This document shows, piece by piece, positions 1-49,721 of a DNA stretch of 49,721 nt. Both the position numbers and the translations under genes were made by a program. This DNA is from Oscillospiraceae bacterium (lineage in GTDB: Bacteria; Bacillota_A; Clostridia; Oscillospirales; Oscillospiraceae): contig SVLP01000018.1 of assembly GCA_015067895.1 (NCBI GenBank), positions 1-49,721 on the forward strand. The letters are read 5' to 3'. The notes under the pieces are model-generated. The model saw only the letters and a list, made by a program, of their open reading frames with translations, did no database searches and was not told where the DNA came from. How positions within the stretch are numbered: position 1 is the stretch's first letter; the number at the start of each line of letters is the position of its first letter.

Positions 1-3000
1 AGGGATTGACGGTGGTGGTGGGCTCGGGGGAACCGGCAGCACGCCACAGGAAGGTGACGACAGCGGCACGCTGGCAGACACCGTTGGGGTTGAAGGTGGT
101 CTCGGTAGCGCCGGTGGTGATGCCCTTTTCGACCGCCCAGAGGACGGGATCGATGTAGAAGCTGTCCTCGGGGACATCCACGAAGGGATTCTCACGGGTG
201 GCATCGCAGCGCTGGCAGCCGGTTCCCTTCCAGTCATGGCCCAGAGCGGGGATCTCCTCCTGCTCGACCAGGGTCACGCCGCAGACAGAGCACTTCTTGC
301 CCTCGGTCAGGCCGGTCTCGGTGCAGGTGGCAGCCTTGCCGGGGATGACTTCCTCGGTGTGGCCGACAGCGGGAACGGTGACGGTCTCGCGGGAGATCTC
401 CTCACCGCAGACAGCGCAGTAGACCACAGAGTCGTAGGAGCCGTCCTCGGTGCAGGTGGCGGCCATTTCGTTCTCGATCACGGGCGCAGCAGCAGTGTGG
501 CCCAGAGCGGGGATCTCTTCCTGGGCGACCAGGATCTCACCGCAGACAGCGCACTTCTTGCCCTCGGTCAGGCCGGGCTCGGTGCAGGTGGCGTCCTTGC
601 CGGGAATGATCTCCTCGGTATGGCCCAGAGCTGCGATTTCTTCCTGTGCAACCAGGATCTCACCGCAGACAGCGCACTTCTTGCCCTCGGTCAGGCCGGG
701 CTCGGTGCAGGTGGCGTCCTTACCGGGGATGACCTCCTCGGTATGGCCCAGGGCGGGAGTCTCATCGGCAACGTAGCTGTCGCCGCAGGAGCAGGTATAG
801 GTGGTGTAACCGCCCTCGGTGCAGGTGGGAGCGGTGACAACGGCCTCGTACTGATGCTCGTGGGGAGGTGCATCGGTCTTCACGCCGGTGATGCGGATCT
901 CGGAGGCGGAAGCAAAGACATACTGGTTGTCGGTCAGGGCGTTTACAGACACCAGACGGACATACTTGACGGTCTCGCCATCGAACTTGGCGATCTTCCA
1001 GTTCCGGTCAGCTTCCCAGGTGCCGGAGGCGACATCACGGAAGTTCTCACCGTCATCGGAGACCTGGATCTTGTACTCGGTGATGGTGCCGTTGGTGTTG
1101 CCGGCCTGACGGGGCCAGTAGCGCAGACCGTCAACGCTGTAGGTATCGGTCAGCTCGAACTGGAACCAGTGGTTCTCGCGGCTGGTGCCGTACCAGTCGG
1201 TATGCCACAGGGAGTTGGGATCGTTGTCCACAGCAAACTCTGCGGGGCCCTCGTTGTACTGCATGCCGTTCTTCTCGTAATCACCGGTGGAGACCTCCAG
1301 GACGGACAGGGGGATGTCGCGGCTGGAGTCAGCGGGATCGGTATAGGGCTCAGAAACGGTGATCTGATAGAGGATATCGCCGATCTGGACGGAGGTCTCA
1401 CCGGCAGCGACACCGGTGAAGGTGATGGTAGTGGTACCCAGGGCGACGCTGGAAACCTCGTAGATCTCCCACTGGGAGTTGACATCGTTGATGTCGCTCC
1501 AGCCGGCAACGGCAGTGTGAGCACCGCCGAAGTCGTTGGCGTACTCGCCGTTCTCACCAATCGTCCAGTCGGAGCCATCGAAGTCCAGGTCGATGACCAC
1601 GGGCTCGTCCTTGACCAGACCCTTGCCCCGGGCGATGGACATGTACTTGCCATTCTGATCCTGGACATACCAGCCGCCCTCGGCAGCGGTGATCGTCCAC
1701 AGATCGTTCTCATCGAAGTTCTCCAGGGTGGAGCCCAGAGCCAGACCGTCGGAGCCGCCGCCGCCAACGGAGGCATCGGCCCACTCATTGCTCACGAGCT
1801 TGCCGGCGACCTTGTTCAGGAAGACGTAGGTCTTGCCGTCGTTGACGCCGGTGACCTTCTCGGACAGGGTCTGCTCATAGCCGGTGACCTCGCCGCTGAG
1901 CTCGACGGTGGCAATGGAGGTATCCAGAGCGGAGGTATCGGCATCCACGTAGTAGCCGGTCTCATCGGTGTAGGTGGCGGACTCGCCGACCAGCAGGTTG
2001 ACCTCGCCCTCCTCGGGAGCCGTGGCAACGGCGTCGAGGACGTTGAAGGCATCCAGCTCCAGCTTGTAGGTGCCGTTTCTGGAGCAGGAAGGATTGTTCT
2101 TCTCCATGGGTTTCAGGACGATGGTGTGCATACCGTACTCCAGATCATCCTTGGAGAAGATCTTCACCTGACGGACGGTGGAAGCGCTGTAGGTATCCAC
2201 CTCGCCGCAGGACTCGCCGTCGATGATGACCTCAAAGTAGCTGCGGTCGTGGTTGGTGCAGGTGATGACCTCGATGCCGGTGCCGATGAACTGCAGGGTG
2301 ACGGTGGCATCGGTGGAGTAGGAACCGCCCTCCAGATACATGATGGAGCCGTTGTAGTTGACGCTCTCAGACCAGTTGGCCCAGCCGCCTGCGTAGGCGA
2401 TGCGCTGATCCAGGTTGTCGATCATGCCGTAGCCTGCGGGGGCAGTCAGCACGACGCCGGTGGAGAGAATGGACTCGATGCCGCCCTTAACTGCGGTGAC
2501 ATAATAGGTGACGGAGGGAACCTCGGTATCCAGTTCCTCGTCGGTGTAGGCAGTCTCGGTCAGGCCCTCGGCGATCACAACGGGAGCGGCGCTGCCGGAG
2601 GCACGGTAGACATTGTAGGAAGCACCCTCAACGGCGTTCCAGGTCAGGTTTGCAATCTCCAGACCATCGCGGAGGACAGCCAGGTTGGTGGGAGCGTCGG
2701 GACGCTCGGGGATGGTCAGGGTGTAGGTCTCACCGGCGACGGTGTCGAAGGAGATCTTGCCGTCCTCGGTGACGGTGAAGTCGACGGCATCGCCCTTGCT
2801 GTCGGTGACGGTGGCCAGGGTGATGTTGTCGGCCAGAACGATGGCCTCGCCGCCGTTCTTGGAGAGGATGGTGGCGTTGACGATACCGCCCTTGACCCAC
2901 TCCATGGAGATCTCGAAGTTGCCGCGGGCAACCAGACCGTTGACAGAGCCCTCAGCCCAGACATCGGGCAGGGCGGGCAGCAGGTTGATGAAGCCCATGT

Positions 3001-5254
3001 TGCTCTGCATCAGCATCTCGGCGACACCGGAGGTCATGCCGAAGTTGCCGTCGATCTGGAAGGGAGCATGAGAGTCCCACAGGTTGGGGTAAATGCCGCC
3101 CTTGAACAGGTTCTGGATCAGCTCGTGGGCCTTGTTGCCCTCACCCAGGCGGGCCCAGGTGTTGATGCGCTGGCCCATGCCCCAGCCGGTGGAGTTGTCG
3201 GTACGGTAGTCCATGGAGACCTTGGCCGCGGCGACCCACTCGGGATTGCGCTGCACCAGATCGCCGGGGAACAGGCCCAGCATATGGGAGATGTGCCGGT
3301 GACCGGCGGGATCGGCACCCTGGCTCTTCATGGAGTCCAGGGTGGTCTCCTCGTACCACTCCTTCAGCTGGCCGTCGTCACCGACCTCGATGGGGCCCTT
3401 CAGGTCGGCCTGATTGGCCTTCCAGAGCTCGACCAGATCGGCATCCACGTCCAGGATCTCGGCGGCGATGATGGCATCCTCGTACAGCTGCCAGGCCAGA
3501 GACTGCTCGTAGGTGTTGCCGGCGGTTCTGGGGCCGTGCTCGGGAGAGTAGCTGGGTGCGGAGACCAGCTTGCCGTCTGCGTCGCGAACCATGGTCGCGT
3601 CGTAGAACAGAGCCTCTTCCTTCAGCATGGGGTAGATGTACTCGCGCATGAATTCCACGTCGCCGGTGTACTCATAGTACTCCCAGCAGTTCTGGATGAT
3701 CCAGGGCACTGCGGCGGGAGACCAGCCCCAGTCGAAGCTCCAGCCGGGACAGGTCCAGCCGAAGGGGGTGTTCTGGGTGTGGGCGGAGAAGCCGTTGGCC
3801 TCGCCCTCGCCGCTGACAACACCATTATAAATGGCGGCGGTGATGCGGCCGGGCTCACGCAGGGAATCCACGTAATCGATCAGAGGCAGGGCGCACTCGG
3901 CCAGATTGGTGGAGTAGGTGGGCCAGTAGTTCATCTGGAGGTTGACGTTCATGTGATAGTCAGAGCTCCAGGGGGGATTATTCATGTAGTTCCAGACGCC
4001 CTGCAGGTTGCTGGGCAGCTGGGAATCCTCACGGGAGGAGGCGATGGTCAGATAGCGGCCGTACTGGAACAGCATGACCTCCAGCTGACGCTGCTCAGCC
4101 TCGCTGGCGGAGCCGTTCTTGTAGGCGGCCAGCAGCTGATCGGTGGTCTTCTCAGAGACGGTCTGGCCGATGTCCAGAGACAGACGGTTGAACAGACCCT
4201 GGTAGTCGGCCAGATGGCTTTCCTTGACCTTCTCGTAGCCGTTCAGAGCAGCGGCCAGCACATCGGCCTGGACTCTCTCTGCCAGCTCGGTGTCGGTCTC
4301 GCCGGTGCGGTAGTAGTAGTCGTCGGTCTTCTCTTCGTTCCAGAAGGTGTTCTTGTAGTCGGTGGCTGCGGACAGGTAGACGGTAACCGCATCCGCATCG
4401 GTGACAGTCAGCTTGCTGCCGGAACCGGTGACACTGCCGCCCTCGGGGACGACGGTCAGGTAGGAGGCATACTTCAGCTGGTTGTCGCTGACCTGGCCGC
4501 ACAGAACCAGGGTGTTGTCGCCTTCAACTCTGGTGGTGCCGCCCTGCTTGGAGGGGAAGCGCACATCCAGATTCAGCTTGGCATTGCCGTCGGCCTCCAG
4601 ACGGGCCACCAGAACATTGTCATCATGGCTGATGAAGAACTCTCTGTAGTAGTCCGTACCGTTCTGGGTGAAGGAGACGGAGGCGATGCCGGTGGTCAGA
4701 TCCAGGTCACGCTGATAATTCGTGACGGAGGTGGACAGGCCGGCGAAGTCGAAGTAGATGTCGCCCCAGGCCTGGTAGGCACCGTAGCCATTGCTGTCGC
4801 CCACCAGATAGCTGCCGCACAGGGAGCTGGCGTAGGAGCTGTTGCCCTCCAGGAACAGCTCCTGGATCTGCTTCATCATGGCACCGTTCTGGCCCTTGGA
4901 CTCAATGTTGCCGCCCATGTAGTTGGGACGGGAGGCGCTGGGACCGCCGGTCCACAGGGTCTTCTCATTGAAGGTCAGGTGCTCACTGACGATCTCGCCG
5001 TAGACATTGGCGCCCATGTCACCGTTGCCGATGGGCAGGGTCTGCTGCTGCCAGCGGTTGGAGCCGTCGTAATCGCTGTAGCCGGAACCGGCGGACAGGA
5101 TGTTGGTTCCCTGGGACGCAGGCTCGTCGTACCACAGTCTGAGGGAATTGTCCTGGGCGGCTTTCGCCCGGATCGGAATCGCAGAGAACGGCATGAGGCC
5201 GATCGCCATGGTGGCTGCCACAAAACCGGCTGCGATCCTCTTGAAGATTTTCAT
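1..5254 (-). CDS. SLH-anchored GH95-type alpha-L-fucosidase (3' end outside window)
   Basis: Secreted exo-glycosidase expected to release alpha-1,2-linked fucose at the cell surface. 1,751 residues are visible. A signal peptide (about 1-32) is followed by a GH95-like catalytic region (about 36-848). Family catalytic positions appear as N436 and N438 (in [12 protein letters not shown]), E525 (in [11 protein letters not shown]) and D735 (in FQIDGNFG), matching the Asn pair, Glu and Asp described for bifidobacterial AfcA. Then come an Fn3-like domain (854-940), a galactose-binding-like beta-sandwich (940-1073), an Ig-like stretch with an insertion, an F5/8C discoidin domain (about 1318-1456), five Cys-rich repeats (1465-1680) and the first SLH repeat from 1686. 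The ATG at 5254 has a strong AAGGAGG. The C-terminal cassette is nearly identical to that of the upstream gene, 126 bp away on the same strand, so co-transcription is likely. The family call is firm; blood-group or mucin substrate is inferred. Confidence 0.9.
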
Positions 5255-5280
5255 TTGTTTTCCTCCTTTTTAGTTGTACT

Positions 5281-5334
5281 CCGGAGCATCGCTCCGGTGT
5301 GCTGCCCCACGCACATCGGAAAAGCACATGGGGC
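5281..5334 (-). other. Two stem-loops in the intergenic leader between the two glycosidase genes
   Basis: Reading the minus strand, an 11-bp stem with G-U pairs (arms 5334-5324 and 5314-5304) is followed by a perfect 7-bp hairpin CCGGAGC/GCTCCGG with a 3-nt loop (5297-5281), just upstream of the ribosome binding site of the fucosidase gene. Neither is followed by a U-tract, so they do not look like terminators. They could stabilise a processed transcript or tune translation of the distal gene. Confidence 0.45.
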
Positions 5335-5380
5335 CACCGAATAAAACAGTCCATTGAAGGTGACGGTTCCCTGGTCTGTT

Positions 5381-8300
5381 TTATACATTGTAGGTGCGGT
5401 ACAGGAAGGTCACGACCTGGGCCCGGTTGCAGGTGGCGTTGGGGCCGAAGGTGGTCTCGGTCAGGCCGTTGGTGATGCCGTTCTCGACAGCCCACAGCAT
5501 GGGCACGAAGTAGAACTGATCCTCAGCCACGTCGGTGAAGGGATGCTCGGCGGCGGTGGGCTCGGGCTTCTCCATGGCCCGCCACAGGAAGGTCACCACC
5601 TGAGCACGGTTGCACTCGGCATAGGGGCCGAAGGTGGTGGTGGTCAGACCGTTGGTGATCTCGTTCTCCACGGCCCACAGGACGGCCTTGTAGAAGAAAT
5701 CGGTCTCCTTCACATCCACGAAGGGATTGTTGGTGGAGGTGGGCTCGGGAGAACCGGCGGCTCTCCACAGGAAGGTGACCACGTGTGCGCGCATGCAGTT
5801 GCCGTTGGGGTTGAAGGTGGTCTCGGTGGCGCCGGTGGTGATGCCCTTCTCCACGGCCCACAGGACGGGATCAATGTAGAAGGAATCCTCGGGAACGTCG
5901 GTGAAGGGATTCTCGCGCTTTTCGTCACAGCGGGAACAGCCGGTGCCGTGCCAGTCGTGACCCAGGGCGGGGATCTCCTCCTGGGCAACCAGGATCTCGC
6001 CGCAGACGGAGCACTTCTTGCCCTCGGTCAGACCGGTCTCGGTACAGGTGGGCTCCACAGCGGGGATCACTTCCTCGGTGTGGCCGACAGCGGGAACGGT
6101 GACGGTCTCGCGGGAGATCTCCTCACCGCAGACAGAGCAGTAGACCACGGAGTCGTAGGAGCCGTCCTCGGTGCAGGTGGCGGCCTTTTCGTTCTCGATC
6201 ACGGGCTCAGCAGCAGTGTGACCCAGAGCGGGGATCTCTTCCTGAGCGACCAGGATCTCGCCGCAGACAGAGCACTTCTTGCCCTCGGTCAGGCCGGGCT
6301 CGGTGCAGGTGGCGTCCTTGCCGGGAATGACTTCCTCGGTATGGCCCAGAGCGGGGATCTCCTCCTGGGCGACCAGGATCTCGCCGCAGACGCTGCACTT
6401 CTTACCCTCGGTCAGGCCGGTCTCGGTGCAGGTGGCGTCCTTGCCGGGGATGACTTCCTCGGTGTGACCCAGGGCGGGAGTCTCATCGGCAATGTAGCTG
6501 TCGCCGCACTCGCAGGTGTAGGTGGTGTAGCCGCCCTCGGTGCAGGTGGGAGCGGTCACGACGGCCTCGTAGCTGTGTTCGTGGGGCAGAGGCTCGCCGG
6601 ACTTGACACCGGTCAGACGGATCTCGGAAGCGGAAGCGAGGACATAGGACACATCGCTCACAGCCTCCAGAGAAACCAGACGGACATACTTGACATTCTG
6701 ACCGTTGAACTGGGCGATCTTCCACTCTCTGTCGGCGGCCCAATCGCCGGAGGCGACGGTCTCGAAGTTGACGCCGTCGTTGGAGACCTGGATCTCGTAC
6801 TTGGTGATGGTGCCGTTGGTGTTGCCGGCCTGGCGGGGCCAGTAACGCAGACCGTCGACCTTGTAGCTCTCGGTCAGCTCGAACTGGAACCAGTGGTTCT
6901 CGTTGCTGGTGCCGTACCAGTTGGTGTGCCACAGGGTGTCGGGGTTGTTGTCCACAGCGAATTCAGCAGGACCCTCGGTGGCCTGACCGGGCTGATAGTC
7001 GCCGCAGGAGACCTCCAGAGCGGACAGGGGGATATCCCGGCTGTCGTCGTCGGGCTCCATGGGAGGCACGATGTGCTCAAAGACCTCCAGCTCTGCAACG
7101 CACATGACGGTGTTGGCACTGGAGTCCTGCCAGTGGTAGGAGCGGGTGGCTCTCAGGCGGACATAGGCGGCCTGAACAGGCTCGAACTCGATGACGGTGG
7201 TGCCGTTGACGGTATCGCCATCGGCGACCTGGATCCAGTTCTCGCCGTCAACGCTGACCTCGATGATGTAGTCGAGCAGATTGCCGGTGCAGTTGTACTG
7301 GGCGGAGGAGTCGAAACGCTGGGTGTAGTTGACCTGGTTGATGGTGTACTCACCGCCCAGATCGGCGATCAGGTAGGCGTCATTCAGGGTGCCGCCGGGA
7401 ACGGTGGCCCAGAAGGTGTTGTAGTCGCCGTCGAAGGCGTTGCCCACGGACTTGTCATGGGCGGGCTCGGTGGTATCGGTGGAGCTGGCATTGCCAGTGA
7501 TGCCTGCGATCTTGGTGGACTCAGGACCCGCGGCGGCATCCAGCTCGTCGTAGCCCAGGGCCACGTCGTAGACGGCGGACTTGACGGCCTGCTCGCCCAC
7601 GGTGATCTCGGCGGCGGGAACGTTGAAGTAACGGTTCTCGGCCTTGTAGGCGGAACCGGCCAGGGTGCCGTTGACGTAAATCTTCAGGATGCCGTTGTTC
7701 TCCTTGACGCCGATGATGGTGGCGGTCTCGGCTTCCTCAGGCACGGTGACGGTAACGTCGGAAACGGCGGTGGCACCGTTCACGGTGAAGTAGGCATAGC
7801 CGTCGGCGTTGATGCCCAGCTCGTAGGCGTCGCCCTGGGCGACCAGGACACCGGCCTCGGCGGCGGCAACATCGGCGGAGACGGTGAAGCCGTAGTTGGT
7901 CTGCAGGGAATCCGTGACCAGGTTGCCCTTGTTGCAGATGACGCTGATGGTCTCGGCACAGGCATTGCCGGAAATGTCGGTGACATTGGCGGTGACAATC
8001 AGCTCAGAGCCGTTCTCGGGAGCCTCGGTCAGGGTGATGCGGTAGGTGACATCGTCAGCGCTCTGCTCGACGGACTCGACGGCGGCACCGGAAACGGTGA
8101 ACTCGTCGCCGATGACCTTCTCGTTGAAGCGGACGGTGATGGTCTTGTCGCCGTCGGAGAAGGCGCGCTCCATCACGGGGGCGGTGGTGTCGCCATCCCT
8201 GGAGATCTGGAACATCCGAACCTCGTTGGGCTGGAGGGTGAAGGTGTAGGTCTCGCCATAGGTAAACTGACCGGTCAGGTCGTTGCCTGCGGGCATGTTG

Positions 8301-11005
8301 TAGTTGTGAACCAGATAGTAATTCAGGGTACCGGCATCCTCGGGCACACCGATGATGCGGTCGAAGGTGAAGGAGACGGTCTTGGTCTGGTAGGAATGGG
8401 GATTGCGGATGGAGATAATGCCGTCGGTGCCGTCGAAGCAGGAGAAGCCGTAGGCCTCAGCATAAGCCTCGTTGGAGGTTGCATTCTCCAGGAAGGTGCG
8501 GTCGGGCATGCCGCCGAAGATCTTGGCGTTGCGCAGGATGTGGGAATTCTCCTCTGCCCACTCCAGGAACTCACCGGCGACCTCATACTTCTCGTCGGTC
8601 ATGAGGCTGTCGGAGATCAGCAGCTCCCAGAAGGTGATGCCTCGGGTGGACTGCATGTACAGGTAGTTCTGGAAGTCCTCGTCGCTGACATTGGCCTTGG
8701 TCATGCCGGTGCCTTCCTTACCGTAGATGGGATCGTGGTTATAGATGTTGCCCAGAGGGAACTGGAACTGGTGGTTGACCAGGAAGTCGTAGTACACAGC
8801 GTCACGGTAGGTCAGCTGCTTGTCCATCTTGGTCAAACCGAAGTTGGCATCCTTCTGGTCATGGGTGCACTGCATCCAGACGGAGTTGGCCCACTGGAGG
8901 AACCAGGGGCTGGGATTGGTGTAGCAGGTCAGGGAGATCCACAGGTTGTCAATGTCGTTCTCCTTGGCATTGGCCCGGACGACCTCCATCAGATCGATCC
9001 ATGCCTCCCACATGTCGGTGACATGATACATGTTGTTGTAGCCGCCGGTCATGTGATGGTTGGCATAGCCGGGAACGCCGTCGGCAGCGGGGAATGCACC
9101 GTACTGATGGCTGTCAACGAAGCCGTCCCACTTCCAGTAGTTGACCTTGAAGCGGTTCTGGAAGTCGCAGAACATGTTGGTCATGTTCTCCACGTATACG
9201 CGGTCAGCCACGTCGATGGAGCCGCCGGCCTTGGTGCCCTTGCCGCTCTTGGCGATGATATCCGCCAGGTGGCCGTAGAAGTTATAGCCGCCACGGGGGC
9301 CGACCCACAGGCCGAAGTTGGAGCCGAACTTGTTGGCCAGCTCGGAAGAGGGATACAGCTCGTTGGGGAACTTGGAGTTGAACTCCCAGAAACCGGACTG
9401 GTTCAGGGTGGTACCGGCGCGGGCCGCATCCACCACGTAGGTGTTGTTATAGTTGATCCAGCCGTCGTCCACGACATAGGAATCCAGAGGACGGACCTCG
9501 GTCTTGTTCAGCTCCTGATCGACCTCGATGAAGGTTTCCAGGATGTTCTCATCGGAAATCAGCATCATGTTGTCGAACCAGGAATTGTACTGGATGCGGA
9601 ACTCGGAGGGAGTTGCGATGGAGTAGATGTACTCGAAGAAGTCGGCCTGGATGACCTGGTTGTCGGTGCTTCGGGCTGCACCGGCCACGGTCTGCCAGGT
9701 GACATACTTGCCGTCGGTGGTCAGCTGGTTATCCGCCTCGAACCGCTCGAAGCTCTTGCCGGTGTAGTAGCGGATATGGCCGGTTCCCTCCTCGATCTGG
9801 GTATCGGTCTCAGGGAACTCGCAGCCGAAGAACATACCCTGGATGTAGATGGGCTGGCCCAGGTTGGCCTTGAACTCGTTCATCTGAACGATGCCGCCCA
9901 CATGGGGGATGGTCCACTGGGCATCGTCGGCATTGACGGCCATGGACTCCAGATCGATGTAGTCGATGGTGGCCAGGGACTTCTGATCCTCAGGAACGCT
10001 GATCTCCATATACTTGCGCATGAAGTGATCGCCGTCATACATCACAACAACTTCGCTGATGGTGTAGCTGACGCCCTTGAACTCATAGGGCTTGAAATTG
10101 AAAGTGACCATCTTGCCGGACTTCTCCACGTCGTTGATGACTGCGGAGGTGTCGGCCACGACGGGCTCACCGTCCAGCTCTAGTGCGCTGGCTGCGAACT
10201 CACGGTCGTTGCCAGCGGCAGCGACGCGCTCGGTGTGCAGGTTGAACTCTGCGCCGCCGGCGAAGCTCTGGCCGTTCTTGGAGGAGGTGGCGACCAGCTT
10301 CACCTGAGTCGCGGTCACGTCCTCGTCCAGGTTGACATAGATGGGGTTGACACCCTCATACTTGAAGTTTCCCTCGGCGGCCTTGATCCAGCCTTCGGCA
10401 TTGAAGTCCAGAGCTTCTTCGGTGGTGGCGTACCACAGCTCGTAGCCCAGGATGTTGCCGTTGGTGTCCTCACCCTGCTGTCTGGGGGTGTAGGAGAAGC
10501 AGCTGAAGGTCTTGGTGCCGTTGAGAGTGATGACAACATTGTAGGGGTAGCTCTGGTCACCGGTGCCGCTGCCGTAGTTTGTGTGCCAGATGCTGTCAAC
10601 ATTGCCGTCGATCAGGTTGGAGCCGGGGCCGTCGCTGGGGCCGGAGGCGTTGTGGTAGCTGTCTGCAACGGCAGTCCAGCCGGTCCGATCCAGGGCGGGG
10701 ACGGTGGGAGCGGTGGAATCGCCCTCCTTGGTGATGCGGATGATGAATTCCTCACTGCCCTCGGCGGGGGTGAAGACCTCATCGGCGCGGTGGTTGACGA
10801 TCTCGGTGGTGCTGAGCTTTCCGTCTGCGACGGAGAACTCGCGGCTGATGTAGCCGTTGCCGATGACGACGCTGTTACCTTCTACGGTAACATCGACTGC
10901 ATCGATGCTCTCGGCCTGTGCTCTGGTGGACAGCCCGGTCATGCACGACAGGACCATGGCCACGGCCAGCACGAGGGAGAGCGCCTTTTTTGTGGTGTGT
11001 TTCAT
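5381..11005 (-). CDS. SLH-anchored clan GH-D (GH27/GH36-like) glycosidase with discoidin domains
   Basis: 1,874-residue secreted enzyme. Signal peptide (about 1-30, cleavage near AQA/E), N-terminal F5/8C-like carbohydrate-binding domain (about 105-265), catalytic region (about 270-930), SbsA-like Ig domain (about 939-1024), a small beta-rich region, two more F5/8C domains (about 1164-1305 and 1321-1466), five Cys-rich repeats (1476-1690) and three complete C-terminal SLH repeats (1699-1874). The catalytic region carries the clan GH-D hallmark VDDGW (D513, D514), a YWKWDGF strand whose D627 is the likely nucleophile, and a CTHD motif (D716) as candidate acid/base. Such proteins hydrolyse alpha-galactosides, alpha-GalNAc or alpha-galactosamine; which one cannot be read here. 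The ATG at 11005 has AAGGAGG upstream; an in-frame upstream ATG lacks a convincing site. First gene of a likely two-gene operon with the fucosidase. Confidence 0.85.
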   Translation of the reverse strand: MKHTTKKALSLVLAVAMVLSCMTGLSTRAQAESIDAVDVTVEGNSVVIGNGYISREFSVADGKLSTTEIVNHRADEVFTPAEGSEEFIIRITKEGDSTAPTVPALDRTGWTAVADSYHNASGPSDGPGSNLIDGNVDSIWHTNYGSGTGDQSYPYNVVITLNGTKTFSCFSYTPRQQGEDTNGNILGYELWYATTEEALDFNAEGWIKAAEGNFKYEGVNPIYVNLDEDVTATQVKLVATSSKNGQSFAGGAEFNLHTERVAAAGNDREFAASALELDGEPVVADTSAVINDVEKSGKMVTFNFKPYEFKGVSYTISEVVVMYDGDHFMRKYMEISVPEDQKSLATIDYIDLESMAVNADDAQWTIPHVGGIVQMNEFKANLGQPIYIQGMFFGCEFPETDTQIEEGTGHIRYYTGKSFERFEADNQLTTDGKYVTWQTVAGAARSTDNQVIQADFFEYIYSIATPSEFRIQYNSWFDNMMLISDENILETFIEVDQELNKTEVRPLDSYVVDDGWINYNNTYVVDAARAGTTLNQSGFWEFNSKFPNELYPSSELANKFGSNFGLWVGPRGGYNFYGHLADIIAKSGKGTKAGGSIDVADRVYVENMTNMFCDFQNRFKVNYWKWDGFVDSHQYGAFPAADGVPGYANHHMTGGYNNMYHVTDMWEAWIDLMEVVRANAKENDIDNLWISLTCYTNPSPWFLQWANSVWMQCTHDQKDANFGLTKMDKQLTYRDAVYYDFLVNHQFQFPLGNIYNHDPIYGKEGTGMTKANVSDEDFQNYLYMQSTRGITFWELLISDSLMTDEKYEVAGEFLEWAEENSHILRNAKIFGGMPDRTFLENATSNEAYAEAYGFSCFDGTDGIISIRNPHSYQTKTVSFTFDRIIGVPEDAGTLNYYLVHNYNMPAGNDLTGQFTYGETYTFTLQPNEVRMFQISRDGDTTAPVMERAFSDGDKTITVRFNEKVIGDEFTVSGAAVESVEQSADDVTYRITLTEAPENGSELIVTANVTDISGNACAETISVICNKGNLVTDSLQTNYGFTVSADVAAAEAGVLVAQGDAYELGINADGYAYFTVNGATAVSDVTVTVPEEAETATIIGVKENNGILKIYVNGTLAGSAYKAENRYFNVPAAEITVGEQAVKSAVYDVALGYDELDAAAGPESTKIAGITGNASSTDTTEPAHDKSVGNAFDGDYNTFWATVPGGTLNDAYLIADLGGEYTINQVNYTQRFDSSAQYNCTGNLLDYIIEVSVDGENWIQVADGDTVNGTTVIEFEPVQAAYVRLRATRSYHWQDSSANTVMCVAELEVFEHIVPPMEPDDDSRDIPLSALEVSCGDYQPGQATEGPAEFAVDNNPDTLWHTNWYGTSNENHWFQFELTESYKVDGLRYWPRQAGNTNGTITKYEIQVSNDGVNFETVASGDWAADREWKIAQFNGQNVKYVRLVSLEAVSDVSYVLASASEIRLTGVKSGEPLPHEHSYEAVVTAPTCTEGGYTTYTCECGDSYIADETPALGHTEEVIPGKDATCTETGLTEGKKCSVCGEILVAQEEIPALGHTEEVIPGKDATCTEPGLTEGKKCSVCGEILVAQEEIPALGHTAAEPVIENEKAATCTEDGSYDSVVYCSVCGEEISRETVTVPAVGHTEEVIPAVEPTCTETGLTEGKKCSVCGEILVAQEEIPALGHDWHGTGCSRCDEKRENPFTDVPEDSFYIDPVLWAVEKGITTGATETTFNPNGNCMRAHVVTFLWRAAGSPEPTSTNNPFVDVKETDFFYKAVLWAVENEITNGLTTTTFGPYAECNRAQVVTFLWRAMEKPEPTAAEHPFTDVAEDQFYFVPMLWAVENGITNGLTETTFGPNATCNRAQVVTFLYRTYNV

Positions 11006-11140
11006 TTTGCTTCTTTCCTCCTTGTTTTTTTTCAGAGCAATGCCCTGATAGTTCGCTGCACAAGATCCGGAACCCCATGCAGCAGCTGCACAAAACAGCA
11101 CGGGCTGCCCGTTCAGCCTGCCCTGATTTATACATTGTCC

Positions 11141-11171
11141 ATTATAACCAATCGGGGGGGGGTAATTGCAA
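11141..11171 (-). promoter_or_regulatory. Candidate promoter of the glycosidase operon
   Basis: On the minus strand a TATAAT -10 (11146-11141) lies 19 bp downstream of TTGCAA (11171-11166). The spacer contains a run of nine C. The spacing is longer than optimal, so activator help or an alternative -35 is possible. It leaves a leader of about 130 nt before the ATG at 11005. Confidence 0.5.
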
Positions 11172-11224
11172 CATTCTTTTTATAAAATGCACAATTTTTT
11201 CGTATCAAAGGGGCGCATAGATAC

Positions 11225-11256
11225 AAAAAATCCTCAGCCTGAATGACTGAGGATTT
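11225..11256 (-). terminator. Orphan rho-independent terminator, minus strand
   Basis: A perfect 10-bp inverted repeat AAATCCTCAG/CTGAGGATTT with a 9-nt loop is followed on the minus strand by six T. No minus-strand gene that it would terminate remains to its right, so it is probably a leftover of a deleted gene, or a shield of the glycosidase operon against read-through. The rest of 11006-11350 holds only the operon promoter and AT-rich DNA. Confidence 0.7.
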
Positions 11257-11350
11257 GAGTGTGTCAAAAAAGTGTTAGAAAGAAATTTGAGTGTCCGCCG
11301 TAGAAAGATACGGATAATACAACAAATATTCATCAAAAAGCGGGAAAAAC

Positions 11351-11801
11351 ATGGAGAATAAAGGAGCTAATCAAATATTGATATGTAGTCTGCGAAAGAC
11401 GGGCACGGGCACGTTTGCTAGAAAAATCCTCAGATCATTTCAAGATCCTGTCCCTGTACCGCCTGACTCTGGGACAAAACCGAAGAAAAATGCCTGCCGG
11501 GTGACCAAAGGGCGTGGCCTGACTGCTTCCCGTGTCCATGTTCCCAGGGGACATCTGGAAGCCAAATATTTGGGTGTGCTGCAGCATATTGCCGAGGAAT
11601 ACGGCAACGGCACCGTACACATCACCAGGAGCCAGGGTTTTTGAGATCCACGGTATTCCCTTTGATAAAATGGATGAAGTGAATGCTGCCTTGCAGAGCA
11701 TCATCGAGGGTTTGGAGATCAACCAGGAGGCAGAAAACGAGGGCTATCCGGCAGCAGGCACTAGAAATATTACCGCCTTGGAAAGATTGAACGGGGAATG
11801 A
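11351..11801 (+). pseudogene. Truncated, frameshifted sulfite/nitrite reductase-like fragment
   Basis: From about 11470 the translation KKNACRVTKGRGLTASRV, then HLEAKYLGVLQHIAEEYGNG and VHITRSQGF, resembles the N-terminal half of siroheme sulfite/nitrite reductase-family proteins. The frame ends at a TGA directly after QGF, but one base fewer in the T5 run near 11640 restores FEIHGIPFDKMDEVN in the next frame, which continues to GYPAAGTRNITA. There the family normally continues into its Cys-rich cluster-binding region; here the frame stops after LERLNGE. The first 40 or so codons do not look like the family. A remnant with a frameshift and a 3' deletion; it cannot be functional. The family call is by motif memory. 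Confidence 0.65.
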
Positions 11802-11962
11802 GATGTCCTTCGCTGGGGTTTGTGATTCGTCTTTCACGGATACTTGGAATCAGTACGGATTATTTGTTGATGGGAGAGCAGGAAGAAGAGAAGAGCATCA
11901 ATGAAATGGCTCTTTCGTTGGCGAAGCAGCTTGTGGCCTTTGCAAGCAGAAATTCAGATTAA
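11798..11962 (+). pseudogene. C-terminal fragment of an XRE-type regulator
   Basis: A 54-codon frame overlaps the stop of the preceding fragment by ATGA. It reads RLSRILGISTDYLLMGE, the typical end of a Cro/CI-type helix-turn-helix domain, followed by a short tail ending in FASRNSD. The first helices of the domain are missing, so this is most easily a 3' remnant fused by deletion to the reductase fragment. A short expressed peptide cannot be excluded, but no ribosome binding site supports it. Confidence 0.5.
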
Positions 11963-11988
11963 AGGGACAGACTGACAACATAAACGAG

Positions 11989-12030
11989 AACGGCAGGATC
12001 TGAGAAATCGGATCTTGCCGTTTGTAGTTT
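11989..12030 (+). terminator. Rho-independent terminator
   Basis: A 12-bp stem (AACGGCAGGATC against GATCTTGCCGTT, one G-U pair) with a 10-nt loop is followed by TGTAGTTT. It probably belonged to the now broken regulator and separates that debris from the integration module. Confidence 0.65.
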
Positions 12031-12081
12031 CACCTAATAACCATCGCACGGTGATTATTAGCTGAGATTATAAACGAAAGG

Positions 12082-12480
12082 ATGATTACCGTGGATGTAA
12101 AGATCCGCATTGCAGTTCTGGTTCCCCATGAGCTGCTGGATATCATCAACAAACAAACCGACCCCATGTTCATCGCAAGCCGGGAACAGGGGAGAGTCGT
12201 CATCAAACCGCTGAGTGAGTACGGGCTGAGAGAAGTATCTGTCGGTACGGAAACGGAATACCGCAAGGGCTTCATGGCCGGCGTGACCAACGGATATGAG
12301 GACGGCTACCATCGTGGCTTCCTGGCTGGAAGCCATAATCTGGAGTATGATCCCAGATACCAGGGAAAGAGCTGGCTTGCGACCTACAACTACAAGAACG
12401 GCCCCAACTGCACAGGCCATTGCCATGACTGCGGTTGGTACGACGATATTTTCTGCGTTTGCAGATTCGGGACAGAGTGA
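12082..12480 (+). CDS. Small Cys-rich element protein with AbrB-like N-terminus (unknown function)
   Basis: 132 residues, not recognised as a named family. The first 45 residues (PHELLDII, then a REQGRVVIKPL strand) resemble an AbrB/MazE-type swapped-hairpin DNA-binding segment. The middle carries two similar segments (YRKGFMAGVTNGY and YHRGFLAGSHN). The C-terminus has a dense Cys/His cluster (CTGHCHDCGW, then CVC) that could bind zinc. The AAAGG site touches the ATG at 12082, so the in-frame GTG at 12091 may be the true start. It sits 12 bp upstream of the excisionase-like gene and in the same direction, suggesting a role in control of the integration module. DNA binding is inference. Confidence 0.7.
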   Translation: MITVDVKIRIAVLVPHELLDIINKQTDPMFIASREQGRVVIKPLSEYGLREVSVGTETEYRKGFMAGVTNGYEDGYHRGFLAGSHNLEYDPRYQGKSWLATYNYKNGPNCTGHCHDCGWYDDIFCVCRFGTE

Positions 12481-12492
12481 GAGGAGGATACC

Positions 12493-12753
12493 ATGGAGCA
12501 TGGAACCTATATGGTTGTACAGCAAGCCGAGATCAGCATGGAAGTGCTGAAGATCCGGGAGCTTGTCCGAAAAGCGAATCAGTGTGGGATGTCCATCACT
12601 GACTATACGATTCGCCGTGCCATCCGGCAGGGAAAGCTGCCCTGTCGGAAGCTGGACAGAACATATCTGATCCCCTGGAAGCTCTTTGTTCGCTGGATCA
12701 TGTGCGAAGATGACTGTGACAATGCAGTTTCCGGTTATAACGGCAGAAAGTAG
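12493..12753 (+). CDS. Excisionase-like small DNA-binding protein
   Basis: 86 residues behind a strong AGGAGG. The segment ITDYTIRRAIRQGKLPCRKL with a following YLIPWKLFVRWI has the look of a winged helix-turn-helix of the MerR/excisionase type, in which a helix is followed by a short wing and a Trp-rich strand, as in Tn916-type Xis proteins. It stands 88 bp before the tyrosine integrase, the usual position of an excisionase, whose job is to bend attachment-site DNA and favour excision. The fold assignment rests on pattern and context. Confidence 0.7.
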   Translation: MEHGTYMVVQQAEISMEVLKIRELVRKANQCGMSITDYTIRRAIRQGKLPCRKLDRTYLIPWKLFVRWIMCEDDCDNAVSGYNGRK

Positions 12754-12841
12754 ATGGAAAAAGTTCAGATTCCCGTACATTGGAATCAAATGATCTTCTG
12801 CGCTATCATAATTGCAGAATCATTTGAAAGGAGCGAAAACT

Positions 12842-14260
12842 ATGCCGTATGTTGAACCCAGACGGAATTCCCGTGGTGAGATCACCAGTTACCGGCTTGT
12901 CGTGTCTGACGGCATCGACAGCAATGGCGCACAGATACGCAGACGCTGCATCTGGACGCCGCCCCGGCATGATATGACCGAACGGCAGATGCTGAAGGAG
13001 GCCACCGCCGCTGCCTATAAATTCGAGGAGCAGATCAAGGCGGGCTATATTCTGGACAACTCCCAGAAATTCAGCGAATACGCCCAGTATGTGCTGGATT
13101 TGAAGGAGCAAACCGGTGTTCGCCCCTCCACCATCGACCGTTACATCGAGTTGCTGCGCCGGATCAATCCTGCCATCGGCCACGTGGCCATCGGAAAGCT
13201 CCGTCCCCAGCATCTCAATGAGTTCTACAAAGACCTCCAGATCAACGGCTCCTGTGCCAACAGCACCAAGGCTGTGGCGAGAAGGGCACTGAATACGGAG
13301 CTTCGGGAACGGGAATGGAGCAAGGGCTTCCTGGCAAGGAAGTCAGGTGTTGCCGCAAGCACACTGACCTCGGCCACGGCCTATAAGCCCATTTCCATCA
13401 AATGCGCCGATGCCATTGCAGCGGCCATGGAGCTGGACTTTGAGGAGCTGTTCAAGCTGGAGGATAAGCGGATGCCGCTTTCCGATAAGACGATCCTGGA
13501 GCATCACCGGCTGATCTCCACGATCCTGGCGCAGGCCGAGAAGGAGATGCTGGTGACTTACAACGCCGCAGCCAAGGCCACACCACCCAGACCCAAGGCT
13601 CCCAAGCCGGACTACTACCAGACTGATGAGATCGATGAGATCCTGAAGGCTCTGGAGGATGAACCTCTGAAATGGAGAACCATGACCTATCTGCTGATCG
13701 ACACGGGATGCAGAAGGGGAGAACTGATGGGTTTGAAATGGGAGAATGTGGAGTTGGATACCGGCTTGCTGGTGATCGACCATGCGCTGCTGTACTCGTC
13801 CTCCAAGGGAACCTATGAGGGCGAAACCAAGACGGGCAAGCCCAGAGCCTTGATGCTGGCTCCCCAGTGCCTGGAGCTTCTGAAGCGGTGGCACAATGAG
13901 CAGTACCGCCTGCGGCTGTTGTGCGGTGACAGATGGGTCAGATCGGATTTCATCTTCACCCACGATGACGGAACCGTCATGCACCCGGACAGCATTACCA
14001 ACTGGCTTTCCAAGTTCAGCGACCGGCATGACCTGCCTCACATCCATCCCCACGCCTTCCGACACACGGCGGCATCTACGATGATTGCCAACGGCGTTGA
14101 CCTCGTCACCGCTGCCAATGAGCTGGGCCATGCCAACGCCACCACCACCGCAAATATATACGCCCACCAGATCGCAATCGCCAAGGCGAGGGCTGCAAAG
14201 GTTCGAGGCGGCGTGTTCTCCTCAAGGGAAGAGAAGCCCACGAAACGCAAAAGAGCATAG
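12842..14260 (+). CDS. Tyrosine recombinase (integrase) with internal helix-turn-helix insertion
   Basis: 472 residues, starting at the ATG at 12842 (AAAGGAGCG upstream). The N-terminal beta-rich region is an arm-type DNA-binding domain, followed by a SAM-like core-binding domain and the catalytic domain. Catalytic residues are all present: R291 in TGCRRGEL, H404 and R407 in HAFRHT, H430 in LGHAN and nucleophile Y440 in IYAHQ; a Lys in ETKTGKPR is a likely additional one. Odd: about residues 145-205, inside the core-binding domain, read as a Cro/CI-like helix-turn-helix (FLARKSGVAASTLTSA followed by ADAIAAAMELDFEELF). It faces the 3' end of tRNA-fMet 213 bp downstream, the classical target arrangement. 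The protein looks intact and active. Confidence 0.93.
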   Translation: MPYVEPRRNSRGEITSYRLVVSDGIDSNGAQIRRRCIWTPPRHDMTERQMLKEATAAAYKFEEQIKAGYILDNSQKFSEYAQYVLDLKEQTGVRPSTIDRYIELLRRINPAIGHVAIGKLRPQHLNEFYKDLQINGSCANSTKAVARRALNTELREREWSKGFLARKSGVAASTLTSATAYKPISIKCADAIAAAMELDFEELFKLEDKRMPLSDKTILEHHRLISTILAQAEKEMLVTYNAAAKATPPRPKAPKPDYYQTDEIDEILKALEDEPLKWRTMTYLLIDTGCRRGELMGLKWENVELDTGLLVIDHALLYSSSKGTYEGETKTGKPRALMLAPQCLELLKRWHNEQYRLRLLCGDRWVRSDFIFTHDDGTVMHPDSITNWLSKFSDRHDLPHIHPHAFRHTAASTMIANGVDLVTAANELGHANATTTANIYAHQIAIAKARAAKVRGGVFSSREEKPTKRKRA

Positions 14261-14300
14261 AAAAGTTGAGGGTTCCGAAAGGCGGAATCCTCAACTTTTT
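14261..14300 (+). terminator. Integrase terminator
   Basis: Directly after the integrase stop, a 17-bp stem (14261-14277 against 14283-14299, one G-T mismatch) encloses AAAGG and ends in a T-run. A strong rho-independent terminator; its left arm also contains one of the AAAAGTT repeats. Confidence 0.85.
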
Positions 14301-14435
14301 CTATGAAAACGCATATTTGAGCTGACTTTGCCATTTTGCCCCGAAAAGTTGGGGCGAAAAATGAGAAAAACCGAGGTAACACCAAAATTAACCCCATGCC
14401 AGCTGGCTACCAAAAAAGTTGGCTCAAAAAAGTTA
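14261..14435 (+). repeat. Four AAAAGTT(GG) repeats between integrase and tRNA: candidate integrase arm sites
   Basis: The heptamer AAAAGTT occurs in the same orientation at 14261, 14344, 14414 and 14428; the second and third continue as GG. The region between integrase and tRNA has no gene. Repeats of this kind beside an att site are often arm-type sites for the integrase N-terminal domain. Binding is not shown; the A-rich context makes chance copies possible. Confidence 0.35.
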
Positions 14436-14437
14436 AG

Positions 14438-14472
14438 AAAACAGCCGATTTCGCGATGAAACCGGCTGTTTT
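14438..14472 (-). terminator. Terminator of tRNA-fMet
   Basis: A 10-bp inverted repeat (AAAACAGCCG/CGGCTGTTTT) stands just downstream of the tRNA 3' end on the minus strand, with the U-tract inside the distal arm. It is symmetrical and may stop transcription from both sides. Confidence 0.6.
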
Positions 14473-14473
14473 A

Positions 14474-14549
14474 TGGTTGCGGAGGCAGGACTCGAACCTA
14501 CGACCTCCGGGTTATGAGCCCGACGAGCTTCCAACTGCTCTACTCCGCG
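14474..14549 (-). tRNA. Initiator tRNA-fMet (anticodon CAT), CCA encoded
   Basis: 76 nt forming a full cloverleaf. The acceptor strands CGCGGAG and CTCCGCA leave the C1/A72 mismatch typical of initiator tRNAs, and the anticodon stem has three consecutive G-C pairs (GGG/CCC) around loop CTCATAA. Both are hallmarks of tRNA-fMet rather than elongator tRNA-Met. The 3' CCA is encoded. The 3' end points at the integrase gene, making this the likely attachment site of the element. Confidence 0.95.
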
Positions 14550-14581
14550 ATATTTCGGTGTGCACTCTTGAGTGCTTATGT

Positions 14582-14610
14582 ATAATAACATGGGGCGGAT
14601 GATTTGTCAA
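14582..14610 (-). promoter_or_regulatory. Promoter of tRNA-fMet
   Basis: On the minus strand a perfect TTGACA (14610-14605), a 17-bp spacer and TATTAT (14587-14582) stand about 33 bp upstream of the mature tRNA 5' end. Near-consensus sigma-A promoter. Confidence 0.85.
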
Positions 14611-14738
14611 GAACTATTTTCAGAAAATGAAAAAGTTTTTTCGGGGCCATCTGAGTGGGGGAGGGGGTGCAATCATTGCTTCCATTTTTATGGAATTATG
14701 ATATACTGGTAGAAGAATTATTACAATGGAGGAATACC

Positions 14739-16445
14739 ATGATGACTTTTTCTCAGATCGAATATCAGCGTGTGGATCTGGAGGCTTTGAAGGCGGGAAT
14801 CACTGCGTTGATCGAGCGGCTGCGTGCCGCTTCCAATTTTGAGGAGGCGGAGCGGGCCTACCTGGAGATGAACGAGCTGGATGGGCAGACCCTGCGCACC
14901 ATGCGTACGGTGGCTCAGATCCGGCGGGACATCGATACCCGGGATGCATTCTACGATGACGAAATGAAATTCTACAACCGGGAGCTGCCCAAGGTGCAGC
15001 CCCTGAAGCAGGCGTGGACGAATGAGCTGCTGCGCAGCCCCTTCCGCGCCGCGCTGGAGGAGAAGTACGGCGAGGTGGCGTTTCTGAACGCAGAGCTTAT
15101 GAACCGCACCTTCAAGCCCGAGCTGGTGGAGGATCTGCAAAAGGAGAACGAGCTGGTCAGCCGCTATACCAAGCTGATCGCCTCTGCCCAGATCCCCTTT
15201 GACGGCAAACTGTGCACCGTTCCCCAGATGGAGCCCTACAAGCTCAGCACCGACGACGAGCTGCGCCGGGCGGCCTGGACGGCCGAGGGCAAGTGGTTCC
15301 GGGAGCAGGGCCGGGAGCTGGACGCCATCTACGATGAGCTGGTGCAGCTGCGCGACGGCATGGCCCGCAAGCTCGGCCACAGCGGCTACACCCAGCTGGG
15401 CTACGACCGGATGCAGCGCAACTGCTACACCGAGCGCGACGTGGAGCAGTTCCGCATCGCCGTGCAGAATTATGTCGTGCCCCTGTGCAAGCGCATTTAC
15501 ATGGCCCAGGCCAAGCGCATGGGCTTTGAGTTCCCCCTGAGCTTTGCGGACAAGGATCTGGCCTTCCGCAGCGGCAACCCCAGGCCTGTGGGCACTCCCG
15601 CGGATATCCTTGCCGCCGGAACCAAATTCTACTCCGAGCTCAGCGCGGAGACGAAGGAATTCTGGACGCGCATGATGGAGCGGGAGATGATGGATGTGGA
15701 GAGCAAGCCCGGTAAGTCCATGGGCGGCTACTGCACCGGCATCTATTCTGTCAAGATGCCCTTCATCTTTGCCAATTTCAACGGCACCGCCCACGACGTC
15801 AAGGTCATCACCCACGAGGCCGGACACGCCTTCGCCTTCTATGTCAATCGCGACCGTGTCCCCTCCGAGAGCATGGTGCCCAGCTTGGAGGGCTGCGAGG
15901 TACACTCCATGGCCATGGAATTCTTTGCGGAGCCCTGGTCGGAGCTGTTCTTCGGCGCAGATGCCGACAAATTCCGTTATACCCATCTGGCCGAGCGGCT
16001 GTGCTTCATCCCCTACGGCACCATGGTCGATCACTTCCAGCACATCGTCTACGAGTACCCGGAGTTCGGCCCCGAGGAGCGGCACATGGTCTGGCAGGAG
16101 CTGCTGGGCGTGTACATGCCCTGGCTGCGGCCCGATGAGGTGCCCTTCTACGGCGAGGGCCACGCCTGGCAGCGGCAGACCCACATCTACAAGCGGCCCT
16201 TCTATTATATCGACTACTGCCTGGCCCAGACCGTGGCTCTTCAGTTCTGGGCACGGATCCAGGAGGATCGGGATGCTGCCTGGCAGACCTACATGGACTA
16301 CACCCGTCTCGGAGGCAGCATGGTCTTTACCGACTTGCTTGAAAAGGCGGGTCTCGAAAGCCCCTTCGATCCCGAGTGCCTGAAGAACATCGCAATCAAG
16401 GCCAAGGAGTTCCTGGACAATTTTGACCTGACGGGGATCGAATGA
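14739..16445 (+). CDS. M3-family oligoendopeptidase
   Basis: 568-residue cytoplasmic zinc metallopeptidase that cleaves short peptides. The thermolysin-type motif HEAGH is at H359-H363 (E360 catalytic) and E388, 25 residues after the second His, fits the third zinc ligand of family M3. No signal peptide. Start chosen at the ATG at 14739 because GGAGG lies 4-8 bases upstream; an in-frame ATG at 14655 has no ribosome binding site and would overlap the likely -10 (TATACT at 14702). Its stop overlaps the start of sbcD by ATGA, so the three genes to 20319 are one transcription unit. Length matches clostridial M3B enzymes. Confidence 0.93.
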   Translation: MMTFSQIEYQRVDLEALKAGITALIERLRAASNFEEAERAYLEMNELDGQTLRTMRTVAQIRRDIDTRDAFYDDEMKFYNRELPKVQPLKQAWTNELLRSPFRAALEEKYGEVAFLNAELMNRTFKPELVEDLQKENELVSRYTKLIASAQIPFDGKLCTVPQMEPYKLSTDDELRRAAWTAEGKWFREQGRELDAIYDELVQLRDGMARKLGHSGYTQLGYDRMQRNCYTERDVEQFRIAVQNYVVPLCKRIYMAQAKRMGFEFPLSFADKDLAFRSGNPRPVGTPADILAAGTKFYSELSAETKEFWTRMMEREMMDVESKPGKSMGGYCTGIYSVKMPFIFANFNGTAHDVKVITHEAGHAFAFYVNRDRVPSESMVPSLEGCEVHSMAMEFFAEPWSELFFGADADKFRYTHLAERLCFIPYGTMVDHFQHIVYEYPEFGPEERHMVWQELLGVYMPWLRPDEVPFYGEGHAWQRQTHIYKRPFYYIDYCLAQTVALQFWARIQEDRDAAWQTYMDYTRLGGSMVFTDLLEKAGLESPFDPECLKNIAIKAKEFLDNFDLTGIE

Positions 16446-17581
16446 TGAAGCTGATGCATCTATCCGACCTGCACCTGGGCAAGCGGGTCAATGGATTTTC
16501 CATGATCGCCGATCAGCGGTTCGTGCTGGATCAGATCCTGGACATGACGAAGGAGGAAATGCCCGACGCCGCCTTCCTCTGCGGCGATATCTACGACAAG
16601 ACCGTGCCCTCTGCCGAGGCGGTGGAGCTCTTCGACGGGTTTTTGTCCCGGCTGGCGGCATGCTGCCCCGTGTACATCATCAGCGGCAACCACGATTCCG
16701 CCGAGCGGCTGGCCTTCGGCGGGCGGCTGCTGGCGGCGTCGAAGGTCTACCTGTCCCCGGTCTATGACGGGACGGTGGCGACCATGGAACAGACGGACGA
16801 ATTTGGAACCGTGCAATTCCATCTGCTGCCCTTCCTGAAGCCCGTGCAGGTGCGCAGATTTTACCCGGAGGAGACCATCGAAAGCTACACCGATGCCGTC
16901 CGGGTTGCGCTGTCCGGCATCGATCTGAACGACGGCAACCGCCATGTGCTGCTGGCCCACCAGCTGGTCACCGGCTCTGAGCGGTGCGAGAGTGAGGAGC
17001 TCAGCATCGGCGGCAGCGACAATGTGGACGCCGAGGTCTTCGCGGGCTTCGATTACGTGGCCCTGGGCCACCTCCATGGTGCGCAGAGGGCCGGAGGGGA
17101 TCATATCCGCTACTGCGGTACCATGCTGAAGTATTCCTTCTCCGAAGCGGGCCACCACAAGAGCGTGACCTTTGTGAAGCTGGGGGAGAAGGGGAGCCTG
17201 GAGATCACCACCCGAGATCTGACCCCCATGCGGGACATGAAGGAGATCAAGGGTACCTACGACGAGCTCATGAGCCGGGACTACTATTTGAATACCGGCC
17301 TGCCCGACTGCTATCTGCACATCACCCTCACCGACGAGGAGGATGTGCCGGAAGCTCTGGGACGGCTGCGCACCGTGTATCCGAACATCATGAAGCTCAG
17401 CTACGACAACGCCCGCACCCGCCAGCGGCAGAATCCCCTGACGGAGGCTGCCGAGCCGGAGACCTCGCCCCTGGAGCTCTTCGGGCTCCTGTATGAAAAG
17501 CAGAACAACCGCCCGCTGGGCGAGGAACAGAGCGCGTATCTGACGGGCTTGATCGAGTCGATCTGGAAGGAGGACGTATGA
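16442..17581 (+). CDS. sbcD: Exonuclease SbcCD, nuclease subunit SbcD
   Basis: 379-residue Mre11-type metallophosphoesterase. Motifs: LSDLHLG (D9, H11), CGDIYDK (D49), SGNHDS (N83, H84), then LLAHQ and LGHLHG supplying the further metal ligands. With SbcC it forms the Mn-dependent nuclease that opens hairpins and trims protein-blocked DNA ends. The start overlaps the peptidase stop by 4 bases (the ATG at 16445 is an equal alternative), and the stop overlaps the sbcC start by 4 bases, implying coupled translation and balanced subunit supply. Confidence 0.97.
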   Translation: MMKLMHLSDLHLGKRVNGFSMIADQRFVLDQILDMTKEEMPDAAFLCGDIYDKTVPSAEAVELFDGFLSRLAACCPVYIISGNHDSAERLAFGGRLLAASKVYLSPVYDGTVATMEQTDEFGTVQFHLLPFLKPVQVRRFYPEETIESYTDAVRVALSGIDLNDGNRHVLLAHQLVTGSERCESEELSIGGSDNVDAEVFAGFDYVALGHLHGAQRAGGDHIRYCGTMLKYSFSEAGHHKSVTFVKLGEKGSLEITTRDLTPMRDMKEIKGTYDELMSRDYYLNTGLPDCYLHITLTDEEDVPEALGRLRTVYPNIMKLSYDNARTRQRQNPLTEAAEPETSPLELFGLLYEKQNNRPLGEEQSAYLTGLIESIWKEDV

Positions 17582-20319
17582 GGCCATTAAAGCTGACCAT
17601 CTCCGCCTTCGGCCCCTACGCCGGGGAATGTGTCCTCGACCTGGAATCCCTGGGCACAGGCGGACTGTATCTCATCACCGGCGACACCGGAGCGGGCAAG
17701 ACCACCATCTTCGATGCCATCTGCTACGCCCTCTACGGCAGGGCCAGCGGCGGCGCGAGGGACAATTCCGACCTCTTCCGCTCCAAGTATGCCGCGCCGG
17801 AGACCCCCACCTTCGTGGAACTGGAGTTTGCATACCATGAGCAGCGTTACACCGTCCGCCGGAACCCCGGCTACCTGCGGCCCGCCAAGCGGGGCAGCGC
17901 CATGGTGGAGCAGAAGCCCGACGCGGTGTTGTACCTGCCCGACGGGAAGACCATCACCAAGGAAAAGCAGGTCACCGCCATGATCCGGGAGATCCTGGGG
18001 GTGGACAAGGAGCAGTTCTCCTCCATCGCCATGATCGCCCAGGGGGATTTCCAGCAGCTTCTGCTGGCGAAGACCGAGGATCGGGTGAAGATCTTCCGGA
18101 AGATTTTTGATACCGACAAATATAAGGTGCTCCAGGATCGTCTGGGCCAGGAGGCCCGGGCGGTGGAGCAGAGCTGGAGCCGCTTCCGGGCCAGCCAGGA
18201 GCAGTACGCTGCCATGATCCAGACGCCAGATGGGACGGCTGTGGCGGGACTGCCCATGGCGGAAGTCCGGGAGCTGCTGGAGAATACCCTGACGGCGGAT
18301 GCCGCCGCGCTGGAGGAGCTGGATGCCCGGATCGGCGTTCTGGAACAGCGGGGCGGCGAGCTGTCCGCTCTGACGGAGCGGGCGAAGAATCAGAAGCACC
18401 AGCGGGAGCTGCTGGTGCAGATGCGCGAGTCCGAGGGCAGAGGCGCTGCCCAGCTGGCCCAGGCCGCCGCAGAGCTGGCGGAATGTCAGGCGAAGGAGCC
18501 GGAGCGCAGGGTTTTGATGGAGCAAGCAGCTGCGTTGGAGACGGTGAAGCCCCGGTATGGGGAGCTGGAGAATCTCCGCCGGGCCCAGGCAGCCGAGGAA
18601 GCCCAGATTAAGCGTCTGAAGCGTGATGCAGCGAAGACCGAAGCGGAGCTGACCGCTGTCCGGCAGCAGCAGAGCTGTTCCGCATCGGAGCTGGAAGCAC
18701 TGAAGAATGTGCCCCTGGAGCTGGCCCGGAACAGCCAGCAGCAGGAGACCCTGAACCGGCGGCAGTCGGAGCTGGACGCTCTGCAAAAGCAGAACGCCGA
18801 ATTCCGGGCCACCTGCCGCAAGCATGAGAAGGCGAAGAATGATTACCGGACTGCGGCCCAGGCGGCAGACCTGGCGGTGGGGGAGTACCAGACCCTCTAC
18901 CGGGCCTTTCTGGATGCCCAGGCGGGCATTTTGGCAAGCTCCCTGACCGAGGGTGCGCCCTGTCCGGTCTGCGGCTCCCCCCATCATCCCGCCCCCGCGC
19001 CCCTGGCGGATCAGGCACCCACCCAGGATGCGGTGGATGCTGCCCAGTCCAGGGCCGATGCCGCCCAGAAAAAAGCAGTCTCTGCCAGTGTCACGGCGGG
19101 CCGTTTGGATGGCCTGCGGGCCCAGCAGGAGCAGGCGTTGACGGAGTCCGTCCGGAAGCTGCTGGGCTGCGATTTGAATGAGATCGATGACCGACTGCCC
19201 GCCGCCATGGAGGAAAACCGGCGGGAGCTGACCGAGTGCGGTCGGGTCGGCGAAACCCTTGCGGCCAAGGAGAATCGGCGCAGGGCATTGGAGCGGGACG
19301 TCCCCGAACTGGAGAAAAAGCTGGAGGAGCTGACCGCCCGACAGACCCGGGACGCCCAGACCGCTGCCGCATTGGACGCAAAGCTCCAGTCCCGGCGGGA
19401 GCAGATGGAGGCTGCCGCCGCCGCGCTGCCCTATCCCACAGAAGGGGAGCTTTTGGCGCAGATTCGGATTTTGAATGAAACACGGACGGCGTTGGAAACT
19501 GCCCTGTCCGCCGCCCAGAACCGCCATCAGGATGTGGACAAAAAGCTCGGAACCCTGCGGGGCAAGATCGAAGCCACCCAGGCCGCCCTGGATGCCCAGG
19601 AGCCCATCGACTTCGAGACGGCGGCAGGGGAGCTGGCCAGGGTCAACGCACAGCTTGCGGCCCTCCGCGCGAAGCACACCGATGCCAGCAGCCGCCTGCG
19701 GGCCAACCGCCAGGTTCGGGAGGGCCTTCAGAAGACCGGCAACGCCCTGGAGGAGCTGGAACAGCGCCGGCGCTGGCTGGAGCCGTTGGCGAAGACTGCC
19801 AATGGTGCGGTGACCGGTAAGGAGCGGCTGATGCTGGAGACCTTCGTCCAGACCACCTACTTCGACCGGATCATCGCCTGCGCCAACACAAGGCTTCTTC
19901 GCATGACCGACGGCCAGTACGAGCTGACCCGGCATCTGGAGGCCGCCGACGGTCGGCGGCTCACGGGCCTGGAGCTGGATGTCATCGACCACTACAACGG
20001 CTCGACGAGAAGCGTCCGTACCCTCTCCGGCGGCGAAAGCTTCAAGGCGTCCCTGTCCCTGGCTCTGGGTCTGTCCGAGATGATCCAGCGGCAGGCGGGC
20101 GGCATCCGGTTCGACACCATGTTTGTCGACGAGGGCTTCGGCTCCCTGGACGAGGAATCCCTCCGCCAGGCCATCAGCACCCTGACCAGCCTGTCCGGCA
20201 GCAACCGGCTGGTGGGCATCATCTCCCATGTGGCAGAGCTGAAGGAGCGCATTGACAAGCAGATCCTCGTCACCAAGACCCGGGACGGGTTCAGCAGCGC
20301 CCGGATCAAGCTGGAATGA
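17578..20319 (+). CDS. sbcC: Exonuclease SbcCD, ATPase subunit SbcC
   Basis: 913-residue Rad50-type SMC-like ATPase, partner of SbcD. Walker A GDTGAGKTT (from G35), a long Ala/Glu/Gln-rich coiled coil on both sides of a zinc hook CPVC (C462-C465), ABC signature LSGGE (816-820) and Walker B FVDEGFG (D851, E852). All expected parts are in order and the length is normal for Clostridia. Translation is coupled to sbcD through an ATGA overlap. Confidence 0.97.
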   Translation: MRPLKLTISAFGPYAGECVLDLESLGTGGLYLITGDTGAGKTTIFDAICYALYGRASGGARDNSDLFRSKYAAPETPTFVELEFAYHEQRYTVRRNPGYLRPAKRGSAMVEQKPDAVLYLPDGKTITKEKQVTAMIREILGVDKEQFSSIAMIAQGDFQQLLLAKTEDRVKIFRKIFDTDKYKVLQDRLGQEARAVEQSWSRFRASQEQYAAMIQTPDGTAVAGLPMAEVRELLENTLTADAAALEELDARIGVLEQRGGELSALTERAKNQKHQRELLVQMRESEGRGAAQLAQAAAELAECQAKEPERRVLMEQAAALETVKPRYGELENLRRAQAAEEAQIKRLKRDAAKTEAELTAVRQQQSCSASELEALKNVPLELARNSQQQETLNRRQSELDALQKQNAEFRATCRKHEKAKNDYRTAAQAADLAVGEYQTLYRAFLDAQAGILASSLTEGAPCPVCGSPHHPAPAPLADQAPTQDAVDAAQSRADAAQKKAVSASVTAGRLDGLRAQQEQALTESVRKLLGCDLNEIDDRLPAAMEENRRELTECGRVGETLAAKENRRRALERDVPELEKKLEELTARQTRDAQTAAALDAKLQSRREQMEAAAAALPYPTEGELLAQIRILNETRTALETALSAAQNRHQDVDKKLGTLRGKIEATQAALDAQEPIDFETAAGELARVNAQLAALRAKHTDASSRLRANRQVREGLQKTGNALEELEQRRRWLEPLAKTANGAVTGKERLMLETFVQTTYFDRIIACANTRLLRMTDGQYELTRHLEAADGRRLTGLELDVIDHYNGSTRSVRTLSGGESFKASLSLALGLSEMIQRQAGGIRFDTMFVDEGFGSLDEESLRQAISTLTSLSGSNRLVGIISHVAELKERIDKQILVTKTRDGFSSARIKLE

Positions 20320-20333
20320 CCATCATAACGCCC

Positions 20334-20411
20334 CTTGCCCCCTCCGTCACGATGTCTCCGGGCTTTGCCCGAAGCCATCGTGCCACCTCCCCCATAAATG
20401 GGGGAGGCAAG
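20334..20411. repeat. Composite palindromic intergenic repeat (about 78 bp)
   Basis: Outer arms CTTGCC (20334-20339) and GGCAAG (20406-20411) enclose two hairpins: CACGATG/CATCGTG with an inner CGGGC/GCCCG, and a perfect 8-bp CCTCCCCC/GGGGGAGG with loop ATAAAT. It resembles the REP/BIME-like non-coding palindromes scattered in Clostridia genomes. No second copy is seen in this window. Confidence 0.6.
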
Positions 20412-20420
20412 AGGTTTGAG

Positions 20421-20448
20421 AGAGCCGCCCAATTCGGGCGGCTCTTTT
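20421..20448 (+). terminator. Terminator of the peptidase-sbcDC operon
   Basis: Perfect 10-bp stem AGAGCCGCCC/GGGCGGCTCT with loop AATTC, ending in four T. It lies 100 bp after sbcC. Confidence 0.85.
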
Positions 20449-20460
20449 GCACACCTGGAA

Positions 20461-20547
20461 ATTATCGAAAAACAACAATTTTATTATTGACAAACGATAA
20501 TTTGCGTGCTAGTATAATGGTACAAGGATTATTGAAAAACAATAATT
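20461..20547 (+). promoter_or_regulatory. Three 20-bp operator-like repeats on a promoter
   Basis: Three near-identical, roughly palindromic 20-mers follow the consensus ATTATYGAMAAACRAYAATT at 20461-20480, 20483-20502 and 20528-20547. The first two are 22 bp apart, the third 45 bp further, close to whole helical turns. The second covers the -35 and the third lies between the -10 and the ribosome binding site. They are the obvious binding sites for the XRE regulator encoded in the operon; binding itself is inference. Confidence 0.65.
20487..20518 (+). promoter_or_regulatory. Promoter of the membrane protein/XRE/lipoprotein operon
   Basis: TTGACA (20487-20492) is followed by TAGTAT at 17 bp (20510-20515), or by TATAAT at 20 bp (20513-20518). 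The -35 sits inside an operator-like repeat, so occupation would block RNA polymerase. Confidence 0.65.
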
Positions 20548-20559
20548 GGAGGCGATGTT

Positions 20560-21492
20560 ATGAAGAAAGAAAAGCTGTGGCTGATCCTGACTGCTGTGCT
20601 GGCGGCGGTGCTGTCCTTTGTGCCCAATGTGGGAGGCGGCATTTTCGGCGCGCTGACCCTTCCCTTCACGGCGCTGGGCTGGGTGCTTCGAACCCTGTCC
20701 CTCAGCGGCGGCGCGGGAAATATCGCGGCTATCGTGCTGTACGCGCTGGTCTGCTGCATCCCCCTGATCTTCTGGCTACGGAGCAAGCGGAAGGGGGAGG
20801 ACTGGCTGCTGGTGCTGCTGTGCGGCGTGCTGGCACTGGTGCTGTACTACATGGTCAATCCGAATCTGCGGCACAGCCTGCTGCAGAACAATGTGGGCGA
20901 CACGGTCTATGTAAGCGCGGTCTGGAGCACCATCGTGACCTGGGGTGTGCTGAAGCTGGTGAGCTCCGGGGAGGAACGGCTGGAGCGGAACATCTACCGC
21001 GTTCTGCGCCTCTTTCTGCTGCTGTGCGCGGCATCCTGCCTGATGGAGGCCTTCGGCACGGGGCTTGCCGGTCTGCGGCAGAGCTTCGAGCGCAACAGCA
21101 TGGACTACGGCTTCGGCACCGTGAAGGAGCCCACCTACCTGTTTCTGATCCTGGACTATCTGGCCCTGGCTGCCGAGAAGGGGCTGACGGCTGTGGTGCT
21201 CTATAAGGGCAGTATGCTTCTGGAGGAGCTGGAAGCCGATCCCTTCAGCGAGGAATGCGTCCGTGCGGCGGGGGAGGTCAGCCGCTGGTGCCGCCAGAGC
21301 CTGGTCATCATGAGCCTGACCGTCCTGGCCCTGAACATCGGCCAGCTGCTGATGTCCGGTCTGCTGCTGAACGTCTATCTGACCGTCAATTTCCCGGTGA
21401 TGGGTCTGGCGGTGTCCTTTGCCATGCTGGCGGTGACCAAGCTCCTCGTCCGGGGCAAGGAGCTGAAGGACGAGAGCGACCTCTTCATCTGA
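20560..21492 (+). CDS. Polytopic membrane protein, unknown function
   Basis: 310 residues with about seven to eight hydrophobic segments (for example near 5-22, 28-45, 55-73, 80-98, 112-134, 146-166, 190-215 and two close together from about 245 to 305) separated by short loops. No transporter, peptidase or kinase motif was recognised. First gene of an operon with a tiny XRE regulator (11-bp gap) and two lipoproteins. The pairing of a multi-TM protein with a YozG-type regulator is reminiscent of the DUF2975/YozG pairs in Bacillota, but this protein is about twice the length of DUF2975. The ATG at 20560 has GGAGG upstream. Function unknown. Confidence 0.85.
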   Translation: MKKEKLWLILTAVLAAVLSFVPNVGGGIFGALTLPFTALGWVLRTLSLSGGAGNIAAIVLYALVCCIPLIFWLRSKRKGEDWLLVLLCGVLALVLYYMVNPNLRHSLLQNNVGDTVYVSAVWSTIVTWGVLKLVSSGEERLERNIYRVLRLFLLLCAASCLMEAFGTGLAGLRQSFERNSMDYGFGTVKEPTYLFLILDYLALAAEKGLTAVVLYKGSMLLEELEADPFSEECVRAAGEVSRWCRQSLVIMSLTVLALNIGQLLMSGLLLNVYLTVNFPVMGLAVSFAMLAVTKLLVRGKELKDESDLFI

Positions 21493-21503
21493 GGGGGTGC
21501 GGT

Positions 21504-21731
21504 ATGGGCATCGAATCGCATCTGGACGAAGTCCTGCGCAGCCGGAACATGACCTCCAAGGAGCTGTGCAAGAAGGTCGGCATCACCGAGGCCAACCTTT
21601 CGATCCTTAGAAGCGGCAAGGCCAAGGGCATCCGCTTCCACACCATCAACCGCATCTGCTATTATCTGCAATGCGATGTGGGCGACATCCTGAAATTCAA
21701 CGGACAGCTGGACGAGGAGGAAGCGGAATGA
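21504..21731 (+). CDS. YozG-like XRE-family transcriptional regulator
   Basis: 75 residues that are almost entirely one Cro/CI helix-turn-helix: LDEVLRSRNMTSKELCKKVG, then ITEANLSILRSGKAKGI as recognition helix and INRICYYLQCDVGDIL as closing helices. This matches the YozG-type mini-regulators. Likely autorepressor of the operon through the repeats at 20461-20547. The start ATG at 21504 has GGGGG upstream and the stop overlaps the next gene by ATGA. Confidence 0.88.
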   Translation: MGIESHLDEVLRSRNMTSKELCKKVGITEANLSILRSGKAKGIRFHTINRICYYLQCDVGDILKFNGQLDEEEAE

Positions 21732-22591
21732 AAAAACTATTTGCAATTGTTTTGAGCGTGCTGATGCTGGCAGGCTGTACGCTGGCAAAGCCGGGCGCGA
21801 GCGGACAGGATCAGCTGACGGGCTTCTTCCTGACCGTCTCCCGGAAGGAGGGCGACACCATCGTGGACTACTGGGACGCGGAGGCCGCGGGGATGGACTT
21901 CCTCAGCGACCACTACATGGCGGGACAGAAGCTCTACGCCGAGAAGCGCGAGGGAGACCCGCTGGAATATGTGTTCCCGGAGGGCTGCGGCCTGTACGCC
22001 TTCAGCTTTGACGCCCTGGACGGAAGCGGCGAGCCCCTGTACCGATCCAGCGATTCCTCGCCGGAGATCGACACCCGTGTGGAGTACCATGTGGGCTCCA
22101 CCACCGCCTGCCGGATCAACGCCACCATCTACGGCGAAAAGGGCTCCAATGTTGTCATCGCCATGAATCCGGTTTATCAGACTCCGGACGGGGAGCTCTA
22201 CGCCCTGAGTGCCGAGCCGGTCAGTGTGGAGGTCGGCTCCATGGAGGGCTTCAAGCTGACCCAGAGCCAGGAGGGCTCCGACGGCGAGGGCTGTGCCCTG
22301 GAGCTGACCGTCGAGCATGTGGTGCTGCCGGAAACCTACATCATCATCGAAATGAACGAGGAAAACCAGCCCCTGCGCCAGTCCGAGTATGCCCCCGAGG
22401 CCATGCCGGAAGTCTACACCCCCGGTGCGGACGCGGCCTATCTCATTCTGGAGGCTCGGGACGGGGAGGATACCACCCGCACCGTCTACAGTCCCGGCGA
22501 TGAGGTGGCGGAGATGGACACCTATTATCCCGGCGAGTACGGCCTGTGCATCAAGGGCTACACCCGCATCGAATGGGAGGGAGTAAAATGA
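21728..22591 (+). CDS. Putative lipoprotein, paralogue of the next gene
   Basis: 287 residues. Signal peptide with lipobox LAGC (C17), so probably anchored to the outer face of the membrane. The rest has no recognised domain. It shares with its neighbour a NPVY-x-T-x-DG motif, a Y-x-P-x-x-MPE motif and a conserved C-terminal TRT-x-Y-x-PG segment, so the two arose by duplication. Translationally coupled on both sides by ATGA overlaps. Function unknown; context suggests it works with the membrane protein at 20560. Confidence 0.85.
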   Translation: MKKLFAIVLSVLMLAGCTLAKPGASGQDQLTGFFLTVSRKEGDTIVDYWDAEAAGMDFLSDHYMAGQKLYAEKREGDPLEYVFPEGCGLYAFSFDALDGSGEPLYRSSDSSPEIDTRVEYHVGSTTACRINATIYGEKGSNVVIAMNPVYQTPDGELYALSAEPVSVEVGSMEGFKLTQSQEGSDGEGCALELTVEHVVLPETYIIIEMNEENQPLRQSEYAPEAMPEVYTPGADAAYLILEARDGEDTTRTVYSPGDEVAEMDTYYPGEYGLCIKGYTRIEWEGVK

Positions 22592-23469
22592 AAAAGCTGA
22601 TCGCGCTGCTGCTGGCGGTCTGTCTGATGACCGGCTGCCAGCTTGCCAGCGAAGAGAAAAACGAAGACCGGATCCAGGATAAGCTGGTGGGCATCTTCGT
22701 CACCTTTGACCATCTGGAGCTGGAATTCGACATGGAGGGCTATCTCAACGACAACGCCCACGCCATCGCCGATGGGGACGAGATCCTTATCGAACCCGGC
22801 GAGGGGATGGAATATGAGGAGCGTCTCTGGGCCGAAATCGGAGAAAACGGATGGGAATTCCCCGGCTATGAGGGCATCCTCATGGGCCAGATGTGGGAGG
22901 ACGACCACTGGGTGGGCTTCTCCACCGAGGGCTTCTGCGAGCACAAGACCCATGTGACCCGCACGGATGTCCTGGACAGCATCGACGAGGAGGGCACCAT
23001 TTACGTCCCCTTCGGCACCGAGGTCATGCTCTGCACCAATCCCGTCTACATGACCGCCGACGGCAGCTACTACGCCCTTCGGGGCGACAGCTTCCACAGC
23101 ACCGTCGATTACGGCCCCATGAGCCAGAGCATCAGCGACGAGATGACATGGACGATCGATGGGGAGGAGTTCGCCTACTCCGCCAAATTCACCGCCGTCG
23201 TCCAGGGCGTGAAGCTCAGTGACAGGGTGGTGCTGGTGCAGATGTCCGCCGACCACACGGAGCTGGCGCGGGAGGAATACCTCCCCGGAGAAATGCCCGA
23301 GACCATCACCCCCGCAGCGGGCACGGCCTACATCATCGCCGAGGAATACGCGGGCGATGAAGTCACCCGAACCCTTTACCAGCCCGGCGGAGACCCCATC
23401 AAGGTTTTCTGTCAGGGAGAACAGGTCTATTGCCTGCCCCGATTTACCGAAATAATGTGGCCCGAATAA
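22588..23469 (+). CDS. Putative lipoprotein, paralogue of the preceding gene
   Basis: 293 residues. Lipobox MTGC (C17) after a short signal peptide. The segments TNPVYMTADGSYYALRGD, YLPGEMPETITP and TRTLYQPGGDP match corresponding segments of the upstream lipoprotein, while the N-terminal halves have diverged. Last gene of the operon, followed by a strong terminator. No known domain recognised. Confidence 0.85.
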   Translation: MKKLIALLLAVCLMTGCQLASEEKNEDRIQDKLVGIFVTFDHLELEFDMEGYLNDNAHAIADGDEILIEPGEGMEYEERLWAEIGENGWEFPGYEGILMGQMWEDDHWVGFSTEGFCEHKTHVTRTDVLDSIDEEGTIYVPFGTEVMLCTNPVYMTADGSYYALRGDSFHSTVDYGPMSQSISDEMTWTIDGEEFAYSAKFTAVVQGVKLSDRVVLVQMSADHTELAREEYLPGEMPETITPAAGTAYIIAEEYAGDEVTRTLYQPGGDPIKVFCQGEQVYCLPRFTEIMWPE

Positions 23470-23472
23470 AAC

Positions 23473-23510
23473 AACTGCCCGCCGTGGGATATCCCACAGC
23501 GGGCAGTTTT
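23473..23510. terminator. Bidirectional terminator between the lipoprotein operon and argS
   Basis: Stem AACTGCCCGC/GCGGGCAGTT encloses a smaller GTGGG/CCCAC hairpin and ends in T4 on the plus strand; T-rich sequence also follows on the minus strand (complement of AAAACA at 23468-23473). It can serve both convergent units. Confidence 0.8.
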
Positions 23511-23514
23511 CAAT

Positions 23515-23549
23515 CATTCTGCATTATGCATTCAGCATTCTGCATTTAC
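23515..23549. repeat. Five tandem heptamers (CATTNNG) abutting the argS stop
   Basis: CATTCTG, CATTATG, CATTCAG, CATTCTG and CATTTAC follow each other without gaps and end at the base before the argS stop codon. Purpose unknown; likely slippage-prone. Confidence 0.6.
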
Positions 23550-25301
23550 TTACATCTTCTCAGGTGCCTCAAAGCCCAGCAGACCAATGCAGGTCTCCAG
23601 GATGTTCCGGGCCAGACCGATCAGGGCGATATAGCCGGCCTTCTTATTTTCGTCCTCCTCGGTGAGGATGCGGGTCTCGTGGTAGAACTTGTTGACTGCA
23701 CCTGCCAGCTCGTAGATGTAGGCGCAGATCAGGTTGGGGGCGGAATTGGCCAGGGCGGACTCCAGAGCGGGGCCGAACTTGGTGATGGCGATCATCAGAT
23801 CCTTGGCATACTCGTTGGCGGGCTCGGTGATGGCCAGGTGCTCCCAATCGCCGTACTTGGCCAGAATGGACTTGACACGGACGATGGTGTAGACGATGTA
23901 GGGGCCGGTGTTGCCCTCGAAGGAGGCGAACCGATCCATATCGAAGATGTAGTCCTTGGTGGGCTGATTGCTCAGGTCACCGTACTTCAGGGCGGCCAGG
24001 GCGATCTTGGCGGTGGTGGCCTCCACCTCGTCTTCGGCGACGATCTGGTTCTCCACGACCTTGCTGCGGACGATCTCGGTCAGCTCGGCGATCAGCCGCT
24101 CCAGACGCATGACACCGCCCTCGCGGGTCTTGAAGGGCTTGCCGTCCTTGCCGTTCATGGTGCCGAAGCCAATGTGCTCCAGCTCGGTCTCGGGCTTGAC
24201 GATGGAAGCCTTCCGGGCGGCCCGGAAGACCTGCTCAAAGTGCAGGGACTGGCGCTTGTCGGTCAGGTAGAGGATCTTGTCGGGGTTCCAGTCGGCCATA
24301 CGCTGCACCATGGTGGCAAGGTCGGTGGTGGCGTAGATGGCGGAGCCGTCGGACTTGACCAGGATCATGGGAGGAACTTCCTTCTTGTCGCTTTCCTCGG
24401 CCACGGGCACGACCCAGGCACCCTCGCTCTGGACAGCCAGACCCTTGGCCTTGATGTCCGCGACCATGGCGGGGATGTAGGGATCGGCGTCGCTCTCGCC
24501 CAGCCAGCTTTCGAAGTGGACATCCAGATTGTCGTAGATGCGGGTCATGTCGGCGACAGACAGCTTCATGATGTGCTCCCAGATGGCCCGGTAGCCCCGG
24601 CGGCCGGACTGGAGCTCAAAGGTGGCGGTATGGGCCCGGTCGGCGAAGTCGGCATCCTCCTTCTTCTTGGCGGAGGCGGCGGGGTAGATCTCCTCCAGCT
24701 CGGAGATGGTGAAGGGGGCTTCCTCGGGATACGCGCCCTCGTAGCTTTCGTCGAAGTAGACGAGATCGGGCTGACGGTCGTGGAGCTCGGTGATGATGAG
24801 ACCCATCTGCAGGCCCCAGTCGCCCAGGTGGACATCACCGATGGTGTTGTAGCCGAAGAACTTGTACAGCCGCTTCAGAGCCTCGCCGATGATGGCGGAG
24901 CGCAGGTGACCGATGTGCAGGGGCTTGGCCACGTTGGGTCCGCCGTAGTCCACCACGATGGTCTTGCCTTCACCGGACTTCTGAAGGCCGAAGGCTTCGG
25001 CGGTGCGCATCTCGTTCAGATAAGCAGCCAGGAAGGAGCCGGAGAGCTTCAGGTTGATGAAGCCAGGCATGACGGCTTCGACCATGCTGTAGTCGTTGGC
25101 GTCCAGCTTCTCTACGACGGCCTTGGCGATCTGGATGGGGGCGCACTTGTACTTCTTGGCGGCGGCCAGGGCACCGTTGCACTGGTACTCGCACAGGTCG
25201 GGCCGGTTGGAAACGGTCACCCGGCCGTAGGAGGCGTCATAGCCCGCGTCGGCAAAGGCCTGTGCCATTTTATGAGAGATAATATCAAGAATCTTTTCCA
25301 T
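23550..25301 (-). CDS. argS: Arginyl-tRNA synthetase
   Basis: 583-residue class I synthetase charging tRNA-Arg. An N-terminal Add-1 domain, the HIGH motif (129-132, in PLHIGHLRS), a catalytic core with DVHLGDWGLQMG, the KMSKS-equivalent region FKTREGG and a C-terminal all-helical DALR anticodon-binding domain are all present. Start taken at the ATG at 25301, 6 bases after AAGGTG; an in-frame GTG at 25310 is less likely. It lies downstream of the ABC-F gene on the same strand across a 127-bp repeat-rich gap. Confidence 0.97.
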   Translation of the reverse strand: MEKILDIISHKMAQAFADAGYDASYGRVTVSNRPDLCEYQCNGALAAAKKYKCAPIQIAKAVVEKLDANDYSMVEAVMPGFINLKLSGSFLAAYLNEMRTAEAFGLQKSGEGKTIVVDYGGPNVAKPLHIGHLRSAIIGEALKRLYKFFGYNTIGDVHLGDWGLQMGLIITELHDRQPDLVYFDESYEGAYPEEAPFTISELEEIYPAASAKKKEDADFADRAHTATFELQSGRRGYRAIWEHIMKLSVADMTRIYDNLDVHFESWLGESDADPYIPAMVADIKAKGLAVQSEGAWVVPVAEESDKKEVPPMILVKSDGSAIYATTDLATMVQRMADWNPDKILYLTDKRQSLHFEQVFRAARKASIVKPETELEHIGFGTMNGKDGKPFKTREGGVMRLERLIAELTEIVRSKVVENQIVAEDEVEATTAKIALAALKYGDLSNQPTKDYIFDMDRFASFEGNTGPYIVYTIVRVKSILAKYGDWEHLAITEPANEYAKDLMIAITKFGPALESALANSAPNLICAYIYELAGAVNKFYHETRILTEEDENKKAGYIALIGLARNILETCIGLLGFEAPEKM

Positions 25302-25316
25302 AATATACACCTTGTT

Positions 25317-25400
25317 GTGAGATATTAGTTATGAGATATTAGATATGAGATATTAGATATGAGATATTAGATACGCCGGAATTCGGAATATCTAATATCT
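25317..25400. repeat. Four tandem 14-mers plus inverted copy upstream of argS
   Basis: The unit ATGAGATATTAGAT occurs four times in tandem (25317-25372, first copy with three changes). After a CGCCGGAATTCGG spacer the inverse ATATCTAATATCT (25388-25400) follows, so the last copies can form a hairpin. It lies in the argS leader. Copy number could vary by slippage. Confidence 0.75.
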
Positions 25401-25428
25401 TGTATCATATATCTCCATATCTGGAAGC

Positions 25429-27030
25429 TTATGCTTCCTTCTTGCCGACCTTCACCAGGTAGTCATCGTAGGTGCCGTAGTAGTCGACGATGGTGCCGTC
25501 GCTCTGGAAGGCAATGACGCGGTTACAGGTGGACTGCAGCATCTCGTGGTCGTGGGAGGCCAGCAGGACGACGCCGTTGAAGGCCTCAAGACCCTTGTTG
25601 ACGGCCTGGATGGACTCCATGTCCAGATGGTTGGTGGGCTGATCCAGCAGGACAACGTTGGCACCGGAGAGCATCATCTTGCTGAGCATGCAGCGAACCT
25701 TCTCGCCGCCGGACAGGACATCGACAGGCTTGAAGACATCGTCGTTGCCGAAGAGCATACGGCCCAGGAAGCCGCGCAGGTAGACATCGTCCTTCTTGAC
25801 GGAGTACTGGCGCAGCCAGTCCACCAGCTCCATCTTGTTGCCCTCGAAATACTCGGTGTTGTCCTTGGGCAGGTAGCTGCGGATGGTGGAGATGCCCCAC
25901 TTGATGGAGCCTTCGTCGGGCTCCAGCTCGCCCATCAGTACCTTCATCAGAGCGGTCTGGGCCAGCTCGTTCTCGCCCACAAAGGCGATCTTGTCGGTGC
26001 GGTTGACGGAGAAGTAGACCTTGTCCAGCAGCTTGACGCCGTCCACGGTGACGGAGATATCCTTGACGGTCAGAACGTCCTTGCCCAGGTCACGCTCGGG
26101 CATGAAGCCCACGAAGGGATAGCGGCGGGTGGAGCAGGGCATCTCCTCGACGGTCAGCTTGTCCAGCAGCTTGCGGCGGGCGGTTGCCTGCTTGGCCTTG
26201 GACTTGTTGGCGGAGAAGCGCTGGATGAACAGCTGCAGCTCCTCGATCTTCTCCTGGTTGCGCTTGTTCTTGTTGCGGATCATGGCCTGCACCATCTGGC
26301 TGGACTCGTACCAGAAGTCGTAGTTGCCCACGTACATCTTGATCTTGCCGTAGTCGATATCCACGGTGTGGGTGCAGACGGTGTTCAGGAAGTGGCGGTC
26401 ATGGGAGACGGCGATGACCATGCCGGGGAAGTCCAGCAGGAAGTCCTCCAGCCAGTTGATGGCCTCGATGTCCAGGTTGTTGGTGGGCTCGTCGAGCATG
26501 ACGATGTCGGGGTTGCCGAACAGAGCCTGGGCCAGCAGAACCTTGACCTTCAGACGGGGGTCGGTGGTCTCCATGAGATCGTAGTGCATGTCGGTGCCGA
26601 TGCCCAGACCCTGCAGGAGACGGCTTGCGTCGGACTCAGCCTCCCAGCCGCCCATCTCGGCGAACTCGGCCTCCAGGTCGGCGGCGCGGAGACCATCCTC
26701 GTCGGAGAAGTCCTCCTTCATGTAGATGGCATCCTTCTCCTTCATGACCTCGTACAGGTGCTTATTGCCCATGATGACGGTGTCCATGATGGTGTATTCG
26801 TCGTAGGCGTTCTGGTTCTGCTTCAGAACGGACACGCGCTTTTCGGGGTCGACGTGGATGTGGCCGGTGGTGGACTCCAGCTCGCCGGTGAGCATCCGCA
26901 GGAAGGTGGATTTGCCCGCGCCGTTGGCACCGATGATGCCGTAGCAGTTGCCGGGCAGGAACTGCAGATCGACGTGCTGGAACAGCCACTGGCCGCCGAA
27001 CTGCATACCGAGGTTGGAAACAGTAATCAT
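25429..27030 (-). CDS. ABC-F family ATPase with one degenerate ATP site
   Basis: 533 residues with two ABC domains, no membrane segments and the charged linker (about 285-320) of ABC-F proteins, which act on the ribosome. NBD1: Walker A GANGAGKS (34-41), Walker B MLDEPTNNLD (D180, E181). NBD2: signature LSGGE (439-443), so the first composite site is canonical. The second is not: NBD2 Walker A reads GENELAQT (Gln358 for Lys), its Walker B LLDQPTNHLD has Gln464 for the catalytic Glu, and the NBD1 signature region reads TDPRLKVK instead of LSGGxK. Start at the ATG at 27030 with AAGGAG upstream. Closest to YkpA/YbiT-type proteins; specific role unknown. Confidence 0.92.
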   Translation of the reverse strand: MITVSNLGMQFGGQWLFQHVDLQFLPGNCYGIIGANGAGKSTFLRMLTGELESTTGHIHVDPEKRVSVLKQNQNAYDEYTIMDTVIMGNKHLYEVMKEKDAIYMKEDFSDEDGLRAADLEAEFAEMGGWEAESDASRLLQGLGIGTDMHYDLMETTDPRLKVKVLLAQALFGNPDIVMLDEPTNNLDIEAINWLEDFLLDFPGMVIAVSHDRHFLNTVCTHTVDIDYGKIKMYVGNYDFWYESSQMVQAMIRNKNKRNQEKIEELQLFIQRFSANKSKAKQATARRKLLDKLTVEEMPCSTRRYPFVGFMPERDLGKDVLTVKDISVTVDGVKLLDKVYFSVNRTDKIAFVGENELAQTALMKVLMGELEPDEGSIKWGISTIRSYLPKDNTEYFEGNKMELVDWLRQYSVKKDDVYLRGFLGRMLFGNDDVFKPVDVLSGGEKVRCMLSKMMLSGANVVLLDQPTNHLDMESIQAVNKGLEAFNGVVLLASHDHEMLQSTCNRVIAFQSDGTIVDYYGTYDDYLVKVGKKEA

Positions 27031-27110
27031 TTCAATCTCCTTAATAATGATGTATTCTTCACAAAAACGTACAGGGGTGATTGACCTTCTGGTCATAGTC
27101 ATACAGACTA

Positions 27111-27138
27111 ATAATAGCATATTTTTGCACAAATGCAA
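27111..27138 (-). promoter_or_regulatory. Promoter of the ABC-F gene
   Basis: On the minus strand TTGCAT (27138-27133), a 16-bp spacer and TATTAT (27116-27111), leaving a leader of roughly 75 nt. Confidence 0.55.
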
Positions 27139-27221
27139 GGGCTGAAGTGAGGAAAAACGTACATTTTCCGCCGTCGGCAGGAATCAAATATGAACAATCG
27201 GCGAACATTCCAAAATGGGGC

Positions 27222-27249
27222 TTGCATTTTCCGGCAAACGCGCTATAAT
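27222..27249 (+). promoter_or_regulatory. htpG promoter
   Basis: TTGCAT (27222-27227), 16-bp spacer, perfect TATAAT (27244-27249). The CIRCE element begins two bases after the -10, over the transcription start. Confidence 0.8.
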
Positions 27250-27250
27250 A

Positions 27251-27277
27251 TTAGCACTCAACATTAACGAGTGCTAA
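27251..27277 (+). promoter_or_regulatory. CIRCE operator (HrcA binding site)
   Basis: A perfect TTAGCACTC-N9-GAGTGCTAA inverted repeat covers the expected transcription start of htpG. CIRCE is the operator of the heat-shock repressor HrcA, so htpG should be derepressed on protein misfolding together with groESL and dnaK. Confidence 0.97.
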
Positions 27278-27304
27278 AACCACGAAAGGAAGCGAACAAG
27301 CACT

Positions 27305-29182
27305 ATGGAAAAAATGCAGTTCAAGGCCGAAAGCAAGCGTCTGATGGATATGATGATTAACTCCATCTACACCCACAAGGAGATCTTCCTCCGGGAGATC
27401 ATCTCCAACGCAAGTGACGCCATCGACAAGCTGGCCTATACCGCTCTGACCGACAATAACGTGGGTCTGAATCGCTCTGATTTTGCCATCACCATCACCC
27501 GGGATGCGGACAGCCGCACCCTGACCGTCTCCGACAACGGCATCGGCATGGATCGGGCCGACATGGAGGAGAACCTGGGCACCATCGCCAAGTCCGGCTC
27601 CCTGGCCTTCAAGAAGGACATGGAAAAGCAGGAGGACATCGACATCATCGGCCAGTTCGGCGTGGGCTTCTACTCTGCCTTCATGGTGGCGGAAAAGATC
27701 ACCGTCATCTCCAGAAAGTACGGCTCTGACACCGCCTGGAAGTGGGTCTCCGACTCCGACGGCTACACCATCGAGCCCGCTGAGCGCGCCGCCGCCGGTA
27801 CCGACGTCATCATGACCATCAAGGCCGATACCGAGGAGGAGAACTACTCCGAGTTCCTGGAGGAGTACCAGATCCGCTCCCTGATCCGCAAGTATTCCGA
27901 CTACATCCGCTATCCCATCCGCATGGAGGTCACCAAGTCCCGGATCAAGGAGGGCACCGAGGACGAGTATGAGGACTACACCCAGCTCGACACCCTGAAC
28001 TCCATGGTGCCCCTGTGGCAGCGGGCCAAGAAGGACGTGACCGAGGAGGAGTACGATTCCTTCTACCGGGAGAAGTTCTACGACTACCAGAAGCCCCTGG
28101 GCCGGATCCATGTCAGCGCCGAGGGCTCCGTCAGCTATAAGGCGCTGATGTACATCCCCGCCAAGGCTCCCTACGATTTCTATACCAAGGACTACAAGGC
28201 AGGCCTGCAGCTGTACTCCTCCGGTGTCATGATTATGGAGAACTGTGAGGATCTGATCCCCGAGCACTTCCGCTTTGTCCGGGGCGTGGTGGACAGCCAG
28301 GATCTGAGCCTGAACATCAGCCGTGAGCTCCTCCAGCACAACCGCCAGCTGACCATCATCGCCCGGAATCTGGAGAAGAAGATCAAGGGCGAGCTGAAAA
28401 ATATGCTGGAGAACGACCGCGCCAAGTACGAGGAGTTCTACGGCGTCTTTGGCCGCCAGCTCAAGTACGGCACCGTGGCTGAGTATGGTGCCCATAAGGA
28501 GGCCTGCCAGGATCTGCTGCTGTTCTATTCCGCCAAGGAGGGCAAGCTCGTCTCCCTGAAGGAGTACGTGGAGGCCATGGCGGAAGGTCAGGAGAAGATC
28601 TACTACGCCTCCGGCGAGAACGCCGACCGGCTGAAGAAGCTGCCCCAGGTGGAGACCCTGCTGAATCGCGGCTACGATGTGCTGCTGTTTACCGAGGATG
28701 TGGACGAGTTTATCCCCCAGACCCTGATGACCTATCTGGAGAAGGGCTTCTGCAACGCCCTGTCCGAGGATCTGGGCCTCCAGTCCGAGGAGGAGAAGGA
28801 GGAGGCCAAGAAGAAGGCCGAGCTGCTGAAGGGCTTCCTGGACTTCGTCTCCGAGAAGCTGGGCGGCTCCGTGAAGGAAGTCCGCCTGTCCCAGAATCTG
28901 GGCTCCCACCCCGTGGCTCTGGTGCCTGAACAGGGCATGAGCTTCGAGATGGAGAAGTATATGAAGCGGGCCAATCCCGAGTTTGCCTTCCAGGTGGGCC
29001 GCATCCTGGAGCTGAACGAGGAGCACGAGGCCGTCAAGGCTCTGCAGCTGGCCATCGGCACCGATCCTGAGAAGGCGGAGCGCTACACCAAGCTGCTCTA
29101 TGCCCAGGCCTGTCTGATGGCTGACCTGCCCATCGACGATCCCGTGGAGTACACCAAGCTGGTCTGTGAGCTGATGAAGTAA
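27305..29182 (+). CDS. htpG: Molecular chaperone HtpG (bacterial Hsp90)
   Basis: 625-residue ATP-dependent dimeric chaperone. GHKL ATPase motifs: EIISNASDAIDKL (E31, N35), DNGIGM (D78) and GQFGVGFYSAFMV (from G117). Middle and C-terminal dimerisation domains follow at normal length. The ribosome binding site AAAGGA lies rather far (about 14 bases) from the ATG at 27305; the in-frame ATG at 27314 would be further still. Controlled by the CIRCE element just upstream and followed by its own terminator. Confidence 0.97.
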   Translation: MEKMQFKAESKRLMDMMINSIYTHKEIFLREIISNASDAIDKLAYTALTDNNVGLNRSDFAITITRDADSRTLTVSDNGIGMDRADMEENLGTIAKSGSLAFKKDMEKQEDIDIIGQFGVGFYSAFMVAEKITVISRKYGSDTAWKWVSDSDGYTIEPAERAAAGTDVIMTIKADTEEENYSEFLEEYQIRSLIRKYSDYIRYPIRMEVTKSRIKEGTEDEYEDYTQLDTLNSMVPLWQRAKKDVTEEEYDSFYREKFYDYQKPLGRIHVSAEGSVSYKALMYIPAKAPYDFYTKDYKAGLQLYSSGVMIMENCEDLIPEHFRFVRGVVDSQDLSLNISRELLQHNRQLTIIARNLEKKIKGELKNMLENDRAKYEEFYGVFGRQLKYGTVAEYGAHKEACQDLLLFYSAKEGKLVSLKEYVEAMAEGQEKIYYASGENADRLKKLPQVETLLNRGYDVLLFTEDVDEFIPQTLMTYLEKGFCNALSEDLGLQSEEEKEEAKKKAELLKGFLDFVSEKLGGSVKEVRLSQNLGSHPVALVPEQGMSFEMEKYMKRANPEFAFQVGRILELNEEHEAVKALQLAIGTDPEKAERYTKLLYAQACLMADLPIDDPVEYTKLVCELMK

Positions 29183-29188
29183 ACACGC

Positions 29189-29220
29189 GTACCCGGTGCA
29201 TTGCACCGGGTACTTTTTCT
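29189..29220 (+). terminator. htpG terminator
   Basis: Perfect 11-bp stem GTACCCGGTGC/GCACCGGGTAC with a 3-nt loop, followed by TTTTTCT. Confidence 0.9.
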
Positions 29221-29272
29221 ATTGCCAAAAGCGACGGCATATGATACCATAAAGAAAAGGAGGCGAAAAGCT

Positions 29273-29902
29273 ATGCGTTATGATTATGAATACGGCTATC
29301 AGACTTTGCCCAATACCGTGGACGATGAGATGCTGATCGGCATCGGGATCGTGCTGCTGGGTGTTCTGGCGGTGGTGCTCCTGTTCGCCCTGATCTTCTG
29401 GGTGATCCGCAGCATCGGCCTGTACGCCATTGCCAGACGGCGGGGCATCCGCAATGCCTGGCTCAGCTGGATCCCCATCGGCAACCAATGGATCCTGGGC
29501 TCCCTGTCCGACCAGTACCAGCATCTGGTGCTGGGGCAGGTTAAGTCCCGGCGGAAGATCCTGCTGGTGCTGAACCTGGTGGCCTTTGTGGTGAGCATCG
29601 CCAGCGGTGTCTTCAGCGCACTGGAGACCTTTGCGGCTGCCACAGAAGAGGCGTATCTTACCTTTGCGCTGGTGGGTCTGATCCCCGGCCTGCTGACCGT
29701 GGTTATCAGCATCACGGCAATGGTCTTCTACCACATGTGCAACTACGACCTGTACCGCTCCTGCGATCCCAGGAACGCGGTGGCGTACCTGGTCATCGGC
29801 ATCTTCATCCCCGTGACGGAGCCCTTCTTCTATCTGGCCAACCGCCGGAAGGATCTGGGCATGCCCCAGCGGACGATGGAGCCGGAATATCGGATGGAAT
29901 GA
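29273..29902 (+). CDS. Multi-pass membrane protein, unknown function
   Basis: 209 residues. A hydrophobic segment at about 20-47 is followed by the conserved-looking cytoplasmic stretch RRRGIRNAWLSWIPIGNQW, then further membrane segments (about 100-118, 132-158, 172-190) and a short charged tail. Similar small proteins occur next to unrelated genes in many Clostridia and have no assigned role. Start at the ATG at 29273 behind AGGAGG. It stands alone between two terminators. Confidence 0.8.
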   Translation: MRYDYEYGYQTLPNTVDDEMLIGIGIVLLGVLAVVLLFALIFWVIRSIGLYAIARRRGIRNAWLSWIPIGNQWILGSLSDQYQHLVLGQVKSRRKILLVLNLVAFVVSIASGVFSALETFAAATEEAYLTFALVGLIPGLLTVVISITAMVFYHMCNYDLYRSCDPRNAVAYLVIGIFIPVTEPFFYLANRRKDLGMPQRTMEPEYRME

Positions 29903-29931
29903 AAAAATCCTCCCGAAAGGGAGGATTTTTT
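29903..29931. terminator. Bidirectional terminator between convergent genes
   Basis: A 12-bp stem AAAAATCCTCCC/GGGAGGATTTTT with a GAAA tetraloop has an A-run on the left and a T-run on the right, so it can act for both the membrane protein gene and ribU. Confidence 0.9.
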
Positions 29932-29935
29932 ACGC

Positions 29936-30652
29936 TCATTTTTCCCGGAACAAAGGCCGTGCCACATGCTTGTAAAGCAGCAGCGTCAGCACGGACACCG
30001 CCGCGCCCTTGACCACGTTCAGGGGCGCCACGCACAGCAGAGCCAGGCGGCTGACGGAGTCGATGGACGGGTGGATCTCCGCGCCCATGGCGATGATGGC
30101 CTCCAGAGGCAGGCCGAAGAGCCGGGAGAACTCCGGGATTAGGTAGATGGCATTGAAGGCACTGCCGAAGACGGCCATGCTCAATGTGCCCACCACCAGA
30201 CCGATCATGGCGGACTTCTTGGACTTATGGACGTGGTAGATGATGACCGCAGGCAGCACCAGGGTGCAGCCGACGATGAAGTTGGCGAAATCACCCACGA
30301 AGGCCGTGGTGGTGCTCGTGAGCAGGAGCTTGAGCAGAACCTTCAGAGCCAGACAGATGACGCCTGCACTGGGCCCAAGGAAGAAGCCGCACAGCAGAAC
30401 AGGGACTTCGGAGAAGTCCAGCTTGTAGAAGGGGGGAGCCAGGAAGGGCACCGGGAAATCCAGGATATAGAGCACGATGGCGATGGCGGTACACATGCCG
30501 ATGATGCTCACCCGCCGGGCCACGGATACCGTCCGGTGCTTCAGCAAAAACCGCTCCGCCAGCTTCGCACATGCGATGACCGCCAGCGCGATGACCACGC
30601 AGATGGAGAAGAACCGCAGATTGTTCTGGATCAGACTGAAAATTTCACCCAT
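29936..30652 (-). CDS. ribU: Riboflavin ECF transporter S component RibU
   Basis: 238-residue membrane protein that binds riboflavin and works with the shared energising module EcfAA'T, which is not encoded nearby. Diagnostic RibU motifs are YKLDFSEVPVLLCGF, AFVGDFANFIVG and LNVVKG. It has about six core membrane helices plus an extra N-terminal hydrophobic helix (about 12-30), longer than the usual RibU of about 190-205 residues. Start at the ATG at 30652 with GAGGTGG upstream. The FMN riboswitch and attenuator in its leader confirm the substrate. Confidence 0.95.
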   Translation of the reverse strand: MGEIFSLIQNNLRFFSICVVIALAVIACAKLAERFLLKHRTVSVARRVSIIGMCTAIAIVLYILDFPVPFLAPPFYKLDFSEVPVLLCGFFLGPSAGVICLALKVLLKLLLTSTTTAFVGDFANFIVGCTLVLPAVIIYHVHKSKKSAMIGLVVGTLSMAVFGSAFNAIYLIPEFSRLFGLPLEAIIAMGAEIHPSIDSVSRLALLCVAPLNVVKGAAVSVLTLLLYKHVARPLFREK

Positions 30653-30670
30653 AAAAACCACCTCATAAAC

Positions 30671-30704
30671 AAAAAATGCGCACCGAGAAAAACACTCAGG
30701 GCGC
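30671..30704 (-). terminator. FMN-controlled attenuator terminator before ribU
   Basis: On the minus strand the arms TGCGCCCTGAG and CTCGGTGCGCA form a GC-rich stem with a T-rich loop, followed by ATTTTTTG. It lies between the riboswitch aptamer and ribU, so FMN binding can end transcription. Confidence 0.85.
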
Positions 30705-30720
30705 AAATCGTAATGCGGAA

Positions 30721-30827
30721 ATCTTCTTCCATCCAGACTCTACTGTCGGCCCAAGAAATGCACTTGGTCAGCCTTTCGGCTCGCGGGCTATACCGCCGGT
30801 CGGGAATCACACCCTGCCCTGAAGATT
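30721..30827 (-). ncRNA. FMN riboswitch (RFN element)
   Basis: The minus strand contains the RFN landmarks in order: ATCTTCAGGGCAGGGTG, TTCCCGACCGGCGGT, AGCCCGCGAGC, a variable hairpin, then GCCGACAGTAGAGTCTGGAT and GAAGAAGAT closing the P1 helix. It senses FMN and represses riboflavin uptake through the downstream terminator. Confidence 0.97.
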
Positions 30828-30845
30828 CTCTGTTCACTTGTATAC

Positions 30846-30874
30846 AGGATAGCATCTCAGGGGGTGCTTGTCAA
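30846..30874 (-). promoter_or_regulatory. ribU promoter
   Basis: Minus-strand TTGACA (30874-30869), 17-bp spacer, TATCCT (30851-30846), placing the start just upstream of the riboswitch. Its -35 overlaps the -35 of the divergent promoter. Confidence 0.75.
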
Positions 30875-30896
30875 GTAATATATAATGTGGTAAAAT
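30868..30896 (+). promoter_or_regulatory. Promoter of the SLOG gene
   Basis: TTGTCA (30868-30873), 17-bp spacer, TAAAAT (30891-30896). The seven bases TTGTCAA serve as -35 on both strands. Confidence 0.6.
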
Positions 30897-30921
30897 CTAA
30901 AAAACGATCGGGGGTGGTTTT

Positions 30922-31392
30922 GTGATCCTGGCCTTTGCCGGACATCGTCCGGAGAAATTGCCTTGGGGAAATGACGAGGCCGACCCCCGGTGCATCGCGC
31001 TGAAGCAGCAGATAAAGTTTGCCATCGAGCGGCTGGCAGGGGAGGGGTACAACACCTTCCTGTGCGGCATGGCCCGAGGGTGCGATCTGTACTTCGCCGA
31101 GGCGGTGCTGGAGCTGGGATATCGGCTGGAGGCCTACCTGCCCTGTCCCAGCCAGGCGGATCGCTGGAGCGAGGCCGACCGGGCCCGGCAGACGGCCATA
31201 CTATTAAAATGTAACGCGGTCTATATGGTAGAGCCCGCCTATTCCCCCGGCTGCATGCTCCGCCGGAACCAGCGGATGGTGGACGAATGCGACGCCCTGC
31301 TGACGGTCTTCGACGGCAGCCCCGGGGGCACCGGAGCCGCCATCGACTATGCCCGCAGACGGGGCAGGAGCATTACGGGTTTGTGGTTGTAG
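30922..31392 (+). CDS. SLOG-family (YpsA/DUF1273-like) nucleotide-binding protein
   Basis: 156 residues with GTG start (30922) behind GGGGGTGG. The Rossmann-like SLOG fold is recognised by FAGHRPEKL at the N-terminus, GMARGCDLYFAEAV in the middle and the phosphate-binding FDGSPGGTGAAIDYA near the C-terminus. SLOG proteins bind nucleotides or nucleotide-derived ligands; YpsA of Bacillus is linked to division and stress, but no function can be fixed here. Its last 20 bases overlap the 3' end of the convergent gene at 31373. Confidence 0.85.
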   Translation: MILAFAGHRPEKLPWGNDEADPRCIALKQQIKFAIERLAGEGYNTFLCGMARGCDLYFAEAVLELGYRLEAYLPCPSQADRWSEADRARQTAILLKCNAVYMVEPAYSPGCMLRRNQRMVDECDALLTVFDGSPGGTGAAIDYARRRGRSITGLWL

Positions 31393-31849
31393 GCACGAAG
31401 CCCTGCACCTTGCCGCCGGGGGTGGTGTCGGTGATGTCGCCGCCGATGATCTGATCCTTATACACCAGCAGCGTGGCGAAGACCGGCTCCTGGGCGTTGG
31501 GGTAATTGTTGATCCGGTAGACATAGCGCATGATCTTCTTTCCGGCGTACTTGGTCAGGTCATAGCCCTGGCTCTTCTGGAGCTCGTTGTAGCGGTCGAA
31601 GACCTCGTCGGCCCCCTTGGGGATCTTCACTTCCGTGGCTTCGGCGGGGGAGGCCGTCACATCCCAGCCCAGATCCGTCAGGAATTTGACCCGGGCGTCA
31701 TTGCTGTCGGCGGCGGGGGCGGTGGTCATGCCGACGGTGGGCTCCGCGTCGGAGCCGCCGAAGGCCAGCAGCAGCGCGATGGCGGCGATGACGGCCACCG
31801 CCGCAATGATGAGCTTGCGTTTATCGACCTTTGTGGTCATGATGAGCAT
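31373..31849 (-). CDS. DUF4830-like membrane-anchored protein
   Basis: 158 residues. A short basic N-terminus, one hydrophobic helix (about 12-31), an Ala/Thr/Asp-rich linker and an extracytoplasmic domain with the segments VKFLTDLGWDV, VFDRYNELQKSQGYDLTKY and MRYVYRINNYP, which recall DUF4830. Function unknown. The first ATG (31849) is placed seven bases after GGAGGG, better than the second one nine bases on. It converges on, and overlaps by 20 bp, the SLOG gene. Confidence 0.8.
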   Translation of the reverse strand: MLIMTTKVDKRKLIIAAVAVIAAIALLLAFGGSDAEPTVGMTTAPAADSNDARVKFLTDLGWDVTASPAEATEVKIPKGADEVFDRYNELQKSQGYDLTKYAGKKIMRYVYRINNYPNAQEPVFATLLVYKDQIIGGDITDTTPGGKVQGFVPTTTNP

Positions 31850-31920
31850 ATATTGTCCCTCCTGTCATGGTTTCGTAAGACAGCCTATGGCGGGAGGGGC
31901 GCGGATATGATGGAGGATTT

Positions 31921-32628
31921 ATGGAACGACTGGACAAATACTTAACCAATGCGGGCGTTGCCACCCGCTCCCAGGTCAAGGTGATCCTGAAGACCGGCAG
32001 AGTCTGCGTGGACGGCAAGCCCGTGAAGGACGGTAGCGTCAAGATCGACCCGGACGCGCAGACCGTGACGCTGGACGGCGAGACCATCGGCGGCAAACGG
32101 CGGATGGTGGTCATGCTGAACAAGTCCGAGGGCTTTGTCACCTCCACTGACGATCCCCGGGATCGGACGGTGATGGAACTGCTGCCGAAGGAGTATGCCC
32201 ACCAGGACTTGAAGCCTGTGGGCCGACTGGACAAGGCCACCGAGGGGCTGCTGCTCTTTACCAACGACGGCGATCTGCTCCACCGGCTGATCTCCCCGAA
32301 GAAGGAGGTTCCCAAGATCTACTACGCAAAGCATGAGGGCACGGCAGAGGAGGATGATGTCGCGGCCTTCGCATCCGGCCTGACCCTGCGGGACGGCACG
32401 GTGTGTCTGCCCGCCAAATTGGAGCCGCTCGGCCCCGGCGAGAGTCTCATCACCGTCTGCGAGGGCAAGTACCATCAGGTGCGCCGGATGATGGCCTCCC
32501 GGCATATGACGGTGCTCTATCTGGAGCGCAGGAGCGAGGGCGGCCTGACGCTGGGTGGACTGGAACGGGGAAAAACCAGGGAATTGACGTCGGAGGAAAT
32601 ACAGTTTTTGGAAGCTCAGGCAGAATGA
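31921..32628 (+). CDS. rsuA: RsuA-family rRNA pseudouridine synthase
   Basis: 235 residues. N-terminal S4 RNA-binding domain (about 1-60, beginning MERLDKYLTNAGVATRSQ) and a pseudouridine synthase domain with catalytic D104 in GRLDKATEGLLLFTNDGD, then KIYYAKHEG and VCEGKYHQVRRM. The form fits the RsuA/YtzG branch that modifies 16S rRNA; RluB cannot be fully excluded without alignment. Start ATG at 31921 with GGAGG nine bases upstream. Confidence 0.9.
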   Translation: MERLDKYLTNAGVATRSQVKVILKTGRVCVDGKPVKDGSVKIDPDAQTVTLDGETIGGKRRMVVMLNKSEGFVTSTDDPRDRTVMELLPKEYAHQDLKPVGRLDKATEGLLLFTNDGDLLHRLISPKKEVPKIYYAKHEGTAEEDDVAAFASGLTLRDGTVCLPAKLEPLGPGESLITVCEGKYHQVRRMMASRHMTVLYLERRSEGGLTLGGLERGKTRELTSEEIQFLEAQAE

Positions 32629-32650
32629 CGAATAACGTGCCGCGAAATCA

Positions 32651-32707
32651 CGGACAGCTGTCCGCGAAAAACGGACTCGGTTGGGATTTTTCATAAAAAA
32701 TCCGAGT
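32651..32707 (+). other. Palindrome and hairpin downstream of rsuA
   Basis: A perfect 14-bp palindrome CGGACAGCTGTCCG (32651-32664) is followed by a hairpin with arms ACTCGG and CCGAGT around GGATTTTT/AAAAATCC. The second may terminate rsuA, but the U-tract is poor (TGATTTTC). Confidence 0.4.
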
Positions 32708-32735
32708 TGATTTTCAATAATTCGTCAAAAGGTAC

Positions 32736-32764
32736 TTGCAAAATGCTGAAAAGCTATGTATAAT
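32736..32764 (+). promoter_or_regulatory. Promoter of the PucR/CdaR-type regulator gene
   Basis: TTGCAA (32736-32741), 17-bp spacer, TATAAT (32759-32764). Confidence 0.7.
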
Positions 32765-32820
32765 AATATCATAATTTTGTAGGAACCGTGCTTATGCACT
32801 TTTCTAAGGAGGAGCCTAAT

Positions 32821-33909
32821 ATGTCCAATAGTGTTTTCCAAAGCGTGATCGTTCAGCTGAAGGATGCCACGGATCGTGTTCTCGGCGTGATGGATGCGGA
32901 GGGCTGCGTCGTAGCCTGTACCGATGTGACTCTGCTCGGAGAGCGGTGGGCTGACGCCGCCGTGAAGGTGGGTGCCAGCTTTGACAGCCCTGTGATTTTC
33001 GGTCAGAAGACCTTCAAGTCCATGGTCAGCTCCTCCAATTACTTCGAGTATGCCGTCTTCTGCACCGGCGAGGACGAGCTGGCCCGGGGTATGTGCATCG
33101 CCGCCTATGTGGCGCTGAGCGATGCCAAGAATTACTACGAGGACAAGCATGACCGGGGCACCTTCGTCAAGAACATCATCATGGACAACATCCTGCCCGG
33201 TGATATCTACATCCGCGCCAAGGAGCTGCACTTCTCCACCGACACTCCCCGCGCCGTCTTCCTGGTGCGCCAGGTGGGTCATGGCGACGTGGCCACCGTC
33301 GATGTGCTGGGCGGCATGTTCCCCGACAAGCTCCAGGACTTCGTCCTGAGCATCAACGAGACTGACATCGCCGTCGTCAAGCAGATCACCCCGGCCACCA
33401 CCCAGGAGGAGCTGGAGAAGATCGCCGCCTCCATGGAGGAGACCCTGCGCAGCGAGCTGTTCATCAAGACCGTCATCGGCATCGGCACCGTGGCCGAGCA
33501 CCTGCGGAACCTGGCCGACTCCTACAAGGAGGCCCAGACCGCCATCGATGTGGGCAAGGTCTTCGACACCGAGCGCAGCATCATCAACTATGAGAACCTG
33601 GGCATCGGCCGTCTGATCTACCAGCTGCCCACCACCCTGTGCGAGATCTTCCTGGGCGAGGTGTTCAAGAAGAACTCCATCGATTCTTTGGATCAGGAGA
33701 CCCTGTTCACCATCAACAAGTTCTTCGAGAACAACCTGAACGTCTCCGAGACCTCCCGGAAGCTCTTCGTCCACCGCAACACCCTGGTCTACCGCCTGGA
33801 GAAGATCAAGAAGCTCACCGGCCTGGATCTGCGGGAGTTCGACCACGCCATCATCTTCAAGGTGGCTCTGATGGTCAGAAAGTACCTGTCCAGCCGCGAG
33901 ACCCGCTGA
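32821..33909 (+). CDS. PucR/CdaR-family transcriptional regulator
   Basis: 362 residues. The C-terminus is a PucR-type helix-turn-helix (NLNVSETSRKLFVHRNTLVY followed by RLEKIKKLTGLDLREF). A GGDEF-like CdaR middle domain (about 130-270) lacks cyclase motifs, and the N-terminal part (LGVMDAEGCVVACTD) resembles a sensory domain. Start at the ATG at 32821 behind AAGGAGG. It has its own promoter and terminator directly upstream of ftsEX. The sensed signal is unknown; the placement suggests a link to envelope or division control, which is inference. Confidence 0.88.
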   Translation: MSNSVFQSVIVQLKDATDRVLGVMDAEGCVVACTDVTLLGERWADAAVKVGASFDSPVIFGQKTFKSMVSSSNYFEYAVFCTGEDELARGMCIAAYVALSDAKNYYEDKHDRGTFVKNIIMDNILPGDIYIRAKELHFSTDTPRAVFLVRQVGHGDVATVDVLGGMFPDKLQDFVLSINETDIAVVKQITPATTQEELEKIAASMEETLRSELFIKTVIGIGTVAEHLRNLADSYKEAQTAIDVGKVFDTERSIINYENLGIGRLIYQLPTTLCEIFLGEVFKKNSIDSLDQETLFTINKFFENNLNVSETSRKLFVHRNTLVYRLEKIKKLTGLDLREFDHAIIFKVALMVRKYLSSRETR

Positions 33910-33921
33910 TATCGTCTGTGA

Positions 33922-33949
33922 AAGAACCGCCGCAAGGCGGTTCTTTTTG
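33922..33949 (+). terminator. Terminator of the regulator gene
   Basis: Perfect stem AAGAACCGCC/GGCGGTTCTT with GCAA loop, followed by T4-5. Confidence 0.92.
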
Positions 33950-33961
33950 CGAAGCGGATCA

Positions 33962-33990
33962 GTAGGGAACGGTCGATGCCCGTTCCCTAC
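33962..33990. repeat. Palindromic intergenic unit GTAGGGAACGG/CCGTTCCCTAC
   Basis: Perfect 11-bp inverted repeat with a 7-nt loop and no U-tract. It has the appearance of the short palindromic units dispersed between genes in many Oscillospiraceae. No second copy is seen in this window. The remainder of 33910-34143 holds the terminator and the ftsE promoter. Confidence 0.6.
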
Positions 33991-34082
33991 GCTATATTGT
34001 CGTAATTCAGAAAAGCTGCGATCCGGGAATCCGTCCGAATCACCGTCAATCATTGCCAAATTATGAATTTTCCCAAAGCGCA

Positions 34083-34111
34083 TTGACAGCACCGTCTGAA
34101 TGTGTTACAAT
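34083..34111 (+). promoter_or_regulatory. Promoter of the ftsEX operon
   Basis: Perfect TTGACA (34083-34088), 17-bp spacer, TACAAT (34106-34111), about 30 bp before the ftsE start. Confidence 0.8.
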
Positions 34112-34143
34112 TTGGTTACATTTTTAACAGGAGATATAGAAAT

Positions 34144-34833
34144 ATGATCCAGTTTACTGATGTTACAAAATCCTATACCGAGGGCAATACCGCGCTGAAC
34201 GGTGTCAACCTGCAGATCGAGGACGGCGAGTTCGTCTTCCTGGTTGGCCCCTCCGGCTCCGGTAAGTCCACGATCATGAAGATCATCACCGGTGAGCTCA
34301 AGCCCACCTCCGGCCAGGTGCATGTCAACGGCTATTCCCTGGAGCGCATCCGCAAGCGGGACATCCCCTATATGCGCCGTACCCTGGGTGTCGTGTTCCA
34401 GGACTTCCGTCTGATCCCCAATATGACCGTTTACGACAACGTGGCCTACGCCATGCGCGTCATCGGCGCGAGAGAGACGGAGATCAAGGAGCGCGTCCCC
34501 TATGTGCTGGATCTGGTTGGTCTGACCGGCAAGGAGCGCCGCCACCCCAACGAGATGTCCGGCGGTGAGCAGCAGCGTCTCGCCATTGCCAGAGCTCTGG
34601 TCAACAACCCCTCCACCATCATCGCGGACGAGCCCACCGGCAACCTGGATCCGGCCCGCTCCTTCGAGCTGATGAGCCTGCTGGAGGAAATCAACAAGCT
34701 GGGCACCACTGTGCTGGTGGTCACCCATGAGAAGGATCTGGTGGAGCGCTTTGATAAGCGCGTCATCGCCATCGACGAGGGCGTCGTCATCAGCGACGGA
34801 ATGGACGGGTATTATCGCTATGAAAATGAATAA
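34144..34833 (+). CDS. ftsE: Cell division ATP-binding protein FtsE
   Basis: 229-residue ABC ATPase. Walker A GPSGSGKST (35-43), signature MSGGEQQRL (from M138), Walker B IIADEPTGNLD (D162, E163). With FtsX it transmits ATP-driven conformational change across the membrane to activate a peptidoglycan hydrolase during division. Start at the ATG at 34144 behind AGGAGA. Its 3' end overlaps ftsX by 14 bases, implying coupled translation. Confidence 0.96.
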   Translation: MIQFTDVTKSYTEGNTALNGVNLQIEDGEFVFLVGPSGSGKSTIMKIITGELKPTSGQVHVNGYSLERIRKRDIPYMRRTLGVVFQDFRLIPNMTVYDNVAYAMRVIGARETEIKERVPYVLDLVGLTGKERRHPNEMSGGEQQRLAIARALVNNPSTIIADEPTGNLDPARSFELMSLLEEINKLGTTVLVVTHEKDLVERFDKRVIAIDEGVVISDGMDGYYRYENE

Positions 34834-35707
34834 TTTCGGTTACTTACTCAAGGAGGGCGTCCGCAGCATCTTCTCCCACGGGCTGATGTCCTTTGCCAGC
34901 GTGTGTGTCACGGTGGCCTGCTTAATCATCGTGGGCAGCTTCTCCATCCTGATGTACAACCTGAACATCATGGTGGAGGATCTGAACCAGACCAACGAGG
35001 TCATCTGCTATGTGGACAGCACCTACACCGACGCCGAGGCCAAGAGCGTCCACTCCCGGATCAACATGATCGAAAATGTCTTCCAGGCGAACTACGTCTC
35101 CCGGGAGGAGGCCCTGCAGAACTTCATTGAAGACCATGACAACGACTCCGCCTTCCAGGGTGTCGATCCCCAGGATCTGCGCCACCGGATCGTGGTGGTT
35201 CTCGAAGACAACAGCCGTATGCCCGAGACCGTGGCTCTGCTGGAGCAGGTGGAGGGCGTGGCCATGATCGACGCCGAGTTCGAGCTGGCTGAGGGCTTCA
35301 CCACCATCAGCAATGTGCTGGGCGTGGTCTCCACGGGCATCATCGCCATCCTGCTGATCGTTTCTCTGCTCATCATCTCCAACACCGTCAAGCTGGCCAT
35401 GTACGACCGCAAGAACGAGATCGCCATCATGAAGATGGTCGGCGCCACCAACGGCTTCATCCGCTTCCCCTTCATGGTGCAGGGCTTCTTCCTGGGCATC
35501 ATCGGTGCAGGCCTGGCCTTCGGTGCTGAGTGGCTGCTCTACGACGGCCTGGTGAACAAGATCGGCGAGGTGGATGCCCTGGGCCTGTTCAATTTTGTCC
35601 CCTTTATGGATCTGCTGGTGCCCATGGTGGTCACCTTCGCTGCCGCAGGTCTGTTCGTTGGTATTTTCGGCAGCATTTCCGCCATCCGTAAGTTTATGGA
35701 TGTGTAA
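34820..35707 (+). CDS. ftsX: Cell division permease-like protein FtsX
   Basis: 295 residues with the FtsX plan: short cytoplasmic N-terminus, TM1 (about 21-47), a large extracellular domain (about 50-165), then TM2 (168-192), TM3 (218-240) and TM4 (262-284). Start at the ATG at 34820 inside ftsE; a second ATG lies six bases on. The extracellular loop should contact the coiled coil of the hydrolase encoded 15 bp downstream. Confidence 0.95.
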   Translation: MKMNNFGYLLKEGVRSIFSHGLMSFASVCVTVACLIIVGSFSILMYNLNIMVEDLNQTNEVICYVDSTYTDAEAKSVHSRINMIENVFQANYVSREEALQNFIEDHDNDSAFQGVDPQDLRHRIVVVLEDNSRMPETVALLEQVEGVAMIDAEFELAEGFTTISNVLGVVSTGIIAILLIVSLLIISNTVKLAMYDRKNEIAIMKMVGATNGFIRFPFMVQGFFLGIIGAGLAFGAEWLLYDGLVNKIGEVDALGLFNFVPFMDLLVPMVVTFAAAGLFVGIFGSISAIRKFMDV

Positions 35708-35722
35708 GACAAGGAGTAATTT

Positions 35723-37060
35723 ATGAGAAAACGCAATCGGCTGGTTTCCATCCTGGCCGGGATCCTGGCGGCTGTCATGCTGCTGGCCCTGCTGGTGGGC
35801 GTCCTTCCCGTGTCCGCCTCCGCCAAGTCCTCCAAGGAGATCAAGGAGGAGATCAACGCCCTGAAGGGCGACCGCACCGCCATCTGGGCCCAGCTGGAGG
35901 AGCTGGAGGGCGAGCAGAACGCCAACTGGGAATCCATAGAGGAAATGGTGGAGCAGAAGAACAACATCGACCAGCAGGTCGGTCTGCTGTACACCGAGAT
36001 CGAGAACATCAACGCACAGATCCGCGAGTATTCCGAGCTGATCGCCGCCAACCAGGAGGAGCTGGACGCGGCAGAGCAGAAGCTGGCGGAGCTGAACGAA
36101 AAGAACAAGGAGCGCATCCAGGCCATGGAGGAGGAGGGCGAGATCTCCTACTGGTCTGTCCTGTTCAAGGCCAAGAGCTTCACCGATCTGATCGACCGTC
36201 TGAACATGATGGCCGAGATCCACGCCGCTGACCAGCGGCGCATGAGCGAGCTGAGCGATGCTGCCGCGGCAGTTGCCGAGGCCCGCACCGCCCTGGCCAC
36301 CGAGAAGGCCGCCCTGGAGGAGTCCCGGGTGGAGCTGAAGGAGTCCCAGGCCGTTCTGGATGCCAAGCGCGCCGAGGCCGACGAGCTTCTGGCCCAGCTG
36401 AACGAGGACAAGCGGGCTCTGGATCAGATGGAGGCCGATTACGAGGCCGATGAGGCTGCACTCTCCGCCGAGATCGCCGCCGCCGAGGTGGAGTACACCA
36501 AGGCACTGAAGGCTGAGGAGGAGGCACGCCGCAAGGCCGAAGAGGAGCGCAAGCGCAAGGAAGAGGAAGAGCGCAAGAAGCAGGAGGCTGCCAACAAGAA
36601 GCCTGTCAGCGGCGGTTCCAGCGGCGGCAGCTCCGGCGGTGATTCCGGCAGCGGTTCCGGCGGCTCTTCCAGCAAGGAGAGCTGGGGCCGTCCCTGCTCC
36701 TGGAGAAAGCTGACCTCCCCCTATGGCTATCGTACCCACCCGACCACAGGCCAGTGGAAGTTCCACAACGGCGTGGATCTGGCTAATGACAAGGGTACCC
36801 CCATCTATGCGGCCCGCAGCGGCAAGGTCACCGTGGCCACCTACGGCAGCACCTACGGCTACTACGTCACCATCAACCATGGCGATGGCTTCTCCAGCCT
36901 CTACGCCCACATGACCCACTACGTGGTCAGCAAGGGTCAGACCGTGAGCAAGGGTCAGCTGATCGGCTACATGGGCTCCACCGGCAGAAGTACCGGCCCC
37001 CATCTGCACTTCAGCATCTTCCTCAACGGCAGCACCGTCAACCCCATGAACTACATCTGA
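35723..37060 (+). CDS. Coiled-coil M23 (LytM) peptidoglycan hydrolase, FtsEX partner
   Basis: 445 residues. Signal sequence (about 1-34, ending SASA), a long charged coiled coil (about 35-290), a Gly/Ser-rich linker (about 293-325) and a C-terminal LytM domain with the zinc site intact: H348 and D352 in HNGVD, H396 in YAHM, H427 and H429 in HLHF. The plan is that of EnvC/PcsB/CwlO-type hydrolase regulators and enzymes held inactive until FtsEX moves the coiled coil; here the active site is complete, so it should cut cross-bridges itself. AAGGAG precedes the ATG. Confidence 0.93.
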   Translation: MRKRNRLVSILAGILAAVMLLALLVGVLPVSASAKSSKEIKEEINALKGDRTAIWAQLEELEGEQNANWESIEEMVEQKNNIDQQVGLLYTEIENINAQIREYSELIAANQEELDAAEQKLAELNEKNKERIQAMEEEGEISYWSVLFKAKSFTDLIDRLNMMAEIHAADQRRMSELSDAAAAVAEARTALATEKAALEESRVELKESQAVLDAKRAEADELLAQLNEDKRALDQMEADYEADEAALSAEIAAAEVEYTKALKAEEEARRKAEEERKRKEEEERKKQEAANKKPVSGGSSGGSSGGDSGSGSGGSSSKESWGRPCSWRKLTSPYGYRTHPTTGQWKFHNGVDLANDKGTPIYAARSGKVTVATYGSTYGYYVTINHGDGFSSLYAHMTHYVVSKGQTVSKGQLIGYMGSTGRSTGPHLHFSIFLNGSTVNPMNYI

Positions 37061-37069
37061 TGCCCCCCC

Positions 37070-37105
37070 CGGCGCACCGCATTTTTTGCGGTGCGCCGAT
37101 TTTTT
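37070..37105 (+). terminator. Terminator of the ftsEX-M23 operon
   Basis: Perfect 12-bp stem CGGCGCACCGCA/TGCGGTGCGCCG with a T5 loop, followed by ATTTTTT. Confidence 0.93.
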
Positions 37106-37108
37106 ATG

Positions 37109-37138
37109 TTGAATAATGCCCACGGTATGGTGTAGAAT
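37109..37138 (+). promoter_or_regulatory. Candidate promoter of the S41 protease gene
   Basis: TTGAAT (37109-37114), 18-bp spacer, TAGAAT (37133-37138), right after the preceding terminator. Confidence 0.5.
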
Positions 37139-37167
37139 GGTCATATTCCCAAAGCAAGAGGTGCACC

Positions 37168-38322
37168 ATGAAACGACTGTTGAAAGTTATGAGCTATGTC
37201 CTGGTGGCGGCGCTGGCCAGTGCGGCTACCTTCTGCGTCACGGCCTTCCAGCCCCGTGACGAGTATGAGAAATATCTGGAGCTGAAGGCCCTGGTGGGGG
37301 AGAAGTTCATCGGGGACATCGACTGGAAGGTGGCCGAGGACAACGCCGCCGCCGGTCTGATCGCAGGTCTGGGCGACCGGTGGAGCTACTATATGACCGC
37401 CGAGGGCTACGACAGCTACCTGGAGCAGATGAACAACTCCTACGTGGGCGTGGGCATCACGGTCAAGGAGCGGGAGGATCGATACCTGGATATCCTGGAG
37501 GTCACCAAGGGCGGCTCCGCCGAGGCGGCGGGTGTGGAGCCCGGCGGCATCGTCATCCGGGTAGGGGAGCAGGACATCTCCGAGATCGGCATCAATGGAG
37601 CTACCACCCTCATCAAGGGCGAGGAGGGTACCGAGGTGACCCTGACCATCCGCTACGGCGACGAGGAGAGGGATTTTACCATGACCCGCGCCTACTTTGA
37701 GGTCACCGTGGCCTCCGGGCAGATGCTGGAGGATGGGATCGGCCTGGTCACCATCGAGAATTTCGACGGACGCTGCGCCAGCGAGACCATCGCCGCCATC
37801 GAGGAGTTGATCGGGCAGGGCGCGGAAAAGCTCATTTTCGATGTCCGCAACAACCCCGGCGGCTATAAGACGGAGCTCTGCGAAGTTCTGGATTATCTGC
37901 TGCCCGAGGGCCCCCTGTTCCGCAGTGAGTATTATGACGGAACCGTCAGCGTGGACGAATCCGACGAGAAGTTCCTGGATATGCCCATGGCCGTCCTGGT
38001 CAACTCCGAGAGCATCTCCGCCGCCGAGTTCTTCGCCGCGGCTCTGGACGAGTACGAGGCTGCAGCGGTCGTCGGCGAGCAGACCATCGGCAAGGGCTAC
38101 TTCCAGCAGGCCTACCGTCTGTCCGATGGCAGCGCCGTGGGTCTGAGCGTGGGCCGCTACACCACCCCCAACGGCGTCAGTCTGACCGATGTTGGCATCA
38201 CCCCCGACGTGGTGGTGGAGGTCGAGGACGAGCTGTTCTGGCAGATCTACTACGGAAATGTGCAGTGGCAGGAGGATCCTCAGATCATGGCCGCCGTGGA
38301 AGTTCTGAAAAATGCAGAATAA
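37168..38322 (+). CDS. S41-family C-terminal processing protease (CtpA-like)
   Basis: 384 residues. N-terminal membrane anchor or signal (about 5-27), PDZ domain (about 90-175, with YVGVGITV and GSAEAAGVEPGG) and an S41 core with the Ser/Lys dyad: S284 in NSESISAAEF and K309 in IGKGYFQ. Such proteases trim extracytoplasmic proteins and often stand next to ftsEX and M23 genes, where they may turn over the hydrolase. Start at the ATG at 37168 with AGAGGTG upstream. Confidence 0.93.
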   Translation: MKRLLKVMSYVLVAALASAATFCVTAFQPRDEYEKYLELKALVGEKFIGDIDWKVAEDNAAAGLIAGLGDRWSYYMTAEGYDSYLEQMNNSYVGVGITVKEREDRYLDILEVTKGGSAEAAGVEPGGIVIRVGEQDISEIGINGATTLIKGEEGTEVTLTIRYGDEERDFTMTRAYFEVTVASGQMLEDGIGLVTIENFDGRCASETIAAIEELIGQGAEKLIFDVRNNPGGYKTELCEVLDYLLPEGPLFRSEYYDGTVSVDESDEKFLDMPMAVLVNSESISAAEFFAAALDEYEAAAVVGEQTIGKGYFQQAYRLSDGSAVGLSVGRYTTPNGVSLTDVGITPDVVVEVEDELFWQIYYGNVQWQEDPQIMAAVEVLKNAE

Positions 38323-38325
38323 TCC

Positions 38326-38354
38326 TTGACGGTGGACGAAAAATCCTCTATAAT
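38326..38354 (+). promoter_or_regulatory. Promoter of greA-lysS
   Basis: TTGACG (38326-38331), 17-bp spacer, TATAAT (38349-38354). Confidence 0.75.
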
Positions 38355-38405
38355 ATACGTTGCAAATTTGTAAATACTCTACTGTTGAGAAAGGATATAT
38401 GCATT

Positions 38406-38885
38406 ATGGCAAAGGAATTTAAGATCACAAGCCTGCGTCTGGCCGACCTGGAGCGGGAGCTCAATTATCTGAAGACCACCCGTGAGCGCGAAGTCGCAGC
38501 CATGATCGCCGAGGCCCGTTCCTACGGCGACTTGTCCGAGAACTCCGAGTACGATGCCGCCAAGGACGAGCAGGGCAGACTGTATGCCCGCATCGCCGAG
38601 ATCGAGGACATCCTGGCCCACGCCGTCATCATCGAGGACGAGAACGAGGCCTCCGGCCGCGTTGGTCTGGGCTGCTCCGTCACCGTGCGCAACCTGAAGA
38701 CCGGTGTCGAGGCCACCTACAAGATCACTGGCTCCCAGGAGGCCAACCCCATGCTCTTCAAGCTGTCCGACGATTCCCCCTTCGGCCGCGCCGCCGTTGG
38801 CAAGGGTGTGGGCGAGACCTTCCTGGTCAACGCTCCCGCCGGTTCCTATGAGATGCTCATTCTGAACGTCTCCCGTGAGGGCTAA
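38406..38885 (+). CDS. greA: Transcription elongation factor GreA
   Basis: 159 residues, normal length. An N-terminal coiled coil with the acidic tip GDLSENSEYDAAKDEQ (about 41-56), which inserts into the RNA polymerase secondary channel and stimulates cleavage of backtracked RNA, and a C-terminal FKBP-like domain ending VNAPAGSYEMLIL. The start is the ATG at 38406 with weak AGGATA upstream. lysS follows after 4 bases, so the two are co-transcribed. Confidence 0.95.
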   Translation: MAKEFKITSLRLADLERELNYLKTTREREVAAMIAEARSYGDLSENSEYDAAKDEQGRLYARIAEIEDILAHAVIIEDENEASGRVGLGCSVTVRNLKTGVEATYKITGSQEANPMLFKLSDDSPFGRAAVGKGVGETFLVNAPAGSYEMLILNVSREG

Positions 38886-38889
38886 GACT

Positions 38890-40377
38890 ATGGCAAAGTT
38901 TGTTCCCCAGGCTGAAATGTCTGTTTCCGAGCAGGCCCAGGTGCGCCGCGACAAGCTGGCCGCCCTTCGGGCCGAGGGCCGTGACCCCTTCGTCCAGACC
39001 AAGTTCGAGCTTGACTCCGACTCCGCCGCCATCAAGGCCGACTACGATGCCTACGAGGGCAAGATCGTCAAGGTCGCCGGCCGTCTGATGTCCAAGCGCG
39101 GTCAGGGCAAGGTCATGTTCTGCGACCTGCAGGATGCCACCGGCCGCATCCAGCTCTTCGTCAAGATCGACGAGATGGGCGAGGAGGAGTATGCCCGGTT
39201 CAAGAAGAACGACATCGGCGACATCGTCGGTGCCGAGGGTGAGGTCTTCAAGACCAAGACCGGCGAGATCTCTGTGCGCACCAAGTCCATCGTGCTGCTG
39301 AGCAAGTCTCTGCTGCCCCTGCCCGAGAAGTACCACGGTCTGACCGACCGGGAGACCCGGTACCGTCAGCGCTATGTTGACCTGATCGTCAACCCCGAGG
39401 TCAAGGACACCTTCGTCAAGCGCAGCCTGATCCTGCGGGAGCTGCGCCACTTCCTGGACTCCAAGGGCTTCCTGGAGGTGGACACCCCCATCCTGACCCC
39501 CTTTGAGATCGGTGCCAACGCCCGTCCCTTCTATACCCACCACAACACCCTGGATCTGGACATGGTGCTGCGCATCGAGACCGAGCTGTACCTGAAGCGG
39601 CTGATCGTCGGCGGCATGGACAAGGTCTACGAGGTGGGCCGCATCTTCCGCAACGAGGGTATGGATCCCACCCACAACCCCGAGTTCACCTCCATTGAGC
39701 TGTACCAGGCCTATACCGACTTCTACGGTATGATGGATCTGGTCGAAGAGATGATGAAGACCGTGGCTATGAACGTCTGCGGCACTCTGCAGATCAGCTA
39801 CCAGGGCAAGGAGATCGACCTGAGCCACTGGGAGCGCATGACCATGATCGAGGCCGTCAAGAAGTACTCCGGCGTGGACTTCGCCGCCATTTCCTCTGAC
39901 GAGGAGGCCATCGCCGTTGCCAAGGAGAAGCACGTGGAGCTGCCCGAGATCCCCACCAAGGGCGCCATCCTGGTGGAGTTCTTCGACGCCTTCGTCGAGG
40001 AGAACCTGATCCAGCCCACCTTCATCTACGACTACCCCGTGGAGAATTCTCCCCTGGCCAAGCGCAAGCCCAATGACCCCGCCTTCACCGAGCGTTTCGA
40101 GTATTTCATCAACGCCACCGAGTTCGGCAACGCCTTCTCCGAGCTGAACGACCCCATCGATCAGCGCGCCCGCTTCGAGAAGCAGGTGGCCGACCGCAAG
40201 GCCCTGGAACCCGAGACCCGCGCCCAGGTGGACTACGACTACATCACCGCTCTGGAGTACGGTCTGCCCCCCACGGGCGGCCTGGGCTTCGGCGTTGACC
40301 GCCTGGTCATGCTGCTGACCGACAGCGCATCTATTCGTGATGTTCTGCTGTTCCCCACCATGAAGCCCCAGGAGTAA
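38890..40377 (+). CDS. lysS: Lysyl-tRNA synthetase, class II
   Basis: 495 residues. An N-terminal OB-fold anticodon-binding domain (about 55-145) and a class II core with motif 1 FLEVDTPIL, motif 2 RIFRNEGMDPTHNPEFTSIE and motif 3 GLPPTGGLGFGVDRLVML. Charges tRNA-Lys. Start at the ATG at 38890, 4 bases after greA; the ribosome binding site is weak, consistent with re-initiation from greA. The greA-lysS order is common in Bacillota. Confidence 0.97.
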   Translation: MAKFVPQAEMSVSEQAQVRRDKLAALRAEGRDPFVQTKFELDSDSAAIKADYDAYEGKIVKVAGRLMSKRGQGKVMFCDLQDATGRIQLFVKIDEMGEEEYARFKKNDIGDIVGAEGEVFKTKTGEISVRTKSIVLLSKSLLPLPEKYHGLTDRETRYRQRYVDLIVNPEVKDTFVKRSLILRELRHFLDSKGFLEVDTPILTPFEIGANARPFYTHHNTLDLDMVLRIETELYLKRLIVGGMDKVYEVGRIFRNEGMDPTHNPEFTSIELYQAYTDFYGMMDLVEEMMKTVAMNVCGTLQISYQGKEIDLSHWERMTMIEAVKKYSGVDFAAISSDEEAIAVAKEKHVELPEIPTKGAILVEFFDAFVEENLIQPTFIYDYPVENSPLAKRKPNDPAFTERFEYFINATEFGNAFSELNDPIDQRARFEKQVADRKALEPETRAQVDYDYITALEYGLPPTGGLGFGVDRLVMLLTDSASIRDVLLFPTMKPQE

Positions 40378-40387
40378 TGCAATCAAC

Positions 40388-40419
40388 AAAGCCTGCATCC
40401 CATCGGGTGCAGGCTTTTT
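40388..40419 (+). terminator. Terminator of greA-lysS
   Basis: 13-bp stem AAAGCCTGCATCC/GGGTGCAGGCTTT (one G-U pair) with CATC loop, followed by T5. Confidence 0.9.
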
Positions 40420-40460
40420 GGTCAACTCCTTGAGAAAGCAAAAAGGAAGGGGGAACAGAC

Positions 40461-40934
40461 ATGGGATTTCTGTCTGCCTACAAGCATTTGGAAAAGCTAT
40501 GCAAAGATGTGATGGGAAACGAGCGGGGAGTGTCGGCGTACATTGAGGAGATGGAGCGAAAGTCCCTGGGGTATCGGTATGTTTCTGGCTGGGAAACGGA
40601 CCTGAAAAAGCTCAAGCATTACCGTTGGGTCAGGAATCAGATCGTTCACGATCCGGACTACGAGGAAGAGGATCTGACAGCGCAGGAGGATGTCTGGTGG
40701 CTGGAGGATTTCTACGACCGCATCATGGACCGGACAGATCCGCTGGCTCTGTTCCACAAGGCGACGCAGCCCAAACCGTCCCAGCTGCCGCGGAGGTCTG
40801 TCCCAGGCCCTGGAACGGCTCCGGCGAAACCCGCGCCGCATGTGACCTTGAACCCTGCAAGCCCCAGGAGACCAGGAGGCTGTGCGATGCTTCTTCTGTG
40901 GGCGGTGGCAGTTCTCTTGCTGCTGCTGATATGA
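40461..40934 (+). CDS. Tail-anchored protein with RX4H motif (DUF6548-like)
   Basis: 157 residues. The N-terminal helical part (about 1-105) has the sequence YRWVRNQIVHDP, giving an RX4H pattern (R58, H63) as in HEPN-type helical domains. A Pro/Ala-rich linker follows, and the C-terminus ends in a single hydrophobic helix (MLLLWAVAVLLLLLI), so the protein is probably tail-anchored with the helical domain in the cytoplasm. It resembles DUF6548 proteins of Oscillospiraceae, which have no known function. Whether the RX4H is a nuclease site is open. AAGGGGG precedes the ATG. Confidence 0.8.
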   Translation: MGFLSAYKHLEKLCKDVMGNERGVSAYIEEMERKSLGYRYVSGWETDLKKLKHYRWVRNQIVHDPDYEEEDLTAQEDVWWLEDFYDRIMDRTDPLALFHKATQPKPSQLPRRSVPGPGTAPAKPAPHVTLNPASPRRPGGCAMLLLWAVAVLLLLLI

Positions 40935-40943
40935 TACGCCCAG

Positions 40944-40971
40944 GCCCGCCGCAAATCCGGCGGGCTTTTTT
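40944..40971 (+). terminator. Terminator after the RX4H gene
   Basis: Perfect 8-bp stem GCCCGCCG/CGGCGGGC with a 6-nt loop, followed by T6. Confidence 0.9.
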
Positions 40972-41071
40972 GTGCGAAATGGGGCAGGGGTGTTCTGAAT
41001 TGATGCTTAAAAACGGTCAATGTGCACAGGAAACTTGTTAAGAAAGTATGAAGTTTGTGCAACATTGTTGT

Positions 41072-41101
41072 TTGACTTGCGCGTGTACTCAGAGGTACAA
41101 T
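41072..41101 (+). promoter_or_regulatory. Promoter and long leader of the subtilisin gene
   Basis: TTGACT (41072-41077), 18-bp spacer, TACAAT (41096-41101). The leader to the ATG at 41247 is about 140 nt and includes a small CCGGT/ACCGG hairpin (41203-41218). No known riboswitch was recognised in it. The rest of 40935-41246 holds only the preceding terminator. Confidence 0.6.
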
Positions 41102-41246
41102 GTATGCATCGAATTAGTTGGTAATTTTGGGGCTGAACGGGGGATTTTCCAGCAAATACCTATCCGTTTATTCATGAAATTTACCCACAGATTTGTATGC
41201 GTCCGGTTCTCCGACCGGGCGTAAAAATTTCAAAGGAGGAACAAAC

Positions 41247-44200
41247 ATGAATTTCAAGCGCGTGCTGACGATGCTGCTGGCACTGTGTCTGGTTCTGAAC
41301 ATGGCTGTTCCCGGCGTGTCTGCTCTGACCGCCGGTGCTGACAACCATGTGACCGGCATGGATCCCACTGCATCCGAGAATCCCGCCAAGGGCGAGAAGA
41401 TCGACATCACCACCCTGCGCGACGCTGTTCAGGCTGAGCCTGCGCAGGTCGTATCCAATGGGGAATGGACTGCTGAAAAGGTCGATGTCCCCGAGATTGA
41501 CCTTCTGAAGGCCGAGCTGCCCCAGGGCGTCAAGGAGCTGGCCGAAGCCGCCGAGCTCTACGCAGCTGACGAGGTGGTTCCCGCCTTCATCGTGCTGGAG
41601 GAGAAGCCCCTGGCCGACACCGGCGTGTCCATCATGGCCGTCCCCGCCGACAAGGAGGCCGCCATGCTGGCCCAGCAGAACAAGCTCATCAACACCATCT
41701 CCAACAAGGTGCTGGGCAGCAAGCTGGATGTCCGCTACCAGTTCACCTACCTGACCAACGCTGTCTCCGTCAACGTGCCCTTCGGCAAGCTGGCCGAGAT
41801 CGCCGAGCTGGACGGCGTCAAGACCGTCTTCCTGATGCCCGTCTACGACAAGTGCGTGGTTTCCGATCCCAAGACCGCCACCGCCGGTGAGATGATCGGC
41901 GTGCCCAGCGTCTGGACGGATCTGGGCTTCTCCGGCGAGGGCATGAAGATCGCCATCGTCGATACCGGTCTGGATCTTGACCATCCCTCCTTCGCCGCTG
42001 CCCCCGCCCTGACCGAGGACAGCCTGACCGTGGCGGACATCGAGGCCGTTCTGCCCAAGCTGAACGCCTCCGCCCTGTATCCCGCCGCCACCGCCGAGGC
42101 CCTGTACCAGAGCGAGAAGGTTCCCTTCGCCTTCAACTACGTCGATGAGAACCTGAAGGCCAGTCACGACTATGACCAGCAGGGCGACCACGGCTCCCAC
42201 GTTGCCGGTATCGCCGCCGCCAATGCCTGCGAGGGCACCACCGTTGTCGGTGTGGCTCCCGACGCCCAGGTCGTGGTCATGAAGGTCTTCGGTGCCAACG
42301 GCGGCGCCTACCAGGATGACCTGATGGCCGCCATCGAGGACGCCCTGCTGCTGGATGTGGACGTCATCAACATGTCCCTGGGTGCCACCTCCGGCTTCTC
42401 CTCCGAGGATCCCGAGCTGGACGCCATCTACGGACGCGTGGAGTACTTTGACACCATCCTGGCCATTTCCGCAGGCAACGAGACCAACAGCCCCTACGGC
42501 AACATGTGGGGCACCGATCTGAGCCTGACCCAGCATCCCGACACCGGCGTCGTCGGCTCCCCCTCCACCTGGGGCGGTGCCATTTCCGTCGCCTCTGCCG
42601 AGAACGAGTACGTCTACTCCACCTACTTCTCCGTGGGTGAGAACGACTACGGCTACACCGACGCTCTGGGTCTGTACACCGAATTCCGCTCCCTGGCTGG
42701 ACAGGAGCTGGAGTACGTGATGATCCCCGGCCTGGGCGAGGCCGCCGACTTCGAGGGCCTGGATGTGACCGACAAGATCGCCGTCATTTCCCGCGGCTCC
42801 ATCAACTTCTCCCTGAAGCTCTACAACGCTGAGCAGGCCGGTGCCGCCGGTGTCATCATCTACAACAACGAGCCCGGCTCCATCGGTCTGCAGATGACCG
42901 ACGAGGAGGGCAACCTGAACGACGGCATCAGCGGCAACACCCCCTGTGTCTCTGTCTCCCAGGTCACCGGCGCGGCTCTGGCTGCCGCCGAGAACAAGGT
43001 TCTGACTGTTTCTGCCGAGGACGGCCCCGTGCTGAGCCCCGACGGCGGCCAGATGAGCCTGTTCTCCAACTGGGGCGTCACGCCCTCCCTGGAGCTGAAG
43101 CCCGAGATCACCGCCATCGGCGGCAACATGTACTCCTGCTATGACCATGGCATGTACGGCCTGATGTCCGGTACCTCCATGTCCTCTCCCCAGCTGGCCG
43201 GTGTCTCCGCTCTGGTGCTCCAGTACCTGGGCGAGAACTACCCCGACCTGGCCGACGGCGAGGAGCGGGATGTGGCACTGGCTCTGCTGATGTCCACCGC
43301 TGATCCCATCATCTCCAATGTCTCCAATGTGGAGGTCTCCCCCCGCCAGCAGGGCGCAGGTCTGGTCAATGCCGCTGACGCGGTCAACGCCGGTGCCTAC
43401 CTGTCCGTCAAGGGCGAGGAGAAGCCCAAGGCCGAGCTGGGCGACGATCCCGCCAAGACCGGCGTCTACAAATTCGTCTTCGACATCAACAACCTGAGCG
43501 AGGAAGCTCAGACCTACGAGCTGGACTTCACCCTGCTGACCGAGGATGTCGAGGACTACGGCATCGAGTTCATGGCCGGTTACGACCGTGAGCTGACAGG
43601 TGTGGTCTCCTTCTCCCAGGATACCGTCGAGGTCGCCCCCAATGGCTACGCCCGCATCGAGGCCGCCGTCAAGCTGTCCGCCGAGGATCTGGCCTGGATG
43701 GAGGAGCACTACGCCAACGGCATCTATGTCGAGGGCTACGTCTACGCCAGGAACACCTCCGGCTCCGGCATCGACCTGAACCTGCCCTTCCTGGGCTTCT
43801 ACGGTGACTGGACCGCAGCCCCCATCATGGACGAGGGCTTCTGGTATGAAAACGGCTTCTGGGATGCCAGCGCCATGCCCACCGCCAACCAGTATTACCA
43901 CACCGTGTGGACGGATCTGGCCGGTACCGACTGGGTGCTGGGCTTCAACCCCTACACCGGTCTGATGACCGATGCCAACGGCAACGTCTACTATGACGCC
44001 GCCAACAACGTTCTGTCCCCCAACGGCGACGGCGTTCTGGACTACATCCCCGAGATCTACGTCTCCCTGATGCGCAGCGCCAAGACCCTGGACTTCATCT
44101 TCTCCGACGCTGAGACCGGCGAAATTTACTTCCAGTCCTCCGATGTCTACGCCCGCAAGACCACCTTCATGCCCGCCTATGGCCAGATCGTGCCCTACCT

Positions 44201-47200
44201 GTACACCTGGTACCACGAGCCCTGGAACTTCAAGGACGCAAACGGCAAGTATCTGCCCAACGATACCAAGCTGAACCTGACCATCGCTGCCACCGGCGAC
44301 TATGACGTCCATACCGAGGATCTGACCGGCGACAGCATCGTCATCCCCATCACCATCGACACCCAGGCTCCCGAGCTGCTGGCCGTCACCCCCGTCACCG
44401 AGGCCGAGGGCAACTACCTGGAGCTGACCATCTCCGAGAACGTGAATCTGGCTGATGTGTTCGTCATGAATCCCACCAACACCCGGATCCTGGCGGAGAA
44501 TCCCTTCGCGGAGAATAACGGCGACGGCACCTTCACTGTGAAGCTGGATATCACCGGACTCGGCAGCGAGTTCCTGGTGATCCTGGCTGACTACGGCGCC
44601 AACGAGTCCGCTTACACCGTCACCTTCGAGGGCGACGACAACCTGCCCGAGCTGACCGAGGGCACCGTCTACGCCTACCGCGTGATGGATGCCAGCTACA
44701 CCGATGACACCCTCTACGGCTGGGTCACCATCGATCCCGAGACCGCCGAGGTCACCACCCTGACCAGCGACTACCTGGAGTACTATGCTCTGACTGCCGC
44801 TGAGTACGCCGGTGGCTATGTCTTCGCCGTGGACGCAGGCTATAACCTGGTGGCCATGGTTCCCGGCCTGTGGAACCGCATCGAGATCTGCAACCTGGGC
44901 TTCAGCGTTGCCGACATGACCTTCGATGCCACCACCAATACCATGTACATGGTGGGCAAGGTGGACTACCAGAATATGCTGATGAAGCTGGATCTGCTGA
45001 CCGGTGACGTTGAGCATGTCTGCGACTTCAACCACGGCCAGGTCTATGCCATCGAGGCCACCGCCAACGGCGATCTGTACGCCATCCAGAGTGCCTCCGC
45101 CCGACTGTTCAAGATGAACTGGGAGACCATGGAGCTGGAGGCCGTCATGGAGTTCAACGACTATGAGTACCCCTACTACAGCCAGTCCATGACCTATGAT
45201 GCCGCCAACAACTGCCTGTACTGGGCCTACTGCACCTACAAGAGCGAGGGTCACGCCCTGTACACCATCGATCTGGACACCCTGACCTACACCAAGGTCG
45301 ATTTCGCCAACATGTCCGAGTATGTGGGCCTGCTGATGATCGACGACGGTGTTTCCGTCCCTGCCTGCGACGGCGTTGACTGCCCCTCCGAGCAGTTTAC
45401 CGACGTTCAGATCCCCAGCTGGTACCATGAGGGCGTGGATTATGTGGTCGGCGAGGGCATCATGAACGGCACCTCCGAGACCACCTTCTCTCCCGCACTG
45501 ACCACCAACCGCGCCATGGTCATCACCACCCTGTACCGCATGGCCGGTGAGCCTGCCGTCACCGGCGGCCACGCCTTCGCCGATGTTCAGGCTGGCTCCT
45601 TCTATGAGGATGCCGTGATCTGGGGTGTGGAGAACGCCATCGTCAACGGCAAGTCTGCCGATTCCTTCGCTCCCGCCGACGCCGTCACCCGCCAGGAGCT
45701 GGTCACCTTCCTGTACCGCTTTGCCAAGTATATGGGTGTCGATGTCACCGCCCGCTATGACTCCCTGGCTTCCTTCGTGGATGCCGACACCACCGCCGCC
45801 TACGCTGTGGTTCCCATGAAGTGGGCTGTGGGTACCGGTCTCATCGCCGGTATGGACGAGACGCACCTGGCTCCCATGGCTCTGAGCAACCGCGCCCAGC
45901 TGGCCGTGATCCTGATGCGTCTGTCCACCGAGATCCTGGGCGGCTACCACCTGCCCAAGGGCGAGCTGGCCGGTCTGAAGATCGCGCCCGAGAGCATCCT
46001 GCTGCCCATCGGCGGCACCGAGGCTCTGACCGTCACCCCCGATCCCTGGAACGCCGACCTGGGCGAGGTCGCCTTCGCCTCCACCGATGAGACCGTGGCC
46101 ACCGTCACTGCCGACGGCACTGTCGTGGGCGTCTCCGGCGGCGTTTGTGAGATCGTTGCCGTCTGCGGCGATCTGACCGCCTCTGTGCCCGTCCGCATCG
46201 TGGACGTCAAGGGCACCGTCAATGCCTACAACTACTTCTCCAGCTCCCTGGAGTACGGCCCCTGGATCACCCTGGATCTGAGCGATCTGTCCACCGTGAC
46301 CTACGGTGAGCTGTCTCCCGTGGACTTCATCGCCGCTGACTACAACGGCCATGAGGACGTGATCTACGGCTACGATGCCAACTACACCTTCTACGCCTGG
46401 GATCAGAAGACCGGTGACGTTCAGGTCATCGGCTCCGCCGGTAACTCCATCCAGGTCACCGATCTGGCCTACGACTACACCAGCGGCATCCTGTACGCCG
46501 TGGGCGTGGACACCAGCACCTACGTGGGCAACCTGTACCAGGTGGATGTCCGCACCGGCAAGCTGCTGAACGCCGCCATGAGCTCCGGATACCTGGCCTA
46601 CTTCGGTCTGGCCATCGACATGGAGGGCAACATCTACGTTCTGGACTCCGAGTCCAAGCTCTACCGTGTCACGGTCGAGACCGGTATGGACTGGATGACC
46701 GGCGAAATGACCTCCTACGCCATGGAGGAGCTGATCCTGGAGACCGGCTTCGGCGGTCTGAACTATACCCAGTCCATGTGCTACGACCACAACAACGACC
46801 AGATCATCTGGGCCGCCTGCGGTGCCTACTCCACCATCTACTGGATGGATCCTGCCACCGGTGACTACCTGGATCTGGGTGCTCCCGCCGGTGACACCTT
46901 CTTCGAGTTCATGGGCATGCACGTCGTTCCCGACGTGATCCCCGAGCTGCCCGTTGTCGCGCTGGAGACCGCCGACCTGGCCGACTCCCTGGTGGTCATG
47001 ACCGGCGGCAGCAAGGCTGCGCCCCTGAGCATCTACCCCCTGAACGCCACCATCGAGTCCATTTCCTGGAGCTCCGCTGACGAGTCCATCGCCACCGTCG
47101 ATCAGAACGGCACCGTCACCGGTGTCTCCATGGGCAAGACCACCGTCACCGTGGAGATCACCGTGGGTGAGGAGGTCATCTCCGACACCATGGCCGTCTC

Positions 47201-49034
47201 CGTCATGGACTCCGCCGACAACATCTACGCCTTCATCCTGTCCGACTTCGCCACCATGGGCGGCAACGCCTGGGCCGAGGTCTTCGACACCGCCCCCGAG
47301 ACTCCCAACTACCTGATGGGCACCGACTGGACCATCGAGGCCGCTGAGTACTACGATGGCTACATCTATGCCTACGGCTATGATTCCTACAGCTGGGAGG
47401 ACACCAGCCGTTACCTGTTCACCATCGATCCCGAGACCTTCGAGATCGTGGAGACCGTCAACTCCGGCATGGAGCTGTTCGTCTACGACATGTCCTTCGA
47501 CTACTCCACCGGCACCATGTATGCCCTGGCCAGCTACAACAACGACGGCGGTGCCGACCTGTACATGGTCGATCTGAACACCGGCAAGCTGATCCTGTCC
47601 CAGACCATGGACAAGTTCTTCATGGCCATCGCCTTCGACGAGGAGGGCACCCTGTACGCCGTCTCCGAGTCTGAGATGTACGAGGATCCCTTCACCTGGG
47701 AGGTCGTCACCTCCAACGCAGGTCTGTACACCATCGATCCTGCCACCGGCGTGTATGAGCTGGTTGGTGACACCGGTCTGAACAACAACATGTACACCTC
47801 CATGGCCTTCGACTTCGACACCGGCAACCTGTATTGGAACACCTGCTACCGTGCTGACTTCTGGAGCCCTGCTGAGGCAAAGTTCTGCGTGATCGATCCC
47901 GAGACCGGTGCTGCCACCGATCTGGGCTTCCTGGGAGCCGCCGGCTCCCAGATCTCCGCACTGCTGACCATCGCCGACGAGTATCCCGAGGCTCCCGAGC
48001 CCAGCCTGAGCAGCATCGTCATCGACGAGAAGCTCCATGTCCTGGCTGTGGGTGACACCGCCGCCGTCAATCCCATCCTGATCCACCCCTCCTGCACCGC
48101 TGAGGTGACCTACACCTCCTCCGACGAGGCCGTGGCTACCGTGGATGAGAATGGTACCATTACCGCCGTGGCTCCCGGCTCCGCCGAGATCACCGCCACC
48201 GCCACCGCAAACGGTGTCACCGTCTCCGATACCACCCGCGTTGCGGTCTTCGCCGCCGATGCCAGCCTGATGGCCTTCGAGAACAAGACCAACACCTGGA
48301 GCACCATCGGCCGCATGGATCACTCCGTGGTCGAGTCCGCCTCCGCCGAGCAGACTCCCGTGCTGGCTGCCGCCTATGTGGGCGACACCATCTACGGCTA
48401 CGATGCCGAGCACAACTTCTTCAAGGTCGAGGGTGAGGACTTCACCCGTACCGTCATCGGCACCACCGGCCTGGAGCTGGGCCCCATCGGTGAGATCGGC
48501 GTGGACTATCTGGACTTCCGCGGCATGGCCTACGACGCAGCGGGCGACCGTCTGCTGGTTCTGGCCACCAAGTGCTGCCCCCAGGATGGCTGGATCGACG
48601 AGTACCTGGGCGGCTCCACCGTCTACGAGGTCGACCTGACCACCGGTAACCTGACCGCCATCGTTTCCCTGAGCGAGGATGTCTACAATGTCCGTGGTCT
48701 GGCTGTGGACGGCGAGGGCAATGTCTACGTCTACTCCGCCTTCGATGACTACTTCTCCGTCGTCGACCTGGAGAGCGGCGCCTGCACCCACAAGTGCAGT
48801 CTCCAGTCCCTGGGCATCTACGCTTCCTCCGAGCACAACATGCCCATGGCCTACGATGCCGCCACCGGCCTGATCTACTGCCTGTTCACCAGCAACGGCT
48901 CCTTCCACCAGATGCTGTCCTTCAACCCTGCCACCGCGCAGGTCAAGCAGCTGGGCGAGGTCGGTACCGTTGAGTACAATCCCGACACCTGGCTGAACGA
49001 GGGCCCCACCTTCTCCGCACTGCTCATCAAGTAA
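41247..49034 (+). CDS. Giant S8 subtilisin with internal SLH repeats and propeller/Ig-like modules
   Basis: 2,595-residue secreted protease. Signal peptide (about 1-27), propeptide, then an S8 domain with catalytic D239 (VDTGLD), H315 (DHGSHVAG) and S644 (GTSMSS) and a PA insertion (EQAGAAGVIIYNN). An Fn3-like C5a-peptidase-type domain follows. From about 1132 to 1368 is a beta-propeller-like segment (short repeats such as DLYAIQS, NNCLYWAY). Three SLH repeats lie at about 1382-1564, in the middle rather than at an end. The C-terminal 1,000 residues alternate Ig-like Big_2 domains (about 1575-1652, 1902-1990, 2252-2335) with propeller-like modules (about 1654-1895, 1991-2249, 2339-2595). Start at the ATG at 41247 behind AAAGGAGG. 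It likely stays on the S-layer; the substrate is unknown. Confidence 0.9.
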   Translation: MNFKRVLTMLLALCLVLNMAVPGVSALTAGADNHVTGMDPTASENPAKGEKIDITTLRDAVQAEPAQVVSNGEWTAEKVDVPEIDLLKAELPQGVKELAEAAELYAADEVVPAFIVLEEKPLADTGVSIMAVPADKEAAMLAQQNKLINTISNKVLGSKLDVRYQFTYLTNAVSVNVPFGKLAEIAELDGVKTVFLMPVYDKCVVSDPKTATAGEMIGVPSVWTDLGFSGEGMKIAIVDTGLDLDHPSFAAAPALTEDSLTVADIEAVLPKLNASALYPAATAEALYQSEKVPFAFNYVDENLKASHDYDQQGDHGSHVAGIAAANACEGTTVVGVAPDAQVVVMKVFGANGGAYQDDLMAAIEDALLLDVDVINMSLGATSGFSSEDPELDAIYGRVEYFDTILAISAGNETNSPYGNMWGTDLSLTQHPDTGVVGSPSTWGGAISVASAENEYVYSTYFSVGENDYGYTDALGLYTEFRSLAGQELEYVMIPGLGEAADFEGLDVTDKIAVISRGSINFSLKLYNAEQAGAAGVIIYNNEPGSIGLQMTDEEGNLNDGISGNTPCVSVSQVTGAALAAAENKVLTVSAEDGPVLSPDGGQMSLFSNWGVTPSLELKPEITAIGGNMYSCYDHGMYGLMSGTSMSSPQLAGVSALVLQYLGENYPDLADGEERDVALALLMSTADPIISNVSNVEVSPRQQGAGLVNAADAVNAGAYLSVKGEEKPKAELGDDPAKTGVYKFVFDINNLSEEAQTYELDFTLLTEDVEDYGIEFMAGYDRELTGVVSFSQDTVEVAPNGYARIEAAVKLSAEDLAWMEEHYANGIYVEGYVYARNTSGSGIDLNLPFLGFYGDWTAAPIMDEGFWYENGFWDASAMPTANQYYHTVWTDLAGTDWVLGFNPYTGLMTDANGNVYYDAANNVLSPNGDGVLDYIPEIYVSLMRSAKTLDFIFSDAETGEIYFQSSDVYARKTTFMPAYGQIVPYLYTWYHEPWNFKDANGKYLPNDTKLNLTIAATGDYDVHTEDLTGDSIVIPITIDTQAPELLAVTPVTEAEGNYLELTISENVNLADVFVMNPTNTRILAENPFAENNGDGTFTVKLDITGLGSEFLVILADYGANESAYTVTFEGDDNLPELTEGTVYAYRVMDASYTDDTLYGWVTIDPETAEVTTLTSDYLEYYALTAAEYAGGYVFAVDAGYNLVAMVPGLWNRIEICNLGFSVADMTFDATTNTMYMVGKVDYQNMLMKLDLLTGDVEHVCDFNHGQVYAIEATANGDLYAIQSASARLFKMNWETMELEAVMEFNDYEYPYYSQSMTYDAANNCLYWAYCTYKSEGHALYTIDLDTLTYTKVDFANMSEYVGLLMIDDGVSVPACDGVDCPSEQFTDVQIPSWYHEGVDYVVGEGIMNGTSETTFSPALTTNRAMVITTLYRMAGEPAVTGGHAFADVQAGSFYEDAVIWGVENAIVNGKSADSFAPADAVTRQELVTFLYRFAKYMGVDVTARYDSLASFVDADTTAAYAVVPMKWAVGTGLIAGMDETHLAPMALSNRAQLAVILMRLSTEILGGYHLPKGELAGLKIAPESILLPIGGTEALTVTPDPWNADLGEVAFASTDETVATVTADGTVVGVSGGVCEIVAVCGDLTASVPVRIVDVKGTVNAYNYFSSSLEYGPWITLDLSDLSTVTYGELSPVDFIAADYNGHEDVIYGYDANYTFYAWDQKTGDVQVIGSAGNSIQVTDLAYDYTSGILYAVGVDTSTYVGNLYQVDVRTGKLLNAAMSSGYLAYFGLAIDMEGNIYVLDSESKLYRVTVETGMDWMTGEMTSYAMEELILETGFGGLNYTQSMCYDHNNDQIIWAACGAYSTIYWMDPATGDYLDLGAPAGDTFFEFMGMHVVPDVIPELPVVALETADLADSLVVMTGGSKAAPLSIYPLNATIESISWSSADESIATVDQNGTVTGVSMGKTTVTVEITVGEEVISDTMAVSVMDSADNIYAFILSDFATMGGNAWAEVFDTAPETPNYLMGTDWTIEAAEYYDGYIYAYGYDSYSWEDTSRYLFTIDPETFEIVETVNSGMELFVYDMSFDYSTGTMYALASYNNDGGADLYMVDLNTGKLILSQTMDKFFMAIAFDEEGTLYAVSESEMYEDPFTWEVVTSNAGLYTIDPATGVYELVGDTGLNNNMYTSMAFDFDTGNLYWNTCYRADFWSPAEAKFCVIDPETGAATDLGFLGAAGSQISALLTIADEYPEAPEPSLSSIVIDEKLHVLAVGDTAAVNPILIHPSCTAEVTYTSSDEAVATVDENGTITAVAPGSAEITATATANGVTVSDTTRVAVFAADASLMAFENKTNTWSTIGRMDHSVVESASAEQTPVLAAAYVGDTIYGYDAEHNFFKVEGEDFTRTVIGTTGLELGPIGEIGVDYLDFRGMAYDAAGDRLLVLATKCCPQDGWIDEYLGGSTVYEVDLTTGNLTAIVSLSEDVYNVRGLAVDGEGNVYVYSAFDDYFSVVDLESGACTHKCSLQSLGIYASSEHNMPMAYDAATGLIYCLFTSNGSFHQMLSFNPATAQVKQLGEVGTVEYNPDTWLNEGPTFSALLIK

Positions 49035-49050
49035 TCCATCCATGACTCCT

Positions 49051-49082
49051 TTGCCCCCCTGCGAAAGCAGGGGGGCAATTTT
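49051..49082 (+). terminator. Subtilisin terminator
   Basis: 12-bp stem TTGCCCCCCTGC/GCAGGGGGGCAA with GAAA tetraloop, followed by TTTT. Confidence 0.9.
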
Positions 49083-49084
49083 GG

Positions 49085-49113
49085 TTGACAGGGTTCCCGC
49101 AATGGGGTAAAAT
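49085..49113 (+). promoter_or_regulatory. Promoter of the peptide deformylase gene
   Basis: Perfect TTGACA (49085-49090), 17-bp spacer, TAAAAT (49108-49113), starting right behind the previous terminator. Confidence 0.8.
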
Positions 49114-49138
49114 AGCGAAAAAACAAGGAGGTATGGAT

Positions 49139-49552
49139 ATGGTACGAGAGCTGATGCACGATCCGCTGTTCCTGGCCCGGAAGGCGCGGCCAGCGGAGCT
49201 TGGGGACATCCCCATCGCAAACGACCTGCTGGAGACATTGCTTGCCCACCGGGACACCTGCGTGGGCATGGCGGCCAATATGATCGGCCAGGCGGTGGCC
49301 ATCATCGCCTTTTTTGACGGCAGCACCCCCATGGTCATGTATAACCCCGAGATCCTGAAGGGTGAGAACCCCTACGAGACCGAGGAGGGCTGCCTGAGCC
49401 TGCTGGGCGGCCCGAGGAAGACGAAGCGGTTTGAGAAGATCAAAGTCCGCTGGCAGAACGAGAACTTCCAGACCCGCATCAAAACCTTCACCGGCTGGAC
49501 GGCTCAGATCATCCAGCACGAGGTGGATCATTGTCATGGGGTGCTGATCTGA
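49139..49552 (+). CDS. def: Divergent peptide deformylase
   Basis: 137 residues, at the short end for the family. Metal-binding motifs are intact: C85 in EEGCLSL and H127, E128, H131 in QHEVDH. Motif 1 reads CVGMAANMIGQ, where the canonical GxGxAAxQ would place a Gln; here that place is Met48. Deformylases remove the formyl group from nascent chains. This one may be a genuine variant enzyme or a second, specialised copy. The ATG at 49139 is seven bases after AAGGAGG; the ATG at 49133 would touch it. Confidence 0.85.
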   Translation: MVRELMHDPLFLARKARPAELGDIPIANDLLETLLAHRDTCVGMAANMIGQAVAIIAFFDGSTPMVMYNPEILKGENPYETEEGCLSLLGGPRKTKRFEKIKVRWQNENFQTRIKTFTGWTAQIIQHEVDHCHGVLI

Positions 49553-49573
49553 AAAGAACGGGAAAATACGAAA

Positions 49574-49597
49574 AGAGGCACCGATAACGGTGCCTCT
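49574..49597 (-). terminator. Hairpin downstream of def, terminator-like on the minus strand
   Basis: Perfect 10-bp stem AGAGGCACCG/CGGTGCCTCT with ATAA loop. A T-run follows only on the minus strand, so it may stop antisense transcription; on the plus strand it may only protect the mRNA end. Confidence 0.5.
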
Positions 49598-49618
49598 CAG
49601 CTTGTCAAAGAACTATCC

Positions 49619-49661
49619 AAACGCCCCCGTTTCGTGTATACTAGACGAAACGGGGGTGTTT
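49619..49661 (+). promoter_or_regulatory. 16-bp inverted repeat with a -10 in its loop
   Basis: Arms at 49619-49634 and 49646-49661 match at 15 of 16 positions (AAACGCCCCCGTTTCG). The 11-nt centre contains TATACT, and the right arm carries GGGGGTG, a possible ribosome binding site, followed by T5 and an ATG. It could be a terminator for def, an operator over a promoter, or both. Confidence 0.45.
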
Positions 49662-49663
49662 TT

Positions 49664-49721
49664 ATGGAAGCATGGAAAAACAACGCACGGCGGGAGCCGG
49701 TAATCATAGACTTGGATACGC
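49664..49721 (+). CDS. Start of an unidentified gene (cut by the window end)
   Basis: An open frame begins at the ATG at 49664, five bases after GGGGGTG, and reads MEAWKNNARREPVIIDLDT before the window ends. Too short to identify. Confidence 0.4.
   Translation, partial: MEAWKNNARREPVIIDLDT

What the first reader, a model, noticed from the sequence alone, without database searches (positions are those of the whole stretch)
20461..23469. Uncharacterised operon: multi-TM protein, mini-XRE regulator and two lipoproteins under a three-operator array
Three 20-mers of consensus ATTATYGAMAAACRAYAATT sit at 22-bp and 45-bp distances on the promoter, one over the -35 and one in the leader, close to helical phasing. 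The operon encodes a 75-residue XRE protein that is the natural ligand. The remaining products are a 7-8 TM protein and two exported lipoproteins with no known domain. All four genes overlap or nearly touch. It looks like a self-limiting envelope system, perhaps a sensor, a peptide- or antibiotic-resistance unit, or a signalling device.
Basis: partly seen in the sequence, partly recalled or inferred. Interest (0 to 1): 0.7.

Follow-up and report, generated by a model that had tools for sequence, protein, structure and literature searches.

The report
Self-regulated membrane and lipoprotein operon
This small operon makes a DNA-binding switch, a membrane protein and surface lipoproteins; the same gene set and the same DNA switch-sites recur together in many related bacteria, and what it senses or does is not known.

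Summary
In detail: three 20-mers at 20461, 20483 and 20528, none expected by chance, before a four-gene operon, 20560-23469. It is a conserved module. Searching by lipoprotein gave 30 loci; searching by membrane protein, without asking for a lipoprotein, gave 54 more, 52 complete enough to judge. All 82 judgeable loci carry membrane protein, small XRE protein and lipoprotein. The operator (AATTATTGACAAACRATAATT and variants) lies within 260 bp of the membrane gene in 82 of 83 scored loci, with the -35 box TTGACA inside it in 73. The same dyad precedes DUF2975 operons with a related XRE gene in the same genomes. The membrane protein is a remote, enlarged DUF2975 relative; the two lipoproteins are homologous. 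I file it as a new variant of the little-studied HTH_26/DUF2975 kind, with lipoproteins where the two sister operons checked have DUF4153. Most likely the XRE protein represses its own operon, as the related VanUG does (PMC4405338), the membrane protein tunes it, and the lipoproteins are the outer sensing or responding part. Autorepression is well supported; the rest is inferred.

The parts
20460..20480 (+). Operator O1, upstream dyad AATTATCGAAAAACAACAATT
   Evidence: no counterpart at the threshold used among the 82 scored relatives
20482..20502 (+). Operator O2, dyad containing the -35 box; conserved in relatives
20487..20492 (+). -35 box TTGACA inside O2
20510..20515 (+). Probable -10 box TAGTAT, 17-bp spacer (alternative TATAAT 20513-20518, 20-bp spacer)
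20527..20547 (+). Operator O3, dyad in the leader directly before the ribosome site
20548..20552 (+). Ribosome-binding site GGAGG
   Evidence: sequence
20560..21492 (+). Membrane protein (MP), 310 aa, about 8 TM helices; C-terminal third DUF2975-like, tail GKELKDESDLFI probably cytoplasmic
21504..21731 (+). 75-aa XRE (HTH_26) DNA-binding protein, putative autorepressor
21728..22591 (+). Lipoprotein A, 287 aa, beta-rich model (mean pLDDT 88)
22588..23469 (+). Lipoprotein B, 293 aa, homologue of lipoprotein A
23473..23508 (-). Terminator-like hairpin (16 pairs) between this operon and the converging gene; the scan lists it on the - strand only, so its use by this operon is a guess

Best explanation
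A self-repressed three-part transmembrane regulatory operon. The 75-aa HTH_26 XRE protein, presumably as a dimer, binds AATTATYG-N5-CRATAATT dyads: O2 hides the -35 box, O3 lies 45 bp downstream near the start of the transcript, and O1 lies 22 bp upstream, so the operon shuts itself off (well supported by anatomy and precedent, not shown). The DUF2975-like membrane protein, first gene of the operon, probably binds the XRE protein through its conserved cytoplasmic parts, the loop around 215-240 and the tail LKDDNDLFI, and so sets how much repressor is free (inferred). The exported lipoproteins sit on the outer face and give the system its input or its output, most likely as partners of the membrane protein's outer loops (inferred, weakest step). 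The signal is unknown; an envelope or surface condition is my guess.
For: Linkage both ways: 30 of 30 lipoprotein-found loci and 52 of 52 judgeable MP-found loci have MP, XRE and lipoprotein. An operator within 260 bp of MP in 82 of 83 scored loci; in the other (L106) an exact pair precedes a lipoprotein gene placed before MP. 1 of 1660 shuffled upstream regions reached the same threshold. TTGACA lies inside the operator in 73 of 83. A -10-like hexamer with at least 4 of 6 matches fits at 16-17 bp in 47 of 51 rows (ties were broken towards 17). Site pairs are 40-45 bp apart in 50 of 62 intervals and 31-34 bp in 7. In 30 genomes the exact dyad has 64 sites, the reversed pattern 16; by my reading lie at this operon, 16 before DUF2975 genes, 8 were not fetched. 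The stretch ANLSxLxxGKAKxxRF, which should hold the recognition helix, is shared by both regulator types, as a shared operator requires. XRE is 73% identical (median of 27 loci) against 33-34% for MP and lipoproteins. Precedent: VanUG protects -70 to -20 over the -35 on two adjacent imperfect palindromes, to +10 at higher concentration, and represses its own promoter (PMC4405338 abstract and passages). The positive-inside count puts both DUF2975-like conserved pieces in the cytoplasm.
Confidence: 0.5

Rival explanations
1. Homeostatic repressor only: XRE caps expression, MP and lipoproteins form an envelope device (for example a transporter-like or protective complex), and no signal passes from MP to XRE.
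For: Most operator sites found lie on the promoters of such modules. MP and lipoproteins diverge to a similar degree (33-34% identity) while XRE and operator are far more conserved. Nothing here shows MP-XRE contact.
Against: 11 of 11 scored DUF2975 loci, and 16 of 16 fetched from operator sites (one locus in both sets), have a relative of the XRE gene next to DUF2975, and the two third genes I checked there differ from the window's (DUF4153); this suggests that membrane protein and regulator act as a pair. The conserved acidic tail probably lies on the XRE side of the membrane.
Confidence: 0.25
2. LytTR-system-like activator: free XRE activates its own operon and MP is the inhibitor, as in HdrRM and BrsRM.
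For: Same general build: small DNA-binding protein plus polytopic membrane protein without enzyme domain, autoregulated operon (PMC6193735 passages).
Against: LytTR repeats are direct repeats just upstream of the -35 (PMC6193735 abstract passage); here inverted repeats cover a consensus -35 box (73 of 83 loci), which suits repression. The related VanUG represses.
Confidence: 0.12
3. The leader repeat O3 works as an RNA hairpin next to the ribosome site rather than as a DNA operator.
For: O3 is an inverted repeat in the transcript, directly before GGAGG.
Against: In 15 loci the left arm reads TTAAATAAAAC, so by eye (not folded) the hairpin is largely lost, while the right half-site and its place are kept; O2, on the promoter, has the same dyad.
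Confidence: 0.05
4. Toxin-immunity, bacteriocin-immunity or phage-defence unit.
For: Compact operon with a small XRE regulator, as in many such units (general knowledge).
Against: PADLOC gives no hit for MP or lipoproteins and only weak HTH hits for XRE; Pfam and NCBIfam show no toxin domain above a curated cut-off in these proteins. Mobility was not tested beyond a fruitless viral-contig scan for MP.
Confidence: 0.08

Closest known systems
HTH_26 (YozG-like, name recalled) + DUF2975 + DUF4153 operons
   Same: Related regulator with the same conserved stretch, the same dyad in front, order membrane protein then regulator, C-terminal tail ENDLTI comparable to ESDLFI.
   Different: DUF2975 proteins seen here are about 150-190 aa, the window's is 310 aa and below the DUF2975 cut-off; the third gene in the two operons checked is DUF4153, here lipoproteins. 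The regulators form two types with different ends (LKFDGxLE against LEYxED).
VanUG of the vanG locus
   Same: XRE family; its NCBIfam model is the best match of the XRE protein, below cut-off; autorepressor binding two adjacent imperfect palindromes over the -35 (PMC4405338).
   Different: VanUG sits with a two-component system, not with a DUF2975-like protein or lipoproteins; the window's XRE scores 29 against the model's cut-off of 150 bits.
LytTR Regulatory Systems (HdrRM, BrsRM)
   Same: Small DNA-binding protein plus polytopic membrane protein in one autoregulated operon (PMC6193735 passages).
   Different: Different DNA-binding domain, different membrane families (DUF3021/DUF2154), direct repeats upstream of the -35, regulator gene first, activation rather than repression.
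BcrR of Enterococcus faecalis
   Same: DNA-binding regulator tied to a 4-helix membrane part that senses bacitracin (as described in a PMC13384398 passage).
   Different: One fused protein; here regulator and membrane protein are separate genes and lipoproteins are added.

Membership tests
HTH_26 (PF13443) | Profile match above Pfam cut-off | tested here: met
   78.3 bits against cut-off 22, residues 6-66
DUF2975 (PF11188) | Profile match above Pfam cut-off | tested here: not met
   17.9 bits against 27, residues 211-309
DUF2975 (PF11188) | Remote homology of the C-terminal third with an ENDLTI-type tail | tested here: inconclusive
   hhalign probability 89%, E 2.3e-6, 106 columns ending in the tail
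HTH_26/DUF2975 operon kind | DUF2975-type membrane gene next to an HTH_26 gene under the AATTATYG-N5-CRATAATT-type dyad | tested here: inconclusive
   dyad and HTH_26 neighbour met; the membrane gene is only remotely DUF2975-like
HTH_26/DUF2975 operon kind | DUF4153 gene as third gene (seen in 2 of 2 operons checked) | tested here: not met
   lipoproteins instead
VanU | NCBIfam NF000090 equivalog cut-off | tested here: not met
   29 bits against 150
VanU | Binds palindromes over the -35 of its own promoter and represses | not testable with these tools
   matching anatomy only
LytTR Regulatory System | LytTR DNA-binding domain | tested here: not met
   regulator is HTH_26
LytTR Regulatory System | DUF3021 or DUF2154 membrane protein | tested here: not met
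   only weak DUF2975 and DUF2663 matches up to E 1
LytTR Regulatory System | Direct repeats just upstream of the -35 | tested here: not met
   inverted repeats covering the -35
LytTR Regulatory System | Membrane protein inhibits the regulator | not testable with these tools
   needs genetics
Known defence systems (PADLOC) | Model match of membrane protein or lipoproteins | tested here: not met
   none up to E 0.1; XRE only weak HTH matches

The most novel reading that the evidence does not exclude
A previously undescribed kind of bacterial transmembrane signalling system, built without kinase, protease or sigma factor: a beta-sandwich lipoprotein outside, a DUF2975-type transducer in the membrane and a tiny XRE autorepressor inside that is captured or released by the transducer. 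It would belong to a wide HTH_26/DUF2975 class using one shared operator code, so that sister modules in one cell can cross-regulate.
Probability: 0.35. Interest if true: 0.75.

Novelty: new variant of a known kind. Interest (0 to 1): 0.55.

Why it matters
DUF2975 proteins are frequent (over the cut-off in 10 of 39 genomes of one order and in 5 of 14 control genomes, Bacillus subtilis among them) and in the loci I scored they stand next to a relative of this XRE protein, yet my searches found no functional study of them. The conserved operator, the fixed pairing and the lipoprotein variant make questions testable: what the membrane protein holds, and what is sensed. If the membrane protein titrates the regulator, it would add a class beside one-component, two-component and LytTR systems.

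Tried and rejected
Tried without result: whole genome of the window (not held); MP alone against genome contigs (118 pattern matches, no relative); MP in viral contigs (43 pattern matches, no relative); Foldseek of MP (no match at E 0.001 or better) and of lipoprotein A (only weak complement, Fn3, Ig and macroglobulin-type matches); solved structures by sequence for lipoprotein and MP (nothing credible); literature for DUF2975, YozG/YoaS, HTH_26, DUF4153, a word combination, the operator letters and the Pfam accessions (listings only: none that by title treats these proteins' function). Considered and rejected: phage-defence or toxin unit; O3 as RNA hairpin; the MP-XRE merged frame in L023 as a natural fusion proving contact (it lacks the first part of the HTH domain and is a single MAG). 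I could not tell apart lipoprotein as sensor and lipoprotein as effector.
Full report
OBSERVATION. Three dyads of the type AATTATYG-N5-CRATAATT lie at 20460-20547, 22 and 45 bp apart; none of 100 shuffles of the window gives one within 3 mismatches. The middle one contains TTGACA, followed by TAGTAT at 17 bp or TATAAT at 20 bp. The third lies directly before the ribosome site of the first gene. Four genes follow on the + strand: membrane protein (MP), XRE, lipoprotein A and lipoprotein B, with an 11-bp gap and two ATGA overlaps. A terminator-like hairpin at 23473-23508 is listed on the - strand only. The operon lies between sbcD/sbcC-like genes and an opposite-strand gene whose product reads as arginyl-tRNA synthetase (my reading, not searched). 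The organism is unknown to me.

PARTS. XRE is HTH_26 (78 bits), best matched in NCBIfam by VanU but far below that cut-off, and matches solved regulators only weakly (best 3tyr, E 7e-5). MP matches DUF2975 below cut-off in its last third. A profile of 28 MPs against 9 DUF2975 proteins gives probability 89%, E 2e-6, ending in the shared acidic tail. The model of MP (mean pLDDT 80.5) has nine long helices; hydropathy and the positive-inside count fit 8 TM helices with one outer interfacial helix, both termini inside, and the DUF2975-like loop and tail inside (the topology is my inference). Lipoproteins A and B are homologues (30% identity). At E 0.001 or better lipoprotein A has 97 other relatives, B 222 (120 rows listed) and MP 136 (120 listed; only the 7999 best word-sharing candidates were scored). 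Lipoprotein A is modelled as beta-rich (mean pLDDT 88) with no convincing solved match.

CONSERVED MODULE. A lipoprotein profile found 30 loci in genome contigs (34 stretches matched its single pattern), from records titled Oscillospiraceae, Lachnospiraceae, Dorea, Defluviitaleaceae and other Clostridia. All 30 have MP, XRE and lipoprotein in this order; MP is cut by the contig end in L005 and L010, and in L023 MP and XRE are merged in one frame. Because that sample was chosen by lipoprotein, I searched by MP alone at E 1e-8: 8 of 394 genomes of one order with profile A2, 10 of 394 of apparently the same order with A3, 18 of 392 of another order, 31 of 350 of one family, 10 of 348 of the phylum. 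These samples overlap. After removing genomes already seen, 54 new loci remain (23, 31); one further genome, G971 with two MP matches, was given no locus and is not counted. Two (L119, L131) are cut inside MP; the other 52 of 52 have XRE and lipoprotein beside MP. L106 has an extra lipoprotein gene before MP, L101 and L013 a second one after the first; L067 has a stop inside MP and L124 a broken lipoprotein gene. A3 includes MPs from lipoprotein-found loci, but a hit did not require a lipoprotein. Loci are related by descent and are not independent events; many records are MAGs.

OPERATOR. Of 85 loci with the window, 83 had enough upstream sequence (L005 and L010 did not); 82 of 83 have a site above threshold within 260 bp of MP, against 1 of 1660 mononucleotide-shuffled upstream regions. 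The exception, L106, has an exact pair before its first gene, a lipoprotein. L129 lacks the exact dyad but passes the threshold. The weight matrix was built from exact dyads of many of these loci, so scores are not independent of them. TTGACA is inside a site in 73 of 83. Sixty-one loci have two or more sites; of 62 intervals 50 are 40-45 bp, 7 are 31-34, the others 22, 36, 55, 67 and 67. Only the window has three sites. A -10-like hexamer with 4 or more of 6 matches fits at 16-17 bp from the -35 in 47 of 51 rows (rows include two secondary sites; ties favoured 17; L029 has only 2 of 6). The preferred spacings are near three and four helical turns; I did not correct this for kinship.

GENOME-WIDE. 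In the 30 genomes the exact dyad TTATYG-N5-CRATAA has 64 sites, the reversed pattern 16. By my reading, 40 sites lie at this operon. Sixteen more that I fetched all lie before a DUF2975 gene with a relative of XRE next to it (16 of 16). Five of these DUF2975 genes and three of the regulators were run through Pfam and confirmed as DUF2975 and HTH_26; the rest depend on my own profile, of which 9 of the 16 are members, and on phmmer. In the two operons whose third gene I ran, it is DUF4153. Eight sites were not fetched. In an independent DUF2975 search of 39 genomes, 11 loci were scored: XRE relative beside DUF2975 in 11 of 11, exact dyad in 6 of 11, one of which (L078) is the same locus as L031; a twelfth (L086) was not scored on its own. 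In 6 of the 16 fetched loci the best-scoring site is a second, TTGACA-bearing one about 20 bp downstream of the first, like O1 and O2 of the window. The two regulator types share ANLSxLxxGKAKxxRF and differ in their C-terminal ends (50 and 19 sequences caught by a typed peptide pattern, others missed). XRE is 73% identical to the window's (median of 27 loci; L005, L010 and L023 left out), MP 33%, lipoproteins 34%.

MECHANISM. Sites over the -35 and near the transcript start suit repression. VanUG, a related XRE protein, protects -70 to -20 on two adjacent imperfect palindromes, to +10 at higher concentration, and represses its own operon (PMC4405338: abstract and passages). LytTR systems offer the model of a membrane protein holding a regulator, but with direct repeats upstream of the -35 and activation (PMC6193735: abstract and passages); the sequestration claim for HdrRM I saw only as cited in PMC13384398 (abstract and passages). 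I therefore propose autorepression (likelihood about 0.85), modulation by MP (about 0.55) and lipoproteins as the outer input (about 0.4, against output).

NOVELTY. DUF2975 occurs in 2 papers of the library, YozG or YoaS in 19, none on their function by title, DUF4153/DUF4173 in 3, PF11188 in none and the operator letters only in two unrelated sheep papers; all seen as listings. I found no description of the lipoprotein variant in these searches; subscription papers and preprints were not searched. I file it as a new variant of the HTH_26/DUF2975 operon kind, not as DUF2975, VanU or LytTR.

Noticed in passing
L023:6923-7933 (also L047): MP and XRE merged into one 336-aa frame: MP lacks its end and the HTH domain lacks its first part. 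Deletion, assembly error or real fusion cannot be told from one MAG.
   Followed up: partly
L031-L046: The same dyad precedes DUF2975 operons in the same genomes, so two regulators in one cell may share operators.
   Followed up: partly
L106:315-3595: Variant gene order: operator pair, lipoprotein, MP, XRE, lipoprotein.
   Followed up: no
L046:3814-4173 and L045:4259-4699: Small genes with lipoprotein-like starts downstream of DUF2975 genes; my lipoprotein profile did not match them.
   Followed up: no
L067 and L124: Broken copies: an in-frame stop in MP (L067) and a split lipoprotein gene (L124).
   Followed up: no
window 30717-30830 (-): FMN riboswitch, 113.6 bits.
   Followed up: no
window 20386-20407: GC-rich near-palindrome CCTCCCCCATAAATGGGGGAGG after the sbcC-like gene; one place in the window.
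   Followed up: no
window 23522-23546: Tandem-like CATTATGCATTCAGCATTCTGCATT element between the two converging genes; one place in the window.
   Followed up: no
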